From contig NZ_OMPU01000006.1 of assembly GCF_900313065.1 (NCBI RefSeq), positions 440,734 to 504,733 on the forward strand: DNA of 64,000 bases. The letters are read 5' to 3'. A model generated the notes under the pieces. That model did no database searches and was not told where the DNA came from. It saw nothing but the letters and a program-made list of their open reading frames with translations. This document shows, one piece after another, positions 1-64,000 of the stretch. A program made the translations under genes and the position numbers. Origin of the DNA: Kiloniella sp. EL199. Its GTDB lineage: Bacteria > Pseudomonadota > Alphaproteobacteria > Kiloniellales > Kiloniellaceae. Every line of letters starts with the position of its first letter. The stretch's first letter is position 1.

Positions 1-522
1 AATCATATTGATCTGAGCAACACGACGCTTACAGGTGTTGATCGCATAGATGCTGGTGCCGGTAACGACCATGTTGTTGGTTCATCCGGTGATGATATTA
101 TCATTGGTGGCACGGGAAATGACTACCTTGCTGGTGGTGATGGCGCAGATATATTGATTGGCGGTAGTGGTAACGACGTTCTTCGTGGTGGTGCGGGAAA
201 TGATCGTTTTGTTTTTGATATCTCACTTGATGGATCTGGTAACAGTTTTGCTGAAGGGCGAGACACCATAATGGATTTTGAGGCTGGAGACACACTGGTT
301 CTTTCAGATATTCTTACCGATCTGGGTAATCCTGCTGATCCGTTAGCGGCTCTTGATAGTTTGGGCGATGTTTCTGTTACAGATGGTGGGGCAGGTCGCA
401 ACGTTGATATTACATTTGGTAACGGGGATAGCGTTACTTTAAGAGGTTTGGGAACTGCTGGAAATACATTGGATTCATTACAGGATCTGGAAGATCATGG
501 CATTATGATTGATGTTGTCTAA
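1..522 (+). CDS. RTX-repeat (hemolysin-type Ca-binding) protein, C-terminal part
   Basis: This is the 3' end of a gene that starts before the window; the frame is open from base 1 to the TAA at 520-522. The first 65 or so residues contain repeated glycine/aspartate nonapeptides (GAGNDHVVG, GGTGNDYLA, GGDGADILI, GGSGNDVLR, GGAGNDRFV), the calcium-binding beta-roll of RTX proteins. About 100 residues without repeats follow and end in VTLRGLG and a short acidic tail, typical of the C-terminal type I secretion signal region. Proteins of this kind are usually exported by an ABC/TolC system, and none is visible here. The N-terminal domain that would define function (protease, lipase, adhesin) lies outside the window. 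The gene converges on the amidase gene, and their stop codons overlap. Confidence 0.85.
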   Translation, partial: NHIDLSNTTLTGVDRIDAGAGNDHVVGSSGDDIIIGGTGNDYLAGGDGADILIGGSGNDVLRGGAGNDRFVFDISLDGSGNSFAEGRDTIMDFEAGDTLVLSDILTDLGNPADPLAALDSLGDVSVTDGGAGRNVDITFGNGDSVTLRGLGTAGNTLDSLQDLEDHGIMIDVV

Positions 523-1949
523 GTAGGTTTGTTTCTTGGATCAATAGGTGTTTGTATCTTGGGGAGTATTTCTTCCAACAGGTTTGCTACAGAGAGCAAA
601 GGCCCTTCACCTTGTGGTTTGCCAACAAGTTGTAGTCCGACTGGCAGTCCCGTTCTTGTCAGACCACAGGGGATTGAAATGGCGGGAGATGCGGTGAGCG
701 TTATCGTCGATACTATTGCCAACCAGTCAATGTAAGTTTCCAGCTTCTGGCCAGCACATTCATCCACATATCTTTGCTCTACTGGGAAAGGTGGAACAAT
801 GGTTGTGGGACAAATCAACAGATCGTATTCAGTAAAAAACTGTCGCATGGAGTAGTAAATTTCGCCTCTTTTGCGCTCTGCCCATGCAATATCTTCTGCG
901 CTTAAAGAGCGTCCGTATTCAATGTTCCAGATGATGTCTTCTTTTAGCTTATCTCGATGTTGATCTAAAAGAGGTCCCAGACCGACAACAAAATCTAAAC
1001 CACGCAAGCGTTTAAATACTTCGGGAGCATCACTGAGATCGGGTGTTTTCTCTTCAACAATGACATCAGCATTCTCGAACTGTAGGGCGGCGCTTTTGCA
1101 TATTTCAGCAACTTCTGGATCAACCGGACTAACACCGAGGTCAGGACTGTATGCAATCTTTGTAGGTTTAATTTTTTGATTGGTAACAGACAGGAAGCTA
1201 TTTTCGGGGCTTGGTTGTGCCAAGGGGTTCATATTTTTGAAGCCAACCATAGCATCCAGCAATAAAGCTGTGTCTGCTACATTTCGTGCCATTGGCCCTT
1301 GCATGGATAGAGTTTGGAACGGCGATGTTCCCGGTCCGTCGGACAATCTGTGCATAGAGGGGCGTAAGCCGACAACCCCACAAAAGCTTGCCGGATTACG
1401 AAGTGACCCACCCATATCTGAACCATGAGCCAGCCAAGCACATCCTGTGGCGAGAGCAGCGGCGGCACCGCCAGAAGAACCAGCGGCTGATTTTGATAGA
1501 TCCCACGGGTTTCTGGTTGTACCCAGAACGGGGTTGAATGTATGTGCGCCGGCGCCAAATTCTGGTGTATTTGATTTGGCATAGACTATGGCACCATTTG
1601 TTTCCATTGTTTCAACCAAAATATCTGACCAATCTGGTATCCGATCTGCAAAAATCGGACTGCCAGATGTTGTCCGTACGCCTTTTACTGCGGTTAAATC
1701 TTTCACTGGGACGGGAATACCTGCTAGTAATCCACGCTCTTCAATTGGCTTGTTTTCAAGTTTTTTTGCAAAATCGCAGGCACGTTCAAAACAAAGCGTT
1801 GGCAAGGCATTAACCTGACCATCCACATTTTGAATTCGATCTTCAAGCGCATCGAGCAGATCTGTTGGTTTGATATCCTTGCGCACAAGGCGATCTCTTA
1901 TTGCACAAGCGGTGGCATTGATGAGTTCATTTGTGCTGTTTGCAGGCAT
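519..1949 (-). CDS. Amidase (amidase signature family)
   Basis: A 476-residue protein of normal length for the amidase signature family, which hydrolyses amides to acid and ammonia with a Ser-cisSer-Lys triad. The likely triad is Lys83 (in GIPVPVKDL), Ser158 (in AAGSSGGAAAA) and Ser182 (in GSDMGGSLRNPA). I start at the ATG at 1949, which has a GGA 7 bases upstream; an in-frame TTG at 1970 would add 7 residues. No signal peptide is seen, so it is probably cytoplasmic. The substrate cannot be told: AtzF-like, indoleacetamide and general amidases share these motifs, and the absence of a GatB/GatC partner argues against a GatA role. It lies downstream of oxyR on the same strand with about 65 bases between. 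Confidence 0.85.
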   Translation of the reverse strand: MPANSTNELINATACAIRDRLVRKDIKPTDLLDALEDRIQNVDGQVNALPTLCFERACDFAKKLENKPIEERGLLAGIPVPVKDLTAVKGVRTTSGSPIFADRIPDWSDILVETMETNGAIVYAKSNTPEFGAGAHTFNPVLGTTRNPWDLSKSAAGSSGGAAAALATGCAWLAHGSDMGGSLRNPASFCGVVGLRPSMHRLSDGPGTSPFQTLSMQGPMARNVADTALLLDAMVGFKNMNPLAQPSPENSFLSVTNQKIKPTKIAYSPDLGVSPVDPEVAEICKSAALQFENADVIVEEKTPDLSDAPEVFKRLRGLDFVVGLGPLLDQHRDKLKEDIIWNIEYGRSLSAEDIAWAERKRGEIYYSMRQFFTEYDLLICPTTIVPPFPVEQRYVDECAGQKLETYIDWLAIVSTITLTASPAISIPCGLTRTGLPVGLQLVGKPQGEGPLLSVANLLEEILPKIQTPIDPRNKPT

Positions 1950-2013
1950 TTTGAGGTCCAGAGAAAACAATAGAGAAGGGGATCAATGAGAGATTGTGTC
2001 GGTTAGCTTATAC

Positions 2014-2976
2014 CTATCCGGCTTCTTTGGTCGATAGCATTTTGGACAGAAATGAATTGATTTGTTTCTGTGCGGTCTGGGCAAGTTGTTCGGCGAGTAA
2101 TTTGAGATCTGTCTTTCTGACTGAGCTCTTCCGCCAGGCCAAGCCAAGTTTTCTGTGACCTGAGTTTTCTTCCAGAGGTGTTAGTGTCACGTTTGTGCCC
2201 GAGAGTAGTGATGATTGGCAGGAGAGTGCAGGTAAAAGAGTGACACCAAGGCCGTTTGCGACCATATGTACGAGTGTAAGCAAGCTTGATGCCTGTAGTG
2301 TTTGACCCGGTTTTAATTTTGTCATATGGCAAACAGCCAAAGCATGATCACGTAAACAATGCCCCTCTTCGAGAAGGATCAACTGGCTTTGCAGAGCTTG
2401 ACTTTGCAACAGGCGGTTCCGTTGTGCGGCATCCATCGTGGCAATAGGATGATCAATAGGATGGGCAAGAAGAAAGGGATCTTCAGCAAGCTCTACCCAC
2501 TCCAGACCGGGGTCGCTATAGGGAAAAGCCATCAAGGCGGCATCTATTGTACCTGCTCTTAACCTGTCAATGAGCCGAGAAGTTTCGTCTTCGACCAAGT
2601 AGAGCTTCAAGTCCCGATATTCTGTACGTAACTGGGGAAGTGTCTGTGGCAAGAGATAAGGGGCAATTGTTGGAATCGCACCAAGTTTTAGATCTCCACT
2701 GAGGGTTTCCGCACTGTGTCGTGCCATTGTTGCAATATCTTCTGCACCGCGTATGAGTTCGATTGCACGAAGAACAATGTCATTGCCTAGCTCAGTGAAT
2801 AAAACCCGGCGTTTGGTCCGTTCAACGAGTTTGCAACCCAGTAAATTCTCAAGCTCTTGAATACCTGCACTCAGTGTTGACTGTGTGACAAAACAAGCAT
2901 CTGCTGCCCGTCCAAAATGACCATGGCGTTCTAGCTCAACCAGATATTTTAGCTGCTTTAAAGTAGGTATATGCAT
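2014..2976 (-). CDS. oxyR: OxyR, peroxide-sensing LysR-type regulator
   Basis: A 320-residue LysR-family regulator with an N-terminal winged helix (LKYLVELERHGHFGRAADACFVTQSTLSAGI) and a C-terminal sensor domain. It carries the OxyR redox pair: Cys207 and Cys216 in LEEGHCLRDHALAVC, nine residues apart as in E. coli OxyR (Cys199/Cys208). Peroxide oxidises the pair to a disulfide, which switches DNA binding. The ATG at 2976 gives an N-terminus of MHIPTLKQLKYL that matches the family; a TTG at 2994 is possible. It is transcribed away from katA with about 200 bases between, the usual layout in which OxyR controls the catalase promoter and its own. Confidence 0.92.
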   Translation of the reverse strand: MHIPTLKQLKYLVELERHGHFGRAADACFVTQSTLSAGIQELENLLGCKLVERTKRRVLFTELGNDIVLRAIELIRGAEDIATMARHSAETLSGDLKLGAIPTIAPYLLPQTLPQLRTEYRDLKLYLVEDETSRLIDRLRAGTIDAALMAFPYSDPGLEWVELAEDPFLLAHPIDHPIATMDAAQRNRLLQSQALQSQLILLEEGHCLRDHALAVCHMTKLKPGQTLQASSLLTLVHMVANGLGVTLLPALSCQSSLLSGTNVTLTPLEENSGHRKLGLAWRKSSVRKTDLKLLAEQLAQTAQKQINSFLSKMLSTKEAG

Positions 2977-3177
2977 ATTAATCGATTTTTCCAATTATTG
3001 TGATCATAATAACTTGTTGGATCGATTTAAATCAAGGGCGTAATGTTTATTCATCGACCGGCGCAATCCAGACAATATAAGTAAAAATAATTTCAACTTC
3101 ACAACAGGCCGGATGAAGTAGATTTAATCAAAATCCAGCTTTATTTAAGGCTGGGGCAAGGAGAGAAGGTAAGCAGC
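2977..3177. promoter_or_regulatory. oxyR/katA divergent promoter region
   Basis: A 201-base divergent intergenic region that must hold the promoters of both oxyR and katA. It includes an AT-rich stretch around 2990-3030 with partial dyads such as TGATCATAATAA and GATCGATTTAAATC, where an OxyR dimer pair could bind. I could not match a full four-part OxyR site. A good ribosome binding site, AAGGAGAGAAGG, precedes katA at 3159-3170. That OxyR acts here is inferred from layout. Confidence 0.45.
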
Positions 3178-4635
3178 ATGAAAAATAAACTTACAACTGC
3201 ATTCGGTGCTCCGGTTGTAGATAACCAGAACATCCAGACCGCTGGCCCGCGTGGTCCAGCTCTACTACAAGATGTTTGGTTTTTGGAAAAAATGGCTCAT
3301 TTTGACAGAGAGGTCATTCCAGAAAGACGTATGCATGCCAAGGGGTCTGCTGCTTACGGTACATTTACAGTAACGCATGACATTACAAAATATACTAAGG
3401 CCAAGATTTTTTCTGAAATCGGTAAAAAGACGGAAATGTTTCTTCGTTTTTCGACAGTCGCAGGTGAACGTGGTGCGGCTGATGCCGAGCGAGATATTCG
3501 TGGTTTTGCAATGAAGTTTTATACAGAAGAAGGAAACTGGGATCTTGTCGGAAATAACACTCCTGTATTTTTTCTTCGGGACCCTATGAAGTTCCCGGAT
3601 CTAAACCATGCTGTAAAGCGTGATCCAAAAACAAACATGCGCAGTGCTGATAATAATTGGGATTTCTGGACGAGTTTACCGGAAGCTCTGCATCAAGTGA
3701 CAATTGTCATGAGTGACCGGGGGATTCCGGCGACCTATCGTCATATGGATGGTTTTGGTAGTCATACCTTTAGCTTCATCAGTGCTAATAATGAGCGCTA
3801 TTGGGTGAAATTCCATTTTAAAACCCAGCAAGGTATTAAAAACCTTACAGATCAGGAAGCTGCCGAGCTAGTTGGCCAAGACCGCGAAAGCCATCAAAAG
3901 GATCTATTTGATGCAATCGAAAATGGTGATTTCCCCAAATGGATACTCTTTGTTCAGGTGATGCCTGAAAAAGAAGCGGGGTCTTATCATGTCAATCCGT
4001 TCGATCTGACGAAGGTGTGGCCAAAAGCAGATTATCCGTTGATTGAAGTCGGTGAATTTGAACTGAACCGTAATCCTGAAAACTATTTTGCGGAAGTTGA
4101 GCAGTCTGCTTTTAACCCCGGAAATGTTGTTCCTGGTATTAGCTTCTCGCCAGACAAAATGCTGCAAGGGCGTCTGTTCTCATACGGTGATACCCAGCGT
4201 TATCGTCTTGGTGTCAATCATAGCCAGATCCCCGTTAATGCCCCTCGTTGCCCGTTTCATTCTTATCACCGTGATGGGGCAATGCGTGTTGATGGTAATG
4301 GTGGTAGTCGGATTGGTTACGAACCTAATACGAAGGATGAATGGAACGAGCAACCTGATTTTGCTGAACCACCTTTGTCAATCGAAGGGGCGGCAGATCA
4401 CTGGAACCACAGAGAGGATGACGATTACTATTCTCAACCGCGTGCTTTGTTCCAACTGATGACTGCTGAGCAGCAACAAACTCTGTTCGAAAACACAGCA
4501 AGAGCTGTTGGTGGTGCAAAATTGGAAATTCAGCATCGTCATATTCGGAATTGTTACAAAGCAGACCCTGCCTATGGTGCTGGTGTTGCCAAAGCATTAG
4601 GCTTGAATGTTGAAGAGATAGCTGCCGCAGAATAA
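3178..4635 (+). CDS. katA: Catalase (small-subunit, haem b, clade 3 type)
   Basis: A 485-residue monofunctional catalase that breaks hydrogen peroxide into water and oxygen. It has the active-site region around [13 protein letters not shown] (distal His), the [25 protein letters not shown] block, the Asn-containing [13 protein letters not shown] segment, and the proximal haem-ligand motif [14 protein letters not shown] with its tyrosine. The length fits small-subunit catalases and there is no C-terminal flavodoxin-like extension as in KatE. No signal peptide is seen, so it is cytoplasmic. The start ATG at 3178 is preceded by AAGGAGAGAAGG. It lies divergent from oxyR, so induction by peroxide is expected, and it is followed by a strong terminator. 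Confidence 0.96.
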
Positions 4636-4657
4636 GAAATTATTCAAAGGCAGTACG

Positions 4658-4690
4658 AAAGGGAAGGTCGCGCCGGGCCTTCCCTTTTTT
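4658..4690 (+). terminator. katA terminator
   Basis: A perfect 10-bp inverted repeat, AAAGGGAAGG (4658-4667) and CCTTCCCTTT (4678-4687), flanks a GC-rich loop and runs into six T residues. It starts about 20 bases after the katA stop codon, so it is a good intrinsic terminator. Confidence 0.9.
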
Positions 4691-4983
4691 GTATTTGAAT
4701 AACTGGTTAGTTATGTCGAAGTGATTACAACGGTATTTAAGGAAACTGAATATAAAAATTAAAGTAACTTAGGCGTGTATATATTTTGCTTAAATTCATC
4801 TTATTGATGCTGATGTTTGGGTAAATATTCTTTTTTTTTAAGTATTACAGAAATAATATGGTTAATGCTCAAAATTAAATTGATCTTTTATGTTCTATTT
4901 GCTTTCTGATGACAGAGACGGCGCTTTAGTATTGGTTTGAGAACATAGAAGCCCGGTAATTCAAGTTGAAATGGGCTGTGTGT
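4691..4983. other. AT-rich intergenic region before the histidine kinase gene
   Basis: After the katA terminator about 290 bases lack any convincing gene. The stretch is very AT-rich, with several TTAA tetramers, but none of the pairs has 7-base spacing. It presumably carries the promoter of the kinase gene. I could not assign -35/-10 boxes with confidence. Confidence 0.4.
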
Positions 4984-6585
4984 ATGACCAGCGAGCATTG
5001 TCGTAATGAGCATGCTCTTACTTCGGAAGCACGAAGTAATGTGAGCAATATATTACTCGAAAATAGCTTCGAGGCTGTTCTTGTCACCGATATGAAGGGA
5101 CAAATTCTATACACGAACCCAGCCGTTAGCAGAAGCTTCGGGTATCGGTTAGAAGATCTTTATTTTCAGTCAGTTTTTGATGTCTTTACTGTTAGTGAAG
5201 ATGATCAAAACAAGCTCTTAAAAGTTTGCGACAAAGATATCTTGCCTGAGTCAGAGATCATTCTTCCTGGTTTTATTAAATCCAGTGGAGGTGATCAGAT
5301 TGACGTTCAACTTAGATCTTTTGTAACCGAAATTTCATCTCAGCGGCAGTTTACTTTTCTGGTACGTGATATCAGTGCGCGGGTTTCCATCAGCCGGGAG
5401 CTGGAATCTTCCCAACAGTTAATGGGAAGTATTGTTGCCGGGGTTGGTGATGCAATTATTGCAACCGATCAAAATGGTTATCTCACACTTTTTAACAGAG
5501 GAGCAGAAGATACTTTTGGCTATCGTACTGATGATATTTTAGGCAAACACCTGAATAATCTAATTCCTGAAGAGCATCGCGGCGATCATAGTGCCTACAT
5601 GACTGATTTTGACGCGGGAGCAATTGATACTCGTGGCATGGGGGCACGAGGTGCTATTTCCGGTTTGCGTGAGAATGGTGAAGTTTTCCCCGCGGAAGCA
5701 ACGATCATAAAGATTGGTAAGGGAAAGCAACAGACTTTTGCAGCTGTTGTTCGCGATGTTTCTGAACGTATTAAAGTTCAAAATCAGCTCCGTGAAGCAA
5801 AAGAGATGGCTGAAATTGCCAGCCAAATGAAATCATCGTTTCTGGCAAATATGAGTCATGAGCTTAGGACACCACTAAATGCTATTATCGGATTTTCAGA
5901 ATTTATTACCGAAGAACATCTGGGGCCAATAGCGCACCCTAAATACCGCGAATATATAGGGGATATACTGGATAGTGGGCGGCACCTGTTGACCATTGTG
6001 AATGATATTCTGGATTTATCGCGTGTTGAAGCTGGCGAGATTCAACTAAATGAGACCGTGATGTGTGTGCGCCAGTCGATTTTATCTGCCTATCGTTTTG
6101 TAAAGCGTCAGGCGAAGGTAAAAAATATCACGCTTGATGCCGAGCTTGGTGATGACTTGCCGTATCTTTTTGCTGATGAGCGTTTGATTAAACAGGTTAT
6201 CATTAACCTGGTAACCAATGCTGTGAAATTCACACCGGATGGCGGCTTGATTAAAGCTGAGATTAGGCGAGTTGATGAAGATAACGGTATCGCGATTGTT
6301 ATTTCTGATACGGGAATTGGCATTGCCAAAGACGATATTGAACGGGTTATTAAGCCTTTTGAACAATGTGAATCCAGCTATACAAAAACGATAGAGGGAA
6401 CCGGCCTGGGGCTATCCTTGGCGAGATCTCTTATGCATTTGCATGGCGGTGATTTGTCTATTGAGAGTGAAGTCGGGCTTGGGACATCAGTTGTTTTAAA
6501 CTTCCCGGTCGATCGGGTCGTTGCAAAGGAAACGGCCCTGACGGGATTACAATCCAAGACCTCTGTGCGAAAACTGACAGCTTAA
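4984..6585 (+). CDS. PAS-domain sensor histidine kinase (orphan)
   Basis: A 533-residue kinase. Two PAS domains (about residues 20-130 and 145-270, the second with the DQNGYLTLFNRGAEDTFGY signature) are followed by a HisKA domain with the H-box FLANMSHELRTPLNAIIGF (His292). The HATPase domain has an N-box (INLVTNAVKFTP), a G1 box (DTGIGIAKDDI) and a G2 box (GTGLGLSLARS). No membrane segment is visible, so the protein is probably soluble and senses an internal signal through the PAS folds. No response regulator lies beside it. The ATG at 4984 is preferred over an in-frame TTG at 4966, although neither has a clear ribosome site. It resembles the soluble PAS kinases (PleC/DivJ-like catalytic core) of alphaproteobacteria, but the target is unknown. 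An insertion sequence begins 13 bases after its stop. Confidence 0.88.
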   Translation: MTSEHCRNEHALTSEARSNVSNILLENSFEAVLVTDMKGQILYTNPAVSRSFGYRLEDLYFQSVFDVFTVSEDDQNKLLKVCDKDILPESEIILPGFIKSSGGDQIDVQLRSFVTEISSQRQFTFLVRDISARVSISRELESSQQLMGSIVAGVGDAIIATDQNGYLTLFNRGAEDTFGYRTDDILGKHLNNLIPEEHRGDHSAYMTDFDAGAIDTRGMGARGAISGLRENGEVFPAEATIIKIGKGKQQTFAAVVRDVSERIKVQNQLREAKEMAEIASQMKSSFLANMSHELRTPLNAIIGFSEFITEEHLGPIAHPKYREYIGDILDSGRHLLTIVNDILDLSRVEAGEIQLNETVMCVRQSILSAYRFVKRQAKVKNITLDAELGDDLPYLFADERLIKQVIINLVTNAVKFTPDGGLIKAEIRRVDEDNGIAIVISDTGIGIAKDDIERVIKPFEQCESSYTKTIEGTGLGLSLARSLMHLHGGDLSIESEVGLGTSVVLNFPVDRVVAKETALTGLQSKTSVRKLTA

Positions 6586-6627
6586 AATTACTTGAGTATG
6601 ACCCGTCCTGAAATATGTTGACGGTTT

Positions 6628-7455
6628 TTAAGTTATAGCCAGCTGTGTATTGCAGCTGGCTTTTTTGTGCACCTGTTCAGGTGTTTTCATACCCAGGCTC
6701 AAGTGCGGTCTGAGTTGATTGTATATTGTAATGGACTGAGCAACCAGCTTCTTCAGTTCAGCCAAGGTTTTGCATTTATAGAGCAGGAACTCTTGTTTGA
6801 GGATCCCGTTCACTCTCTCAGCCATTGCATTCTGATAGCAATCATATCCATCTGTCATAGAGGGTGATATCTTTTGTTGGGCTAGGAGTTTTTGATACTC
6901 ACCAGAACAATATTGCAGTCCGCGATCAGAATGATGAATAGCAGGTTTATCTGTTCTTCTCTGTGTCATTGCCATCTTCAACGCCTTGATCACATCGCTT
7001 GTCTTCATTTCATTACTGACTTCATAGCCCATGATCTTTCGAGAATAGGCATCGGTGACCAGAGACAGATAATGTGTTCCCTCATCACTCTGGAGATAGG
7101 TGATGTCACTCACAAAGACCTGTTCAATCTGATCCGCTTGACGATCCTTCAAAAGGTTAGGATGTTTTCTGAGCCAGTGCTTACTCTGTGTCGTTTTCTG
7201 GTAACTCCTGCGAACAGGAACCAATAAACGCTCGTTCTTCAAATAAGAGAACAGCCCGTCACGCCCCAGCTTGATCCCCTGAGTATCAAGTTCAGACTTG
7301 ATCAGGTGATAGAGCTTACGCGTCCCAATTCGAGGCATAAAACGACGCCAGTAAAGAACCAGATCTTTGACCGGGGATAAAACACGATGACGTTCTGCAA
7401 TCCGACCTCTCCATTGATAAACCGACTGACGGCTTCTCTCAAACAAAGGGCACAC
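6628..7455 (-). CDS. IS3-family transposase OrfB (DDE integrase core)
   Basis: A 275-residue second frame of the insertion sequence, carrying the HTH_21-like N-terminal region and the rve integrase core. The DDE acids are visible: Asp in FVSDITYLQSDEG, Asp in HHSDRGLQY, and Glu in NAMAERVNGILKQE, with the K/R seven residues after the Glu. The frame stays open upstream of the ATG at 7455 to beyond the slippery site, so the working enzyme is most likely an OrfAB fusion of about 411 residues made by -1 frameshifting. The ATG at 7455 may not be used in the cell. Confidence 0.93.
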   Translation of the reverse strand: MCPLFERSRQSVYQWRGRIAERHRVLSPVKDLVLYWRRFMPRIGTRKLYHLIKSELDTQGIKLGRDGLFSYLKNERLLVPVRRSYQKTTQSKHWLRKHPNLLKDRQADQIEQVFVSDITYLQSDEGTHYLSLVTDAYSRKIMGYEVSNEMKTSDVIKALKMAMTQRRTDKPAIHHSDRGLQYCSGEYQKLLAQQKISPSMTDGYDCYQNAMAERVNGILKQEFLLYKCKTLAELKKLVAQSITIYNQLRPHLSLGMKTPEQVHKKASCNTQLAIT

Positions 7456-7469
7456 CCTTGCGAGCTGGA

Positions 7470-7862
7470 TCAGTCCTTTTTCTTTACTGACCCAGAGAGT
7501 GTGCTTAAGTACTTTTTTCGCAGATCAATCCCGTATTCTTCGTGAATAACATTCATCATTTCCCCATAAACAATGTTCTTGAGCTGTTCATCCTCAAGAG
7601 CCCGTTCAAGGCGTTTGATCTTCTGGGCGGGAGTTTCTTTGTTCTTTGGCATGGCTAAATGGTTCAAAGGTTTCGACCAATCAAGTTTACCATGCTTGCG
7701 AAGCCACGTTAAGCAAGTACTCCGGCCTTGAATGCCATAAAGATCCTGAGCTTGCTTATAAGTCAGATCGCCTTTTTCTATCTCATCAACAACTGAAAAT
7801 TTAAAGCCTAAAGGATAATCCTTTTGACTACGCCTAACCCGCTCTGTCTTTGAATGTCCCAT
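7470..7862 (-). CDS. IS3-family transposase OrfA (helix-turn-helix)
   Basis: A 130-residue first frame of the insertion sequence. The N-terminal half is a helix-turn-helix of the transposase-8 type (FKFSVVDEIEKGDLTYKQAQDLYGIQGRSTCLTWLRKHG), which binds the element ends. The C-terminal part (QKIKRLERALEDEQLKNIVYGEMM) is a leucine-zipper-like dimerisation helix. Near its end the minus strand reads A-AAA-AAG (7518-7512) in the zero frame. This is a classical -1 slippery site from which ribosomes would enter the orfB frame at the next codon. Confidence 0.92.
   Translation of the reverse strand: MGHSKTERVRRSQKDYPLGFKFSVVDEIEKGDLTYKQAQDLYGIQGRSTCLTWLRKHGKLDWSKPLNHLAMPKNKETPAQKIKRLERALEDEQLKNIVYGEMMNVIHEEYGIDLRKKYLSTLSGSVKKKD
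7512..7518 (-). promoter_or_regulatory. Programmed -1 frameshift site in the IS element
   Basis: The heptamer A-AAA-AAG is read in the orfA frame as CGA-AAA-AAG. Slipping back one base continues in the orfB frame (V-L-K-H-T-L-W-V-S), which is open all the way through OrfB. This is the known way IS3 elements make OrfAB. That slippage happens here is inferred from the motif and the frame arrangement. Confidence 0.8.
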
Positions 7863-7922
7863 TATAAGTCTCCAATATGTAAACTTATTTCAGGACGGGA
7901 CAGTATCATTAGAAAAAGAAAA

Positions 7923-7949
7923 AAGGCTGAGTGCCCACCACTCAGCCTT
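7923..7949 (-). terminator. Terminator of the cytochrome P460-like gene
   Basis: A perfect 11-bp inverted repeat (AAGGCTGAGTG at 7923-7933, CACTCAGCCTT at 7939-7949) with a 5-base loop. On the minus strand it is followed by a T-rich run (complement of 7911-7922). It lies about 25 bases after the stop of the gene at 7975-8568. Confidence 0.9.
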
Positions 7950-7974
7950 GATAGTTAATGAGCTTTACTGACTA

Positions 7975-8568
7975 CTAATTTACAACTCGGTAGTCTTCTT
8001 CAGGGAAAAACATGTAGTCTTGATCTTCACCGACTGCATTGTGGCAATCAGCACAGAACTTCACTTTTTTGGAGTTATGACCATTTGTTTCGCCAAAAAT
8101 CTTACCGCTTGGGGTCACGAGCGTATATTTCCAATCACCGTTTTCTGGCGCAAAACCAGCCTCCATTTTCTCCATTAAGAAAAGAGGTCCCGGTTTTATG
8201 CCTTTTTTACCTATTTTGAAACTGTCCTTGGCAACAATAGCGCCTACAGGAAGTTTTCCCATTTCTTCGTATTGGCCATAAGCTTTTGCTATGTCGTTTG
8301 CATAGTTATGAACCATTCGTCCACCGTGAGTGCTTGATTTCCCCGGAGCAGTTGTATAACGCGTCCAGTTGAAATACTCAGTCGCTACAGGGTGGCCAGA
8401 CTTCGCATAACCAGCCCGCATTTTTGGAGAAAGAGTTTCATAGTGTTCATGAGCTTTCTCAGGGGTAATGTCCTCAGCATTCACAGCTGTGGGGGCCAAA
8501 AATAGTGCCGGCACAAATAGTGTTGAGAGAAGAAAGCTTTTGACAGATGAGCTGAACGTGATCTTCAT
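7975..8568 (-). CDS. Cytochrome P460 family c-type haem protein, exported
   Basis: A 197-residue protein with an N-terminal signal peptide (KITFSSSVKSFLLSTLF... ending near VNAED) and one c-type haem motif, CADCH, about 24 residues from the C-terminus. The layout (Sec signal, beta-rich body with TRYTTAPGKSSTHGGRMVHNY, late CxxCH, FFPEEDYR tail) fits the cytochrome P460 family. The best-studied members oxidise hydroxylamine or bind NO in the periplasm; the physiological role of members outside nitrifiers is mostly unknown. The ATG at 8568 is preceded by GGAG at a good distance; an upstream in-frame start at 8598 lacks this. It stands alone with its own terminator. Assignment is from motif and architecture only. 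Confidence 0.75.
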   Translation of the reverse strand: MKITFSSSVKSFLLSTLFVPALFLAPTAVNAEDITPEKAHEHYETLSPKMRAGYAKSGHPVATEYFNWTRYTTAPGKSSTHGGRMVHNYANDIAKAYGQYEEMGKLPVGAIVAKDSFKIGKKGIKPGPLFLMEKMEAGFAPENGDWKYTLVTPSGKIFGETNGHNSKKVKFCADCHNAVGEDQDYMFFPEEDYRVVN

Positions 8569-8731
8569 TTGGGTATCTCCAATTATCCTGACTGACACCG
8601 AATTACCGCCTTACCCGCGTTTCGATGTTTTTTTGTTCTCCTTTTTAGATAGCATTCCTGTAAAAAAGTAGGAGTAAAGACTCTTCACGATCAAGTGAGA
8701 TCAAGTGCTTAAATAAAGTTCGTCCATAAGA

Positions 8732-8758
8732 AAAGGGCCGCACAAAATGCGACCCTTT
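8732..8758 (-). terminator. Hairpin after the formate dehydrogenase operon
   Basis: An 11-bp inverted repeat with one mismatch (AAAGGGCCGCA at 8732-8742, TGCGACCCTTT at 8748-8758) lies 35 bases after the stop of the alpha-subunit gene. The U tract on the minus strand is short, so this is a likely but not perfect intrinsic terminator. Confidence 0.7.
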
Positions 8759-8792
8759 AAGATTTCGATACATGAAGATTTACGTATCTGAA

Positions 8793-11573
8793 TTATTCCG
8801 CTGCAACGGCAAGAGGTTCAATTCTTGCTGCGCTGTACTTGAATTCCGGAATCTTTCCGAATGGATCAAGTTGCGGGTTTGTTAACATGTTCGCCGCAGC
8901 TTCAGAGAAGCAGAATGGCATAAATATCATGCCTTCTGGGACTTCACGATCTTGACGAACTTTAAGGCTAACAGTTCCACGTCTTGTAGAGACGGCCACC
9001 CAGTCACCAGCATCCAGATCAAGTTTTTTCATATCCAAACGGTTGATGAAAACAACAGCTTCCGGCTCTAGATTATCTAGAACTTCAGAACGACGGGTCA
9101 TCGCGCCTGTGTGCCAATGCTCCAGAAGACGTCCGGTGGTTAGAACAAGCGGGAACTCCTTGTCCGGTAGTTCTGCTGGATCAATCAGAGCTGTTGAAAC
9201 AAGCTTGCCACGGCCTGAAGCTGTCGGGAAACCTTGAGCAAAGAGGATCTCTGTGCCTGGGCCATCTTTGCTTGTACAAGGATAGGTGACCACATTTTCA
9301 CGTGATAACCTTTCCCACGTGATGTTGTTCAGGGATGGCATAACCTGTGCCATTTCATTGAAAACATCACGTGGGTGCGTATAGCTCCAATCAAGTCCCA
9401 TGCGTTGGGCAAGTTCCTGAATGAGCTCCCAATCCTGTCTGGCATCACCCGGCGGGGGTACGGCTGCACGCCCCATCTGAACCTGGCGGTTGGTATTGGT
9501 AAAGGTACCATCTTTTTCGGCATGGGCAGAAGACGGCAAGATGACATCAGCATGCCAAGCCGTTTCTGTCATGAAGATATCTTGAACCACCAGATGATCC
9601 AGCATGGATAGGGCTTCGCGCGCATGCTGTTGATCTGGGTCAGACATCGCAGGGTTTTCACCCTGAATGAACATACCGGTGATGTTGCCATCATGAATCG
9701 CATCCATGATCTCAACAACGGTCAGGCCTTTTTTCTTATCGAGTTCCATGCCCCAGAAATCTTCCATACGGCTGCGAATTTCTTCGTTCTCGACCGATTG
9801 ATAATCTGGGTAAAGCATTGGAATAAGGCCGGCGTCTGATGCTCCCTGCACATTGTTTTGGCCGCGGAGTGGGTGAAGACCTGTACCCGGGCGACCAATC
9901 TGACCTGTGATCAGGGACATGGCGATCAAGCTGCGAACATTATCCGTACCGTGGGTGTGCTGGGATACACCCATCCCCCAAAGGATAAGGGAGGCTTCGG
10001 AAGTTGCATAAAGGCGTGCAGTCTCACGTAGGGTTTGCGCATCAATACCACAGATTTCTGCCATATCTTCGGGGGCAAAATCCTTGATATTTTCTTTTAA
10101 CTCTTCAAAACCTTCGGTGTTGGCTTGAACGTACTGAAGATCATATAGCTTTTCTTCGATGATTGTATAGATCATTGCGTTTAGCATAGCGACATCACGG
10201 CCAGGCTTGAACTGCAGGTGATTATCAGCATAACGCACAAGGCTTTGCCCGCGAGGATCCATGACAATCAAGTGTTTGTTTGGATCTTTTGCCGCCTGTT
10301 TGATGTATGTGGCGGCAACCGGGTGGTTCCAGCCGGGACGACAGCCAATAATGATAATACATTCTGCATCTGCAACCGAGGTGAACGGCGCAGACACCGC
10401 ACCGGAACCCACACCTTCCATCAGTGCTGCAACAGATGATGCATGGCAAAGACGTGTACAGTGGTCAACGTTGTTGCTGCCAAAACCTGTCCGAACAAGT
10501 TTCTGGAACAGATAGGCTTCTTCGTTTGATCCTTTGGCGGATCCGAAACCAGCAAGAGCTTTTGGACCTTTTTCATCGCGTATTTTATTCAAACCCGATG
10601 CCGCACGTTCGAGTGCTTCTTCCCATGTTGCTTCACGGAAATAAGCAGAGAAATCGTTGTCGGGGACACCAATATTCCAGCCGCGTGGTGCATCATCGCG
10701 ACGGATAAGCGGTTTTGTCAGGCGGTTTGGATTGTGAATATAGTCAAATCCAAAGCGGCCTTTCACACAAAGGCGTTTTTCATTTGCGGGGCCTTCTGCG
10801 CCATCAACCTTGATAATTTTATCATCTTTGACATGAACTTCGGTTTGGCAGCCAACACCGCAGAACGGACAAACAGAATTTACAATTTCATCAGCATAAT
10901 CTTCTCTGACACCTGCATCATTCAGAAGAGAGCTTTCCATGAGCGCGCCTGTTGGGCAGGCCTGGACACATTCACCGCAAGCTACACAAGTACTGTCACC
11001 CATGTCGGCATTGAAATCGAACACAACGCTGGATTTCGACCCGCGGAAAGCCATGCCAATAACGTCGTTTACCTGTACTTCGCGGCAGGCACGGACACAG
11101 AGATTACAGTTAATACAAGCATCCAAATTTACAGCGATTGCCGTATGGCTTAAATCTGCCATTGGACGTTCATGAGCGGGGAAACGGCTGGATGTGACAC
11201 CGATATCTGATGCCCAGTTCCAGAATTTTGAATCCGGTTCATGGGCTTCTTCGCGAGTAGGCTGGTCCGCAACGAGCAGTTCAAACACCATTTCCCGTGC
11301 TTTTTTTGCTCGCTCAGTTGCTGTGTTAACAACCATACCTTCTGCCGGTTGGCGTATACATGATGCAGCAAGCGTACGCTCGCCTTCTATTTGGACCATA
11401 CAGGCGCGGCAATTCCCATCAGACCTGTAACCCGGTTCAGGCTGATAACAAAGGTGAGGGATTTCTGTGCCCAGACGGTCCGCAACCTGCCAGATAGATT
11501 CACCCGGCTGAGCGATGACTTCATTTCCGTTAAGTGTAAAGTTGACCGGTTTTGTGTTTGCAGTAACAGACAT
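8793..11573 (-). CDS. fdsA: NAD-dependent formate dehydrogenase, molybdopterin (alpha) subunit
   Basis: A 926-residue catalytic subunit that oxidises formate to CO2. In order it has a 2Fe-2S ferredoxin domain (about 10-90, CYQPEPGYRSDGNCRAC), a 4Fe-4S segment (CINCNLCVRAC, CVACGECVQAC, about 150-215), the FdhF-type 4Fe-4S start of the molybdopterin domain (CPFCGVGC, about 235-270), and the catalytic domains. Mo is expected to be bound by Cys376 in RLCHASS, so this is a Cys rather than a selenocysteine enzyme. The C-terminal dinucleotide-binding domain runs from about residue 800. The start overlaps the stop of the upstream gene by one base (TAATG), which suggests translational coupling. No Tat signal is seen, which fits a cytoplasmic FdsABG-type enzyme. 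FdsC/FdhD and FdsD are not in the window. Confidence 0.93.
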   Translation of the reverse strand: MSVTANTKPVNFTLNGNEVIAQPGESIWQVADRLGTEIPHLCYQPEPGYRSDGNCRACMVQIEGERTLAASCIRQPAEGMVVNTATERAKKAREMVFELLVADQPTREEAHEPDSKFWNWASDIGVTSSRFPAHERPMADLSHTAIAVNLDACINCNLCVRACREVQVNDVIGMAFRGSKSSVVFDFNADMGDSTCVACGECVQACPTGALMESSLLNDAGVREDYADEIVNSVCPFCGVGCQTEVHVKDDKIIKVDGAEGPANEKRLCVKGRFGFDYIHNPNRLTKPLIRRDDAPRGWNIGVPDNDFSAYFREATWEEALERAASGLNKIRDEKGPKALAGFGSAKGSNEEAYLFQKLVRTGFGSNNVDHCTRLCHASSVAALMEGVGSGAVSAPFTSVADAECIIIIGCRPGWNHPVAATYIKQAAKDPNKHLIVMDPRGQSLVRYADNHLQFKPGRDVAMLNAMIYTIIEEKLYDLQYVQANTEGFEELKENIKDFAPEDMAEICGIDAQTLRETARLYATSEASLILWGMGVSQHTHGTDNVRSLIAMSLITGQIGRPGTGLHPLRGQNNVQGASDAGLIPMLYPDYQSVENEEIRSRMEDFWGMELDKKKGLTVVEIMDAIHDGNITGMFIQGENPAMSDPDQQHAREALSMLDHLVVQDIFMTETAWHADVILPSSAHAEKDGTFTNTNRQVQMGRAAVPPPGDARQDWELIQELAQRMGLDWSYTHPRDVFNEMAQVMPSLNNITWERLSRENVVTYPCTSKDGPGTEILFAQGFPTASGRGKLVSTALIDPAELPDKEFPLVLTTGRLLEHWHTGAMTRRSEVLDNLEPEAVVFINRLDMKKLDLDAGDWVAVSTRRGTVSLKVRQDREVPEGMIFMPFCFSEAAANMLTNPQLDPFGKIPEFKYSAARIEPLAVAAE

Positions 11574-13303
11574 TACAGTTCCTCCGGAAAATGTTTCATC
11601 ACTGTGAGTAAAGGATTAGGCGCTGCCTGACCCAAACCGCAAATAGAAGCATCCATCATCACTGTGGAAAGTTCTTTTAGAAGATCCTTGTCCCATTTGT
11701 CTTGTTCCATAAGACTAACAGCTTTTTCAGTTCCTGCACGACATGGCGTACACTGACCACAACTTTCATCTTCGAAGAAGCGCATCAGATTTACGGCAAC
11801 ATCTCGCATGTTATCCTGATCGGAAAGCACGATTACCGCAGCAGAGCCAATAAAACAGCCATGTTCATGAAGTGTATCAAAATCCAGTGGAACATCGCCC
11901 AAGCTCGCGGGGAGAATACCCCCGGAAGCTCCCCCCGGTAAATAGGCTTTGAATTCATGTCCATCAGCCATGCCATCGCAATATTCTGCGATAAGCTCTT
12001 TGATCGTGATACCAGCTGGTGCGAATTTAACGCCCGGGTTTTTTACGCGTCCGGAAACAGAGAAAGATCGCAAACCTTTGCGACCATTTCTGCCGTGGCT
12101 CGTAAACCACTCTGGACCTTTTTCAATAAGATCCCGCACCCAATAGACAGTTTCTACATTGTTTGTGAGTGTCGGTAAACCGAACAGGCCGACCTGTGAT
12201 GGGAAAGGAGGTTTGTGGCGAGGATAACCTTTTTTTCCTTCGATGGATTCAATCATAGCTGATTCTTCACCACAGATGTAGGCACCTGCACCCCTGCGAA
12301 GATCAATCTTAATCCCGTTATTGAGACCTTCGGCGTAAACACGCTCGATTTCTTTGTTTAGAAGTTTGATAACGGCGGGATATTCGTCACGAATATAGAT
12401 ATAGCTTGCTTCTACTTCGCCGACCCAAGCACCGATCAACATACCTTCGAGGAAACGATGTGGATCAGTTTCCAAGTAATGCCGATCTTTGAATGTTCCC
12501 GGTTCGCCTTCATCACCATTAATCGCCATTAATCGAGGTTTTGGTTGTTGGCGAATGATGCTCCACTTCAGGCCTGTAGGGAAGCCGGCACCTCCGAGTC
12601 CCCGCAGGCCAGTGTTTTTAAGAAGCTCGACAATCTCGTCACGGTCATATTTACCTTCGTAACATTCACGGAGCACTTTGTAACCGCCATCTGCAACATA
12701 GGCGTTGTAGTCTCTGTAATCGACAGCTGCAGGGTGAATGTCTTTGTTTTCTGTCGCGGCCGTGATGTTCTCTACTGTTGCATTATCAACATGATTGTGA
12801 CCGACTTCAGCGACAGGCGCACAATCACATCGTCCCATACAAGGGGCGGGTATAATACGAACGTTTTGGGCAACTGAGTCGGGAAGATGTTTTAGCAGAT
12901 CTTTTGCACCAGCCATTTCACAACTCAGGCTTTCGCAGACACGAACAGTTATTTCCGCAGGTGCCTCTTCATCATCGAGTACAATATCAAAGTGTGCGTA
13001 AAAGGAAGCAACTTCGTACACTTCGGCCATGGGAAGTTTCATTTCATCAGCCAAGGCTTGTAAATGACCTGCTGACAGACTGCCATATTTGTCTTGAATA
13101 AGATGTAAGTGCTCGATCAAAAGATCTCTTTGGCGTGATTTATTACCAAGAAGAGCAACGATTTCTTCGTGAGCTTCTATTTCAAGCTGGCGGCCCTTGG
13201 CAAATACTGGTGGCTTACGACGACCGGATCCAGGGTGGATTTGGCGTTTAACTGGGGGACTGTCTTTTTTAGAGGGGACATCCAAGACGCTGCTATCTGA
13301 CAT
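11573..13303 (-). CDS. fdsB: NAD-dependent formate dehydrogenase, fused gamma-beta (NuoE-NuoF-like) subunit
   Basis: A 576-residue diaphorase subunit that passes electrons from the alpha subunit to NAD+. Residues to about 190 form a NuoE/FdsG-like thioredoxin-fold domain with a 2Fe-2S site (C-x4-C in VCESLSC, C-x3-C in PCMGRC). The rest is NuoF/FdsB-like, with an FMN/NADH fold (GLRGLGGAGFPTGLKW, NGDEGEPGTFKDR, GAGAYICGEESA) and a 4Fe-4S site (SCGQCTPC plus a late Cys in ICGLGQ). In Cupriavidus and Rhodobacter the two parts are separate genes, whereas here they are one chain. It is the first gene of the operon. The promoter must lie in the 414-base gap upstream. Confidence 0.92.
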   Translation of the reverse strand: MSDSSVLDVPSKKDSPPVKRQIHPGSGRRKPPVFAKGRQLEIEAHEEIVALLGNKSRQRDLLIEHLHLIQDKYGSLSAGHLQALADEMKLPMAEVYEVASFYAHFDIVLDDEEAPAEITVRVCESLSCEMAGAKDLLKHLPDSVAQNVRIIPAPCMGRCDCAPVAEVGHNHVDNATVENITAATENKDIHPAAVDYRDYNAYVADGGYKVLRECYEGKYDRDEIVELLKNTGLRGLGGAGFPTGLKWSIIRQQPKPRLMAINGDEGEPGTFKDRHYLETDPHRFLEGMLIGAWVGEVEASYIYIRDEYPAVIKLLNKEIERVYAEGLNNGIKIDLRRGAGAYICGEESAMIESIEGKKGYPRHKPPFPSQVGLFGLPTLTNNVETVYWVRDLIEKGPEWFTSHGRNGRKGLRSFSVSGRVKNPGVKFAPAGITIKELIAEYCDGMADGHEFKAYLPGGASGGILPASLGDVPLDFDTLHEHGCFIGSAAVIVLSDQDNMRDVAVNLMRFFEDESCGQCTPCRAGTEKAVSLMEQDKWDKDLLKELSTVMMDASICGLGQAAPNPLLTVMKHFPEEL

Positions 13304-13717
13304 TATTTATGCTTCTCCACGACAATTTGCCTTCATTGGGGCATGTGTTCGGGTTTGTCCCGATTATGTTCTGCTTTAAGGGGAACCTCTTACTTGGCAA
13401 AGATGTCCTGGCAGCGCTCTTATACGCGCTACGATTCTATCGTACTCTCGAAGCTTCCTTATTACATTTTACAGTTCTTTACCAAGGAAGTGTAGTAAGC
13501 GGACATTCGCAAAGTCCTATGCTTTGATAGGGTTTACTTATGAACATGTTATCTGGAAGCGTGAAACAAGCCATTGTTGTAACAATCTTCAATAATAGTT
13601 TTATCAATTTTGTTTATCTCTGGTTAACTGCATGCGGGTATTTTATATGCAACATTATGAAATTCTTCATGCTCACTAAAAAAATAGCTACATCCTTAAA
13701 AGAGATTTTTGTAACCA
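13304..13717. other. Intergenic region between formate dehydrogenase and chpT
   Basis: 414 bases with no convincing gene. It is divergent, so it should hold the promoters of the formate dehydrogenase operon and chpT. It is AT-rich toward chpT (13560-13715). There are single TTAA tetramers but no TTAA-N7-TTAA pair. I see no riboswitch-like or repeat structure. Confidence 0.4.
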
Positions 13718-14353
13718 ATGAATAGTAAAATTGATTTTCGTGTTCTTGAGCTTCTTTCCTCGCGCCTCTGTCATGATTTAGTTGGGCCTGTAGGGGCTGT
13801 TAACAATGGCCTTGAACTTATGGAGGATGATTCCTTTGGTATGGCAGATGATGCTTTGAAATTGGCATCGGCATCAGCTTCTCAAGCAGCGGCTACTCTA
13901 CAGTTTTATCGACTGGCTTATGGTTTGGCGGGGAGCCGCATGGGCAGTGATTATGCGACTTTAAACCAACTGGCTGTTAATTACCTGGCTCATACCAAAG
14001 TTGATTTTAAATGGCCGGATCTGACTGCGCCCGAGGGATTGCCGGATAATGGGGGTAAAGTCCTTCTTAATCTTGTCGCACTGGGTGTCGAGATGTTACC
14101 AAGGGGCGGCGTTATTACTGCGTTGAGCGGGAATGCTGATACAGGAACCTTTGTAGCTGTGACGGTATCAGGTGAACAGGTTTCGATTCGTGAAGAGGTC
14201 ATGGAGGCTTTGACGGATAATGTTGATACCAAGGAATTGACACCGCGCAATGTTCACGCATTTTTTACTCGTTTTCTGGCGCAACAAAGTGGCACGGATT
14301 TATTGATTAACAACTCCGTCGATGGACATGTTCAACTTATTGTATCGTTCTAA
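13718..14353 (+). CDS. chpT: ChpT, histidine phosphotransferase of the CckA-ChpT-CtrA relay
   Basis: A 211-residue protein with a DHp-like helical hairpin at the N-terminus, LSSRLCHDLVGPVGAVNNGLEL, in which His19 is the phospho-carrying residue. A degenerate ATPase-like domain that lacks the nucleotide-binding boxes follows. This is the ChpT/HPTransfase family, which in Caulobacter passes phosphate from CckA to CtrA and CpdR. CtrA itself is encoded 10 kb downstream. It is a single gene with its own terminator. Confidence 0.88.
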   Translation: MNSKIDFRVLELLSSRLCHDLVGPVGAVNNGLELMEDDSFGMADDALKLASASASQAAATLQFYRLAYGLAGSRMGSDYATLNQLAVNYLAHTKVDFKWPDLTAPEGLPDNGGKVLLNLVALGVEMLPRGGVITALSGNADTGTFVAVTVSGEQVSIREEVMEALTDNVDTKELTPRNVHAFFTRFLAQQSGTDLLINNSVDGHVQLIVSF

Positions 14354-14429
14354 AAACATTTAAAAGCCTTTCTTTAATAAAAGAAATACATGCTGTCTGT
14401 TCTAATGCCCGACTATTTGTAATGTTTGT

Positions 14430-14462
14430 AAAACAGCTTTCTTTTTCAGAGAGCTGTTTTTT
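14430..14462 (+). terminator. chpT terminator
   Basis: An inverted repeat, AAAACAGCTTTC (14430-14441) and GAGAGCTGTTTT (14449-14460), with one G-T pair, is followed by more T residues. It lies about 75 bases after the chpT stop. Confidence 0.8.
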
Positions 14463-14484
14463 GTGCTTGGGTTACGACAAAGAA

Positions 14485-14578
14485 TGAGAACTATTCGCAT
14501 AATTTTGGTTGATCAATTGAGAATGATTTGCAATATTTCTTGCGGTTTCACAGAGAGGTTTCTCTCAATTAGTTCTCA
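14485..14578. promoter_or_regulatory. Iron-responsive (Fur/Irr-type) operator cluster, putative
   Basis: Two 19-base near-repeats, TGAGAACTATTCGCATAAT (14485-14503) and TGAGAATGATTTGCAATAT (14518-14536), plus an inverted TGAGAA core (14578-14573) lie just upstream of the iron-binding protein gene. By eye the second matches 13 of 19 positions of the classical Fur box. Which regulator (Fur, Irr, RirA) binds is not known. Confidence 0.6.
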
Positions 14579-14617
14579 TATCGGCCAAAGAGGTCGATGA
14601 AAATAGGAGACAGTCAC

Positions 14618-15643
14618 ATGAAGGCTGCTTGGTTAGCAACAACTGCAATGCTTACTGCTGCTTCGATAGGTAGCACAGCAACTTATGCTGAAGATGTCGT
14701 CAACGTATATACATCCCGTCATTATCAGACGGATGATGCGCTCTATGATAATTTCACTAAAGAGACAGGCATTAAAGTCAATCTTATCGAAGGCAAAGGT
14801 GCTGCACTTATCGAGCGTATTAAAAGTGAAGGTGCTAACAGCCCTGCTGACGTTCTGATTACTGTTGATGCCGGAAACCTGTGGCGTGCAGAACAGAAAG
14901 ATATTTTCCAGTCTGTTTCTTCAAATAAACTGGATGCAAATATCCCTGAAAACCTGCGTCACCCTGGTCAGAAATGGTATGGTTTGTCGACACGTGCCCG
15001 GATGATCTTTTTTGATAAAGCCAAAATCAAAGACGGTGAGATTACAAGCTACGAAGATCTGGCCGATCCAAAGTGGAAGGGCAAAGTTTGTATTCGTAAG
15101 AGCTCTAATATTTACAACCAGTCTTTACTTGCCTCTATCGTAGAAGCAAAGGGCGCAGAAGTTGCTGAAAAATGGGCGTCTGATGTTGTGACAAACTTTG
15201 CACGTCAACCTGTGAAGGGGGATACGAACCAACTGCGTGGTATTGGTTCTGGCGAATGTGAAATTGCTGTTGCCAATTCCTATTACTTTGTTCGTTTGCT
15301 GACAAAGCCAAAAGATAAAGATAAAGGCCTTGCGGACAAACTGGGTTATGTATTCCCGAACCAGTCTGATCGAGGCACACATGTGAATATTTCTGGCGCT
15401 GGTGTGGTGAAATCTGCCCCGAATAAAGAAGCTGCTGTGAAATTCCTTGAATATCTGACTGATCAACAGGCACAAAGCTACTTTGCTGACGGCAACAATG
15501 AATTCCCGGTTGTTTCAGGTGTTGCCCCGAATTCAGCTGTTAAAGGTTTGGGTGATTTCAAGGTTGATACAGTGAACGTTTCTGTTTATGGCAAAAATCA
15601 GGTTACTGCTCAGAAGATTTTTGACCGCGTTGGCTGGAAATAA
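14618..15643 (+). CDS. Fe(III) ABC transporter substrate-binding protein (FutA/FbpA family)
   Basis: A 341-residue periplasmic binding protein. The Sec signal peptide (KAAWLATTAMLTAASIGSTATYA) is followed by a mature start at EDVVNVYTSRHYQTDD, the FutA/FbpA beginning with an iron-ligand tyrosine. Further on, NSYYFVRLL holds the paired tyrosines that bind ferric ion in this family. It would deliver Fe(III) to the inner-membrane permease. The ATG at 14618 has AGGAGA at good spacing; an upstream ATG at 14597 would break the signal peptide. It is preceded by Fur/Irr-like boxes and followed by a strong terminator shared with the convergent permease gene. Confidence 0.9.
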   Translation: MKAAWLATTAMLTAASIGSTATYAEDVVNVYTSRHYQTDDALYDNFTKETGIKVNLIEGKGAALIERIKSEGANSPADVLITVDAGNLWRAEQKDIFQSVSSNKLDANIPENLRHPGQKWYGLSTRARMIFFDKAKIKDGEITSYEDLADPKWKGKVCIRKSSNIYNQSLLASIVEAKGAEVAEKWASDVVTNFARQPVKGDTNQLRGIGSGECEIAVANSYYFVRLLTKPKDKDKGLADKLGYVFPNQSDRGTHVNISGAGVVKSAPNKEAAVKFLEYLTDQQAQSYFADGNNEFPVVSGVAPNSAVKGLGDFKVDTVNVSVYGKNQVTAQKIFDRVGWK

Positions 15644-15671
15644 AACCTGGGATATAAGAGTTTGAGAATAC

Positions 15672-15712
15672 AAAAGCCCTGCAACTGTTATGAATAGTTG
15701 CAGGGCTTTTTT
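15672..15712. terminator. Bidirectional terminator between iron-transport genes
   Basis: A perfect 15-bp inverted repeat (AAAAGCCCTGCAACT at 15672-15686, complement at 15696-15710) with a 9-base loop and A/T tracts on both sides. It can serve both the binding-protein gene and the permease gene that converges on it. Confidence 0.93.
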
Positions 15713-15736
15713 ATTGCGCTGGTTAACGTTCCTCTT

Positions 15737-17434
15737 TTATCTTTCTTGAGCTTCTGATCCTGCGCGACTTTTCGAGATTGCCCGCGTTAAAAGTATCAAA
15801 GGAAGAATCCCCACGAGAACAATTGTTAGCGATGCTGTGGAGGATTCTGACAAACGTTCATCAGATGCGAGATTATAGGCTTGAGTTGCTAGAGTATCAA
15901 AATTGAAAGGGCGCATAACCAGAGTAGCCGGTAATTCTTTCATAACGTCGACAAAAACCACCAAGCCTGCTGTCATAATGCTGCCACTCATAATAGGAAT
16001 ATGCACATGTTGAAGGGTTTTGAATGGGCCATAGCCTAACGTGCGTGATGCATCTTCCATACTGGGGCGTATTTTCCCAAGTCCAGTTTCTACGGCATTG
16101 AGAGAAACAGCAAGGAAACGGACAAGGTAGGCAAAAACAAGAGCTGTGATCGAGCCCGTCAATAAGAGACCTGTGGAAATATCAAAAGTCTCACGCATCC
16201 AAGCATCGACTGCATTATCAAGCATGGCAAGTGGAAAGAGTGTCCCAATGGCAACAACAGTTCCCGGGACTGAATATCCCATAGATGCTATTCGCGTTGC
16301 AGTCTTTGAAAGAATGTTGGGTTGTAATCGGTTGGTATAGGTCAGTAAAATAGCAATAGAAACAGCCGTGATTGCAGTAACCAATGCTATTGTGAAACTG
16401 TTGAAAACCAGTTTGATAAACTTGGCCCCGAATTGTTGATCCCCCAAAGTGATTGACATATCCAGCAATAATACTGCGGGTAGAATGAATCCAAAAAACA
16501 AGGGTGTTATACAGGCGATGATTGCTCCGAACTGTCCAAGGCCTTCTAATTTATACCCCGGTAGATTTTGATAGCGATTTGTTGAGTGATGATATTGTGC
16601 GTTTCTCCTGCTGACCCTTTCTAAAATGAAAACGGTGAGGATAAAAATCAAAAGGCAGGCGGAAAGCTGGCGCGCAGCGGGGAGATCACCCATATTTGTC
16701 CAGGCGTTCATGATGCCTGTTGTAAAGGTTTGAACACCAAAGAAAGAAACGGTTCCAAAATCTGCGAGTGTTTCCATTAAGGCAAGGGAAGTTCCAGCGA
16801 TGATTGCTGGTCGTGCAAGAGGAAGGGCAACACGAAAGAAACTGCCCCAAGGACCACAGCCAAGTGTACGGCTGACTTCCAGTGCGCAAATGGATTGTTC
16901 GAGGAATGCTACCCTCGAAAGCATATAGACATACGGATATAAAACGAATGACAGCATAAGAATTGCGCCGGGCAAAGACCTTATTTCCGGGAACCAGTAT
17001 TCCCGAAACTCGACATTAAAAATATCACGGATCATTCCCTGGAACGGGCCACTTACTTGCAGAAAATCCGTGTAAGTATAGGCCATTACATAGGCGGGGA
17101 CAGCCATGGGAAGTATCAGCGCCCATTCAAAGACTTTGTGGCCCGGAAAGCGGCACATGGTAACAAGCCATGCTGTGCCCGTCCCAATGATAGAAACAAG
17201 AACGGCAACACCGACAGCCAAAAGGAATGTATTTACAAGGTAATCTGTAAGAACAGTCTCAACCAGATGACCCCATATATCACTTTTTGTTGTTAATGCA
17301 GATCCGACAACACTTAGAATTGGTATGGTAAACAGCGCTGAAACAAACAGAGCTAACCAGGTCATAAATCTGAATTTGTTTTTAAAGCGAAGGGTTGAAG
17401 CTTTCTGTTCAACCGCTATCGGGCCTTGAGCCAT
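15737..17434 (-). CDS. Fe(III) ABC transporter permease (FbpB-type, two fused domains)
   Basis: A 565-residue inner-membrane protein with about 12 hydrophobic helices and two copies of the binding-protein-dependent permease domain. The EAA-type loops are visible as LEVSRTLGCGPWGSFFRVALPLARPA in the first half and EDASRTLGYGPFKTLQHVHIPIM in the second, where the ATPase would dock. This fused layout is usual for FbpB/FutB/AfuB. It is convergent with the binding-protein gene. No ATPase gene (FbpC) lies in this window, so it must be encoded elsewhere. Iron as substrate is inferred from the neighbour and family. Confidence 0.9.
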   Translation of the reverse strand: MAQGPIAVEQKASTLRFKNKFRFMTWLALFVSALFTIPILSVVGSALTTKSDIWGHLVETVLTDYLVNTFLLAVGVAVLVSIIGTGTAWLVTMCRFPGHKVFEWALILPMAVPAYVMAYTYTDFLQVSGPFQGMIRDIFNVEFREYWFPEIRSLPGAILMLSFVLYPYVYMLSRVAFLEQSICALEVSRTLGCGPWGSFFRVALPLARPAIIAGTSLALMETLADFGTVSFFGVQTFTTGIMNAWTNMGDLPAARQLSACLLIFILTVFILERVSRRNAQYHHSTNRYQNLPGYKLEGLGQFGAIIACITPLFFGFILPAVLLLDMSITLGDQQFGAKFIKLVFNSFTIALVTAITAVSIAILLTYTNRLQPNILSKTATRIASMGYSVPGTVVAIGTLFPLAMLDNAVDAWMRETFDISTGLLLTGSITALVFAYLVRFLAVSLNAVETGLGKIRPSMEDASRTLGYGPFKTLQHVHIPIMSGSIMTAGLVVFVDVMKELPATLVMRPFNFDTLATQAYNLASDERLSESSTASLTIVLVGILPLILLTRAISKSRAGSEAQER

Positions 17435-17725
17435 AATCTCGAATCCGTCAAACTAGTCATTGTCGCAAATTTTTTTGCGACTCCCATTTGCTAACATGGC
17501 AAAAGCCTGACGACTAGGGTTTGTATAGGTTTTGTCATAAATAAATGACCCCTTTAACCCCTGAAAATCAATAAAATACGCGTTATTCCAACTAAAGTTA
17601 ATAAAGGATGGGGGTTGGGTAAGAGGTTATTAATCTTCCTTTGCCAAGCTTGTCATTGAATTAATAGTGGACTGCATGTTTGTGCATCCGATTTGGTTGA
17701 TCAGAGATGGAATGGAAGCGCGGTT

Positions 17726-20485
17726 ATGGATGATCTTTTGAGTGAGTTTCTGACTGAGACGAATGAAGGTCTCACGACACTCGATATGGAACTTGTTAAG
17801 CTCGAACAGAACCCAAACGACGCAGAGCTGCTGAGTAGCATTTTTAGATTAATGCATACGATTAAGGGTACCTGTGGATTTCTAGGGTTACCGAGACTTG
17901 AATCTGTTGCTCATGCGGGCGAAAACATCATGGGTAAGTTCAGAGACGGGGAACTTTCGGTTTCTGCGACTGGTGTATCGCTTATTCTTGAGTGTTTGGA
18001 TCAGATTCGAGAAATTCTCGGGACATTGGAAGCAACAGAGGAAGAACCTGAAGGGGATGACTCTGACCTGATTAGTCGATTGAATGCCCACGCAGAGGGT
18101 GGAGATGCTGGAGAATCAGACGCCACTGCTCCTGTGCCATCTCCTGCGGCGCCACCTGCTGAAGACGTTGCAGATGATGGTGACGTCGAAGAAGATGAGC
18201 TGGAAAGAGCTTTCCGTGAAGCACTTGGACCTGAAGAACTTGCTGCTCAAGCTGCTGCCGAAGCAGCGGCGACACCGGAAGCTGCACCTGTTGCTGAAGT
18301 TGTTGAGCTAAAGGCAGAGCCTGCGGAATCTGCTCCAGCTCCGACCCCTGCAGCGAAACCAGCTGCAAAGAAAAAAGCAACACCTCCACCAGCCCCGGCA
18401 GGAGATGCCGGATCTTCTGTTGCGAACCAGTCTATCCGTGTGAGTGTCGAAGTTCTCGAGAACTTGATGACGATGGTTTCTGAACTTGTGTTGACCAGAA
18501 ACCAGACACTTCAAATCTTGCGTGCGCACAAAGAAAGTGACTTTGCGACACCTTTGCAACGTCTGAATCACGTTGTTTCCGATTTGCAGGAAGGGGTGAT
18601 GAAAACCCGAATGCAGCCGATCGGAAATGCATGGGCGAAATTGCCACGTATTATTCGCGACCTTTCACACGAACTGGACAAAAAAATTGATCTGGTGATG
18701 AAAGGTGCGGAAACAGAGCTTGATCGTCAGGTTCTGGAGCTGATTAAAGATCCGCTTACGCACATGGTTCGTAACTCTGCGGATCATGGCCTCGAAATGC
18801 CGAATGATCGAATTGCCGCTGGTAAACCCGAGACAGGTCAGGTCATTCTTAATGCCTTCCACGAAGGCGGACATATTATCATCCAGATTTCTGATGATGG
18901 CAAAGGACTAAACACTGATCGTATTAAAGAAAAGTGCATCGAAAATGGCCTTGCCTCTGAAGGTGAACTTGATGGAATGAATGATCAGCAGATCCAGCAG
19001 TTTATCTTCAAGCCCGGTTTCTCGACCGCAGCTGAGGTTACTGCTGTGTCGGGCCGTGGTGTTGGTATGGATGTTGTTCGTACCAATATTGAAAAAATTG
19101 GTGGTACAATTGAACTGAGCTCAACAGAGGGCAAAGGAACAATCTTTACCATTAAAATCCCACTGACGCTGGCAATTGTTTCTGCGTTGATTGTTGAATG
19201 CTGTAAAGAACGCTTTGCAATTCCGCAACTGTCTGTTGTGGAGCTGGTACGTACATCTGCACATTCAGAACATACAATTGAACATATTAATGAAACGCCT
19301 GTCCTACGGTTGAGAAATCGTCTGTTACCACTTGTGACATTACGTGATTTGCTGAAACTTTCCGATGGTGAAGAGCCTGAAGGGGATGAGCCAGAAATAA
19401 GAGAAGACAACTTCATTGTTGTTTCTCAGGTTGGTACTTACACCTTTGGTATCATTGTTGATCGTGTCTTCGATACCGAGGAAATTGTGGTTAAACCTGT
19501 TGCGCCAATCCTGCGTGATATCCAGCTTTTCTCTGGAAATACTATTCTTGGTGATGGTGCGGTTGTTATGATTCTTGATCCAAATGGTATTGCCGCTGCA
19601 ACAGGCGAGATTGCCGTTGCAGATGCAGACTTGGGCGCACACGAAGATCGCCATCTCACAGGTAATGACGAGAAAGTTGCAATGCTTGTTTTCCGTTCCG
19701 GTGATGATGCACCAAAAGCGGTTCCACTTGCACTTATTGCACGATTGGAAGAAATTGATCTGGCAAAAGTCGAAAGTTCGGGCGGACAACATGTTGTTCA
19801 ATACCGCGGACAACTGATGCCACTCATTCCAATGCAAGCTGGTATGGAACTCGAAAGTGAAGGGCGTCAGCCTGTTTTGGTCTTCTCTGATCGAGAGAGA
19901 TCAATGGGGCTTGTGGTTGATGAGATTATCGACATTGTCGAAGATCGGATGAACGTCGAACTCAGTGCCGAGAAAGAAGGTTACATCGGCAGTGCAATTA
20001 TTGCCGAGAAGGCCACAGACGTTGTCGATGCCGGTTACTTCCTGACACAGGCTTACCCGGATTGGTTTGGGTCAGAAGCAGGTAAAGAAAATTTCGAAAG
20101 TGATCGATCCAGAATCCTGCTTGTGGATGATAGTCCCTTCTTCCGCAATCTTCTGATGCCAATGCTTTCTGTCGCAGGGTATGATGTGAAAGCGGTTGAA
20201 TCAGCCAGCGATGCGCTGAGTCTGTGTGAAGAGGGTGAGCAATTTGATGTCATTGTTTCGGACATCGAAATGCCCGGTATGAACGGTTTTGAATTTGCAG
20301 AAGCTGTTCGTGAAGATCATCGCTGGTCGAAAACGCCAATGGTTGCGCTGTCAGCTTTTGCCTCTCCGGCAGATCTTATGCGTGGTCGGGCTGCAGGCTT
20401 TAAAGATTATGTTTCAAAAACAGATCGCGAAGCCCTGTTAATGACGCTTCAAGATACGATTGCAGAACTTAAAGGCGCTGCGTGA
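17726..20485 (+). CDS. cheA: CheA, hybrid chemotaxis histidine kinase with C-terminal receiver
   Basis: A 919-residue kinase. Domains in order are Hpt (1-100, phosphorylated His44 in RLMHTIKGTCGFL), an Ala/Pro/Glu-rich linker (about 110-230) where the CheY-docking P2 domain would be, a dimerisation helix pair from about 235, a HATPase core, a CheW-like domain (IVSALIVECCKERFAIP), a second CheW-like stretch (residues about 640-760), and a receiver domain from about 795 with the phospho-acceptor Asp846 in SDIEMPGMNG. It takes receptor signals through CheW and phosphorylates CheY and CheB. The ATG at 17726 has GGAAG seven bases upstream; an in-frame TTG at 17693 is less likely. It is the first gene of cheA-cheW-cheY-cheB-cheR. 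Confidence 0.94.
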   Translation: MDDLLSEFLTETNEGLTTLDMELVKLEQNPNDAELLSSIFRLMHTIKGTCGFLGLPRLESVAHAGENIMGKFRDGELSVSATGVSLILECLDQIREILGTLEATEEEPEGDDSDLISRLNAHAEGGDAGESDATAPVPSPAAPPAEDVADDGDVEEDELERAFREALGPEELAAQAAAEAAATPEAAPVAEVVELKAEPAESAPAPTPAAKPAAKKKATPPPAPAGDAGSSVANQSIRVSVEVLENLMTMVSELVLTRNQTLQILRAHKESDFATPLQRLNHVVSDLQEGVMKTRMQPIGNAWAKLPRIIRDLSHELDKKIDLVMKGAETELDRQVLELIKDPLTHMVRNSADHGLEMPNDRIAAGKPETGQVILNAFHEGGHIIIQISDDGKGLNTDRIKEKCIENGLASEGELDGMNDQQIQQFIFKPGFSTAAEVTAVSGRGVGMDVVRTNIEKIGGTIELSSTEGKGTIFTIKIPLTLAIVSALIVECCKERFAIPQLSVVELVRTSAHSEHTIEHINETPVLRLRNRLLPLVTLRDLLKLSDGEEPEGDEPEIREDNFIVVSQVGTYTFGIIVDRVFDTEEIVVKPVAPILRDIQLFSGNTILGDGAVVMILDPNGIAAATGEIAVADADLGAHEDRHLTGNDEKVAMLVFRSGDDAPKAVPLALIARLEEIDLAKVESSGGQHVVQYRGQLMPLIPMQAGMELESEGRQPVLVFSDRERSMGLVVDEIIDIVEDRMNVELSAEKEGYIGSAIIAEKATDVVDAGYFLTQAYPDWFGSEAGKENFESDRSRILLVDDSPFFRNLLMPMLSVAGYDVKAVESASDALSLCEEGEQFDVIVSDIEMPGMNGFEFAEAVREDHRWSKTPMVALSAFASPADLMRGRAAGFKDYVSKTDREALLMTLQDTIAELKGAA

Positions 20486-20511
20486 GATAAATTCATAGAA
20501 AGAGTGAAACT

Positions 20512-20967
20512 GTGAGTGATACTTATTTGGAAAACGAAGATTTTGTTACTTTCTATATCGCTGGCCAGCTTTTTGGTGTTCCGGTTTTAAGTGTACAGGA
20601 TATTATTAATCCGCAGCGTATTACCCCTATTCCTTTGGCTCCGCCCGAGATTGCCGGTTCATTGAATTTGCGCGGACGTATTGTGACGGCAATTGATGTC
20701 AGGAAGCGTTTGGGGTTACCGGCACGTGACGAAAAAGAGTCTATGAGTATCGTCGTTGAAAATGGCAACGATCTCTACAGTCTGATGGTCGATAGCGTCG
20801 GGGAAGTTCTGGGTGTTGATGAAAGCTCTTTTGAGCGAAATCCACCAACACTGGACCAGCGTTTCAGGGATTATTCGCAAGGTATCTATCGTTTGGATGG
20901 TAAGCTTCTTGTCATTCTGGATGTAAACAGATTCCTTGACTATGGCCGAAATGCGGATGCTGCATAG
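20512..20967 (+). CDS. cheW: CheW, chemotaxis coupling protein
   Basis: A 151-residue single CheW domain (FVTFYIAGQLFGVPVLSVQDIINPQRITPIPLAPPEIAGSLNLRGRIVTAIDVRKRLGLP), which links chemoreceptors to CheA. The GTG at 20512 is used, with a weak AAAGAGTGAA site upstream. It lies 26 bases after cheA in the same operon. Confidence 0.95.
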   Translation: MSDTYLENEDFVTFYIAGQLFGVPVLSVQDIINPQRITPIPLAPPEIAGSLNLRGRIVTAIDVRKRLGLPARDEKESMSIVVENGNDLYSLMVDSVGEVLGVDESSFERNPPTLDQRFRDYSQGIYRLDGKLLVILDVNRFLDYGRNADAA

Positions 20968-21023
20968 TTGATGTTTCTTAGTTCAGTTATTTTGGGTATT
21001 CAAAAATAAGTTGGAGCAAAAAT

Positions 21024-21389
21024 ATGAAGACCTGTTTGGTTGTCGATGACTCCAAGGTCGTGCGAATGGTTGCGCGGAAAATTCTTGAAGGATTAAACTT
21101 TAACATTGAAGAAGCAGAGGACGGTCAAAAAGCTCTGGATGTATGTAACGCATCCATGCCAGATGCTGTTTTGCTTGACTGGAACATGCCAGTTAAAGAC
21201 GGGTTGGAGTTCTTGAAGGATTTGAGAGCATTGCCGAATGTTGAGCAGCCAATTGTTGTTTTCTGCACAACAGAGAATGATATGCAGCACATACAACAGG
21301 CAATAGCTGCCGGGGCAAATGAATATATCATGAAACCTTTTGATAGCGATATTATTGAGTCTAAATTTATACAGGTGGGCCTTATTTAA
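21024..21389 (+). CDS. cheY: CheY, single-domain response regulator
   Basis: A 121-residue receiver domain with the acidic pair at residues 8-9, phospho-acceptor Asp52 in LLDWNMPVKDG, the Thr/Ser switch region (FCTTEN) and Lys in IMKPF. It would carry the signal from CheA to the FliG/FliN switch. A GGAG lies before the ATG. The stop overlaps the cheB start by one base (TAATG). Confidence 0.95.
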   Translation: MKTCLVVDDSKVVRMVARKILEGLNFNIEEAEDGQKALDVCNASMPDAVLLDWNMPVKDGLEFLKDLRALPNVEQPIVVFCTTENDMQHIQQAIAAGANEYIMKPFDSDIIESKFIQVGLI

Positions 21390-22573
21390 TGCCCTTGTCG
21401 ATGAATACATCCACTACTGATAAAGGCGGTAAAGTCGAAAATGCCTATCGGATTATGGTAGTTGATGATTCTGCAGTTATTCGGGGACTCCTCACCAGAA
21501 TTTTAGAGGGTGACCCACAAGTTTCTGTAGTTGAATCTGTATCTAATGGTGAGATCGCAGTTAAGCGTTTGGCAAGTCAGGAAATCGATGTTGTTGTTTT
21601 GGACATTGAGATGCCGGTTATGGACGGTCTGACGGCTTTACCGAAGTTGCTTCAGGTGAAACCCGGTGTTCAGGTCATCATGGCATCGACACTGACACGA
21701 AAAAACGCAGAAATAAGCTTGAAGGCACTGCGTCTGGGCGCGGCCGACTATATTCCGAAACCAACCAGTTCAGGTGAACTGACCAAAGCGAGCGATTTTA
21801 AACACGAGCTTGTGGAAAAGGTTAAGGCGCTGGGGCAGGTGGCACGAAGCAGCCATAAGGCTCCGTTACCAGCGGCGGCAAGAACGCAACAGGTGCCCGC
21901 AACATCAGCGGCCCAAAAACCGAAAACGATGTCGGATTCACCGTCCAATCTGTACCCGAGCAAGACAGTTACACTGCGTAAAGATGCAATAGCGAAACCG
22001 GATATTCTGGCAATCGGGAGCTCAACAGGGGGACCACAAGCCCTGTTTGATGTTTTGGGAAATTTGGGAACGATTACACAGCCTGTTGTGGTCACACAGC
22101 ATATGCCGGCGACTTTTACGGCTTTGCTTGCGGAACATATCGCCAGAGTTTCCAGCATGCCAAGTAAAGAAGGTGAAGAGGGAGAGGTCTTGAAGGGAGG
22201 GCACATATATCTTGCACCTGGCGGACATCATATGGTTTTTGAGAAACAGGGAACGAATACTGTTATCCGCTTAAACCAGGAACCGCCGGAAAACTTCTGC
22301 CGACCTGCAGTTGATCCGATGCTGAGAAGTTTATCTAAAATTTATGGTTCTCGTCTTCTTGTATTGATTCTTACAGGGATGGGAAGTGATGGTTTACGAG
22401 GTTCAGAGGTGGTAACGGCGGCTGGTGGTTCCGTTATTGCTCAGGACGAACAAACAAGTGTGGTCTGGGGAATGCCAGGAGCGGTAGCAACTGCAGGGCT
22501 TTGTTCCGCAGTTCTTCCAATCAAGGAGATGGCATCCAATGTACGACAACTTGTTATGAGGTCGGCGGCATGA
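21389..22573 (+). CDS. cheB: CheB, receptor methylesterase/deamidase
   Basis: A 394-residue protein. The N-terminal receiver domain has Asp72 in LDIEMPVMDG; a linker of about 60 residues follows; the C-terminal methylesterase domain has a Ser nucleophile in AIGSSTGGPQ (about Ser212), His238 in TQHMP, and the Asp loop MGSDGL. Once phosphorylated by CheA it removes methyl groups from receptors, opposing CheR. The start shares one base with the cheY stop, and the stop overlaps the cheR start by four bases (ATGA). A start at Met5 is also possible. Confidence 0.95.
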   Translation: MPLSMNTSTTDKGGKVENAYRIMVVDDSAVIRGLLTRILEGDPQVSVVESVSNGEIAVKRLASQEIDVVVLDIEMPVMDGLTALPKLLQVKPGVQVIMASTLTRKNAEISLKALRLGAADYIPKPTSSGELTKASDFKHELVEKVKALGQVARSSHKAPLPAAARTQQVPATSAAQKPKTMSDSPSNLYPSKTVTLRKDAIAKPDILAIGSSTGGPQALFDVLGNLGTITQPVVVTQHMPATFTALLAEHIARVSSMPSKEGEEGEVLKGGHIYLAPGGHHMVFEKQGTNTVIRLNQEPPENFCRPAVDPMLRSLSKIYGSRLLVLILTGMGSDGLRGSEVVTAAGGSVIAQDEQTSVVWGMPGAVATAGLCSAVLPIKEMASNVRQLVMRSAA

Positions 22574-23412
22574 ACGTGAGTGATTTTGATTTTATTTCGC
22601 AGTTTTTGAAGAAACGTTCCGGTTTGGTCCTGAGCCAGGATAAAGCCTATCTGTTGGAAAGTCGCTTGAACCCTGTTGCTCGTAAGTGGAACCTTAGTGG
22701 TTTTGACGAGCTTGTTCAAAAGGTTCGTTCGACGAATGATGAACGTATCCTGAATGACATTACGGAAGCTATGACGACGAATGAATCGTTTTTCTTCCGT
22801 GACCAGAAGCCTTTTGATCAGTTTAAAGATCTTGTTCTCCCACATATGCTGGAAAAAAGAGCTTCCAGTAAAACTATAAGAATTTGGTCTGCTGCTTGTT
22901 CCAGTGGACAAGAGCCATATACACTGGCGATGTTGCTAAAAGAGGCCGGGGCTGCTCTTGCAGGCTGGAAAATAGAGATCATCGCGACTGATCTCTCTAA
23001 TGAAATCCTCGACAAGGCAAAGGAAGGTGTTTACACTCAATTCGAAGTACAAAGAGGATTGCCTATCAATCTCCTTGTGAAGTATTTCCAACAAAACGGT
23101 GATCGCTGGCAAATCGATAGCTCTATTCGTAATATGGTGACTTTTAAGCCTTTTAATCTGCTTGAAAGTCCGGCATCTCTTGGAAATTTTGACATCGTAT
23201 TTTGCCGTAATGTGCTTATCTATTTTGACCAGCCGACTAAGTCGAATGTTTTGAAAAACATTGCCAAACAAATGCCTGACGATGGTTTCCTGTATCTGGG
23301 CGGTGCAGAAACGGTGCTCGGTATTTCAGACGAATTTCAGCTTATCCCTGGAAAAAGAGGGATATATGGTCTGGTTCGCAATGGTGAGCTGGTGAATAAA
23401 GCGGCAGTTTAA
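22570..23412 (+). CDS. cheR: CheR, receptor glutamate methyltransferase
   Basis: A 280-residue SAM-dependent methyltransferase with the all-helical N-terminal domain (FLKKRSGLVLSQDKAYLLESRL), the TTNESFFFRDQKPF motif, the SAM-binding WSAACSSGQEPYTLAM loop, and FDIVFCRNVLIYFD. It methylates chemoreceptors for adaptation. The ATG at 22570 overlaps the cheB stop (ATGA) and gives the normal N-terminus; a longer reading frame from 22501 would overlap cheB by 73 bases. It is the last gene of the operon and is followed by a strong terminator. Confidence 0.95.
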   Translation: MNVSDFDFISQFLKKRSGLVLSQDKAYLLESRLNPVARKWNLSGFDELVQKVRSTNDERILNDITEAMTTNESFFFRDQKPFDQFKDLVLPHMLEKRASSKTIRIWSAACSSGQEPYTLAMLLKEAGAALAGWKIEIIATDLSNEILDKAKEGVYTQFEVQRGLPINLLVKYFQQNGDRWQIDSSIRNMVTFKPFNLLESPASLGNFDIVFCRNVLIYFDQPTKSNVLKNIAKQMPDDGFLYLGGAETVLGISDEFQLIPGKRGIYGLVRNGELVNKAAV

Positions 23413-23443
23413 ACAAGTAAGCCTTGAAGTTATAAGAAACATC

Positions 23444-23482
23444 AAAAAAGGCGTCTGAAGTTTAACTTCAGACGCCTTTTTT
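23444..23482. terminator. Bidirectional terminator between cheR and ctrA
   Basis: A perfect 17-bp inverted repeat (AAAAAAGGCGTCTGAAG at 23444-23460, complement at 23466-23482) with a TTTAA loop. A and T tracts on either side let it end both the che operon and ctrA. Confidence 0.95.
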
Positions 23483-23519
23483 ATTTCAAAGCTATTGTTT
23501 TAGTATAAGAAAACTTGTT

Positions 23520-24233
23520 TCAAGCCGAAGCGAGCTGTGGTGTATCTGCACTGTTTTCAACAGGGTCGCGTAATACATATCCACGTCCCCATACAGTTTC
23601 GATGTAGTTTTCACCGCCTGTTGCATTCGACAGTTTCTTACGCAGTTTACAGACAAAAACGTCAATAATTTTCAACTCAGGCTCATCCATACCGCCATAC
23701 AGGTGGTTGAGGAACATCTCTTTTGTAAGTGTTGTGCCTTTGCGCAGAGACAGAAGTTCCAGAATACCGTATTCTTTACCAGTGAGGTGAAGCAGCTTGT
23801 TTTCAACTTCGACAGTTCGCGTATCCAGATTTACCTTGAGTTTACCAGTGTTAATAATGGAAGCGGCATGACCTTTGGAACGGCGAACAATTGCCTGTAT
23901 CCGGGCTATGAGCTCACGTTTGTCAAATGGTTTTGTAAGATAATCATCTGCACCAAAACCAAGACCTTTGATCTTGTCGTCCAGACCGTTGAGTCCAGAC
24001 AGGATCAGGATTGGTGTTTCCACTCTGGATGCACGAAGGCGGCGAATAACTTCGTACCCATCCATATCAGGTAGCATCAGGTCAAGGATGATAATATCGT
24101 AATCGTAAATTTTCCCGATTTCGAGCCCGTCTTCACCCATGTCTGTCGTGTCGCAGACATAGCCTTCTGACTTGAGCATCATTTCAATGCCCTGGGCTGT
24201 TGGGGCATCATCTTCTACTAGCAAGACTCGCAT
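23520..24233 (-). CDS. ctrA: CtrA, cell-cycle master response regulator
   Basis: A 237-residue OmpR-class regulator. The N-terminus [20 protein letters not shown], phospho-acceptor Asp51 in [16 protein letters not shown], the receiver end ([15 protein letters not shown]) and the winged-helix domain ([45 protein letters not shown]) are those of alphaproteobacterial CtrA. It binds TTAA-N7-TTAA and in many alphaproteobacteria controls flagellar and chemotaxis genes. The ATG at 24233 gives the family N-terminus; an upstream in-frame start at 24287 is unlikely. The C-terminal residues (TPQLASA) end in two alanines only after a serine, so recognition as a ClpXP-degraded type is uncertain. It is divergent from fliI. 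Confidence 0.96.
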
Positions 24234-24543
24234 GTTCAAATTCCGGTTGTTAATGTTCGTTAAACCAATATGAATATTGTTAACCATTTTCGGTAACGAA
24301 TATTAACAAAACCTTACCAGCGCTCTTTAAAAGTTAAAAAACATCCCGAAATTTAGAATAAATTTTACATAATATCGCTATTTTCCGCGAAAATTGATTT
24401 TTTGGAAAGAATCTCTGGTTAAGCTGATGTTAAAAGGAATGTGTAAAAGTAATGTCGATTTGTCGAATAAGCCCCCAGATATTCAGATATAGAATGCCTG
24501 GTGGCACCATTTTTAATGTTTTTTACAGGATATAGAATTCGGA
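24234..24543. promoter_or_regulatory. ctrA/fliI divergent control region
   Basis: A 310-base AT-rich divergent region. It contains one perfect CtrA box (24419-24433), a TTAACCAT half-site (24280-24287), and a near-box TTAA-N6-TTAA (24250-24263) close to the ctrA start. The density of TTAA motifs points to ctrA autoregulation and to CtrA control of fliI-fliJ. Confidence 0.65.
24419..24433. promoter_or_regulatory. CtrA box upstream of fliI
   Basis: TTAAGCTGATGTTAA is an exact TTAA-N7-TTAA match, 110 bases before the fliI start and 186 bases before ctrA. The consensus is established in Caulobacter and related bacteria; binding here is inferred. Confidence 0.75.
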
Positions 24544-25971
24544 ATGCCTCTCAAAAGTTTAACCCGGGAGATATCAGACCTCTCGGATTATCAGGTCTAT
24601 GGCAGAGTATCCGGTGTTCTGGGAATGCTGGTTGAATTATCCGGTCTTGATCGGTTATTGGTGATCGGTTCGCGTTGTATTTTGATTGCAAAAGATGAAA
24701 GGCGCGTACCATGTGAAGTTATCGGCTTCAGGCAAGGACATGCCCTGTTGTTACCTTTTGGGTCACTGGATGGTATTGGCTTGGGGTGTAAAGCAATTCT
24801 TGCTTCAAGCGAACCTTCTATTCATCCGTCGGAAGCATGGCTTGGGCGGGTTGTTAATGCCTTGGGCGAGCCTATTGATGGCAAAGGTCCTCTGCCAATG
24901 GGGCCAGATCCTTGTAAAGTTCGAAACTCTCCGCCTCCGGCACATGGACGACAGCGTGTCGGGGGTAAAATTGATCTGGGGGTCAGAGCAATAAATACCT
25001 TTTTGTCCTGTTGCCAGGGACAGCGTATGGGGATTTTTGCCGGGTCCGGTGTCGGAAAGTCAGTTTTGTTATCTATGTTGGCTCGCTATACCTCTCTGGA
25101 TGTTAATGTTATCGGTCTGATCGGTGAGCGTGGCAGAGAAGTCCAGGAATGGCTTGAAGACGATTTGGGGCCGGAGGGTCTTGCCCGTTCAGTTGTCGTT
25201 GTTGCAACATCTGATGAGCCTCCCTTGATGCGGCGGCAGGCAGCTTATATGACAATGGCATTGTCAGAATATTTCCGGGACAATGGCCGGGATGTACTGT
25301 GTCTTATGGATTCTGTCACCCGTTTTGCCATGTCAATGCGTGAAATTGGACTGTCTGCTGGTGAACCCCCTGCAAGTAAAGGTTATACACCATCGGTTTT
25401 TGCTGAACTTCCTCAGCTTTTGGAACGTGCGGGGCCAGGTGTAAAAGCACAGGGATCAATCACCGGTCTCTTCACTGTTCTGGTTGAAGGTGATGATCAC
25501 AACGAACCGATTGCTGATGCTGTTCGTGGTATTCTTGATGGACATATTATCCTTGATCGGGCGATTGCAGAACGGAACAGATTCCCGGCAATCAATTTAC
25601 TTCGGAGTGTTTCACGTACAATGCCAGGATGTAATACGGACGCCGAGAACGAGTTGGTGACGCGGGGACGACAATTACTTTCAACCTATGACAATATGGC
25701 AGAGCTTATTCGTATTGGCGCTTATACCGAAGGATCTGACCCCGTTATTGATGAAGCGATTGCGCACAATGGTGCATTGGAAGCTTTCCTTACCCAGGGA
25801 AAGTACGAAGAGAGCAACTTGGCAATAGGGTACGAACAATTGGCCGCAGCAGTTGGTCTTCCCTGGGGACAGGGCGGTGATCCGGCGGTTGAGTTTAATC
25901 CCGATGCGCAGGCGGGGGATATTCACAACCTTGGGCAACACAATACAGAAGGAACGGGGATTGAATCATGA
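24544..25971 (+). CDS. fliI: FliI, flagellar export ATPase
   Basis: A 475-residue F1-beta-like ATPase that powers unloading of flagellar export substrates. Walker A is GSGVGKS with Lys172; Walker B is in VLCLMDSVTRFA; LIGERGREVQEWLE and SKGYTPSVFAELPQLLERAG are FliI/F1 hallmarks. The length is slightly above the usual 440 residues because of a C-terminal acidic tail. Its stop overlaps the fliJ start (ATGA). A perfect CtrA box lies upstream. Confidence 0.95.
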   Translation: MPLKSLTREISDLSDYQVYGRVSGVLGMLVELSGLDRLLVIGSRCILIAKDERRVPCEVIGFRQGHALLLPFGSLDGIGLGCKAILASSEPSIHPSEAWLGRVVNALGEPIDGKGPLPMGPDPCKVRNSPPPAHGRQRVGGKIDLGVRAINTFLSCCQGQRMGIFAGSGVGKSVLLSMLARYTSLDVNVIGLIGERGREVQEWLEDDLGPEGLARSVVVVATSDEPPLMRRQAAYMTMALSEYFRDNGRDVLCLMDSVTRFAMSMREIGLSAGEPPASKGYTPSVFAELPQLLERAGPGVKAQGSITGLFTVLVEGDDHNEPIADAVRGILDGHIILDRAIAERNRFPAINLLRSVSRTMPGCNTDAENELVTRGRQLLSTYDNMAELIRIGAYTEGSDPVIDEAIAHNGALEAFLTQGKYEESNLAIGYEQLAAAVGLPWGQGGDPAVEFNPDAQAGDIHNLGQHNTEGTGIES

Positions 25972-26399
25972 AGACCCCAATTGACAGTATTGTTCGGGTA
26001 CATAGCTGGAAGTTGGACGAAGCCCAGCAAAAACTCTCTGACCTTGAGAGTTTGGCGATTAAGTTAGAGCAGGATATCGAGAAACTGGACAAAGAAGTTT
26101 TGAAGGAACAGGATTTTGCGTCACAGCATCCTGATGTAGCTCAGACTTACCCGGCTTATGTCGAGGCTGCACGTGAACGACGTAAACGCCTGGAAATCTC
26201 TATTGAAGAAGTAATGACTCTGAAAGCCATTGCGCAACAAGAGCTGCATGAAGTCTATCAGGATCTTAAAAAATACGAAGAAGCGCAGGCGAATGACATT
26301 AAGCGTCAGCAGGATGTTTTAAAGAAAAAAGAGCAAGCCGTTTTCGATGAAATGGGAATACAGCAGTACAGACGCCGCAAGGCATCAGAAAATAATTGA
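25968..26399 (+). CDS. fliJ: FliJ, flagellar export chaperone/stalk
   Basis: A 143-residue, highly charged, almost wholly coiled-coil protein (residues about 12-120, e.g. KLDEAQQKLSDLESLAIKLEQDIEKLDKEV). In this place, overlapping the end of fliI by four bases, it is FliJ, which sits inside the FliI ring and helps couple export to the FlhA gate. Sequence conservation in FliJ is low, so position is part of the evidence. Confidence 0.88.
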   Translation: MKTPIDSIVRVHSWKLDEAQQKLSDLESLAIKLEQDIEKLDKEVLKEQDFASQHPDVAQTYPAYVEAARERRKRLEISIEEVMTLKAIAQQELHEVYQDLKKYEEAQANDIKRQQDVLKKKEQAVFDEMGIQQYRRRKASENN

Positions 26400-26808
26400 T
26401 TATTGTTAATTACAACAATTTTAGATTTTCGATCTGTTTCTTTGGTGAAATGTTCATGTTTACAAAATAGTCTAGGGTTGAACTTGATTTTCTAAAGAGC
26501 TAACGCTCATTACTATAAAATAGAAGTTTTCTTTATTGTCTCATACTGGTTTAAACCACCGCATTCATACGATTAAAAGAGTTAAATTGCATACGAAGCA
26601 CACTCAAAAGACATGAAGTCGACTTAAGTTGGTAGCAACTGTGTTCTTAAACATTTAAATTATCGCGTTCCCGACATTGAATTAGGTTCTGATTTATTTC
26701 GGGACCTAAGATTCAGGTGTGCTCCTGCTGGACTGCAAAACATGATAGGTATATGTTTGCTTTAACTTATGTTGCTTTTTTTCAACCGATAGCACATAAG
26801 GAAATGAG
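26400..26808. other. AT-rich region upstream of the acyltransferase/LuxR pair
   Basis: 409 bases with no gene-like frame. An imperfect 8-bp inverted repeat, TTAGGTTC (26682-26689) and GGACCTAA (26702-26709) with a 12-base spacer, lies about 100 bases before the acyltransferase start and could be an operator for the LuxR-type protein. It is longer than a classical 20-bp lux box, so this is a guess. A good AAGGAAATGAG site precedes the gene. Confidence 0.4.
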
Positions 26809-27291
26809 ATGAGCAAACTGGATGTTATTGTTGTTAGTTCGTTGGATGAATGGGTTCAGTGCCAGCACGTTCGGTCAAGTGCCTTTTTACCGACAGAACC
26901 ATATAGCGAAGAGTTTGATGGTAGGGATTTTGAGTTGGTAACACATATTCTTGCAATCCAAAATACTGTACCTGTTGCTTGTATGCGCCTTAGATATACA
27001 TGTGCAAATACTATACATGGTGGTCGTCTAGCTTTGATGCCAAATTTGGAACCAAGAAATAGACTTAAAACCCTGAATGCGATTGCCACTTTCGCAGACA
27101 ACTATTGTATGAAAATGGGCTTTACCAGAATTTTGGGCGAAGTAGCCGATCAGCGTTTAATTAAGTTTTGGATTAGAAGAGGTTTTAGGCTGACAGGCGA
27201 TCAGCCGATTGAATTTGGCAACAGGCAGTTTTGGCCAATTGAAAAGCATATAAATAGCGCATCAGTTTTAAATAATACTAATAGGATCTAA
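26809..27291 (+). CDS. GNAT/LuxI-like N-acyltransferase, putative signal synthase
   Basis: A 160-residue protein of the GNAT acyltransferase superfamily; no characterised member is recognised. The N-terminal half echoes the LuxI pattern: Arg22 and Phe26 (R-x3-F in HVRSSAF), Tyr32 where LuxI has Trp, an acidic run with Asp37, Asp40 and Glu42, then THILAI and VACMRLRY with Arg60. The C-terminal half looks more like ordinary GNATs: RLALMPNLEPRNRLKTL as an acyl-CoA-loop-like segment and FWIRRGFRL as the late strand. FeeM-type N-acyl amino acid synthases share such a mix. The stop overlaps the start of a LuxR-type gene by one base. The pair is more AT-rich than the neighbouring flagellar genes, which suggests transfer. 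The product, if a signal, is unknown. Confidence 0.65.
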   Translation: MSKLDVIVVSSLDEWVQCQHVRSSAFLPTEPYSEEFDGRDFELVTHILAIQNTVPVACMRLRYTCANTIHGGRLALMPNLEPRNRLKTLNAIATFADNYCMKMGFTRILGEVADQRLIKFWIRRGFRLTGDQPIEFGNRQFWPIEKHINSASVLNNTNRI

Positions 27292-28004
27292 TGATAACTC
27301 GTGAACAAGCCCAGAACTGTAGTAGTCTATCTGATTTTGAGTTACTAGCAAAACAAGATAATCTTTATTTTTATTGGCAAAAACTTACGACTGAGTATGT
27401 TTTTGTTCATGATTGCATGCCGGAAGGTTTTCTTGATGCCTATTATGGCTGTGACTTGGATTTAGTGTGTCCTGGTGCCTGGGCTTTTAGAAAGAGGATT
27501 TGGCCAAAGTTTACTTATCTTCAGGCAAAGAATAATGGCGAGTTTAAGCTTTATGACCCTGATAATTTAAGTGAGAAGCACTGGAACTCCTTTGGTATAA
27601 AGGACTGTCTTGTAATTTTATCGGGATCTCCAGATTTAAATTCAGTCGCATGCTTTGCTTACGATCATGCAATCATTGATCCGACGGGTATATGTTTACC
27701 ATATATTGAGATGACGATGAAGCTTGATAGTTGGCTGTATAATTCGCGACATCTAAAGCCTTATAAAAGGGAGTTCTCAGGTCTTTCTCCTAAAGAGAAA
27801 GAAGCTATTAAAATCCAAATTAATAAACCAGGCTTAACGATTGCTGAACAAGCTAGATATTTGAACATTAGTGTTCCTACCTTGAGAATTAGGAGAGAGA
27901 GAATTGCCAAAAAATATGGCGTTTCTAGTTTTTCTAGTGCAGTTCTTCTCGCAGAGAGATCTAGGGAGTTCTGTTATAGGTCAAATAAGATTAAGGTTGT
28001 TTGA
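27291..28004 (+). CDS. LuxR-type transcriptional regulator
   Basis: A 237-residue protein whose C-terminus (about 165-225) is a LuxR/GerE-like helix-turn-helix: FSGLSPKEKEAIKIQINKPGLTIAEQARYLNISVPTLRIRRERIAKKYGVSS. Residues 1-160 have the size of an autoinducer-binding domain and the WQKLTTEYVFVHDCMPEGFLDAYY segment, but I cannot see the full set of conserved AHL-contact residues (W, Y, D, P, W, G). The HTH spacing is slightly unusual, with RIRRERIAKK where most have V..H...I..KL. AGGA lies before the ATG, and translation is probably coupled to the acyltransferase. It converges on a LysR gene 25 bases away. The likely role is sensing the product of its partner; this is inferred. Confidence 0.7.
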   Translation: MITREQAQNCSSLSDFELLAKQDNLYFYWQKLTTEYVFVHDCMPEGFLDAYYGCDLDLVCPGAWAFRKRIWPKFTYLQAKNNGEFKLYDPDNLSEKHWNSFGIKDCLVILSGSPDLNSVACFAYDHAIIDPTGICLPYIEMTMKLDSWLYNSRHLKPYKREFSGLSPKEKEAIKIQINKPGLTIAEQARYLNISVPTLRIRRERIAKKYGVSSFSSAVLLAERSREFCYRSNKIKVV

Positions 28005-28028
28005 AGGAATCTGAGAAGATTTCAAAGT

Positions 28029-28946
28029 TTATGTTGCGTCTCTCTCAAGTTCTTCCAATAACCACTTATGGAATGTCTTCACTTTGTGGCTTTCAGCGAG
28101 TTCGGGTTTACAAACGAGATACCAGTCACCGCTATGGCAGGTTTTCTCGCCGAAGGGCCTGATAAGGGGAGTGTTTATGTCTCTGGGTGTAGCAAAGGGG
28201 CTGTTTGTCATGGCAATACCCCGGCCTTTGTTTGCTGCTTCCAGAGCGAGGAGATAGTTATCAAAAGTGATTGCCTGATCCGGCGCCCAGTCTGATATGC
28301 CTTCTTCCTGAAACCACATCGCCCAATCATGATTATGATTAAACAGCTGTAAAATATCGTGTTGCAGCAGATCTTCGGGGGTGTGAATAGGGCGATCGCC
28401 TGTCGTTAGATCTTTGTGGCACATGGGCGATAGACGTGCTTCAGCCAAATGGTAATAGGCCAGATCCGGATCTTTTTTTGCAGCCCAGATAATACCGACA
28501 TCCGTACCTGCACGATCAAAAGTCCAATCCAGATAAGACGTATTCAGTTGTGCCTGAATACCTTTGCTGACTTTGTAAAACTCGTGAATTCTGGGCAATA
28601 ACCAATACATGGCAACGGTTATATAGACCTGCACAAGCAGTGTTTTCGGACGTTCGAGTGATTGTACCAGACGTGCCCCGTCCGCGATGCGATCAAAGCT
28701 ATCCACAAGGATTGGTAGGTAGAGTTTGCCAGCTTCAGTCAGAACGACATTTCGACCCGCACGGGCAAACAGGTTTACCCCCAATTGGTCTTCGAGGTTT
28801 TTGATGTGATGACTTATTGCGGAGTGCGTTATGTTGAGTTCTTCGGATGCGAGGCGGAAATTCAAATGCCTTGCAGCGGATTCAAAAGCACGAAGAGCAT
28901 TCAGATTTGGTAGATGTCTTTTCTTCAGCAATATCAAAAGCCTCAA
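28029..28946 (-). CDS. LysR-type regulator (GcvA-like)
   Basis: A 305-residue LysR regulator: winged helix LNALRAFESAARHLNFRLASEELNITHSAISHHIKNLEDQLGVNLFARAGRNVVLTEAG, then a sensor domain with the WYLVCK strand near the end, as in GcvA. There is no ATG near the N-terminus; TTG codons at 28946, 28937 and 28931 are candidates. The last has GAGG nine bases upstream and may be the true start (300 residues). It is divergent from mttB with about 165 bases between, so it probably controls the mttB-DMGDH pair. The inducer is unknown. Confidence 0.85.
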   Translation of the reverse strand: MRLLILLKKRHLPNLNALRAFESAARHLNFRLASEELNITHSAISHHIKNLEDQLGVNLFARAGRNVVLTEAGKLYLPILVDSFDRIADGARLVQSLERPKTLLVQVYITVAMYWLLPRIHEFYKVSKGIQAQLNTSYLDWTFDRAGTDVGIIWAAKKDPDLAYYHLAEARLSPMCHKDLTTGDRPIHTPEDLLQHDILQLFNHNHDWAMWFQEEGISDWAPDQAITFDNYLLALEAANKGRGIAMTNSPFATPRDINTPLIRPFGEKTCHSGDWYLVCKPELAESHKVKTFHKWLLEELERDAT

Positions 28947-29112
28947 GTATAGTGTGGGAATAAATCTGGATAACTATCGAGATTTCTTATGATTATGGCA
29001 CAAAGTCAATTCTAAATGATGAGTAAAAGTGACCATTTAGTGAAAAAGGATCATTTGTCGAATTGTAAACAGAGACCGACAATGGACTCAAATATCTTTT
29101 TCGGAGATACCC

Positions 29113-30675
29113 ATGAGTGAAGTTGCTGTTTCACCCCGCCGTCGGGGAGGACGTCAAGCCCGCCAAGCCTTGCGTACTGCACCTTTAGCAGAAGACAAAC
29201 GCGCGATCCAACCTGGTTTGGAAAGCGGAAATTACAAAGTTCTCAATGATTTGCAGATCAAGCGTATTCATACTGCGGTATTGGATGTACTGGAGAATAT
29301 TGGACTTGCCGACGCAATCCCGAGCTGTATTGACGTTGTTACGGCTGCGGGTGGTGTCCTTAAAGACAATGGTCGTTTGACCTTTCCACGTGCGCTTGTC
29401 GAAGACATGTTGGTAAAGGTTAACCGCAACGTGGTACTGCATGGGCAGGACCCAAAGCACGATATGGATCTGTCAGGCAGTAAGATCTATTTTGGTACAG
29501 CGGGTGCGGCGGTCCATATGGTCGATGCCCATACAGGGGGCTATCGTGAATCAACCACGCAGGACCTATATGATATCGCACGTATGGTGGACAAGCTGGA
29601 TAATATTCACTTCTTTCAGCGCTCCGTGGTTTGTCGTGATCTCGCAGACCCCTTCGATATGGATTTTAACACCTGCTATGCGGCCATTTCGGGAACCTCT
29701 AAACATGTTGGGTCAAGTTGGGTTGAACCAAGCCATGTAAAAAAATCACTTGAGATGCTGCACACGATCGCAGGTAGTGAAAAGAAATGGCGAGAACGCC
29801 CCTTTGTCAGCATGTCCAATTGCTTTGTGGTGCCGCCTCTCAAGTTTGCGGAAGATGCCTGTCGATGCCTTGAGGTTGCCGTACGTGGAGGAATGCCTGT
29901 GCTTATGCTGTCTGCCGGGCAAGCGGGTGCAACATCGCCGGCTTCATTGGCTGGTTCTGTTGTGCAGGAAGTCGCCGAAGTTCTTGCAGGTCTTGTTTAT
30001 GTAAACGCTGTTCAGCTCGGAGCTCCTGCGGTTTTTGGAACCTGGCCTTTTGTTTCTGATTTAAGAACAGGCGCTATGAGTGGCGGTAGTGGAGAGCAAG
30101 CTTTGCTGGTGGCTGCCTGTGCCCAGATGGGGCGGTTTTATGATTTACCGACCGGGGTTCCCAGTGGAATGTGTGATTCCAAAATTCCTGATTATCAGGC
30201 CGGGGCCGAAAAAGGCTATAATCATGCTGTGACAGGAAATTCGGGAACGAACCTGGTTTATGAAGCGGCTGGCATGCATGCCAGCCTTTTAGGCATGTGT
30301 ATGGAAAGCCTTGTCCTTGATAATGATACAATCGGGTCTGTTTTACGTACGGTTCGGGGTATTGATGTTAACGAAGACACCCTTTCGCTTGAAGCAATTC
30401 GTCAGGTTTGTGAAGAGGGACCGGGGCATTATCTTGGCTCGGATCAAACGCTTTCTGTGATGGAAACAGAATATTTTTATCCCGAAACATCGGATCGTAG
30501 CAGTCCCAATGAATGGGAAGAGAAAGAAAGACCAACATCTCTGTCGAAGGCGACAAACATAGTACGGGAAACAATGAACAGTCATTTTCCACGTCATATC
30601 AGCGATAAAATTGACCAGAAAATCAGGGCTGAATACGATATCAAACTGTCCCGGGATCTGATGACTGCAAAGTAA
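29113..30675 (+). CDS. MttB-family (trimethylamine/quaternary amine) corrinoid methyltransferase
   Basis: A 520-residue protein of the MttB superfamily (TIM barrel), which moves a methyl group from an amine to a corrinoid protein. Recognisable parts are the start of the fold (NDLQIKRIHTAVLDVLENIGLADAIPSCIDVVTAAGG), YFGTAGAAVHMVDAHTGGYRESTTQDLYDIARMVD, and GCxV-like glycine-rich strands. There is no in-frame amber codon, so it is a non-pyrrolysine member; those studied include glycine betaine:corrinoid methyltransferase (MtgB) and related betaine enzymes. No corrinoid-protein gene lies here. GGAG sits before the ATG. Co-directional with the DMGDH-like gene 88 bases downstream, which suggests use of methylated amines such as glycine betaine; the exact substrate is not determined. 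Confidence 0.88.
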   Translation: MSEVAVSPRRRGGRQARQALRTAPLAEDKRAIQPGLESGNYKVLNDLQIKRIHTAVLDVLENIGLADAIPSCIDVVTAAGGVLKDNGRLTFPRALVEDMLVKVNRNVVLHGQDPKHDMDLSGSKIYFGTAGAAVHMVDAHTGGYRESTTQDLYDIARMVDKLDNIHFFQRSVVCRDLADPFDMDFNTCYAAISGTSKHVGSSWVEPSHVKKSLEMLHTIAGSEKKWRERPFVSMSNCFVVPPLKFAEDACRCLEVAVRGGMPVLMLSAGQAGATSPASLAGSVVQEVAEVLAGLVYVNAVQLGAPAVFGTWPFVSDLRTGAMSGGSGEQALLVAACAQMGRFYDLPTGVPSGMCDSKIPDYQAGAEKGYNHAVTGNSGTNLVYEAAGMHASLLGMCMESLVLDNDTIGSVLRTVRGIDVNEDTLSLEAIRQVCEEGPGHYLGSDQTLSVMETEYFYPETSDRSSPNEWEEKERPTSLSKATNIVRETMNSHFPRHISDKIDQKIRAEYDIKLSRDLMTAK

Positions 30676-30763
30676 AGCTTTAAGATCTGGTTATAGAAAA
30701 CTGGATTAAGCCAATAATAAAGTATGATCAAAGGTAAATGATAAGAAGAACAGGACGTGAATT

Positions 30764-33196
30764 ATGAAAAATCATGCAAGAGTTGTCATCATTGGCGGAG
30801 GTGCTGTCGGCTGTAGTGCGGCCTATCATCTGGCAAAAATGGGATGTCGTGATGTTGTGCTGCTCGAAATGGATGAGTTGACGTCTGGTTCTACTTGGCA
30901 TGCCGCTGGAAATTGCCCGACCTATTCCAGCAGTGTCAATATCATGAAGATGCAAACTTATGGTGTTGAATTGTATCATCGGCTTGCGGGCGAAGTTGAC
31001 TATCCCATGAACTATACCCGTACGGGATCCATTCGTTTGGCACAGAGTGATGAACGGATGCTTGAGTTTAAACATGTTCAGGCCATGGCAAAGGCACAGG
31101 GGCTGGATTATGAAATCCTGACGCCTGGTGAAATGAAAGAGTATTATCCTTATTTGGAAATACATGATTGTGTTGGGGGATTGTGGGATCCTTTGGATGG
31201 GGATATTGACCCTAGCCAGTTAACACAGGCCTATGCAAAAGGCGCACGCGATTTGGGGGTACAAATCCAGCGCTTTAATCGGGTGACAGCCATTACACAA
31301 ACCCCGAATGGCGAGTGGCGCGTCGATTGTGAAAAGGGGTCTGTTACCTGTGAAAAGGTCATTAACGCAGGTGGCTATCGAGGCGGTGAAATTGCTGCAA
31401 TGGTTGGACAGTATGTCCCGATCGTGACACTTTCTCATCAGTTTCTGGTAACGGATGCAATACCTGAACTGGAAGCGTTGGATAAAAAGCTACCGCTCTT
31501 CAGAGACCCTGATGATAGCTATTATCTTCGTCAGGAGCGCGCGGGACTTATTCTTGGTCCCTATGAGTGGAAAGCGACCCCCTATTGGCTGGATGGTTTG
31601 CCTGAGAATTTTGCTTCGCAATTGTGGAGTGACGATCTTGATCGGATTGAATGGTACATAAGTCAGGCTATGGCACGTGTTCCTGTTCTTGAAAAGGGCG
31701 GTGTTTCCCGTGTTATCAACGGTCCAATTCCCTACACACCAGATGGTTTGCCTTATATTGGGCCTGCTTACGGACTGGATAATTTCTATCATTGCTGTGG
31801 CTTTAGTTTTGGTATTACTCAATCAGGCGGGGCGGGCAAAATTATTGCCGAGCAAGTTTTGGAAGGTGAGTCTGAATGGGATATGTGGATGCTGGATCCA
31901 CGTCGATATACCGATTATGCTACACAAAAGTATGTCGTTGAAAAGGCGATTGAAGTTTATCAGAACGAATATGCAATTCCTTTTCCTCACGAAGAGCGTC
32001 CTGCAGGCCGCCCCGCAAAAATGACCCCGGTATACGAAAAGCTGAAACAAAAGGGGGCTTTCTTTGGTGCAAGGGGGGGCTGGGAGCGGGCTGTTTGGTT
32101 CCCGCAAACGGATCGTCCTGATGCGCAAACGGTTTCTTTTTTAGATGAGCGTCGAAACTGGAATGATGCCGTTAAATTCGAGTGTAAAGCTGTGCGCGAA
32201 CGTGTCGGTGTTCTAGACCTTGGCGGCTTCACAAAATATGAAGTTACCGGTCCGGGGGCAACGGCATGGCTTGATTACATGATTGCGGGGAAAATGCCAC
32301 GGGTTGGTGGTATGTCCCTGTCATACTTCCTGTCTCGCAAAGGTCATGTGATGACGGAAATGACCATCACAAGGTTGGCGGAAGATCACTACTGGCTTAT
32401 TTCTGCCGGTGCGGGTGAGTGGCATGATGAAGACTGGCTTCTCTCGAACATGCCGGGCGATGGTTCCGTCGAGTTTGAAAACCTCACTGATCGCTATGGA
32501 ACACTGGTTGTGGCTGGACCTCGTTCCAGGGATCTGCTTGGCAAAATTACCAAATCAGACCTTTCCAACACGGCTTTCCCCTGGCTTACAACCCAGAGCA
32601 TGGAAATTGGGTATTGTCCTGATATTCTGGCCATGCGGGTTAACTATGTTGGTGAACTCGGTTGGGAATTACATGTCCCCATGGAGTTCCTGGGGCAGGT
32701 ATATGATAATGTAATGGAGGCGGGTGAAGAGTATGGTGTTGCCGATTTCGGCCTCTATGCCATGGATTCATTACGGCTGGAGAAATGTTATCGCTCCTGG
32801 AAGGTTGATATCATTCATGAATATACACCTTTTGAATTGTCCTTGGATCGGTTTGTTGATTTGGATAAAGGCCCGTTCCTGGGGCGTGAAGCTTTAAAAA
32901 AGCATCTTGAAGGCGGTATCAAGGAAAGGTTTGTTCCTTTGATTATTGATACGACCATTGCTGAGGCACCTTACTGTTCACCAATTTTCAAAGGTGATGA
33001 AATTGTCGGGATATCTTCATCTGGCGGATATGGCCATACAATCGAAAAGAATATTGCCTTGAGCTTTGTTCGAACTGATTTGGCTGTAGAAGGGACTGAA
33101 CTTGAAGTCAGTATTCTGGGAAAACGTTATCCTGCGATTGTTTCCAGTGAGCCACTCTATGATCCGAAAAACAAAAAGCTTCGTGATGTAGAATAG
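30764..33196 (+). CDS. Dimethylglycine/sarcosine dehydrogenase-like FAD protein with GcvT domains
   Basis: An 810-residue, two-part enzyme. The N-terminal half is a DAO-type FAD oxidoreductase (dinucleotide motif VVIIGGGAVGCSAAYHLAKMG; His46 in GSTWHAAGN, which in dimethylglycine dehydrogenase carries covalent FAD). The C-terminal half, from about residue 430, is a GcvT-like folate-binding domain (GVLDLGGFTKYEVTGPGATAWLD, GELGWELHVP, then the GcvT C-terminal barrel). It would oxidise an N-methyl group and hand the one-carbon unit to tetrahydrofolate. It follows mttB with AGGACG before its ATG. It may act after loss of a methyl group by the MttB protein. Electron acceptor and substrate (dimethylglycine, sarcosine or other) are not certain. 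Confidence 0.9.
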   Translation: MKNHARVVIIGGGAVGCSAAYHLAKMGCRDVVLLEMDELTSGSTWHAAGNCPTYSSSVNIMKMQTYGVELYHRLAGEVDYPMNYTRTGSIRLAQSDERMLEFKHVQAMAKAQGLDYEILTPGEMKEYYPYLEIHDCVGGLWDPLDGDIDPSQLTQAYAKGARDLGVQIQRFNRVTAITQTPNGEWRVDCEKGSVTCEKVINAGGYRGGEIAAMVGQYVPIVTLSHQFLVTDAIPELEALDKKLPLFRDPDDSYYLRQERAGLILGPYEWKATPYWLDGLPENFASQLWSDDLDRIEWYISQAMARVPVLEKGGVSRVINGPIPYTPDGLPYIGPAYGLDNFYHCCGFSFGITQSGGAGKIIAEQVLEGESEWDMWMLDPRRYTDYATQKYVVEKAIEVYQNEYAIPFPHEERPAGRPAKMTPVYEKLKQKGAFFGARGGWERAVWFPQTDRPDAQTVSFLDERRNWNDAVKFECKAVRERVGVLDLGGFTKYEVTGPGATAWLDYMIAGKMPRVGGMSLSYFLSRKGHVMTEMTITRLAEDHYWLISAGAGEWHDEDWLLSNMPGDGSVEFENLTDRYGTLVVAGPRSRDLLGKITKSDLSNTAFPWLTTQSMEIGYCPDILAMRVNYVGELGWELHVPMEFLGQVYDNVMEAGEEYGVADFGLYAMDSLRLEKCYRSWKVDIIHEYTPFELSLDRFVDLDKGPFLGREALKKHLEGGIKERFVPLIIDTTIAEAPYCSPIFKGDEIVGISSSGGYGHTIEKNIALSFVRTDLAVEGTELEVSILGKRYPAIVSSEPLYDPKNKKLRDVE

Positions 33197-33218
33197 CTTT
33201 CGGCACCAAGCTTGAGCG

Positions 33219-33256
33219 CTCAGGCATGAAGTACGGCATTGCCTTTCATGCCTGAG
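33219..33256. terminator. Hairpin between convergent DMGDH-like gene and flagellar operon
   Basis: A perfect 12-bp inverted repeat (CTCAGGCATGAA at 33219-33230, TTCATGCCTGAG at 33245-33256) with a 14-base loop between two convergent genes. No long T tract follows, so its strength as a terminator is uncertain. Confidence 0.7.
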
Positions 33257-33284
33257 TCATATTTATCAAAGTTATCTAACGAGT

Positions 33285-34754
33285 TTAAGCCATCGTACTG
33301 TTGTGAGAGCCTGCTATTAATTTTTGCGAGCTTTGACTTAGCTTTTCCCAATCCTCTGAAACTTCAAAGGTCAGCTTTCCGGCAAAGCCTGTGGCTTCAT
33401 TTGCCCCGTAGAACAGGTCAGATATTTTGACTTCCATTGTTTTGGGTAGACTGTTTCTGCTTCTGATAACAAGGTCAAAACGTCCTTTTTTGACAAGGCC
33501 ATCAAACTGCATTTCGCCATCGCGGCTCATTTCTACCTCCAGTTTGAAACGTGTCACTTCTTCACGATCCAAACCGCCGCGTCCTTTTGTGTCATGTTCT
33601 CTGTCTCTAACAAAAAGGTTCGCTTGGTGTAACTGATTATCGTGAAGAATAGGGAGCTGAGTCATCCGCCATTCGCCCTGTCCTGTTTCTACTGGTCTTG
33701 TTGTTATGAGGCTACTCTCATTGCTTAACTGTTGTGCCAGTTCAGGGCGACCTGCGGCACGTAACAGTGAAAGCGTGTCCTCTCCGGCCCAGCTTCTGGG
33801 GGCATTGGATTTCAAGGCATTAAGAAATAACAAAATGCCTGATGTTAATGCAGGGCCTTTTTGGGGGAGGTGACTTGCCAGCGCATTAAACTGCCCCTGT
33901 TGTCCTAAAGTGGTAAGGGCACTTTGCAGTACTTGTCGTAAATCCTGTCCTGGTTGGGACGATGCCGTCGATAGGCGGGATGTGTCACCAGCTTTTATAC
34001 CCTCTGGATCGTCTAAAGAGAGAAGGGTGAGAGATATCTGCGTCCCCACTGGTAAGGAGGCTTTGATCGCGAGTTGAATTGTACCTATGGCCGTTTGTAC
34101 CACAGGATTTCCCTGTGTGTTTCCTGTCACGGTGGCTTTCAGTATGATCGACTGCTGTGATGTTGTTGGCTGTGATACTGGCGGGGTACCTGATGGTGGC
34201 GTCGTTAAATTCGTCTGCTGTGCTGGTGCTGGTATAAAACCGGGTGTAACTTGCGGAGCTGCGCTTTTTGGGGGAGGACCCAAGACTTCCATTTTTACGG
34301 AAAATTGCGCGGCGACTTGTAAGTTTTGTAGCGTTTTGGGAAGGGGGACAGATGTTCCATCTGTCGGTTTGCTGACAAGTGTTGCCTGCAACTGATGACT
34401 CAGGCTGAGTTTATCTGTCGGGTTTTGCTGTATTGATCCGGGTTGGCCCTTTGTTCTGTCGCTTTGGGGGAAAATGAGAACTTCAAAGGGCGGACGATGC
34501 GTTTTGAATTGAACAAGAACTTCTGTTCCGGCGGGAAGTTTAACATTCGTATTAACAGATAGTTCACCCAATATAGTTTGGACGAGTAATTGCCCTTGTG
34601 ATGTTTGCCCTTTGACTGTGCCACTTAAGTTTTCTTGTATCTTCTGGTTTGTCAGCGCTGGTGGATAATTCGCAAGGGTGCTGACCTGTGCTGTTTGTGC
34701 TGTACTCGATGGAGCAGTAGGTGTTGTCGCAAGAGGGAGCCGGACCTTATTCAT
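33285..34754 (-). CDS. Hypothetical flagellar protein with FliK-like C-terminal region
   Basis: A 489-residue protein, not recognised with certainty. Residues 1-240 are rich in Thr, Gln, Pro and Ser, likely disordered, with two beta-rich repeats (KLPAGTEVLVQFK and SLPVGTQISLTLL). The C-terminal 150 residues contain RFKLEVEMSRDGEMQFDGLVKKGRFDLVIRS, which resembles the hook-length-control domain of FliK. The ATG overlaps the end of flhG by 8 bases, so it is the last gene of the flagellar block. A second, classical FliK is encoded at 48300-49796, so this may be a FliK paralogue or another export-gate substrate. No signal peptide is seen, as expected for a type III exported or cytoplasmic protein. 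Confidence 0.6.
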   Translation of the reverse strand: MNKVRLPLATTPTAPSSTAQTAQVSTLANYPPALTNQKIQENLSGTVKGQTSQGQLLVQTILGELSVNTNVKLPAGTEVLVQFKTHRPPFEVLIFPQSDRTKGQPGSIQQNPTDKLSLSHQLQATLVSKPTDGTSVPLPKTLQNLQVAAQFSVKMEVLGPPPKSAAPQVTPGFIPAPAQQTNLTTPPSGTPPVSQPTTSQQSIILKATVTGNTQGNPVVQTAIGTIQLAIKASLPVGTQISLTLLSLDDPEGIKAGDTSRLSTASSQPGQDLRQVLQSALTTLGQQGQFNALASHLPQKGPALTSGILLFLNALKSNAPRSWAGEDTLSLLRAAGRPELAQQLSNESSLITTRPVETGQGEWRMTQLPILHDNQLHQANLFVRDREHDTKGRGGLDREEVTRFKLEVEMSRDGEMQFDGLVKKGRFDLVIRSRNSLPKTMEVKISDLFYGANEATGFAGKLTFEVSEDWEKLSQSSQKLIAGSHNSTMA

Positions 34755-35544
34755 CCCCTTTTAGCAAATTCCTTGCAATCTGTTCTACACGCTCTGCCGC
34801 AGTAGATGACGGATACCTTACAAGTAGCGGAGTTTGATTGCGAATTGCTTCCTTTACCTTGTTGTCTCGAACAATAATACCGGCAAGCGGCGGTGTTAAC
34901 TTCAAGAAGGATTCACAGGCTTTTCGAATGGTATTGTAAGTCTTGTGTCCATCGTGTTCTGTTTCCGCCATGTTGACTATAACACGCAAATCAGCATCCG
35001 GGCGCTGTATTTTTGTCAACTTGATAAAGGCGTAAGCATCTGTGAGTGAGGTTGGTTCATCCGTAGTGATAACCAGACATACCTGTGCTTGTGATGCTAA
35101 CTGGCGAACGGTTCTGTCAACTCCAGCGCCGAGATCCAGAATAATCCGGTCATAGGATTCAGATAGTGCAGCCAGACCTGTTGTCAGGCTATTCAGGCGA
35201 GGTGCTGGCAGGTTCGCCAGATTTCCTGAACCCGAGCGCCCGGCAACAATATCAAAACCTCCGTCGGGATAGCGTACTGCGGCTTCTTCTAACGAGTAGC
35301 GACCTGTCAGAACACCCCCCATGTCTTTATTGGGGGCCAAACCAAGCTGGATATCAACATTCGCAAGTCCGAGGTCACCATCAAATAACAAAGTTCGGCA
35401 CCCCAGACTCGACAAGGCGTGTGACAGGGTAATAGATAGCCATGTCTTTCCGACCCCACCTTTACCTGATGCTATTGCAATCATGTTCTTGCAGAGTGAT
35501 CTGTTGTGCAGGGATTGAACATTATGGTTTTTAGCTTGGTTCAT
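34747..35544 (-). CDS. flhG: FlhG (FleN/YlxH), MinD-like ATPase controlling flagellar number
   Basis: A 265-residue MinD/ParA-type ATPase. The deviant Walker A motif is SGKGGVGKT (Lys28 and Lys33), and FDGDLGLANVDIQLGL and ILDLGAGVDRTV follow as in FlhG. It limits the number and place of flagella by stimulating the FlhF GTPase. The start overlaps the flhF stop by one base (TGATG), the usual flhF-flhG order. A short N-terminal region (residues 1-20) before the Walker motif could hold the FlhF-activating helix. Confidence 0.93.
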   Translation of the reverse strand: MNQAKNHNVQSLHNRSLCKNMIAIASGKGGVGKTWLSITLSHALSSLGCRTLLFDGDLGLANVDIQLGLAPNKDMGGVLTGRYSLEEAAVRYPDGGFDIVAGRSGSGNLANLPAPRLNSLTTGLAALSESYDRIILDLGAGVDRTVRQLASQAQVCLVITTDEPTSLTDAYAFIKLTKIQRPDADLRVIVNMAETEHDGHKTYNTIRKACESFLKLTPPLAGIIVRDNKVKEAIRNQTPLLVRYPSSTAAERVEQIARNLLKGDE

Positions 35545-36521
35545 CAGCGTGTGCCTGTTGCAAGAGAGTGCTGTTGGGATTCCAGTCTGGTCGGAAGCAA
35601 TAGCCGTGCCAAAGATACTGGATTTATGGGGGATAATCCGTCTGCGATATGTGGTGAAATACCAGCAGCCATAAATGTAAGTTCTGCGCTATGGGCAGCT
35701 GTAAGCAATCCACCAAAACGGCGGGTCATATCCAGCTTTGTTGGAATTATGTACTTGGTGTTCAAGGATTTGAATGCGGCAGCTTTATCAGCCGTTTCAT
35801 AAACATCGCCACCGGCAGGAATAATCAGTGTGGATACTGCATTAGAGATCTGGGCAAAATCTGCCAGATAATTCAGGGCATCATCGTCAAAGGGGTTCAC
35901 GCCCATTGTATCAACTAATAACAGGTGGCCAGATGCTGTCTGCTTGACACATTCGGCCAGTTTTTCTGGCGTCTCTGCAATATCCAGATTTATCTGAAGG
36001 CGATGACAGAAAGTAGCGATCTGTTCTACGCCACCGGTTTTTTCTGCATCAATTGTTATTACCGTGGTGGGGATGTCTGATAATCTGGCCTTGGCACACA
36101 GCTTTGCGATGGTTGAGGTTTTTCCATCCCCTGGAGAGCCGACGAGCATCAAAGGCTTTGATAACGCTCGGTTGGGGATTTGCCCAAAGTGAAAATTGTT
36201 ATCCAGAGCACCCGCCAGTGAAATATGCCATTCAGACGCTGGAATGCCCATAGCATGCCCTACAAGCATGTCGATCATTTCACTGGGCAGGCGATGAAAA
36301 TCAAGCACCTCTGTTATTTCATCGACAATATCTACATCGTCCTGAGGGTCGCTAATTGAGAAGTCGTTCACAGGTTCATCATCCAAACCTGCTGTAACTC
36401 TAACGCCTTGGCCGGGGCCTAATTCATCTGTAGCGAGAATGATCGCGTCTTCACCCAAATCGAGGCGAACCTGATCCATGGCGTCAGGCAAATTTTCAGC
36501 GATATAATGCTTTAAACGCAT
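35544..36521 (-). CDS. flhF: FlhF, SRP-type GTPase for flagellar placement
   Basis: A 325-residue SRP-family GTPase. The N-terminal B domain includes DLGEDAIILATDELG; the P-loop is GSPGDGKTSTIAKL (Lys134), with GDG in place of the more usual GVG; DTMGVNPFD corresponds to G3, and TKLDMTRRFGGLL is the G4/closing region. FlhF directs where the first flagellar ring is built, at a pole in many bacteria. It is shorter than many FlhF proteins because the B/N linker is short. The G3 motif departs from DTAGR, so GTP hydrolysis may differ. It lies between flhA and flhG. Confidence 0.92.
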   Translation of the reverse strand: MRLKHYIAENLPDAMDQVRLDLGEDAIILATDELGPGQGVRVTAGLDDEPVNDFSISDPQDDVDIVDEITEVLDFHRLPSEMIDMLVGHAMGIPASEWHISLAGALDNNFHFGQIPNRALSKPLMLVGSPGDGKTSTIAKLCAKARLSDIPTTVITIDAEKTGGVEQIATFCHRLQINLDIAETPEKLAECVKQTASGHLLLVDTMGVNPFDDDALNYLADFAQISNAVSTLIIPAGGDVYETADKAAAFKSLNTKYIIPTKLDMTRRFGGLLTAAHSAELTFMAAGISPHIADGLSPINPVSLARLLLPTRLESQQHSLATGTR

Positions 36522-36578
36522 GTTACTGCTGCTCCTGCCTGATAAAGTTGATGATATGTTTTACAAAGGTCATAGGAG

Positions 36579-38696
36579 CTAGATAACCCCCAAAGTCTTA
36601 ATTTTTGCTTTTGGATGCACTTCATTTTGCGACATCACAACGGTTGTTGGCCGGAAACGCTCAACGATAGAACGAACATAGGGGCGAATAACTGGACTGC
36701 TCAACATAACAGGTGCTTCGCCCATCATGGCGTGACGTTCAAAAGTTTGGCGAACAGCAGTAATAAATTCCTGTAACTGGGTAGGAGGCATTGAAAGCTG
36801 CTTTTCTTCACCTTCACCGACCAACGCCTGAGAGAAAGCTTGTTCCCACTGAGGAGACAGTGTGATCATTGGAATAAAGCCCTGTTCGTTCTGATTATCG
36901 TTGGAAATCTGTCTGGCAAGACGTGAGCGGACATGTTCTGTAATAAAGGTCGCGTTTCGTGTATAGGCACAGGCCTCTGAGATACCTTCCAGAATAGTTG
37001 GCAGATCGCGGATGGAAATGCGTTCTCCAAGAAGGTTCTGTAATACGCGCTGTAATGCACCCACAGAAATTTGATTGGGGATAAGATCGCCAATGAGTTT
37101 CTGGTGTTCCTCACCAAGTTCGTCGAGTAATTTCTGAGTCTCGGCATAGGAAAGAAGTTCAGAGATATTGTCCTTCACAACTTCTGTAATATGAGTGGTG
37201 ATAACCGTTGAGGCATCAACGACAGTATAGCCACGGAACAGTGCTTCTTCTTTTTGACTTTCATCTACCCACATAGCCGGCAAACCAAAGGTTGGCTCAA
37301 CTGTTTCTTCGCCAACAAGCTGAATCTTGTCACCACGTGGATCCATGATCAGAAACATGTTCGGGCGTAATTCCCCTTCGCCGGCTGCGATTTCTTTAAC
37401 GCGAATAATGTAGCTGTTTGCCCCGAGCTGGAGGTTGTCCTGAATACGCACAGACGGCAAAACAAATCCGAGCTCCTGAGCTAGCTGACGACGCAGCCCT
37501 TTTATCTGATCTGTTAGCCTTTCACCACCTTGCCCATTAATCATAGGCAACAGTGCGTACCCCAGTTCAAGCCGAAGGTTATCGATTTGTAACGACGCGG
37601 AAATTGGTTCTTCTGCCACTGGGGCAGGTTCCGCGGCCTCCAGCTCTTTTAAATCTGCAAGTTCAGCATTTTTTGTTCCTTTACGCTCACTGTACCAGGC
37701 CAATCCACCGGTTGCTGCAGCGAGAAGAAGGAAGGGAAAAGAAGGTGTTCCGGGTACAACAGCGAGCGCTATCATAAGTGCTGATGACAAACCAAGGGCA
37801 CGTGGATAGCCACCGAGCTGTGCAAAGATTGCTTTATCAGCAGAACCAGTTGTCGTGGTTTTGGAAACAAGAATACCAGCTGCGGTTGACACAACAATTG
37901 CTGGGATTTGCGAAACAAGACCATCTCCGACAGTTAACAAAGTATATGATGTGGCCGCATCTCCAACAGCCATGTCACGCTGGGCAACGCCAATAATGAT
38001 ACCACCTACAACATTGATAAAGGTAATAAGAAGTCCCGCAATGGCATCGCCGCGAACAAACTTGGAGGCACCATCCATAGCCCCAAAGAAGTTACTTTCA
38101 TCTTCCAGGCTTTTCCGGCGCTCTCTGGCTTCGCTTTCATCTATAAGGCCACTCGACAGATCTGCATCAATTGCCATTTGCTTACCTGGCATAGCATCCA
38201 GGCTAAAACGGGCTGAAACCTCTGCGATACGACCAGCACCTTTGGTGATGACAATAAAATTTACAATTACAAGGATGCCAAAAACAATAATCCCGATGAC
38301 AAAGTTGCCCCCCATGACAAAGTTGCCGAAGGATTGAATAACCTGTCCCGCTGCGGCGGTGCCTTGGTGTCCATCCGCAAGGATTAATCTTGTTGAAGCC
38401 AGATTAAGTGACAGCCGTAACATGGTGGCAATCAGCAACACAGTCGGAAATGATCCAAACTCTAGTGGCCCTTGAATAAAAAGAGCGGTCATAAGGATCA
38501 AGACTGAAAGCGTTATAGAGAGTGCGAGTGAAATGTCCAGCAACCAACTCGGCATTGGCAAAATTAACACAATCAGAATTGCGATAACGCCAAGGGCCAA
38601 GGCAATATCACCACGCTTCATCGCTTCAATAGCTGAAGTTACGGCAGGGGGCAGGCCTAGTTTATTACCGTCTTGTTGTGGGCTACTGTCAGACAT
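36579..38696 (-). CDS. flhA: FlhA, flagellar export gate protein
   Basis: A 705-residue export-gate subunit. The N-terminal half has about eight membrane helices and the FHIPEP region (FVKGDAIAG and SRFSLDAMPGKQMAIDADLSSGLID, ARERRKSLEDESNFFGAMDGASKF). The C-terminal cytoplasmic half (from about 360) forms the nine-fold ring that docks FliI/FliJ and chaperone-substrate pairs. The length is normal. It follows flbD in the operon, 27 bases apart. Confidence 0.96.
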   Translation of the reverse strand: MSDSSPQQDGNKLGLPPAVTSAIEAMKRGDIALALGVIAILIVLILPMPSWLLDISLALSITLSVLILMTALFIQGPLEFGSFPTVLLIATMLRLSLNLASTRLILADGHQGTAAAGQVIQSFGNFVMGGNFVIGIIVFGILVIVNFIVITKGAGRIAEVSARFSLDAMPGKQMAIDADLSSGLIDESEARERRKSLEDESNFFGAMDGASKFVRGDAIAGLLITFINVVGGIIIGVAQRDMAVGDAATSYTLLTVGDGLVSQIPAIVVSTAAGILVSKTTTTGSADKAIFAQLGGYPRALGLSSALMIALAVVPGTPSFPFLLLAAATGGLAWYSERKGTKNAELADLKELEAAEPAPVAEEPISASLQIDNLRLELGYALLPMINGQGGERLTDQIKGLRRQLAQELGFVLPSVRIQDNLQLGANSYIIRVKEIAAGEGELRPNMFLIMDPRGDKIQLVGEETVEPTFGLPAMWVDESQKEEALFRGYTVVDASTVITTHITEVVKDNISELLSYAETQKLLDELGEEHQKLIGDLIPNQISVGALQRVLQNLLGERISIRDLPTILEGISEACAYTRNATFITEHVRSRLARQISNDNQNEQGFIPMITLSPQWEQAFSQALVGEGEEKQLSMPPTQLQEFITAVRQTFERHAMMGEAPVMLSSPVIRPYVRSIVERFRPTTVVMSQNEVHPKAKIKTLGVI

Positions 38697-38723
38697 ACTG
38701 TACTCTGATACTGTTTAAGTGAC

Positions 38724-40172
38724 TCAAACCGAAGGGCTCAAGTGTTCACTGATATTGCCTGGACTAGTGATTTCAGTTCCGTCTTCGCTATAAAGCTTTA
38801 GCTTGTTGCGGAGAGTTCTTATGGAAATACCCAGAATATTGGCTGCATGTGTTCTATTCCCCAAACAATGTTCAAGGGTGTTCAAAATTAGATCTTTCTC
38901 GACATCTGCTACCGTTCTGCCAACAAGTTTTTCATCCGTCGGCGTACTTGAGGCTCCAACACTTGGTGGCGCTGGCTGAGAAGGTGTTTGAGATCCGCCA
39001 TAGGCATGGGCTGCTGCTGTACTCGTGGGTGCTTGTGTCACAACTGTTTGTGCAGCCGCGGCTGGGGCAAAGCTGGAGCCAGTTAGCATAATGGCTTCCG
39101 GACCAACAAGATTGTCCCGGGATAAAAGCACTGCTCTGTGCATTGTGTTTTCAAGTTCTCGAACATTGCCACGCCAATGATGCTGCATGAGTTGAGCCAT
39201 TGCTTCTGGTGTAATGGCAGGCTTTGCAACACCGTTTGATTCTGCATATTTTCCGAGGAAATGATCGGCCAGAATTTCAATATCTTGCGGACGATCTCGT
39301 AGGGATGGCATCTCTATTGTGACCACGTTGAGGCGGAAATAAAGATCCTCTCGGAAGTTTCCTTTTTTTACTTCCTCTTCCAGATCTCTGTTCGAGGTTG
39401 CAAGCAATCTGATATCAACCTTAATTGGCTGGTTGCCACCGACACGATCAATTTCACGCTCCTGCACTGCGCGCAATAGCTTTGCTTGTAGGCGCGGATG
39501 CATTTCAGAAATTTCGTCAAGCAGGAGGGTGCCACCATTTGCCTCTTCGAATTTTCCTATTCGACGAGATATTGCGCCGGTAAATGCCCCTTTCTCATGT
39601 CCAAAAAGCTCTGATTCCAAAAGATTCTCTGGAATGGCAGCGCAGTTGACTGAAATGAAGTTTTTCTTAGCTCTTTTTGATTTTGAATGCAGATACCGTG
39701 ACATTACTTCTTTACCGGTACCACTTTCGCCTGTGACCAATACTGAAGCATCTGATGGGGCAATCTGTTCTGCCAGTTTCAAGACTGCAGCCGTTGCTGG
39801 ATCTTTGTAGATCAAAGAGGTTGTTTCTTCTGTAACCGCGGCGAGAACAGCTGCGATTAATTCAGCATCAGGAGGCAGGGGGATATATTCTTTTGCCCCG
39901 GATCTAATTGCATCACCGGCCCTTGAAGGTTGTGTGCCAATCCCACAGGCAATGACAGGTACGGAAAAGCGTTCAGCATCCAGATGCTTGCACAGCTTAT
40001 CAATATCCAATCCGATATCTACCATTAACAAATCAGCGCCATTACCTGTGCGTAAAGAGGCCATAGCCTGATCAACGTCATCAACTGTTGCCACTTTGGC
40101 GCCTTTTTCAAAGGCGATTTTGCCGGCAGTGATCATATGTCCTTCTAGCGAACCAACAATTAGTAGGCGCAT
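38724..40172 (-). CDS. flbD: FlbD, sigma-54-dependent flagellar transcription activator
   Basis: A 482-residue NtrC-family activator. The N-terminal receiver (1-115) is degenerate: it starts MRLLIVGSLEGH without the acidic pair, though Asp52 remains in LLMVDIGLD, as in Caulobacter FlbD. The AAA+ domain has Walker A GESGTGKE (Lys154) and the sigma-54 contact loop GAFTGA. After a Pro/Ala/Thr-rich linker, a Fis-type helix-turn-helix (HCLGNRTHAANILGISIRTLRNKLKLY) ends the protein. It would activate the sigma-54 promoters seen before the hook operon and the first flagellin. No cognate kinase is present; in Caulobacter its activity is coupled to basal-body assembly through FliX. Confidence 0.94.
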   Translation of the reverse strand: MRLLIVGSLEGHMITAGKIAFEKGAKVATVDDVDQAMASLRTGNGADLLMVDIGLDIDKLCKHLDAERFSVPVIACGIGTQPSRAGDAIRSGAKEYIPLPPDAELIAAVLAAVTEETTSLIYKDPATAAVLKLAEQIAPSDASVLVTGESGTGKEVMSRYLHSKSKRAKKNFISVNCAAIPENLLESELFGHEKGAFTGAISRRIGKFEEANGGTLLLDEISEMHPRLQAKLLRAVQEREIDRVGGNQPIKVDIRLLATSNRDLEEEVKKGNFREDLYFRLNVVTIEMPSLRDRPQDIEILADHFLGKYAESNGVAKPAITPEAMAQLMQHHWRGNVRELENTMHRAVLLSRDNLVGPEAIMLTGSSFAPAAAAQTVVTQAPTSTAAAHAYGGSQTPSQPAPPSVGASSTPTDEKLVGRTVADVEKDLILNTLEHCLGNRTHAANILGISIRTLRNKLKLYSEDGTEITSPGNISEHLSPSV

Positions 40173-40211
40173 AACTTACTCTCCTGGTCGACGGTTACGT
40201 ATGAGACCGTC

Positions 40212-41051
40212 TTAATCAAAATAATTCACTCTCTGGTCCGGAGAGAGAATAGTGTTCAACATTATTTCCAAACGTCTTGGATTTTCCTGTTTACATACAG
40301 AACAAATCCCAATGGTATAGATTTGATTTACGATGGCCTCGGTTTGTGAAATTCTTTCCAGCTTCGCGGCCAGTGGATGGAAAACCATATTTGATAAGAT
40401 GGCTCCATAGAAAGTTGTAAGAAGAGCCACAGCCATACTCGGGCCAATTGTACTTGGATCTTCGAGGTTACTTAACATCTGTACCAGACCAACAAGTGTT
40501 CCTATCAAACCCATTGCCGGAGCTACTTCCCCTGCTCTTCTGAGGATATTAGCGGAACGTTGATGTCTGTTTTGTGTGGCAATAAGCTGTTGTTCCAGGA
40601 CCGCTTCAAGCTGTTCAGGGACAATTCCATCAACCAGCATCTCTGTCGCGCGGTGCAAGAAGCCGCTGTTTTGAATATCTTTCAGATGTTTTTGTAGTGA
40701 CAGGATACTGTTACGACGAGCTTGATCCGCAAGGAAAAGGACTTGGAGGGCTGCATTCCCTGGTGTTTCTGCTTGATATAACGCTGCCCGTAGCATGGTT
40801 TTTTGTGACCTGCTTACCTCATCAAAGGTGAATGAGATAGTTGTCACGAGAAAAGTACCACCGATGACAATCAGAATTGCTGGCAAATTAAAGAATGATC
40901 CCGGAGATCCGCCCAGAATCATCGCAGTAATTATGATCAAAAACGCCCCTGCAACACCGCCGAGTGTTGCATAGTCAACAGTTGCACTGGATTGCGGGCG
41001 ACTGGGAACTTGTGTCCCTTCTGTTGCGCGCGTTTGAGATGTGTTTGCCAT
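40212..41051 (-). CDS. motA: MotA/PomA-family stator protein
   Basis: A 279-residue membrane protein of the MotA/PomA family: about four transmembrane helices (LGGVAGAFLIIITAMILGG, FFNLPAILIVIGGTFLVTTISF, and a later pair APAMGLIGTLVGLVQML and GPSMAVALLTTFYGAILSNMVF) and a cytoplasmic loop with charged residues that would press on FliG. An N-terminal extension of about 25 polar residues precedes the first helix. No motB gene is next to it. This gene sits between fliN and flbD inside the basal-body operon. A stator part is likely, but a MotA paralogue with a special role cannot be excluded. Confidence 0.85.
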   Translation of the reverse strand: MANTSQTRATEGTQVPSRPQSSATVDYATLGGVAGAFLIIITAMILGGSPGSFFNLPAILIVIGGTFLVTTISFTFDEVSRSQKTMLRAALYQAETPGNAALQVLFLADQARRNSILSLQKHLKDIQNSGFLHRATEMLVDGIVPEQLEAVLEQQLIATQNRHQRSANILRRAGEVAPAMGLIGTLVGLVQMLSNLEDPSTIGPSMAVALLTTFYGAILSNMVFHPLAAKLERISQTEAIVNQIYTIGICSVCKQENPRRLEIMLNTILSPDQRVNYFD

Positions 41052-41076
41052 TTTCCAGCTCTTATCCCAAATAGCT

Positions 41077-41442
41077 CTAGTTGCGATCCATCTTGATGAT
41101 TTCTGTCATTGTGACGCCTAAACGGTTTTCAACAACAACGACCTCACCACGTGCGACCAATCGATTATTCACATAAATATCAATGGCTTCCCCAACTTTT
41201 CGGTCCAACTCAATAACAGCACCACGGCCTAACTTCAGAAGTTGGCTGACTTGCATGTTGGCTTTCCCAAGAATGGCTGAAACCTGTACCGGAATGTCGT
41301 AAACTGCTTCCAGTTCTTTTGCATTGGTCGGTGGACGCCCTCCTGGCTCCGGCATTGCTGATTCATCTTCCATCTCTGGCATATCAGGCATAGATGGAAA
41401 TGCATCGTCTTCAGCGTTAGGTGTATCGTCTTCTTCGTTCAT
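41077..41442 (-). CDS. fliN: FliN, flagellar switch protein
   Basis: A 121-residue protein: an acidic, Pro/Met-rich N-terminus, then a SpoA domain (VYDIPVQVSAILGKANMQVSQLLKLGRGAVIELDRKVGEAIDIYVNNRLVARGEVVVVENRLGVTMTEII) typical of FliN. It forms the bottom of the C-ring that responds to CheY-P. It overlaps fliH by four bases. Confidence 0.95.
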   Translation of the reverse strand: MNEEDDTPNAEDDAFPSMPDMPEMEDESAMPEPGGRPPTNAKELEAVYDIPVQVSAILGKANMQVSQLLKLGRGAVIELDRKVGEAIDIYVNNRLVARGEVVVVENRLGVTMTEIIKMDRN

Positions 41443-42251
41443 TGTGTCATCTCATCGGTTGGTACATCTGCCAAATTATTTGTATCTGGCGTTGTACTGG
41501 TTTTCCCGGCAGCTCCGGGCAGTGAGAAATTCGTTATTGTTCGGTTGATGATTGTTTCAATTTCCTGCAGAAGCTCTGTTGCGGTTCTTTCTGCACCGCC
41601 TTCGGCCCATTCCACGCGAACGTCGCCAGCGGGCATTCCCGGTTCTGACAGGAATACAAGGTTGCCGTTAAAACCGCTTTGTTTTGCAACTTCTTCCAGT
41701 TTTTTCTGTACATCATCCAGTGTTCGGTCTGAAACACGGATGACCAGTCGCGGTTCTTGCGGCAAGCGATCAAGACATTCTCGGAAAACAAGAATGATTT
41801 CATCTAGGGAAGTATTATTCACCAGACTTGGAAACAACTTTTTTACAGCCGTTAATGCCACTTCCATTGAGACATTTTGTAATTCTTGTACCTGAGATTG
41901 TTGGGTTGTTTGTAATGTCTGCAGTTGCTGTGACATCTGGTTAATAGATTGTGCTAGTAGTGCTTCGGCCGTTTCGGTTGCATGGTTTTGTGCATCTATT
42001 TGCCCCGCAGCAAAACCTTCGGCATAGGCTGCTTGTTTTTCAGCTTCCAAATCTTCAAGTGAGACGGCGCCTTCAGGTAAAGGTACTGCTTCCGGTTCAA
42101 CAACTTCTTCTGGTATCGGTTGAGCTGGCGCAGAGTTGCCCATGAAGTCAGAAAAACTGTCAGAGGAAACTTTGCTTTCTTGGCTTTTCCCAGAATCTCC
42201 CCGACCTTCAAAAGAGGTGTCAAAAAGGAATTTTTGTGTAGAACTCGCCAC
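41439..42251 (-). CDS. fliH: FliH, regulator of the flagellar export ATPase
   Basis: A 270-residue protein between fliG and fliN. The N-terminal half is disordered and acidic. A Gly/Ala/Gln-rich helix (EAEKQAAYAEGFAAGQIDAQNHA) leads into a coiled coil, and the C-terminal domain (VSMEVALTAVKKLFPSL ... PRLVIRVSDRTLDDVQKKLEE) matches FliH/V-ATPase E-like folds. FliH links FliI to the C-ring via FliN. The family is poorly conserved, so gene order adds to the evidence. Confidence 0.88.
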   Translation of the reverse strand: MASSTQKFLFDTSFEGRGDSGKSQESKVSSDSFSDFMGNSAPAQPIPEEVVEPEAVPLPEGAVSLEDLEAEKQAAYAEGFAAGQIDAQNHATETAEALLAQSINQMSQQLQTLQTTQQSQVQELQNVSMEVALTAVKKLFPSLVNNTSLDEIILVFRECLDRLPQEPRLVIRVSDRTLDDVQKKLEEVAKQSGFNGNLVFLSEPGMPAGDVRVEWAEGGAERTATELLQEIETIINRTITNFSLPGAAGKTSTTPDTNNLADVPTDEMTQ

Positions 42252-42263
42252 TACCTATTGCTC

Positions 42264-43274
42264 CTAATACACCAACTCGTCTTCGCCTTTTGAATCGGCC
42301 ATAACGATTTCACCTTTTTCCGCGAGGTCTTTGGCGATGGTGACCATGTACATCTGAGCTTCGTCGACATCTTTAAGACGAATTGGTCCCATTGCTTGCA
42401 TATCTTCTTTCATAATTTTGGCAGCGCGCTCGGACATGTTTGTGAAAAACAGTTCTCTGAGGGTTTCTGAAGACCCTTTCAGTGCGATAGACAGTTTGTC
42501 TTTTTCAGCAGCACTTAACAGAGTCTGAACACCACCTGGGTCCAGGTTGCCCAGATCTTCGAAGGTGAACATCAAAGCTTTTATTCGTTCGGCTGAATCT
42601 TTGTTGCGTTCTTCCAGTGCATTCATGAAACGGCTTTCAACATTCCGGTCAAGGAAGTTGAAAATATCGGCCATCATCTCGTGAGAATCGCGTCTATTGG
42701 TACGTGCCAAGTTTGACATGAACTCGTTACGCAATGTCCTTTCAACATCATCTAGGACGTCTTTTTGTACGGCTTCCATGCGGAGCATACGCATGACTAC
42801 TTCCATCGCAAAGGGTTCTGGCAAAAGACCCAGGACACGGGAGGCATGTTCCGGTTTGACTTTGGACAAGATAACAGCAACTGTTTGCGGGTATTCATTC
42901 TTTAGATAGTTTGCGAGAACATTTTCATTAACATTCGCAAGTTTCTCCCACATGGTACGACCCGCTGGGCCACGAATCTCTTCCATGATGGTGTCGACAC
43001 GGTCTTTGTCCAAGACCTTCATCAACAAGCGTTCTGTACTATCGTAGCTACCAACAATTGTGCCTGTTGTTGATATTTGATCTGCAAACTCAACGAGCAA
43101 GCGTTCGATTAACTGGGCACTTACAGTACCAAGTGTCGCCATTATTTGGGAAAGTTCACGGATTTCATCATCTTCCATAATGGAAAATAGTTGAGCCGTT
43201 TGTGATTCACCCAGTGCCATTACCAGAAGGGCTGCCTTCTCGGGACCCGTCATCGTTCTGTAATCGTCACGCAT
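42264..43274 (-). CDS. fliG: FliG, flagellar motor switch protein
   Basis: A 336-residue rotor protein with the N-terminal domain that binds FliF ([41 protein letters not shown]), the middle domain with the EHPQ-like segment ([28 protein letters not shown]), and the C-terminal charged helix ([64 protein letters not shown]) that meets the stator. The length is normal. Confidence 0.96.
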
Positions 43275-43315
43275 ACTCGTTGCTCTTATCTATGATCATT
43301 TGGACTGGTAAGATT

Positions 43316-45082
43316 CTATTTGCCTTCCTGATAAAGCCATCCGCGTAAAATCTGGACGGCTTCTTCAGGATGCTTTTCGACGATTTCACCGATTTTATTC
43401 AAGGAAGAGGCACGTACGCGCCCCTCAACCTTGTTCATGTCAATCATCTGTTCGATCTCATTGTTCACACCCCCTGCTTCTGTCGGAAGCCCTGCTTCGT
43501 CGGTTCCGCCGGCCGTTGATGTGAGGAGAGGTGTTCCATCAGCGCCAATTTGTGCTGGCATGCCCGGAATCATCGGGGAGCCGGGGGCTCCAGTCGCTCC
43601 GGCGGGGACTGCCATTACCATGGGGCGTCCGTCGGGACCAGGGATTGTGATTGTGCCTGTGCCATCGCTATCTCCAACCGGAGTGAAATCGCCATCAATA
43701 ACGCGGGTAACAAGAGGACGTACAACAAGGAGAAGAATAAGGATTGCGACAACACCGAGGATAAAGAGTTCAGCAAAGCGCATCATGTCTCCTTTATCCA
43801 TTCCAAGAACACCCTCTTCAGGAAGGAGTAAGGGGTCAAGCTCTGCAAAACGGAAGTTGGCAATTTCAACGGTATCACCACGGTTTTCATCAAAACCTAC
43901 AGCAGATCTGACGATCGCACCCAATTGGGCAAGGTCTTCCTCACTTCTACTGGTAAAGGTCCTGACGCCTTCTTCGTTGACTTCTGTAATATCATTGATG
44001 ATGACTGCTACAGACAAGCGTCTTACTGCACCTGTTTCCCGAACGCGTGTTTTGATGATTTTGGAGTTTTCGAAGTTCACAGTTTCTTCCAGACGCGAGC
44101 TATTACTTTGGTTGCCGGAAGCACCACCGAGCTGACCCAGGTTCGCATCAGGTAGATTGTTGCCTACCGTAATGCCTTCATTTCCGGCATTATCAGCTTC
44201 ATTGGCACTTTCTTCTACTGTTTGTGTCGAGAGAACAACCTGACCGTCGGGGTCGAATGTCTCTGAGTTTTCTGTGACTCTGTCAAAGTCCATCTCTGCA
44301 GAAATCTGAACTTGCGCGTTACCTCGTCCGACATATCTTTCCAGTAATTCTTCGACAGTACGCATAAGGCGTGTTTCGTAAGCAACCCGGCGTTCATCTG
44401 CTGTGCTTGTCAGTTGGTCCAAATCACCTTCTTCTCCGCCACGAGCCAGAAGGTTTCCTTTATCATCGATAATGGATACGTTTATTGGCTTCATACCGGG
44501 GACAGCAGCTGAGATTAGGTGTTGTATGGAAAGAATTTGTTGGCGATCAAGCGTATTATTGCCCTGTGTCGTTACTACAACTGAAGCGGAAGGAGATTGT
44601 TTGTCTCTGCTAAAGAGTTCTCGTTGCGGTAAAACCAGATGAACACGAGCCTGTTTGACACGGTTTATTGATTTAACTGTACGGGATAGTTCTCCTTCGA
44701 GTGCCCTTAAATGATTAATGTTTTGCACAAAGCTGGTTGTGCCTAAAGCTTCTGACTGGTCAAATATTTCATAGCCAATGGAGCCTCCGGATGGCAGGCC
44801 TTTCTCTGCCATTGCAACACGCATGGCGCCAACTTTGTTGCTGGGTACGTAAACAGCATCACCAGATGGCGATAGTTTATAAGGAACCTGAAGCTGTTCC
44901 AACTCACTCACGATCTGGCCGCCATCCTGTGTATCCAGGTCAGCGTATAACAGTGCCATTTCCGGTGTGGCTACACGACCAGTCAGGTATATGAAAAAGG
45001 CAATAATAGCTGCTGCAACACCGGCCATTATGCCAAGACGTACAGGCCCCAGGTTCTTTAATGTATCAACGAATGTATTCAC
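43316..45082 (-). CDS. fliF: FliF, flagellar MS-ring protein
   Basis: A 588-residue ring protein. A first membrane helix (LGIMAGVAAAIIAFFIYLTG) is followed by the YscJ-like ring-building domain (ALLYADLDTQDGGQIVSELEQLQVPYKL, QARVHLVLPQRELFSRDKQSPSASV), a long periplasmic collar region, a second membrane helix near residue 450 (AELFILGVVAILILLLVVRPLV), and a C-terminal tail that binds FliG (KVEGRVRASSLNKIGEIVEKHPEEAVQILRGWLYQ). It starts with GTG at 45082. It is the first gene of the minus-strand block fliF-fliG-fliH-fliN-motA-flbD-flhA-flhF-flhG, presumably one long operon. Confidence 0.95.
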   Translation of the reverse strand: MNTFVDTLKNLGPVRLGIMAGVAAAIIAFFIYLTGRVATPEMALLYADLDTQDGGQIVSELEQLQVPYKLSPSGDAVYVPSNKVGAMRVAMAEKGLPSGGSIGYEIFDQSEALGTTSFVQNINHLRALEGELSRTVKSINRVKQARVHLVLPQRELFSRDKQSPSASVVVTTQGNNTLDRQQILSIQHLISAAVPGMKPINVSIIDDKGNLLARGGEEGDLDQLTSTADERRVAYETRLMRTVEELLERYVGRGNAQVQISAEMDFDRVTENSETFDPDGQVVLSTQTVEESANEADNAGNEGITVGNNLPDANLGQLGGASGNQSNSSRLEETVNFENSKIIKTRVRETGAVRRLSVAVIINDITEVNEEGVRTFTSRSEEDLAQLGAIVRSAVGFDENRGDTVEIANFRFAELDPLLLPEEGVLGMDKGDMMRFAELFILGVVAILILLLVVRPLVTRVIDGDFTPVGDSDGTGTITIPGPDGRPMVMAVPAGATGAPGSPMIPGMPAQIGADGTPLLTSTAGGTDEAGLPTEAGGVNNEIEQMIDMNKVEGRVRASSLNKIGEIVEKHPEEAVQILRGWLYQEGK

Positions 45083-45339
45083 TACCGCACGATCCGAGTT
45101 ATTGCTATTTACTTACCGACAGTTAAATCTGTTAACGTTAATCTACCGCTATTCAGTAAATAGGACGTTAACAAAGGAAAAAATTGCCTAGTAATGGGAA
45201 AAAATTGCCCAGCAGATTGAATCAAATTTTATTTATATAAGTCAAGAGCTTATCGTTTTTTTAAACAATAAGCTCGATTAATAAATGTATTTTACTCGTA
45301 AGAAAGATGGAAAGTACACAAAATAAATATAGATTTCCT
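45083..45339. promoter_or_regulatory. fliF upstream region
   Basis: 257 bases between the sciP stop and fliF. It contains clustered TTAA and GTTAAC motifs (around 45120-45180), compatible with CtrA half-sites, but no pair with exact N7 spacing. The promoter of the fliF operon should be here. I see no sigma-54 GG-N10-GC element on the minus strand. Confidence 0.4.
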
Positions 45340-45645
45340 TTAATGTTTTGATGTCTCTTTATGTTCGGTTTCAATGCGATATTTTTGTAGATGAGTCGTC
45401 CTTAAGCCCCGTAAGCCATGATTATCAATTAAACGTTGCCAGGAAAGAAACTCTTCCAGAGACAGTTTGTAACGCTTGCAGGCATCGTCCAGACTGATGA
45501 CACCATTTCTGACTCCGGCGACAACCTGGGCTTTTCTTCGTATAACCCACCTTTTGGTTTCTGGGGGGGGTAGATCATCAAGAGAAAGAGGATGTGTATT
45601 AATATCCGCATCACTCGTCCGCCGGCTTAAATTGCGAGACGGCAT
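45340..45645 (-). CDS. sciP: SciP-like small CtrA inhibitory protein (DUF1153)
   Basis: A 101-residue DUF1153 protein. The segment LPPPETKRWVIRRKAQVVAGVRNGVISLDDACKRYKLSLEEFLSWQRLIDNHGLRGLRTTHLQKYR matches the core of Caulobacter SciP nearly throughout, including the helix-turn-helix. SciP binds CtrA and blocks its recruitment of RNA polymerase, switching off CtrA-activated genes after division. Its place between fliF and flgE, in the same window as ctrA, chpT and flbD, agrees with that role. The N-terminus is about 15 residues longer than I recall for the Caulobacter protein. Confidence 0.9.
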   Translation of the reverse strand: MPSRNLSRRTSDADINTHPLSLDDLPPPETKRWVIRRKAQVVAGVRNGVISLDDACKRYKLSLEEFLSWQRLIDNHGLRGLRTTHLQKYRIETEHKETSKH

Positions 45646-45788
45646 TGTTTTTTGCTCCAGCTATTCAAATATGAAACTCGTTTATAGCGTATGGATATTG
45701 AAAAACTATTAATATCAATAATTTAGACAATTTATCTTAAATTTTATGTATTATTCAAATTGTCTTTTTAAACAGCCTTTTAAAGGCA

Positions 45789-45826
45789 AAAAAAACAGCC
45801 ACCCGATTTTGGGTGGCTGTTTTTTT
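45789..45826 (-). terminator. flgE operon terminator
   Basis: A perfect 16-bp inverted repeat (45789-45804 and 45811-45826; core CAGCCACCC/GGGTGGCTG) with a GATTTT loop and flanking A/T tracts. It follows the flgE stop by about 20 bases on the minus strand. Confidence 0.93.
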
Positions 45827-45846
45827 GCTTTCTTTTTTTATTTTGT

Positions 45847-47478
45847 CTATCGGGCAATCCTGATCAGCTCATCAAGCATTTCATCGGCTGTTGTGATAAT
45901 TTTCGAGCTTGCTGAATATGCCTGCTGAGTCACAATCATTTTTGTGAATTCCTCGGCAAGATCGACGTTCGACGCTTCGAGGGAGGAAGAGGCAATCAGG
46001 CCTGCACCACCTATTTTAGGGCGATTTAACAGGAAATTACCTGAATTTGCTGTTGCACTGTATGCATTGCCTGTTCGTCCTTCTAGGCCATTGGGATTTG
46101 GGAACATACCAAGGGGGATTTGGGCAATGTCGAGTTGTTCTCCGTTATCAAAAAGGGCGGTGACAACGCCTTCTTCGCTCACAGACACACCCCTGAAGTT
46201 ACCAAAGGTTACCCCATCTTGTTCGGCAGAGTTGAGGATAAAGTTACCAGAGAACTGGATGATCCCGTCCGGAGAACCAACGGTACCTGCATCTAAAGCA
46301 ATGGTGCTGTTTGTTGCTCCTGTCGAACCAACGGACCAATCAATGGTAATCGGAGGCATGTTGATCAGGCTTGGGACACCACCAGAGAACTGAATGGTTC
46401 TTGGCAAGTTTGCAACAATACCGCTGGTGGTGCCGTTCAAGGTCGGATTGAGGACCGTCATAGACCAATCGTTTGCTGCTGTTTTGGTGAATGCCAGTTG
46501 CATGTCGTGCGTATTGCCCAGATCATCGTAAACTTGAACTGTCGCCAAATACTGATCGTTATACTGCGTTGCTGTTGATGCAGAGGCAGCAGCGGTTTCA
46601 GTAATACCATTGCCATAGCTTCCAACATCAATGGTGCTGGTCGAGCCGTTGTTCCACGAATAGAGTGGGTCTGGAGGCGGGAATCCAGAAGTCGGGCGAC
46701 CTGTTGCAGGGTCAAAAGTAACATTTGTAGGACCTCCATTATTGACAGATCCACCTGCTGGGGCCAATGCTTCAAAAGTCCATTGGTTTGGCGCAGCAAG
46801 CCTTGTCCAGCGATAAGTTACAGACTGTGCAACTCCTGTTGGATCATTTACTGTGGTGACAACATCATGTGTTGTACCTGCAGCTGCAGCGCTGTTGAGG
46901 TTTACTTCCATGACAACATCGCTCGTCTGTGCTGACGGCAGGACTGTTGAAGGTAAGTTCAAAGCCAGTTCCAGATTTGTTGTTGCACGTGCAGTACCGT
47001 TCAGGTTTGCAACATTAATTGTTTCGAGCCCTGTAAAAGTGCTGCCACTTGTCGGTGTAGAGCTACCCGGAGTTATCGGCCAACCCTGTAAATAATACCC
47101 GCCAGCATTCACGAGGTCACCTGACGCATTCGGTCTGAAAGAGCCTGCTCGCGTAAAGAGGTACTGAGTACCAGTTGTATTGCCAGCTCGATCAGCTACC
47201 ACAAAGAAACCTTTACCGGCAACAGCAAGATCTGTGGCCGATGCTGTTCCTTGCAACTGCCCTTGTTTATCAATATTTCTCAACGGAGCGGAACGAACAC
47301 CCCCGGGCGCATAAAGTGTTTCGCTCGCGGATTGTGCAACCAGTGTAGAAAAGCGTGCGCTCACACCTTTGTAACCTGTTGTATTAACGTTAGCGATATT
47401 ATCCGAAATCATGCCCATAGCATTACTTTGAGCCGAGAGCCCGGATACGCCAGAATAAAGGGCACCATAAATACTCAT
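45847..47478 (-). CDS. flgE: FlgE, flagellar hook protein
   Basis: A 543-residue hook protein. The N-terminus SIYGALYSGVSGLSAQSNAMGMISDNIANVNTTGYKG is the flagellar rod/hook signature, and the C-terminus (SNVDLAEEFTKMIVTQQAYSASSKIITTADEMLDELIRIAR) is the matching D0 helix. The middle is Thr/Ser/Asn-rich and longer than in enterics, as in other alphaproteobacterial hooks. GGAG precedes the ATG. It is the last gene of the operon that starts with the FliS-like gene at 50249. Confidence 0.95.
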   Translation of the reverse strand: MSIYGALYSGVSGLSAQSNAMGMISDNIANVNTTGYKGVSARFSTLVAQSASETLYAPGGVRSAPLRNIDKQGQLQGTASATDLAVAGKGFFVVADRAGNTTGTQYLFTRAGSFRPNASGDLVNAGGYYLQGWPITPGSSTPTSGSTFTGLETINVANLNGTARATTNLELALNLPSTVLPSAQTSDVVMEVNLNSAAAAGTTHDVVTTVNDPTGVAQSVTYRWTRLAAPNQWTFEALAPAGGSVNNGGPTNVTFDPATGRPTSGFPPPDPLYSWNNGSTSTIDVGSYGNGITETAAASASTATQYNDQYLATVQVYDDLGNTHDMQLAFTKTAANDWSMTVLNPTLNGTTSGIVANLPRTIQFSGGVPSLINMPPITIDWSVGSTGATNSTIALDAGTVGSPDGIIQFSGNFILNSAEQDGVTFGNFRGVSVSEEGVVTALFDNGEQLDIAQIPLGMFPNPNGLEGRTGNAYSATANSGNFLLNRPKIGGAGLIASSSLEASNVDLAEEFTKMIVTQQAYSASSKIITTADEMLDELIRIAR

Positions 47479-47568
47479 GATCCAATCTCCCTAGTGATTA
47501 AAGTTGCTGTAAGGCAGAGCAAGCTCTTGGTTCGATAAAATAAATCTATGTAAGTACTCATATTCATC

Positions 47569-48279
47569 TTAAGAACTTGCTCCTGTAGTGGATTGTTTCT
47601 GGACGACGGCTTGAACACTGTTCAGAGGCGCTTCGATTTCACCGATGTTCAAAATTACATTGCCATTGCTCATCTGGACACCGGTCACAGTGCCTTGGAT
47701 GCCTTGGGCTGTTTGGACTACTTTGTCTTTAGAATCTTTGGCGACGACGCTAAAGGCATAGACACCTTTTTTCATTTCATTGCCATTATCATCTTTACCG
47801 TCCCAATGAACCTTATGCTGGCCAGCAGTCGTTTGCCCTTGAAGAGTTCTGATTGTCTTACCATTAGAGTCGAGAATTTTAATCTCTGTTTTGGCTGAGT
47901 TTGCTGTTAGTCCATAAATGGCATCTGCGCCTGAATCACCTAGGCTAAGAACGATACTGTCTGCTTTGACTTCCTTGCCAACGTAATCAAGTGCAGAGGT
48001 CAATTGTGTATTGCTCTGAAGAGCGATTAAACTGTCTAACTTCTTGTTTGTATTCAAACCTGCTTCAGTTTGAGTGAACTGTGTCAATTGGTTAACAAAT
48101 TCAGTGTTATCAGTCGGCTCCAATGGATCTTGATTTTTAAGCTGAGTCGTTAACAGCTTCAAGAACATGTCAAAGGTGTCATTGATTGATTGTCCACCAG
48201 TTAATGACCCTGCCCCGTTAGTATCTTTATAGGTTACTCCGTTTACAGGGGGTGGCGTTTGTGCCGCTGCAGTATCCAT
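47569..48279 (-). CDS. flgD: FlgD, flagellar hook cap/assembly protein
   Basis: A 236-residue hook-capping protein with the N-terminal export/cap helix (QSINDTFDMFLKLLTTQLKNQDPLEPTDNTEFVNQLTQFTQTEAGLNTNKKLDSLIAL) and the FlgD Ig-like fold (KTIRTLQGQTTAGQHKVHWDGKDDNGNEMKKGVYAFSVVAKD). It scaffolds FlgE polymerisation. AGGAG lies before the ATG. It sits between fliK and flgE. Confidence 0.95.
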   Translation of the reverse strand: MDTAAAQTPPPVNGVTYKDTNGAGSLTGGQSINDTFDMFLKLLTTQLKNQDPLEPTDNTEFVNQLTQFTQTEAGLNTNKKLDSLIALQSNTQLTSALDYVGKEVKADSIVLSLGDSGADAIYGLTANSAKTEIKILDSNGKTIRTLQGQTTAGQHKVHWDGKDDNGNEMKKGVYAFSVVAKDSKDKVVQTAQGIQGTVTGVQMSNGNVILNIGEIEAPLNSVQAVVQKQSTTGASS

Positions 48280-48299
48280 TTTAGTCTCCTGCTATTCCC

Positions 48300-49796
48300 T
48301 TAGATGCTAATGTCCAGATCGCCATCGTGTGACGATTGTTTAACTGTTTCGGTCGCCTCAGCTACTTCGTCGTCTTCTTTGCTCAATGAACTATCTGAAC
48401 CAGCTAACTCTGAACCTTGATCTGATTTTGCGCCCTGTTCGCTACCGTCTTGTTTGAGGCTAAAGCTCAGACTTTGTCCGTCTGTTTTAAGACCTGCCTC
48501 TTGCAAAGCCTTTTCGAGCATGCGCGAATCTCTTTGAAGCATATCAAGCGTATCTGGGCGCTCGGCCGTGATCATTGCTTTCATTGTATTTCCATCTACA
48601 ATTTCGAGTTTTACGTCGACGCGACCAAGTTCAGACGGGTGCAGTTTAATCGAAATACTGTCCTTGTTATCGCCAATAGCTTTTTTGATATGTATCGAAA
48701 GTTGATCTGCTGGTGTTACATTCATTGATCTAAGCGTGCTTTGCATCGGTGCCGTTGGCGTTGGCTTTGATGTACGACTGGTCGCTGCTAATGTATCGGC
48801 AAAATTAACCCCAGCGGTTTGAACTTGGGCTTTTGAATTTGTTGCCTGACCAAGATCTAGTTTCATCATGTTGTTACTATTTTGAGATTGGCCGTTTGCA
48901 TTGTTTCCGTTTTGACTCGGATTATTTGCGAGAACAGCCTGAGCAACTTGACCCGGGGTCGTTGTTTTTCCATTCACAGATTGGGCGGCCGAAGCTGTTG
49001 CCAAGCCTTTTGCTTTATCCTGTGCGCTTGCATTTGCCGAAGCTGCGTTTATGTCTTGACTACTCTGAGCATTGACGGATGTTGAGGCAGTTAGATTGTT
49101 TATGGGCCTGGAAGTTACATCAGCCTGCGTCACTTTTATATTGGCAACACCAGCTTTGTTTGTACCCGGATCAATATTCTCAGGTTTTGCGCTCTGTTGC
49201 ATTGCGATAGGCGCGCCATTTTGATTGGCAGATGGGGTTGCTGTGGGCTGCTTTAGCTGAGCGGTTGATTGGGGGGCTGTTTGTTGAGTTGTGGGCTCAA
49301 CAACGACAGCAGCAACCTCAGGATTGTTTTCCTCAGGGGTTTCTCGCGCGCCAGCTTCTTTATGCTCTCTTGTATCATCACTATTGCGGGCATCTGATGA
49401 TGTCTCTGTTGGTGTGTCTTTTCCCTTTGATGATGCCTCAGAATCCTTTTGCTCGCTGGTTACCTCTTTGGACACCCTTGTTTCTTCATCTTTTGTCGAG
49501 TTTGTTGATTTGGTGCTTGTCTCTTTATCGTCAACGCGAGGGGGCTCGAATTTTTCTTTTGGGGTACTAAAGCTGATTTCACGCTCATCAGGCCAAGGTG
49601 TTTTGTTGAAAATCTTTCCTAGCAACGAAGTGTCCCTTGTCAAAGAAGGGTTGGCCGGGGCTGACTTTCCACCAGAACCGACAGAGTTCAAGTATTCAGC
49701 AAAAACCTGACTGGTATTTGAAGCTGTTGGTTTGCTTTTTGCGGTTGATTGTTGCGAAGCCGTTCTTGTTATGTCGATATTATAATTATTCATCAT
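48300..49796 (-). CDS. fliK: FliK, flagellar hook-length control protein
   Basis: A 498-residue protein. The first 350 residues are low-complexity (Ser, Thr, Ala, Gln, Asn), the flexible ruler. The C-terminal domain (SIHIKKAIGDNKDSISIKLHPSELGRVDVKLEIVDGNTMKAMITAERPDTLDMLQRDSRMLEKALQEAGLKTDGQSLSFSL) is the Flg_hook domain that switches export specificity. Two adjacent ATG codons open the gene, and either may be used. Order fliK-flgD-flgE is common in alphaproteobacteria. Confidence 0.92.
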   Translation of the reverse strand: MMNNYNIDITRTASQQSTAKSKPTASNTSQVFAEYLNSVGSGGKSAPANPSLTRDTSLLGKIFNKTPWPDEREISFSTPKEKFEPPRVDDKETSTKSTNSTKDEETRVSKEVTSEQKDSEASSKGKDTPTETSSDARNSDDTREHKEAGARETPEENNPEVAAVVVEPTTQQTAPQSTAQLKQPTATPSANQNGAPIAMQQSAKPENIDPGTNKAGVANIKVTQADVTSRPINNLTASTSVNAQSSQDINAASANASAQDKAKGLATASAAQSVNGKTTTPGQVAQAVLANNPSQNGNNANGQSQNSNNMMKLDLGQATNSKAQVQTAGVNFADTLAATSRTSKPTPTAPMQSTLRSMNVTPADQLSIHIKKAIGDNKDSISIKLHPSELGRVDVKLEIVDGNTMKAMITAERPDTLDMLQRDSRMLEKALQEAGLKTDGQSLSFSLKQDGSEQGAKSDQGSELAGSDSSLSKEDDEVAEATETVKQSSHDGDLDISI

Positions 49797-49811
49797 TCTA
49801 TCCCTGAATCT

Positions 49812-50249
49812 TTAAGCCAGGTGGAGACCAGAACGCTGGTGGTTCTGAGTCGATGATAGTGGCCAGGCGAAGCACTCTTCTTCGAGGGAAGGGTGAAGTG
49901 TTACCCAGATCTGTCGAAAGCTCATCATAAGAGCAACTGATTCCTTGGCTGATTCAAGATCGTTCTTGACATTGGTGCGAGTAATATTTGCAACCAGACT
50001 TAAGTGTGTTTGCATAAAAGAATTGTGAACGCTTTCTGAGATATCTGCTTTCATCTCTTCTTCTATGGCATCTAACAAGGCAGAAGCCTTCATTGTTGCA
50101 TTGAAACGCTTTTCGATCTCAAGAGTGGTCACAGCATCTTTGGCTTCTCCCAAGGCATTGATAACCTGGTTGATGAGCATCAAAACTTCACCCGGAGACG
50201 TATCTAAAGAGTCTAATGGTGTTGCTGTTGTGTCTGCTTGCCAATGCAT
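49812..50249 (-). CDS. FliS-like helical protein, putative flagellar chaperone
   Basis: A 145-residue, almost all-helical protein, not recognised by name. Its helix pattern parallels FliS: SPGEVLMLINQVINALGEAKDAV (compare SPLKAIVMLYEGAIRLINEAKRA in the FliS at 58917), a middle helix pair, then KNDLESAKESVALMMSFRQIWVTLHP (compare PEPIFEDVLISLKNMKETWAAV). It lacks the N-terminal YxxN-type segment, and its C-terminal 25 residues are unlike FliS. It is the first gene of the fliK-flgD-flgE operon, right after a sigma-54 promoter, and it is divergent from the flagellin genes. A chaperone for FliK, FlgE or a flagellin is a fair guess. Confidence 0.55.
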   Translation of the reverse strand: MHWQADTTATPLDSLDTSPGEVLMLINQVINALGEAKDAVTTLEIEKRFNATMKASALLDAIEEEMKADISESVHNSFMQTHLSLVANITRTNVKNDLESAKESVALMMSFRQIWVTLHPSLEEECFAWPLSSTQNHQRSGLHLA

Positions 50250-50295
50250 TTTGCGTCCAATCTATCTTGAAATACAAAAACTCACGGTCATTAAT

Positions 50296-50310
50296 GCAAA
50301 GTGCGGGCCA
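50296..50310 (-). promoter_or_regulatory. Sigma-54 promoter of the FliS-like/fliK/flgD/flgE operon
   Basis: On the minus strand 50310-50296 reads TGGCCCGCACTTTGC, with GG and GC exactly ten bases apart (-24/-12) and a TTTGC end; the consensus is TGGCAC-N5-TTGC. It lies 47-61 bases before the ATG at 50249, a normal leader distance. FlbD, encoded at 38724-40172, is the natural activator. Confidence 0.75.
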
Positions 50311-51120
50311 GTTTTTTTATTTTTCTATGCGCTTTGATTTTAAAGGATAAAATTTGTGTAGAACAGGTAGTCGGAAAAGAATGCCGGGTATAAATGATAG
50401 GAAAAGGATAAAAGATGCCGAGTACGCAAAGTATTATGAAATTGTTCGTGATTGAAGAATGTCCATTACTATAAAAAAATGGAGGTAGGTGAAGTGCAAG
50501 CACACTTTTGCTATACGGTAAATGAAGCTATGATCCCAGAGTGTTGACAATTAATCTGCTGTTGTAATTCATTACTGAATTTTGTCTCAGCACGCATTGA
50601 TTAAGTTTCGATTAGATAGTGTTTCTGATGTAGTGTAATTAGTTATCAATTTGGTGTCGGTAATATGTTGGCAAGTCGTGAAAGATTGCGACGCTTTCCC
50701 GCCTTTATAGTATATACGGCTTTTATTTGTGTGTATTTGGGTTGGCTTAAGGAAGCGTTTTAAACGCTGTTTGTCGTCGTTTTATTGTTTTGTTGCCGTG
50801 TCGGATGAAAGCTTATCATATCTGGAGAGTTGGGAAATATTGCGCCTGAAAAGTGACTCTTTCCTCTTCATTGTTCAGCTTCACTTTCAAAATCTTCAAG
50901 AGCCAAAACCTTCAAGAGAACGTATCGGGGAAGTGTGACTGTTAAACAAAGGCTGGAGACTATAGGTAAGTATTTTTTTCCTTAAAAACCCTCTTAACTA
51001 GGAATCGTTTTCCATACAAAGAGGGCAGAAAACGACACGTTGGTAGGTAAGTAAGGTTAATTCACGTCTGTTTAATATTTAGAAAATTTAATTAAAGCAT
51101 TGATATTAAATTAAAAATAA
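50311..51120. other. Long AT-rich gap between hook operon and first flagellin
   Basis: About 800 bases between the two sigma-54 promoters contain no gene I can support; short frames here lack ribosome sites and family features. A near-perfect palindrome, AGCGTTTTAAACGCT, lies at 50754-50768. Many TTAA tetramers occur near 51057-51115, but none is spaced by seven. The size and AT content suggest enhancer sites for FlbD. Confidence 0.4.
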
Positions 51121-51122
51121 AA

Positions 51123-51140
51123 TTGGCACACCTTTTGCTT
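51123..51140 (+). promoter_or_regulatory. Sigma-54 promoter of the first flagellin
   Basis: TTGGCACACCTTTTGCTT matches TTGGCAC-N5-TTGCT, with GG (51125-51126) and GC (51137-51138) ten bases apart. It lies 86 bases before the flagellin ATG at 51226. This is the clearest sigma-54 site in the window. Confidence 0.9.
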
Positions 51141-51225
51141 TTTCCTACTCGAATTCAACGTATGCCGTCTATGGCGGTGGAATGGCAAGCAGCCTTCCGT
51201 TGAGCTAAATGTGAAAGGAAAGAAC

Positions 51226-52092
51226 ATGCCTACAGTAACAACAAATACAGCCGCAAATTCTGCGCTGCGGTTTTTGAATTTAAACTCTACAAGGTCTGGA
51301 AGCTCGATCTCCAAACTTGCATCAGGCTCGCGTATCGTTAATGCATCGGATGATGCCGCCGGGCTTGCAATTGGTACCCGATTGCGTGCTGACAGTAATG
51401 TGTTACAGCAAGCTTCTATCAACTCTGCACAAGGCGCATCTGTTATGCAGGTGGGTGATGGCGGTCTTGCTCGTATATCAGATGTTTTGCAACGATTGAA
51501 AGCTTTGGCTGCTGCTTCTCTTTCCGGTGTGCCGACGAATACTGAGCGCGGCTTTATTAATGCTGAGTACGCCCAGTTGCTTCAGGAAATTAATGGAATT
51601 GCATCAAGTACACGATTTAATGGTGAATCACTACTTGATGGTACTGGTACGCAGTTTGGTGCTGGGCCAGTTAACTTCTTTGTTGGTGTTACAACTGCTG
51701 ATATCATTGCTGTTAATATTTCAACATTAAGTGCCACTGCGAATAATTTTACAGCAGGAGCTTTAGCCACGGGTGGTACGGCTTTGGGAACGACTACAGT
51801 GACGACTTCTGCTGCTGCTGCGACTGCTATGGCCTCTGTTGATTTAGCCATTAATGAGATATCAGAGGCACGGGCTAATATTGGTTCAATTGTTTCCAGA
51901 TTTGAATTCAGGCAGCAACAAGTTGCTACTTCAAAAGAAAACATTGATGCTGCGCTTTCATCTGTGATGGATGTCGATTTGGCTGCAGAGCAATCACGAC
52001 TTGTATCATCACAGGTGCTTGTTCAGGCTTCGGTTTCTGCGCTCTCTCAGGCAAACCAATTGCCTCAGACATTGTTGTCGCTGTTACAATAA
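51226..52092 (+). CDS. Flagellin (sigma-54 controlled copy)
   Basis: A 288-residue flagellin: the N-terminal D0/D1 helix (PTVTTNTAANSALRFLNLNSTRSGSSISKLASGSRIVNASDDAAGLAIGTRL), a short variable centre, and the C-terminal helix (DVDLAAEQSRLVSSQVLVQASVSALSQANQLPQTLLSLLQ). It differs clearly from the three tandem copies downstream, e.g. LNLNST versus LNNNST and SLLQ versus RVLQ. The ATG at 51226 has AAAGGAAAG just upstream. It is likely exported by the flagellar type III system and is a filament subunit, perhaps the hook-proximal one. Confidence 0.93.
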   Translation: MPTVTTNTAANSALRFLNLNSTRSGSSISKLASGSRIVNASDDAAGLAIGTRLRADSNVLQQASINSAQGASVMQVGDGGLARISDVLQRLKALAAASLSGVPTNTERGFINAEYAQLLQEINGIASSTRFNGESLLDGTGTQFGAGPVNFFVGVTTADIIAVNISTLSATANNFTAGALATGGTALGTTTVTTSAAAATAMASVDLAINEISEARANIGSIVSRFEFRQQQVATSKENIDAALSSVMDVDLAAEQSRLVSSQVLVQASVSALSQANQLPQTLLSLLQ

Positions 52093-52121
52093 TTTCAGAC
52101 TTATTAACTTTCACATAGCTC

Positions 52122-52148
52122 TTCGGGCGCCCAGGATGGGCGCCCGAA
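52122..52148 (+). terminator. Hairpin after the first flagellin
   Basis: A perfect 12-bp GC-rich inverted repeat (TTCGGGCGCCCA at 52122-52133, complement at 52137-52148) with a three-base loop, 30 bases after the stop. No T run follows, so it may protect the mRNA 3' end or act as a partial terminator. Confidence 0.7.
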
Positions 52149-52272
52149 TATGTGTGAGGAAATATTCGTATTTTGATCTATTGATAGTTTTTGGGGCCGT
52201 ATCTCTGGTTTCCTTGGATTTTTTTGCTTTGTGTATTAAATATATTATTGCTGCACAAACTAATATTAGCTT

Positions 52273-53388
52273 ATGGGAAGCGTCTTGATACCGTTGTTAA
52301 CCCCGGATATGCCATCTGCCCAAGATTTGTTGCCTTACCTGGAGATGGTCGATAAGGATAAGTGGTATACGAACTTTGGCCCAAGATTATGTGCCTTTGA
52401 AGATCGTCTAGCTAATCATTTTAATACTCACAATGAAAACATTACGACAGTTTCAAGTGCCACAGCAGGTTTGTCGATTGCTCTTAAGGCTGTAACTTCT
52501 GGTTTTAAAACACCCACCATAGAAAAAAGCCGTACCTGTTTGTTACCAGCTTGGACGTTTGTGGCATCCGCTCAAGCGATTGTCGAGGCGGGAATGGATG
52601 TCTTGTTTTGTGATGTTGACCCTGTAACAGGATCTTTAACTCCACAAATAGTTTCTGCATATTTGGCTAATCCCTCAAATATTAAACCTGATGTCATCAT
52701 GCCGGTGATTCCTTTTGGCAATGCAGTAAAAGTCGCTGATTGGGATGCTTTGTCAGCAAAAACAGAAATTCCTGTGGTTATAGATGCTGCGGCTTCTTTT
52801 TATTCTCTAGAGCCTGGTGATAGTCCTGCCATCGTTAGTCTTCATGCAACCAAGGCCTTTGGAATTGGTGAGGGCGGGGTGATTATTTCTAAAAACGAGA
52901 GTGTTATTCAAAAAGCGCGTCAATTTAGTCAGTTCGGTTTTGTTGATGGTCGAGTTGCTTTGTCTTATGGCGGGAATTATAAACAGAGTGAATATCACGC
53001 AGCTGTTGGACTAGCGCAATTTGACCGCATTGAAGAAATGAAACTGCGGCATTTAAAGATAAGAGCAGAATATTTTGCCCATTTTGCTTTCTGCGAAAAT
53101 ATTTCCTACTTACCAGGCGAGGATACAAAAATAAGCTCTACGCTTAACCTAGTATTTGATAATAAAAAAGCTCATGCAGTTGTTGAAGCATTAAGGATGA
53201 GGGGCATTGGTGCCTCTATTTGGTGGGAAGATGCATTGCATAGAAATCGATTGTTTAATACTGTCAGTCCATCTGCTTTTTTCCCTGTGGCTGACATGTT
53301 TTATGACAATGTTGTTGCTTTGCCGTTCAGTACCAGTTTGACTGAAAGGGAGATTTCATTGGTTGCTAATGGGATTTGTTCGATATAG
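52273..53388 (+). CDS. DegT/DnrJ/EryC1/StrS-family aminotransferase
   Basis: A 371-residue PLP enzyme of the sugar aminotransferase family. TTVSSATAGLSIALKAV is the PLP-phosphate loop region, VVIDAAASFYSLE holds the Asp that contacts the PLP ring, and SLHATKAFGIGEGGVII has Lys194 as the expected Schiff-base residue. Such enzymes aminate keto-sugars on the way to amino sugars for glycans. It sits between the first flagellin and the three tandem copies, so a role in making a sugar for flagellin glycosylation is plausible. No other nucleotide-sugar genes lie next to it. The DNA is more AT-rich than the che genes. No clear ribosome site precedes the ATG. Confidence 0.85.
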   Translation: MGSVLIPLLTPDMPSAQDLLPYLEMVDKDKWYTNFGPRLCAFEDRLANHFNTHNENITTVSSATAGLSIALKAVTSGFKTPTIEKSRTCLLPAWTFVASAQAIVEAGMDVLFCDVDPVTGSLTPQIVSAYLANPSNIKPDVIMPVIPFGNAVKVADWDALSAKTEIPVVIDAAASFYSLEPGDSPAIVSLHATKAFGIGEGGVIISKNESVIQKARQFSQFGFVDGRVALSYGGNYKQSEYHAAVGLAQFDRIEEMKLRHLKIRAEYFAHFAFCENISYLPGEDTKISSTLNLVFDNKKAHAVVEALRMRGIGASIWWEDALHRNRLFNTVSPSAFFPVADMFYDNVVALPFSTSLTEREISLVANGICSI

Positions 53389-53463
53389 TAGCTCAGAATA
53401 TTCTTTTTAATCAATTTGATAGGTGAAATTCTGGCGAATGTTTATCAATGGAATTTGCATTTG

Positions 53464-53478
53464 TTAACGAAATTTTAA
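53464..53478. promoter_or_regulatory. CtrA box, tandem flagellin 1
   Basis: TTAACGAAATTTTAA is an exact TTAA-N7-TTAA site 176 bases before the ATG of the first tandem flagellin. Its surroundings (TTGCATTT before it) are kept in the other two copies. Confidence 0.75.
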
Positions 53479-53506
53479 CATTCTGATTACAAGATTTGAC
53501 ACGAAA

Positions 53507-53653
53507 TTGGAAATATATTCAGTTATGTTTTCAATGGAGCTGTTCTGATCCAGGAAGGAATGGAATGGTGGGTTGCCAAGAAGGCGGCCTTATAAAGTGG
53601 CTTTACCCAGGAGGGGTTTAGCTCAGCATACTTCAAGTAGAAGGAATTATATT
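53507..53653 (+). promoter_or_regulatory. Conserved flagellin leader, copy 1
   Basis: 147 bases from TTGGAAATATATTCAG to the base before the ATG are almost identical in all three tandem copies. The leader has small inverted repeats AAGGCGGCCTT and TAAAGTGGCTTTA, followed by AGGAGGGG and the proximal GAAGGAATTATATT. Such conservation in non-coding DNA suggests an mRNA control element, e.g. an FlbT-type target. This is inference. Confidence 0.55.
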
Positions 53654-54466
53654 ATGCCCGTAGTTGGTACAAATACTGCAGCAAACTCTGCAATACGTTT
53701 TCTCAACAATAACTCAACGGATGCATCGAAATCAGTAGCTAAACTTGCTTCTGGTTCCAGAATCGTGCGTGCATCAGATGATGCGGCTGGTCTTGCGATC
53801 AGTACCAAGTTGACTGGTGATGTTACTGCGCTTAAGCAGGCGGCTACAAACGCCTCGCAGGCGGCTTCGATCCTTCAGGTTGCTGATGGTGGACTTGCGC
53901 GTGTGAGTGATGTGCTTCAGCGTATGAAAGCACTGGCTTCACAGTCCTTGTCCGGTTCTGTGACAGATACTGAGCGTGCTTACATTAATGCTGAGTTTTT
54001 GGCTCTTGACCAAGAGATTCTTGGAATTGAGACAACAACGACCTTTAATGGCGACGCTTTGATTGATGGTACTTACAATGAAAACTTCTTCGTTGGTCTT
54101 GGTGCAGCTGGTGTCGTAAATAATATTGCTGCTGATTTATCCACCGTAGACGTTGCTGCGGTGACTGGTAGTGTTTCATCGGCTGCTCTTGCAGGAACGG
54201 CCTTTACGAATGTTACGGCTCGTATTAACACGATTGCAACTGGTCGTGCTACTGTTGGTGCGTTGATCTCCCGATTTGAAACACGCGGTCAACAGGTTGC
54301 AACATCTATCGAAAACATTGAAGCTGCCAATTCAAAGCTTAAAGACGTCGATCTGGCGGCTGAGCAAAGTAAGCTGGTGACTGCGAATGTTCTGACCCAG
54401 GCGGCAGTTTCTGCCTTGTCTCAGGCTAATCAGATACCACAAACACTATTGAGAGTCCTTCAGTAA
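53654..54466 (+). CDS. Flagellin, tandem copy 1
   Basis: A 270-residue flagellin (start PVVGTNTAANSAIRFLNNNSTDASKSVAKLASGSRIVRASDDAAGLAIS; end DVDLAAEQSKLVTANVLTQAAVSALSQANQIPQTLLRVLQ). The variable centre is short, so outer domains D2/D3 are nearly absent. The ATG at 53654 with GAAGGAATT upstream is used; a longer frame opening with TTG at 53573 would add basic residues that do not belong to flagellin. Ser/Thr-rich surface segments (about 150-195) are possible glycosylation sites. Confidence 0.95.
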   Translation: MPVVGTNTAANSAIRFLNNNSTDASKSVAKLASGSRIVRASDDAAGLAISTKLTGDVTALKQAATNASQAASILQVADGGLARVSDVLQRMKALASQSLSGSVTDTERAYINAEFLALDQEILGIETTTTFNGDALIDGTYNENFFVGLGAAGVVNNIAADLSTVDVAAVTGSVSSAALAGTAFTNVTARINTIATGRATVGALISRFETRGQQVATSIENIEAANSKLKDVDLAAEQSKLVTANVLTQAAVSALSQANQIPQTLLRVLQ

Positions 54467-54485
54467 ACTCGTATAATAGTCGAAA

Positions 54486-54517
54486 GCCGTGGGTATTTCG
54501 GTATCCACGGCCTTTTT
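54486..54517 (+). terminator. Terminator, tandem flagellin 1
   Basis: GCCGTGGGTA and TATCCACGGC pair around a TTTCGG loop (one G-T pair), followed by CTTTTTATT. The same structure recurs after copies 2 and 3. Confidence 0.9.
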
Positions 54518-54553
54518 ATTTTTAAGTGCTGCTCGTTATGACAATTGCATTTA

Positions 54554-54568
54554 TTAATTAAATTTTAA
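54554..54568. promoter_or_regulatory. CtrA box, tandem flagellin 2
   Basis: TTAATTAAATTTTAA fits TTAA-N7-TTAA, at the same distance from the gene as in copy 1 (176 bases to the ATG). The seven-base spacer differs in two positions while the TTAA halves are kept. Confidence 0.75.
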
Positions 54569-54596
54569 TATTTTGTCTTTAGAATTTAGTAGGTGG

Positions 54597-54743
54597 TTGG
54601 AAATATATTCAGTTATGTTTTCAATGGAGCTGTTCTGATCCAGGAAGGAATGGAATGGTGGGTTGCCAAGAAGGCGGCCTTATAAAGTGGCTTTACCCAG
54701 GAGGGGTTTAGCTCAGCATACTTCAAGTAGAAGGAATTATATT
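54597..54743 (+). promoter_or_regulatory. Conserved flagellin leader, copy 2
   Basis: Identical by eye to the copy 1 leader along its whole 147 bases, including the small inverted repeats and the ribosome site. Confidence 0.55.
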
Positions 54744-55556
54744 ATGCCCGTAGTTGGTACAAATACTGCAGCAAACTCTGCAATACGTTTTCTCAACAAT
54801 AACTCAATGGATGCATCGAAATCAGTCTCAAAGCTTGCTTCTGGTTCCAGAATCGTGCGTGCATCAGATGATGCGGCTGGTCTTGCGATCAGTACCAAGT
54901 TGACTGGTGATGTTACTGCTCTTAAGCAGGCGGCTACAAACGCCTCGCAGGCGGCTTCGATCCTTCAGGTTGCCGATGGTGGACTTGCGCGTGTGAGTGA
55001 TGTGCTTCAGCGTATGAAAGCACTGGCTTCACAGTCCTTGTCTGGTTCTGTAACCAATACAGAGCGCGCTTATATTGATGCTGAATTCCAAGCCCTTGAT
55101 GATGAGATTCTTGGAATTGAGACAACAACGACCTTTAATGGCGACGCTTTGATTGACGGGTCATTCAATGAAAACTTCTTCGTTGGTCTTGGTGCAGCTG
55201 GTGTCGTGAATAATATTGCGGCTAATTTAACCTCTGTTAACGTTGCTGTGGTTGGTGGTGATGTTACGTCAGCAGCTAATGCGGGTACTGCATTTACAGC
55301 GGTTACGGCTCGTATTAACACGATTGCTACTGGTCGTGCTACTGTTGGTGCGTTGATCTCCCGATTTGAAACACGCGGTCAACAGGTTGCAACATCTATC
55401 GAAAACATTGAAGCTGCCAATTCAAAGCTTAAAGATGTCGATCTGGCGGCTGAGCAAAGTAAGCTGGTGACTGCGAATGTTCTGACCCAGGCGGCAGTTT
55501 CTGCCTTGTCTCAGGCTAATCAGATACCACAAACACTATTGAGAGTCCTTCAGTAA
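54744..55556 (+). CDS. Flagellin, tandem copy 2
   Basis: A 270-residue flagellin identical to copy 1 over the N- and C-terminal helices. Differences gather at residues 20-30 (MDASKSVSK), 105-140 (NTERAYIDAEFQALDDE, SFNENF) and 150-180 (VNVAVVGGDVTSAANAG). The CtrA box, leader and terminator repeat those of copy 1. The ATG at 54744 is chosen for the same reasons. Confidence 0.95.
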   Translation: MPVVGTNTAANSAIRFLNNNSMDASKSVSKLASGSRIVRASDDAAGLAISTKLTGDVTALKQAATNASQAASILQVADGGLARVSDVLQRMKALASQSLSGSVTNTERAYIDAEFQALDDEILGIETTTTFNGDALIDGSFNENFFVGLGAAGVVNNIAANLTSVNVAVVGGDVTSAANAGTAFTAVTARINTIATGRATVGALISRFETRGQQVATSIENIEAANSKLKDVDLAAEQSKLVTANVLTQAAVSALSQANQIPQTLLRVLQ

Positions 55557-55575
55557 ACTCGTATAATAGTCAAAA

Positions 55576-55607
55576 GCCGTGGGTATTTCGGTATCCACGG
55601 CCTTTTT
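55576..55607 (+). terminator. Terminator, tandem flagellin 2
   Basis: The same GCCGTGGGTA/TATCCACGGC hairpin and T tract as after copy 1. Confidence 0.9.
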
Positions 55608-55644
55608 ATTTTTAAGTGCTGCTCGTTATGACAATTGCATTTGA

Positions 55645-55659
55645 TTAACTAAATTTTAA
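55645..55659. promoter_or_regulatory. CtrA box, tandem flagellin 3
   Basis: TTAACTAAATTTTAA fits TTAA-N7-TTAA, 176 bases before the ATG of copy 3. With copies 1 and 2 it makes three perfect boxes in equal positions. Confidence 0.75.
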
Positions 55660-55687
55660 TATTTTGTCTTTAGAATTTAGTAGGTGG

Positions 55688-55834
55688 TTGGAAATATATT
55701 CAGTTATGTTTTCAATGGAGCTGTTCTGATCCAGGAAGGAATGGAATGGTGGGTTGCCAAGAAGGCGGCCTTATAAAGTGGCTTTACCCAGGAGGGGTTT
55801 AGCTGAACATACTTCAAGTAGAAGGAATTATATT
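55688..55834 (+). promoter_or_regulatory. Conserved flagellin leader, copy 3
   Basis: 147 bases that differ from copies 1 and 2 only in a few bases near 55804 (AGCTGAACAT instead of AGCTCAGCAT). Confidence 0.55.
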
Positions 55835-56647
55835 ATGCCCGTAGTTGGTACAAATACTGCAGCAAACTCTGCAATACGTTTTCTCAACAATAACTCAATG
55901 GCAGCTTCAACATCAGTCTCAAAGCTTGCTTCTGGTTCCAGAATCGTGCGTGCATCAGATGATGCGGCTGGTCTTGCGATCAGTACCAAGTTGACCGGTG
56001 ATGTTACTGCTCTTAAGCAGGCGGCTACAAACGCCTCGCAGGCGGCTTCGATCCTTCAGGTTGCCGATGGTGGACTTGCGCGTGTGAGTGATGTGCTTCA
56101 GCGTATGAAAGCACTGGCTTCACAGTCCTTGTCCGGTTCTGTGACAGATACTGAGCGTGCTTACATTAATGCTGAATTTACAGCTCTTGATGCTGAGATT
56201 CTCGGAATTGAGACAACAACGACCTTTAATGGCGACGCTTTGATTGATGGTTCTTACAATGAAAACTTCTTCGTTGGTCTTGGTGCAGCTGGTGTCGTGA
56301 ATAATATTACTGCTAATTTAACCTCTGTTAACGTTGCTGCAGTGACTGGTGACGTTTCAACTGCTGGTACTGCGGCAACTGCCTTTACAAACGTTACGGC
56401 TCGTATTAACACGATTGCAACTGGTCGTGCTACTGTTGGTGCGTTGATCTCCCGATTTGAAACACGCGGTCAACAGGTTGCAACATCTATCGAAAACATT
56501 GAAGCTGCCAATTCAAAGCTTAAAGATGTCGATCTGGCGGCTGAGCAAAGTAAGCTGGTGACTGCGAATGTTCTGACCCAGGCGGCAGTTTCTGCCTTGT
56601 CTCAGGCTAATCAGATACCACAAACACTATTGAGAGTCCTTCAGTAA
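55835..56647 (+). CDS. Flagellin, tandem copy 3
   Basis: A 270-residue flagellin, the last of the three. It differs from copies 1 and 2 at residues 20-28 (MAASTSVSK) and in the centre (TALDAE, SYNENF, NITANLTSVNVAAVTGDVSTAGTAATAF). Parts of its centre match copy 1 (VTDTERAYINAEF) and parts copy 2 (NLTSVNVA), a mosaic that suggests gene conversion among the copies. Confidence 0.95.
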   Translation: MPVVGTNTAANSAIRFLNNNSMAASTSVSKLASGSRIVRASDDAAGLAISTKLTGDVTALKQAATNASQAASILQVADGGLARVSDVLQRMKALASQSLSGSVTDTERAYINAEFTALDAEILGIETTTTFNGDALIDGSYNENFFVGLGAAGVVNNITANLTSVNVAAVTGDVSTAGTAATAFTNVTARINTIATGRATVGALISRFETRGQQVATSIENIEAANSKLKDVDLAAEQSKLVTANVLTQAAVSALSQANQIPQTLLRVLQ

Positions 56648-56666
56648 ACTCGTATAATAGTCAAAA

Positions 56667-56697
56667 GCCGTGGGTATTTCGGTATCCACGGTTTCTT
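56667..56697 (+). terminator. Terminator, tandem flagellin 3
   Basis: The same hairpin as in copies 1 and 2, but the tail reads GTTTCTTT, so the T tract is broken. Some transcription may run on into flaG-fliD-fliS. Confidence 0.8.
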
Positions 56698-56739
56698 TAA
56701 AAGCAATGTTTTTTAATCTAGGAAAGAGGAGGAGGTCTG

Positions 56740-57141
56740 ATGTCTGAAGTAACTATTTCAGGGCAACCTGCTCAACTTACTCCAAAAACTTCAGCTTCTA
56801 GTTCAAGTGTATCGAAATCAAGTTCAATTGGTATGAATAGAGCTCAGGCTGTTGTCAATGTTCAGAAGAACGTTGAGACGAAAATAGCAGAATCACCAAG
56901 TGCTTCAGTTGAATCTCGACCCATTTTAGATGGTGCTGTCGATACTGCGGCCACGTCACAGTTGTCATCAAATATTGTGACTTACCGTGATAGTGAATCC
57001 GGTCGTTTGGTTGTACGTTTAATTGATGAAAATAATAATGCTGTGATTTCTGAATTCCCAAGTAAGACGATGTTGGGCAATTACCCTAAACAGTCAAGTT
57101 TGCTGTCCTCAACTAATGTTAATCTGGATACAGAAGCATAA
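56740..57141 (+). CDS. flaG: FlaG-family protein
   Basis: A 133-residue protein with a Ser/Thr-rich, disordered N-terminal part and a FlaG-like C-terminus (NIVTYRDSESGRLVVRLIDENNNAVISEFPSKTML), a pattern of short beta strands ending in a polar Pro segment. FlaG proteins affect filament length and are usually encoded between flagellin and fliD, as here. A strong AGGAGGAGG precedes the ATG. Confidence 0.75.
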   Translation: MSEVTISGQPAQLTPKTSASSSSVSKSSSIGMNRAQAVVNVQKNVETKIAESPSASVESRPILDGAVDTAATSQLSSNIVTYRDSESGRLVVRLIDENNNAVISEFPSKTMLGNYPKQSSLLSSTNVNLDTEA

Positions 57142-57214
57142 CTGGAATGCATTTTGCATTAGTAAATTTGCATTAGTAAAACAGTAAAACTATGTTTTTT
57201 ATTTGGAGCAAGAC

Positions 57215-58903
57215 ATGGAAGCTGGCACTTTAACATACGTAAATGGATCTCCACGAATTACCGGGCAGTATTCTGGGTTTGATACCAATGCAATTGTCAA
57301 AGCATCAATATTGGCTAAGCGCCTTCCTGCTGTCAGGATGGAAAGCACAATTAGCAATAATGAGGTCCGGACAAAAGCTTATGGTGAGCTTAATACGCTT
57401 TTGACATCCCTGCGAAATTCACTGAACGGGTTACGCAATCCACCTGGTTTAAGTGGGCGGGATACCAATGTTTTTGAAGCCAAGGCGGGCTTTCTAACCT
57501 CTTCTACAGCGACACCGGCAACAGATATTCTCGGAGTTTCATCCTCAAATTCTGCTGCAGCTGGTGTATATGAGATAGAGGTTTTGCAAATAGCGGCCGC
57601 AAATAAAATCTCTTCCGGTACGGTTGCTGATTCTACCGCAGCTCAAGGGGTTACAGATACAATCACACTTGGAGTGTCGGGTGGCACGACAAAAGATATT
57701 TCAATTACAGCAGACATGTCTTTGAATGATATTGCTGGCGCGATTAATGGTGTCTCGAATGATACTGGTGTAAGAGCTTCAGTTATAAAAGTAGGAGACA
57801 ACGATTTCCGCTTGGTAATGACAGCAGAGGAAACAGGTAAGGCGATTACACTTTCTGGCGCAGGTAACTTTTTAAGTACCTTTGGCGACGGAGCTGTTTT
57901 AACTGAGCTACAAGCTGGAAACAAAGCGCAAATCAGAGTAGATGGCATTGCCACAGTTATTGAGCGCGATACGAATAATATTACGGATGTGATAGATGGC
58001 GTTACTATTCAGCTGTATAAAGCTGAAGTTGGTAATAAAATTAAGGTTGAAATTAATAATAATTTAGGTGGTATTAAAACTGCAATCAATGGATTTGTTG
58101 AAACATATAATACTTTGAGAGATCTTGTTAAGCAGCAGCGGGATTTTGACCCTTCTTCTACTTCTGGAACAAAACCACCTTTGTATGGTGATGATATTTT
58201 AAGGCGGGTTGATCGCGCACTGAGTGGAATTGTAAGTACAGGTGCTGAAGGTGTAGAGAGTAGTCAAATCAATACACTCGCATTATTGGGAATTGAGCTT
58301 AATGATGACAATAAGCTGGTTGTTGACAGTACCAAGCTAGACGATGCTTTGGTGACCAATCTTGATGGTGTGCGGAGTGTATTTGAATTTACCTTTGAAC
58401 CGGATGATGCTCGACTTGCAATTATTTCCCGTACGAAAGCAATCAATGTTGATGATTTTTCTTTGGTTATTGATGGGATTGATGGTAGTGGGAATATCAC
58501 GGGCGCATCTGTAACGGGACATGGCAATGTCTTTGATATCACAGGCAATACCCTCAAAGGTAAAGTTGGCACTGCTTTCGAGGGAATGACAATGGTTTTT
58601 GTGGGTACACCGGGAAGTGGTTCTCAAACAATTGAGGTCAAAACATCTTACGGTATCGCTGAAAATTTCTTTCATTCTATTGATGATTTTGTAAAGCCGG
58701 GATCAGGGCAGCTTTCTACGCGGATGCTAGAACTTGCTGATTCAAACAAAGAATTGAATGAAAAAATTGTTGCCCTTGATGCGCGGTTGGAATTAACACG
58801 TACTTTCTTAATAGAAAAATATTCTCGCTTGGAACAAGTGTTGGCACAGGCTGATGCGATGAGGAAACAGCTTGAAGCGCAAGCAAATGCTAGCAAAAAG
58901 TAA
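57215..58903 (+). CDS. fliD: FliD, flagellar filament cap (HAP2)
   Basis: A 562-residue cap protein with the N-terminal FliD domain (SGFDTNAIVKASILAKRLPAVRMESTISNNEVRTKAYGELNTLL), a central domain with the IRVDGIATVIERDTNNITDVIDGVTIQLYKA segment, and a C-terminal coiled coil (LDARLELTRTFLIEKYSRLEQVLAQADAMRKQLEAQ). It caps the growing filament and folds flagellin into place. The ATG at 57215 with GGAG upstream is preferred over a TTG at 57203. It is followed by fliS, its usual partner. Confidence 0.94.
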   Translation: MEAGTLTYVNGSPRITGQYSGFDTNAIVKASILAKRLPAVRMESTISNNEVRTKAYGELNTLLTSLRNSLNGLRNPPGLSGRDTNVFEAKAGFLTSSTATPATDILGVSSSNSAAAGVYEIEVLQIAAANKISSGTVADSTAAQGVTDTITLGVSGGTTKDISITADMSLNDIAGAINGVSNDTGVRASVIKVGDNDFRLVMTAEETGKAITLSGAGNFLSTFGDGAVLTELQAGNKAQIRVDGIATVIERDTNNITDVIDGVTIQLYKAEVGNKIKVEINNNLGGIKTAINGFVETYNTLRDLVKQQRDFDPSSTSGTKPPLYGDDILRRVDRALSGIVSTGAEGVESSQINTLALLGIELNDDNKLVVDSTKLDDALVTNLDGVRSVFEFTFEPDDARLAIISRTKAINVDDFSLVIDGIDGSGNITGASVTGHGNVFDITGNTLKGKVGTAFEGMTMVFVGTPGSGSQTIEVKTSYGIAENFFHSIDDFVKPGSGQLSTRMLELADSNKELNEKIVALDARLELTRTFLIEKYSRLEQVLAQADAMRKQLEAQANASKK

Positions 58904-58916
58904 AGAGGGGTGATCT

Positions 58917-59393
58917 ATGTATCCTAATCCCTATGGTGCAAATGCATACTCTCAAGCTTCTAAAAATGTAAGCCCTTTAAAAGCAATTGTTATGTTATAC
59001 GAAGGTGCTATTCGTTTGATTAATGAAGCCAAACGGGCACATGATGTTCAAGACTATGAGGCAAGATTTATAGCGATTGATAAAGCGTCCAAAATTATAC
59101 TTGGCTTACAGGGGCAGTTAGATTTTGAAAACGGAGGGGATGTTTCCCCTATGCTTCATGAGTTTTATGATAGCTTGTTTATGAGAATGATGCAGGCTAA
59201 TTCACGAAACCCGGAACCTATTTTTGAAGATGTTTTGATCAGTTTGAAGAACATGAAGGAAACATGGGCTGCTGTTGCAGAACAAATTGGGGAAGGCAGC
59301 CAGCCAGCGAGAGATGTTGGCGGAAACACGAATGATGTTTCAACTTCAAACGATAAAAATGTTCCTCTATCAGGCGCATCACTAAACGTATAA
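58917..59393 (+). CDS. fliS: FliS, flagellin export chaperone
   Basis: A 158-residue FliS: N-terminal NPYGANAYSQASKNVSPLKAIVMLYEGAIRLINEAKRA, GQLDFENGGDVSPMLHEFYDSLFMRMMQANSR, and EDVLISLKNMKETWAAV are the family helices. It binds the flagellin C-terminus and stops early polymerisation. A 30-residue polar tail follows the fold. GAGGGGTGA precedes the ATG. It lies 13 bases after fliD in one operon with flaG. Confidence 0.94.
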   Translation: MYPNPYGANAYSQASKNVSPLKAIVMLYEGAIRLINEAKRAHDVQDYEARFIAIDKASKIILGLQGQLDFENGGDVSPMLHEFYDSLFMRMMQANSRNPEPIFEDVLISLKNMKETWAAVAEQIGEGSQPARDVGGNTNDVSTSNDKNVPLSGASLNV

Positions 59394-59510
59394 TTATAAG
59401 AAATTAGAAACTTGTTTTTTAGCAATCTTCTGATGAGACATTTGTCTTAAGGAGATATATTTCTATGCCCACTATACAAGTACGATGTAAAATCTTAAGC
59501 TGTTTTATTA

Positions 59511-61883
59511 ATGGCGTATTACTCAAAATTCAAGGCTGGGGGTCAGGTGAAGCAGGGCAAGAAGTTCAATTATAAAGTTGAGAAAGCTGCAGAAGATACT
59601 TTGCAGTATCTGATGAACAAGCAATTTGAAAATGCGTCTGAAATTGCTTCAAAAAATTTAAAGAAAAAGCATAAACATCCTGTTTTTTTGTTTGTGAAAT
59701 CTGTCGATGCTCTTCTTCAAGGCGATGAAATATCATTTCGTTCACAGCTGGATGATTTATTCAAACTTCGTTCTATAAGATACACAGACTACTATAATTT
59801 TGGTGTTTTTTTTCAACAGCATAAATTAGATGTTTTGGCTGTTGAGTGTTTCTCCGCCTGCGTGCAACTTAAGCGAGATTTTTTTGAGGGGCAAGAGCAG
59901 TTAGGTAATTCAATTTTTAATCTTGGAGAGTACGAGAGTGCTCTGGGTGCCTATGCAACTGCGTTGAAGTTAAAACCAAAAAATAAAGAGCTTGTCATTA
60001 GTGCTGGGAAGTGTTGTTCGAAATTGGGACATCATTCTGATGGGCTTGATTTTTATGAGAGTTTACTTCCTGAATACCGATTTGATAGCGATGTAAGGAC
60101 TGGTTTTGCCAGTTGCTTAATTGGTCTTAATCGTGAAGCTGAAGCAGTCGCATTTCTTGGAAAAGATATAGATAAATCTTATCAAGCTGAGAAAGACTAT
60201 TATTTGTTGTCTTTGGTATCTTATAACAATTCCAAGCTGCATTCAGCATTGAAATTTGCAGCCAAAGGGCATGAAGTAAACCCGAACTATCTCCCTGTAC
60301 TAAAGATGTATGGTACTTGTCTCGGGCGTTTGAATATTCATGGTTTGGCGATAGATGTTTTAAAGAAGGCAATTGAGAAAGACCCAAATGATCCAGAGGT
60401 GTTTTATAACTGTGGAAATTCATTTCAGGGAATTGGTGAAATAGATCAAGCTAGAGAGTATTATCTGGAATGTTTACGGCTTAACCCTGAATATTACTTA
60501 GCCTTTAACAACTTGGGCTTTGGTTATAATTATCAAGGGGATATAAAAAAAGCCAAAGAATGTTATGGCATTGCACTCGAACTTACTCCCAGTAGAGAGG
60601 ATTTTCATAGTAACCTGCTATTCACAATTTTGCATGAAAAAGATAGCAGCCCTGAAGATCATTTGAGAGAAGCACGTGTGTGGCAGGATAAGCATGCCGT
60701 ACCGGTTGATGAGAGAGTTGAAGAATATAAGTTTAATCCTGACGAGGTGAAGAAGCTTCGTATTGGTTATATTTCCGGGGATTTTGGTGATCACGTTGCA
60801 GTTTACTACTGGTTGCCAGTTGCTGAACAACATGACAGAGACAAGTACGAAATATTCCTTTATTCACAAAAACCGAGAGAAGACGACCTTTCTAAGGTTA
60901 TTAATGCCAAAATAGACAAGGTTTGTGATCAAAGAAGAGATGTTTCTGGTTTGTTGGACGAAGAACTGTGCCAACAGATCGTTGATGACCAAATTCATAT
61001 CCTTGTTGATTTGTCAGGGCATACGGCGGGTAATCGTTTAAGGGCGTTGAGTTATAAGCCTGCACCAGTTCAAGCAACATATATTGGTTATCCAGCAACA
61101 ACAGGTTTGGAAACGATTGATTATTTTATAACTCAGCCAATACATACTCCAATAGAATCAGCAAAATACTTTTCTGAAAAACTGGTCCATACGCCCGGCT
61201 GCACCAGTTATAATATTCGAGATGCTGGCCGAAATGTACAATCTAAACCTTTGCCTTATAAAAAGAACGGTTACGTAACATTTGGAAGTTTTAACCGTCC
61301 AAGTAAAATATCAGATGCTTGTATTGATACCTGGGTAGATGTGATTTCTGGAGTACCAAACTCTAGGCTTATTATTAAAAGCTCTGGAACTGCAGGAGAT
61401 GAATTTAAAGACAAAATTATTGGACGTATGAAAGCTCAGGGAATTTCTGCTGATCGTATAGATTTTCGAGGGCGTAGCAGTTACGAAGACTTTTTAGAAG
61501 AGATCAATGAGATTGATATAGGGTTGGATTCTTTCCCTTATACTGGCGCAACTACGTCATTTGATGCACTGTTTATGGGACGCAGCTATATTACATTACG
61601 AGGAACCGGAGCTGTTCATGCGATTGTTGGCGCTACTTACTTGGAATACTTTGGTCACCCGGAGCTTGTTGCCCATTCAACAGATGAATATGTCAAAATT
61701 GCTATTAGTGCAGCGGAAAATATGTCTCAACTGGAAGACATTCGCCTGAAATTACGAGATACCTTTTTACGTGAAATTGCAGGCAGTGGCCCAAGATTGT
61801 GTGCTGCTTTGGAGACGGCTTACCAGAAAATGTGGGATGTTTATATTTCTGGGGAAGAAAAAGACCATATTGTTATTGAATAA
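59511..61883 (+). CDS. TPR protein with GT41 (O-GlcNAc transferase-like) glycosyltransferase domain
   Basis: A 790-residue protein. Residues 1-370 are helical with TPR repeats (e.g. NPNYLPVLKMYGTCLGRLNIHGLAIDVLKKAIEKDPNDPEVFYNCGNSFQGIGEIDQAREYYLECLRLNPEYYLAFNNLG). From about 410 the protein is a SPINDLY/OGT-type GT41 domain (KLRIGYISGDFGDHVA, HILVDLSGHTAGNRL, APVQATYIGYPATTGLETIDYFIT, VTFGSFNRPSKIS, FPYTGATTSFDALFMG). It would move a sugar from a nucleotide donor to Ser/Thr of a protein. Being next to fliS and the flagellins, flagellin glycosylation is the leading idea. The ribosome site for this ATG is weak; a small overlapping frame starts at 59465. Confidence 0.9.
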   Translation: MAYYSKFKAGGQVKQGKKFNYKVEKAAEDTLQYLMNKQFENASEIASKNLKKKHKHPVFLFVKSVDALLQGDEISFRSQLDDLFKLRSIRYTDYYNFGVFFQQHKLDVLAVECFSACVQLKRDFFEGQEQLGNSIFNLGEYESALGAYATALKLKPKNKELVISAGKCCSKLGHHSDGLDFYESLLPEYRFDSDVRTGFASCLIGLNREAEAVAFLGKDIDKSYQAEKDYYLLSLVSYNNSKLHSALKFAAKGHEVNPNYLPVLKMYGTCLGRLNIHGLAIDVLKKAIEKDPNDPEVFYNCGNSFQGIGEIDQAREYYLECLRLNPEYYLAFNNLGFGYNYQGDIKKAKECYGIALELTPSREDFHSNLLFTILHEKDSSPEDHLREARVWQDKHAVPVDERVEEYKFNPDEVKKLRIGYISGDFGDHVAVYYWLPVAEQHDRDKYEIFLYSQKPREDDLSKVINAKIDKVCDQRRDVSGLLDEELCQQIVDDQIHILVDLSGHTAGNRLRALSYKPAPVQATYIGYPATTGLETIDYFITQPIHTPIESAKYFSEKLVHTPGCTSYNIRDAGRNVQSKPLPYKKNGYVTFGSFNRPSKISDACIDTWVDVISGVPNSRLIIKSSGTAGDEFKDKIIGRMKAQGISADRIDFRGRSSYEDFLEEINEIDIGLDSFPYTGATTSFDALFMGRSYITLRGTGAVHAIVGATYLEYFGHPELVAHSTDEYVKIAISAAENMSQLEDIRLKLRDTFLREIAGSGPRLCAALETAYQKMWDVYISGEEKDHIVIE

Positions 61884-62033
61884 AGCCAATTAGAAAATTG
61901 GATCAGTTCAAAAAATAGCTGTTTGGAGAGCATTATTAGGTGATTACAAATCGTGCCATTATTGATTAACATCATGTATGGCATTGATTTTGCTCGGTAA
62001 AGGTAAGCTGGCTTTCATAAACAAGGGTTATCT

Positions 62034-62813
62034 ATGCTTGGTTCTTTTAATGATGAAGGGGTCTTTTTCGCCAAGAAAATAATCCCGAATGATTTGATTA
62101 ACGGTTTACTTGAAGAAATTATTACCCTTTCGCAGGAAGAGGAAACTGTGAGGGGAGGGCAAGATGATCTCTTTTCTGCTGCTGAGTACAGTTTGCTTGA
62201 GTTACTTCAATCAGTACCCGCTGATGAATACTTGGCCTTGCTTAGAGCGATAAAGTCCTCAGTGTGGGTAAGGCAGATTGCTACATGTTCTGGGGTCGTT
62301 GAAATGGCTCGTAAACTGTTGAATTCTTCTCATATCTCCCAGCGAGGAAACCCAGTGTTGCATTTGACGGGGGATAGGTTTCAATTAAGTGATAAATCAC
62401 TGGCTGCCCCCTGGCATCAAGATTGGCCTGCTTTACGCTCTTCGAAAAGGACCTTGGTTGTATGGGTTCCCTTGGGCGGAGCGGAAAATTCTGGTGCTTT
62501 AAAATTTAAGCTTGGCAGTCATAAAGCCGGTCTTATCAAGACGTCTGAAATAGAGGCTGTCTATGAAATTGATCCGGATGAAATTCATAAGTACGAGACT
62601 GTGCAAAGAGGGGTACCTGTCGGAGATGCTGTCTTTTTTGACAGCCTGACGGCCCATTCTTCTGAAGGTACGCAAAGGCTGCGCATGGCCCTTAGTTTTC
62701 GCTTTGAGGATCTCAGTTGTGATGAATGGAAGAAGCGGAAGTTTACAAGCTCGCATATTGATGGAATTGAAAAACGAGAGTTAACGGATGCAGAAAAAAA
62801 CATTTTCTCCTAG
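62034..62813 (+). CDS. PhyH-family Fe(II)/2-oxoglutarate dioxygenase (phytanoyl-CoA dioxygenase-like)
   Basis: A 259-residue protein of the PhyH superfamily of non-haem iron dioxygenases. The metal facial triad is visible as His and Asp in PWHQDWPAL and a distal His in SLTAHSSEGTQRLRMALSFRFED, whose Arg would bind 2-oxoglutarate. It hydroxylates or otherwise oxidises small molecules; the substrate is unknown. It overlaps the methyltransferase gene downstream by 26 bases and follows the GT41 gene by 150, so glycan tailoring is plausible. Confidence 0.82.
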   Translation: MLGSFNDEGVFFAKKIIPNDLINGLLEEIITLSQEEETVRGGQDDLFSAAEYSLLELLQSVPADEYLALLRAIKSSVWVRQIATCSGVVEMARKLLNSSHISQRGNPVLHLTGDRFQLSDKSLAAPWHQDWPALRSSKRTLVVWVPLGGAENSGALKFKLGSHKAGLIKTSEIEAVYEIDPDEIHKYETVQRGVPVGDAVFFDSLTAHSSEGTQRLRMALSFRFEDLSCDEWKKRKFTSSHIDGIEKRELTDAEKNIFS

Positions 62814-63522
62814 TGAGGAAGGGGCACGAGCCGTAGAGAAGTATGCCGCCGTGCCTCAGTTTGAACGAGCGATTGAACGCTTAGGTGGGCAGTTGCTTGA
62901 TAACCCTTTTATGGTGGCTCGATCGGGTTTGATTGCAAAGTTGCTATTTCTTCATGATGTCTATGGGCGGATAAAAGATGTGCCAGGGGATATCATAGAA
63001 CTGGGTGTTTGGTTAGGCCAATCACTTGTGATGTTTGAAAATCTACGGGCCATTCACGAGCCCTTTAACTCCTGTAGAACTATCTATGGGTTTGATACAT
63101 TTGAGGGGTATGTGGAAACCAGCGACCTTCCAATCGCCCAAAGTGAAATTGATAAGTATACCCAGCCTGAAAGTTGGCAAGAGGAGATCGAAGCTCTTTT
63201 TGCGGCACATTGTTCTATAAATAATTCAAATACAAAATTAGAACTCATTAAGGGAGACATACGGGAAACTCTTCCTGAATTCTCCGAAAGTTATAATGGC
63301 TTCGCAGCATGTATTTTTGTGGATATAGCGACTTTTGAAACAACGGAAATCGCTATCACCTTTGCCAATGAGCACTTGGTTAAAGGTGGGGTGCTGGTCA
63401 TTGATGACTATGGTGATACCTATCCTGGTGTTATGAAATCTTTAAAGGCAAATGGTATCGGCGATTACGAATGCGAGCTTAATCCTTATTTCAAAACGAA
63501 GTTACTGCTGTGGAAAAAATAA
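62788..63522 (+). CDS. Class I SAM-dependent methyltransferase (TylF/MycF-like)
   Basis: A 244-residue protein. GDIIELGVWLGQSLVMFENL is the SAM-binding glycine/acid loop, IYGFDTFEG and ELIKGDIRETLPEF are the next strands, and FVDIATFETTEIAITFANEHLVKGGVLVIDDYG holds the metal-type acids of the TylF/CmcI sugar O-methyltransferases. It may methylate a sugar made or attached by the neighbouring genes. Its start lies inside the end of the upstream dioxygenase and its end overlaps the next gene by 13 bases, so all three are coupled. Confidence 0.8.
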   Translation: MQKKTFSPSEEGARAVEKYAAVPQFERAIERLGGQLLDNPFMVARSGLIAKLLFLHDVYGRIKDVPGDIIELGVWLGQSLVMFENLRAIHEPFNSCRTIYGFDTFEGYVETSDLPIAQSEIDKYTQPESWQEEIEALFAAHCSINNSNTKLELIKGDIRETLPEFSESYNGFAACIFVDIATFETTEIAITFANEHLVKGGVLVIDDYGDTYPGVMKSLKANGIGDYECELNPYFKTKLLLWKK

Positions 63523-64000
63523 CTGAAAATGCTAAAACCGCTTTCGATAAAGACGGTGTTTTTGTTGCTGAGAAACTGTTGTCAAATGAACAGGTATCGG
63601 AGTTAAGAGAAGGCTTTTGGGCTTCGCGTGAGTATTGCGCTAAGTTGCAAAAGAAGTATGAGCTGGATGTTCAGCAAACAGATACGGTTCACCATGTGCT
63701 GTTCATGCATGAAATTTTTCAAGAAGTCCTGGATAACCCAGAATATATGGCAATTGTAGAGACCTTCTTTGGAGGAAGTAAATTTGTACTGAACTCTATT
63801 GGCGGGCAAAACAATAGAGGCGATGCAAACTATGCTTCAAACATTCATCGGGATGTTCGCTTTTATACTCAAGATCGCCTGATGTTAAATACGATCCTAA
63901 TTATTGATGATTTTACGGAGACTAACGGTCCAACCGAGTTTTTACTGGGGTCTGATAAAGTTAAGGATAAACCCAGTGAAGAGAGCTTTAGTGAAAAGGC
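63510..64000 (+). CDS. Second PhyH-type dioxygenase, N-terminal part (runs off window)
   Basis: A frame open from a GTG at 63510 to the end of the window (163 codons so far), in a different frame from the methyltransferase whose last 13 bases it overlaps. It reads VEKITENAKTAFDKDGVFVAEKLLSNEQVSELREGF, the PhyH beginning, and later NIHRDVRFYTQDRLMLNTILIIDDFTETNGPTEFLLGS, with HRD as the iron-binding His and Asp. The next in-frame ATG is much later and would remove the N-terminal fold, so GTG is the best start. The distal His and Arg lie outside the window. The function is probably like that of the first dioxygenase. Confidence 0.75.
   Translation, partial: MEKITENAKTAFDKDGVFVAEKLLSNEQVSELREGFWASREYCAKLQKKYELDVQQTDTVHHVLFMHEIFQEVLDNPEYMAIVETFFGGSKFVLNSIGGQNNRGDANYASNIHRDVRFYTQDRLMLNTILIIDDFTETNGPTEFLLGSDKVKDKPSEESFSEK

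Follow-up and report, generated by a model that had tools for sequence, protein, structure and literature searches.

A coupled ElaA-like acyltransferase and divergent LuxR-type regulator in Kiloniella: a candidate non-AHL signalling pair

Within a 64,000-nucleotide stretch of DNA from Kiloniella sp. EL199 (the whole of which is called the window here), the gene for a small acyltransferase-like protein runs into the gene for a LuxR-type regulator. The arrangement raises the question of whether the enzyme makes a ligand for the regulator beside it and, if so, of what kind. An earlier reading of the same DNA (the original prediction) had proposed a coupled LuxI-like/GNAT enzyme and LuxR-type regulator as a candidate signalling pair.

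The gene pair and its upstream region

The following features were assigned in the window.

26766..26800, + strand: inverted repeat CTTATGT...ACATAAG, its 3′ arm over the probable GNAT ribosome-binding site AAGGAA (26798-26803); present in the window and in K. spongiae
26809..27291, + strand: GNAT-type acyltransferase, 160 aa, ElaA/YjcF-like, candidate ligand synthase; from the open reading frame, profile relations and dN/dS
27289..27293, + strand: TAATG stop/start overlap, probable translational coupling; read from the sequence
27291..28004, + strand: LuxR-type regulator, 237 aa, divergent autoinducer-binding-like domain plus GerE-like HTH; from the open reading frame, profile relations and dN/dS

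The two reading frames have base 27291 in common, as the original prediction had described, and its account of a 409-base upstream gap (26400-26808) and of an AT-rich pair also proved accurate: the GC content is 39.5% for the GNAT gene and 37.1% for the LuxR gene against 44.7% for the window, and among the 52 window ORFs the LuxR ORF ranks lowest and the GNAT ORF third lowest. The proposed insertion of the pair is hinted at weakly, by this low GC content and by the placement of the pair (pair A) between fliJ and LysR in three of nine genomes of the genus.

The nearest named relative of the window is K. spongiae MEBiC09566 (L001), with which it has the gene order fliI-fliJ-GNAT-LuxR-LysR-mttB in common (flanking genes named by eye). 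The two GNAT proteins are 82% identical and the two LuxR proteins 91%. Between these genomes dN/dS was 0.08 for the GNAT gene and 0.05 for the LuxR gene, compared with 0.014-0.024 for four flanking genes, at dS values of 0.8-1.5 that are near saturation. The low ratios indicate that both genes are under purifying selection and are not decaying.

The imperfect dyad at 26682-26709 that had been pointed out upstream does exist, its arms matching at 7 of 8 positions, but it is not above chance: three dyads in the gap reach 7/8 or better, whereas 200 single-base shuffles held 4.7 on average. It is also not conserved in the shorter gaps of K. spongiae (209 bases) and G007 (166 bases), and was rejected as an operator. 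Approximately the last 100 bases before the GNAT start are all that aligns well between the window and K. spongiae; for the extra 200 bases of the window gap, a repeat search gave one weak match (71%) elsewhere in the window's own genome. Palindromes with 9-bp halves matching at 8/9 were absent from all 12 regions upstream of GNAT genes that were searched.

All seven Kiloniella loci folded have, ahead of the GNAT gene, a stem that includes the ribosome-binding site. Scored against 100 single-base shuffles, it is strong in five of them (z -2.5 to -3.4) and weak in the window (z -1.0) and K. spongiae (z -1.4), while five loci from outside Kiloniella gave z-scores of -1.7 to +2.0. The stem sequence of a second, paralogous Kiloniella pair (pair B) is unrelated to the inverted repeat of the window and K. 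spongiae. Such stems could serve translational control or could be operator dyads.

Recurrence of the pair and its neighbours

A gene-neighbour survey, one of the tests that the original prediction had itself named, found the coupled acyltransferase and LuxR genes together in other genomes, in keeping with its proposal of a pair for which we have found no description. A related GNAT gene lies directly upstream of 19 of 21 full-length regulators, made up of the three pair-A loci, four of five pair-B loci, 11 of 12 loci in one alphaproteobacterial family (f112, the family of G358) and one locus of a further lineage (G099). As a control, 29 loci from a phylum-wide search described below that matched only in the C-terminal, HTH-bearing half of the regulator (L109-L137) were inspected, and none had a related GNAT within 1.5 kb. 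Many of these counts rest on loci of 3-4 kb.

Pair A was found in the window's own genome, in G003 (apparently the K. spongiae genome) and in G007, each time between fliJ and LysR. Pair B is approximately 24-29% identical to pair A, and both of its genes are present in G003, G004, G006 and G007. In the window's own genome the pair-B regulator (L089:5671-6453, open over 260 codons with an additional stretch in frame) has been kept together with an adjoining XRE gene, and no pair-B GNAT was found. In f112 the regulator occurs in 11 of 14 genomes, with one full-length copy lacking a GNAT (G805:C2) and a thirteenth, partial match that also lacks one. The full-length regulators without a GNAT are thus the orphan of pair B and that of G805.

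In each of the 20 pairs compared, the GNAT gene precedes its partner. Going by the called start codons, an overlap recurs in K. spongiae, G007 pair A, six of the 11 f112 pairs, G099 and a phage pair described below; the two genes are 8-9 bases apart in the four pair-B loci and 0 to 215 bases apart in the remaining five f112 pairs. Over 17 pairs the GNAT and LuxR distances correlate (rho 0.89, with none of 2000 permutations as high), which is expected for any co-inherited genes. The neighbouring genes, judged by eye, vary between lineages, as they do for stand-alone luxI/luxR pairs.

Among 385 alphaproteobacterial genomes the regulator profile matched nine; the ligand domain was covered in seven, all with an adjoining GNAT-profile match, and the matches in G261 and G398 were confined to the HTH part. 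A GNAT-profile match lies beside such a regulator in only 7 of the 42 genomes that contain one, so most relatives of the enzyme are unpaired. A phylum-wide regulator search of 398 genomes matched at least 186 at 1e-5; among the matches listed outside the window's own genome the maximum was 38.9 bits and nearly all lay in the C-terminal half, with two reaching further (G741, positions 40-230, 31.1 bits; G698, positions 76-229, 28.4 bits). A plasmid origin was rejected, as neither the pair-A nor a pair-B regulator matched any of 72,556 plasmid records; a pair-B GNAT query returned two distant GNATs there.

An XRE-type regulator gene was detected within approximately 2 kb of 11 of the 21 regulator loci: all five Kiloniella pair-B loci, the orphan included, and six f112 loci (G358, G435, G269, G807, G809 C1 and G804). 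It was not found at pair A or at G164, G806, G808, G809 C14, G800, G805 and G099, the last of which has a different HTH gene instead, nor at the phage pair (best score 1.5 bits). In loci extending mostly 1.5 kb to each side, XRE matches were present at 9 of 20 loci of the module, 0 of 24 unpaired GNATs, 1 of 29 C-terminal-half controls and 0 of 8 canonical luxI/luxR loci, with an XRE model derived from two of the positive loci themselves. The window's own genome has two matches to the pair-B XRE, one of them at pair B. Beside the pair of G358, solute-binding-protein and ABC-transporter-like genes were recognized by eye, and the solute-binding-protein gene would also fit a metabolite sensor.

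A tree of 45 GNATs (19 paired and 26 others, chosen from loci that leave out 16 of the 47 GNAT-profile places) put the 19 paired GNATs and one phage GNAT on one side of a branch with a support of 90/88, which is not starred and not a strong value, with L098 and L099 on long branches. Because part of the paired rows had been collected through the regulator, the contrast between paired and unpaired rows is in part a matter of sampling. All 20 GNATs on the paired side adjoin a LuxR-type gene. Around the other 25, profiles of this regulator family and of canonical LuxR found no LuxR-type gene within approximately 1.5-3 kb on each side (less at contig ends).

The phage GNAT (L104) is encoded on IMG/VR contig 3300037780_000213, where its stop overlaps a LuxR start by four bases (ATGA). 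The pair sits among tail genes and adjoins a tail tube gene (PF18906, 7.9e-49). Its LuxR protein of 256 aa is canonical (Autoind_bind 6.3e-24, GerE 1.5e-15) and, aligned with LuxR proteins of the genus, has W, Y, D, P, W and G at the AHL positions. GNATs of the paired group therefore go with LuxR-type receptors of two branches, and this is the strongest hint that the product of the enzyme is what the LuxR domains sense. Searches of viral contigs returned no relative with the regulator profile and only the same contig with the phage GNAT and LuxR; a search of 50,697 phage records gave 32 matches to the phage LuxR and none to the phage GNAT.

The enzyme and the regulator

The GNAT of the window on its own had no Pfam or NCBIfam match at E up to 1. 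A 17-row GNAT profile matched, in this order, SACOL1063 (4e-13), the YjcF-type 1q2y (1.7e-8), PA0115 (9e-6), 3efa and ElaA (3.4e-3), so that ElaA/YjcF-type GNATs are its best relation among solved structures. Directly after the ElaA-type matches come LuxI-family chains, namely the autoinducer synthase 5w8c (E 0.16) and the 4-coumaroyl-homoserine lactone synthase 6wn0 (E 0.86), which are matched over the N-terminal motif. An hhalign comparison of the GNAT family with a set of seven LuxI sequences from the genus gave a probability of only 1-3%; the description of the enzyme as LuxI-like was not upheld, and LuxI homology was rejected. PF00765 (Autoind_synth) had no match in the window GNAT or in its genome, and is present in five of nine genomes of the genus. 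The original prediction had said that it would fail if the enzyme aligned best with protein or antibiotic acetyltransferases or if the pair were not conserved elsewhere; the family profile does align best with acetyltransferases, those of the ElaA/YjcF type, and the pair does recur.

The LuxI signature residues are R, F, W, E, D, D, R, E and R, and all were invariant in the seven LuxI proteins of the genus. The marks that had been read as LuxI-like are indeed in the GNAT (R22-x3-F26, the acidic EEFDGRD run and MRLRY), and R22, F26, D37, D40 and R60 are invariant in 17 of 17 GNAT rows, with W34 and E-x2-R absent. The set that is kept occurs in PA0115 too, an ElaA-type protein whose alignment shows R, F, E, D, D and R in the corresponding places, indicating that these marks belong to a wider GNAT branch and are not specific to LuxI.

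The acetyl-CoA loop RxxGxG/A is missing from its expected place in all 19 paired GNATs, two of which have a chance match elsewhere; in the window GNAT the corresponding region (residues 73-103) contains no glycine. Among the rows classed as unpaired for this comparison the loop is in place in 4 of 26 (L070, L073, L088 and L020), and since most unpaired relatives also lack it, its loss is not distinctive of the paired GNATs. The glutamate of the WERLAV strand, present in most paired members, is glycine in the window (IHGGRLAL), K. spongiae, G007 pair A and G800, so that the catalysis of pair A may differ. With E values up to 1 allowed, FeeM matched seven of 12 paired members and the exosortase-associated acyltransferase family five of nine rows of GNAT alignment A1. 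When ten members were scanned singly, FeeM (PF21926) was the top Pfam match, below the cut-off, for two; its curated cut-off of 27 bits was passed by none (best 24.0 bits, G004 pair B; no match for the window GNAT), while that of Acetyltransf_1 was passed by three (G435, G164 and G099).

The regulator is related to the TraR/LuxR autoinducer receptors over both domains. TraR is the best solved relative of a 17-row regulator profile (E 4e-8, positions 19-227, both domains), and an hhalign comparison of a 12-row regulator alignment with eight canonical Kiloniella LuxR proteins gave 96.4% and 1.2e-9 over 216 columns. None of the regulators scanned reached the curated Pfam cut-offs, the best scores being 18.2 against 23 bits for Autoind_bind and 22.2 against 23.5 bits for GerE (12.4 bits in the window regulator).

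The residues of the AHL pocket are named as W57, Y61, D70, P71, W85 and G113 in excerpts of PMC4414361 and PMC10134790. In columns defined by aligning the regulators with canonical LuxR, in TraR numbering, none of the 21 regulators has this motif. Y61 is retained in all 21, and D70 is replaced by cysteine in all 21 (Cys60 in the window). Position 57 is F in 20 and S in one, with W in none; position 71 is P in 14 and A in seven; position 85 is F in 17, Y in two, W in one and H in one; and at position 113 the three pair-A proteins have C and the other 18 G. According to PMC4414361, PluR and PauR retain Y and D (TYDQCS and TYDQYI), and a plant-associated group has W57M with Y61W; set against these, an invariant cysteine at position 70 is unusual. 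A product that is not an AHL would fit this cysteine at the position of the AHL-binding aspartate.

A candidate mechanism and its place among known systems

For the ligand, we give an even chance to the reading in which the GNAT makes the ligand of its LuxR, as a non-AHL pair that works like LuxI/LuxR with an independently recruited synthase. The GNAT would be translated first, with translation of the LuxR gene coupled to it, and would acylate a small acceptor, an amine or an amino acid, thereby making or completing the ligand. The ligand would fill the autoinducer-binding-like pocket, with Cys60 in place of the usual Asp, and the liganded LuxR would control promoters, probably including its own. 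In favour of this reading are the GNAT upstream of 19 of 21 regulators against none of 29 controls, the grouping of the paired GNATs in the tree, the phage pair, the correlated distances, the cysteine in place of D70, the low dN/dS values, the FeeM matches below the cut-off and the varying neighbour genes. We infer that the product is acyl-modified, is not an AHL and leaves the cell as a signal. The fuller proposal is more tentative and falls short of an even chance: that ElaA-like GNAT synthases recruited independently of LuxI, which make a non-AHL ligand read by a Cys-for-Asp LuxR subfamily, form an undescribed class of signalling pairs in several alphaproteobacterial lineages, with XRE near about half of the loci and the same kind of synthase carried with an AHL-type receptor by a phage.

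Several observations point away from a ligand synthase: the distance of the GNAT from LuxI, the cut-off passed by three of ten members for Acetyltransf_1 against none for FeeM, the glycine of pair A in place of the WERLAV glutamate, and the two regulators without a GNAT. A regulatory metabolite made by a GNAT has a precedent in OatA, which produces N,O-diacetylserine and thereby raises cysteine biosynthesis (excerpt of PMC6277577).

Another possibility, which we consider unlikely though not negligible, is feedback or detoxification, in which the LuxR protein responds to a metabolite or a foreign amine that the GNAT disposes of by acetylation, as a local homeostasis switch that exports no signal. 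Many self-regulated enzyme operons hold enzyme and regulator in one transcription unit, as these two genes apparently are. The solved acetyltransferases closest to the enzyme, the three Acetyltransf_1 members and the transporter-like genes of G358 are consistent with such a switch. However, inspection by eye showed no transporter or catabolic gene that accompanies the pair from lineage to lineage, the acetyl-CoA loop is missing from its place in every paired GNAT, and the regulator is related to autoinducer-binding LuxR proteins, of which the phage partner is one.

The close pairing and co-variation of the two proteins would also fit a GNAT that acylates its LuxR partner or another protein and so sets its activity, and the word ElaA occurs four times in a 2018 paper in mBio about E. 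coli protein lysine acetyltransferases (PMC6199490, seen as excerpts). This we regard as improbable, as regulators persist without a GNAT at the orphan pair B and in G805, and the phage GNAT is paired with a different LuxR branch, which is unexpected for a specific protein substrate.

It is very improbable that the GNAT is a true, highly divergent LuxI that makes an acyl-homoserine lactone. The R, F, E, D, D, R pattern, spaced almost as in LuxI, the rank of 5w8c and 6wn0 directly behind the ElaA-type chains and the AHL-type residues of the phage partner would agree with it; against it are the missing PF00765 match in enzyme and genome alike, the 1-3% hhalign probability, the absence of W34 and the E-x2-R pair, and the loss of D70 from all 21 regulators of the paired family. 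Least probable of all is a toxin-antitoxin-like system in which the GNAT would be a toxin that acetylates tRNA or protein and the HTH protein would be its antitoxin, for although GNAT toxins of a comparable size (about 160-175 aa) exist, one copy is phage-borne and pair B of the window's genome has lost its GNAT and kept the partner, that partner is a two-domain LuxR relative of approximately 230-260 aa and not a ribbon-helix-helix antitoxin, the GNAT gene is first in 20 of 20 pairs, and the paired GNATs lack the acetyl-CoA loop that GNAT toxins have.

If, as in the preferred reading, the GNAT makes the ligand, then a second synthase family, recruited independently, serves LuxR-type signalling, probably with new signal chemistry, the invariant cysteine offers a direct handle for finding the ligand, and counts of LuxR 'solos' would need revising, some partners not being LuxI. 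Quorum-sensing systems are usually sought with PF00765 for the synthase and PF03472 for the receptor. PF00765 served as the filter in PMC13345283 (as excerpted). The pair passes neither profile, and would therefore probably be labelled an acetyltransferase next to a helix-turn-helix protein and be overlooked. In the literature searched, with subscription papers mostly outside it, we found no account of a LuxR regulator that has an ElaA-like GNAT as its partner.

Among known systems, the ElaA, YjcF, PA0115 and SACOL1063 GNATs are the closest sequence relatives with solved structures; SACOL1063 keeps the acetyl-CoA loop (RGQGMG) that the paired GNATs have lost, and we know of no LuxR partner for any of the four. 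FeeM-type N-acyl amino acid synthases and exosortase-associated acyltransferases likewise belong to the GNAT superfamily and have HMM matches in several members, but the best FeeM score of any member scanned, 24.0 bits, lies below the curated cut-off of 27. On the phage side, excerpts of a paper on Roseobacter CHUG phages mention LuxR and GNAT genes separately (PMC11288001). The xre-luxR-luxI operons of Phaeobacter prophages are similar in that an XRE gene adjoins a synthase/LuxR pair and that such modules are carried by alphaproteobacterial phages; according to excerpts of this preprint, in one of two phages the lysogeny promoter was abolished when xre was deleted (PMC13345283). The synthase there is a PF00765 LuxI, whereas here it is an ElaA-like GNAT, and XRE accompanies 11 of the 21 regulator loci and was not detected at pair A.

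PluR and PauR resemble the regulator in having a LuxR fold with altered ligand-pocket residues and a non-AHL ligand, the latter inferred in the present case; the regulators described here differ from them and from the plant-associated group in that D70 itself is cysteine and an enzyme is encoded next door. The LuxI/LuxR pairs that work through AHLs share the coupling of a small acyltransferase-type enzyme to a two-domain LuxR, the stand-alone setting and the enzyme-less receptors of some genomes, and differ in that the enzyme here is ElaA/YjcF-like and the regulator has F-Y-C-P/A-F/Y-G/C at the W-Y-D-P-W-G positions.

Genes beside the window pair

Flagellar genes enclose two amine-use genes at window 29113-33196, both named by eye:

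within 29113-33196: mttB-like methyltransferase, 520 aa
within 29113-33196: dimethylglycine dehydrogenase-like protein, 810 aa

A LysR gene, likewise named by eye, separates these from pair A (the window GNAT gene and its overlapping LuxR-type regulator).

Paralogous and canonical regulators

The GNAT gene of pair B, the paralogous Kiloniella pair, is preceded by an inverted repeat:

L091:6500-6545, also L092, L093 and L009: 11-base inverted repeat TTATTCTAACG...CGTTAGGATAA, spanning the ribosome-binding site of this GNAT gene

The repeat is retained at all four of the pair-B loci in Kiloniella; two of these contain G-U pairs, and in G007 one pair is broken. In EL199 itself, a pair-B regulator on contig C19 (L089:5671-6453) is an orphan lacking its GNAT, still flanked by VOC-like and XRE genes, and in it an extra in-frame stretch duplicates some of the conserved CPVA sequence.

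The EL199 genome also carries a solitary canonical luxR (C19:402936-403370; L090:4871-5596). A PF00765 search of this genome gave no match, and the position held by luxI in K. spongiae (L100:5922-6587) is occupied by two ORFs that by eye resemble IS3-type transposase genes:

L090:3708-4436: IS3-type transposase-like ORF
L090:4427-4720: IS3-type transposase-like ORF

Unpaired and viral relatives

Three genomes from a single genus (G125, G337 and G414; L072, L076 and L077) each carry two unpaired GNAT relatives in tandem. Unpaired relatives were also observed on viral contigs (L105:2995-3555, L106:1-666 and L107:1842-2615), sharing a C-terminal LRPEGxWDxPGI stretch; by eye, another small ORF adjoins the gene in L105 and L107, as does a LysR-like ORF in L107. 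On a further phage contig (L104, IMG/VR 3300037780_000213), an overlapping GNAT-luxR pair at 2980-4202 lies inside the tail region, with the tail genes on the other strand.
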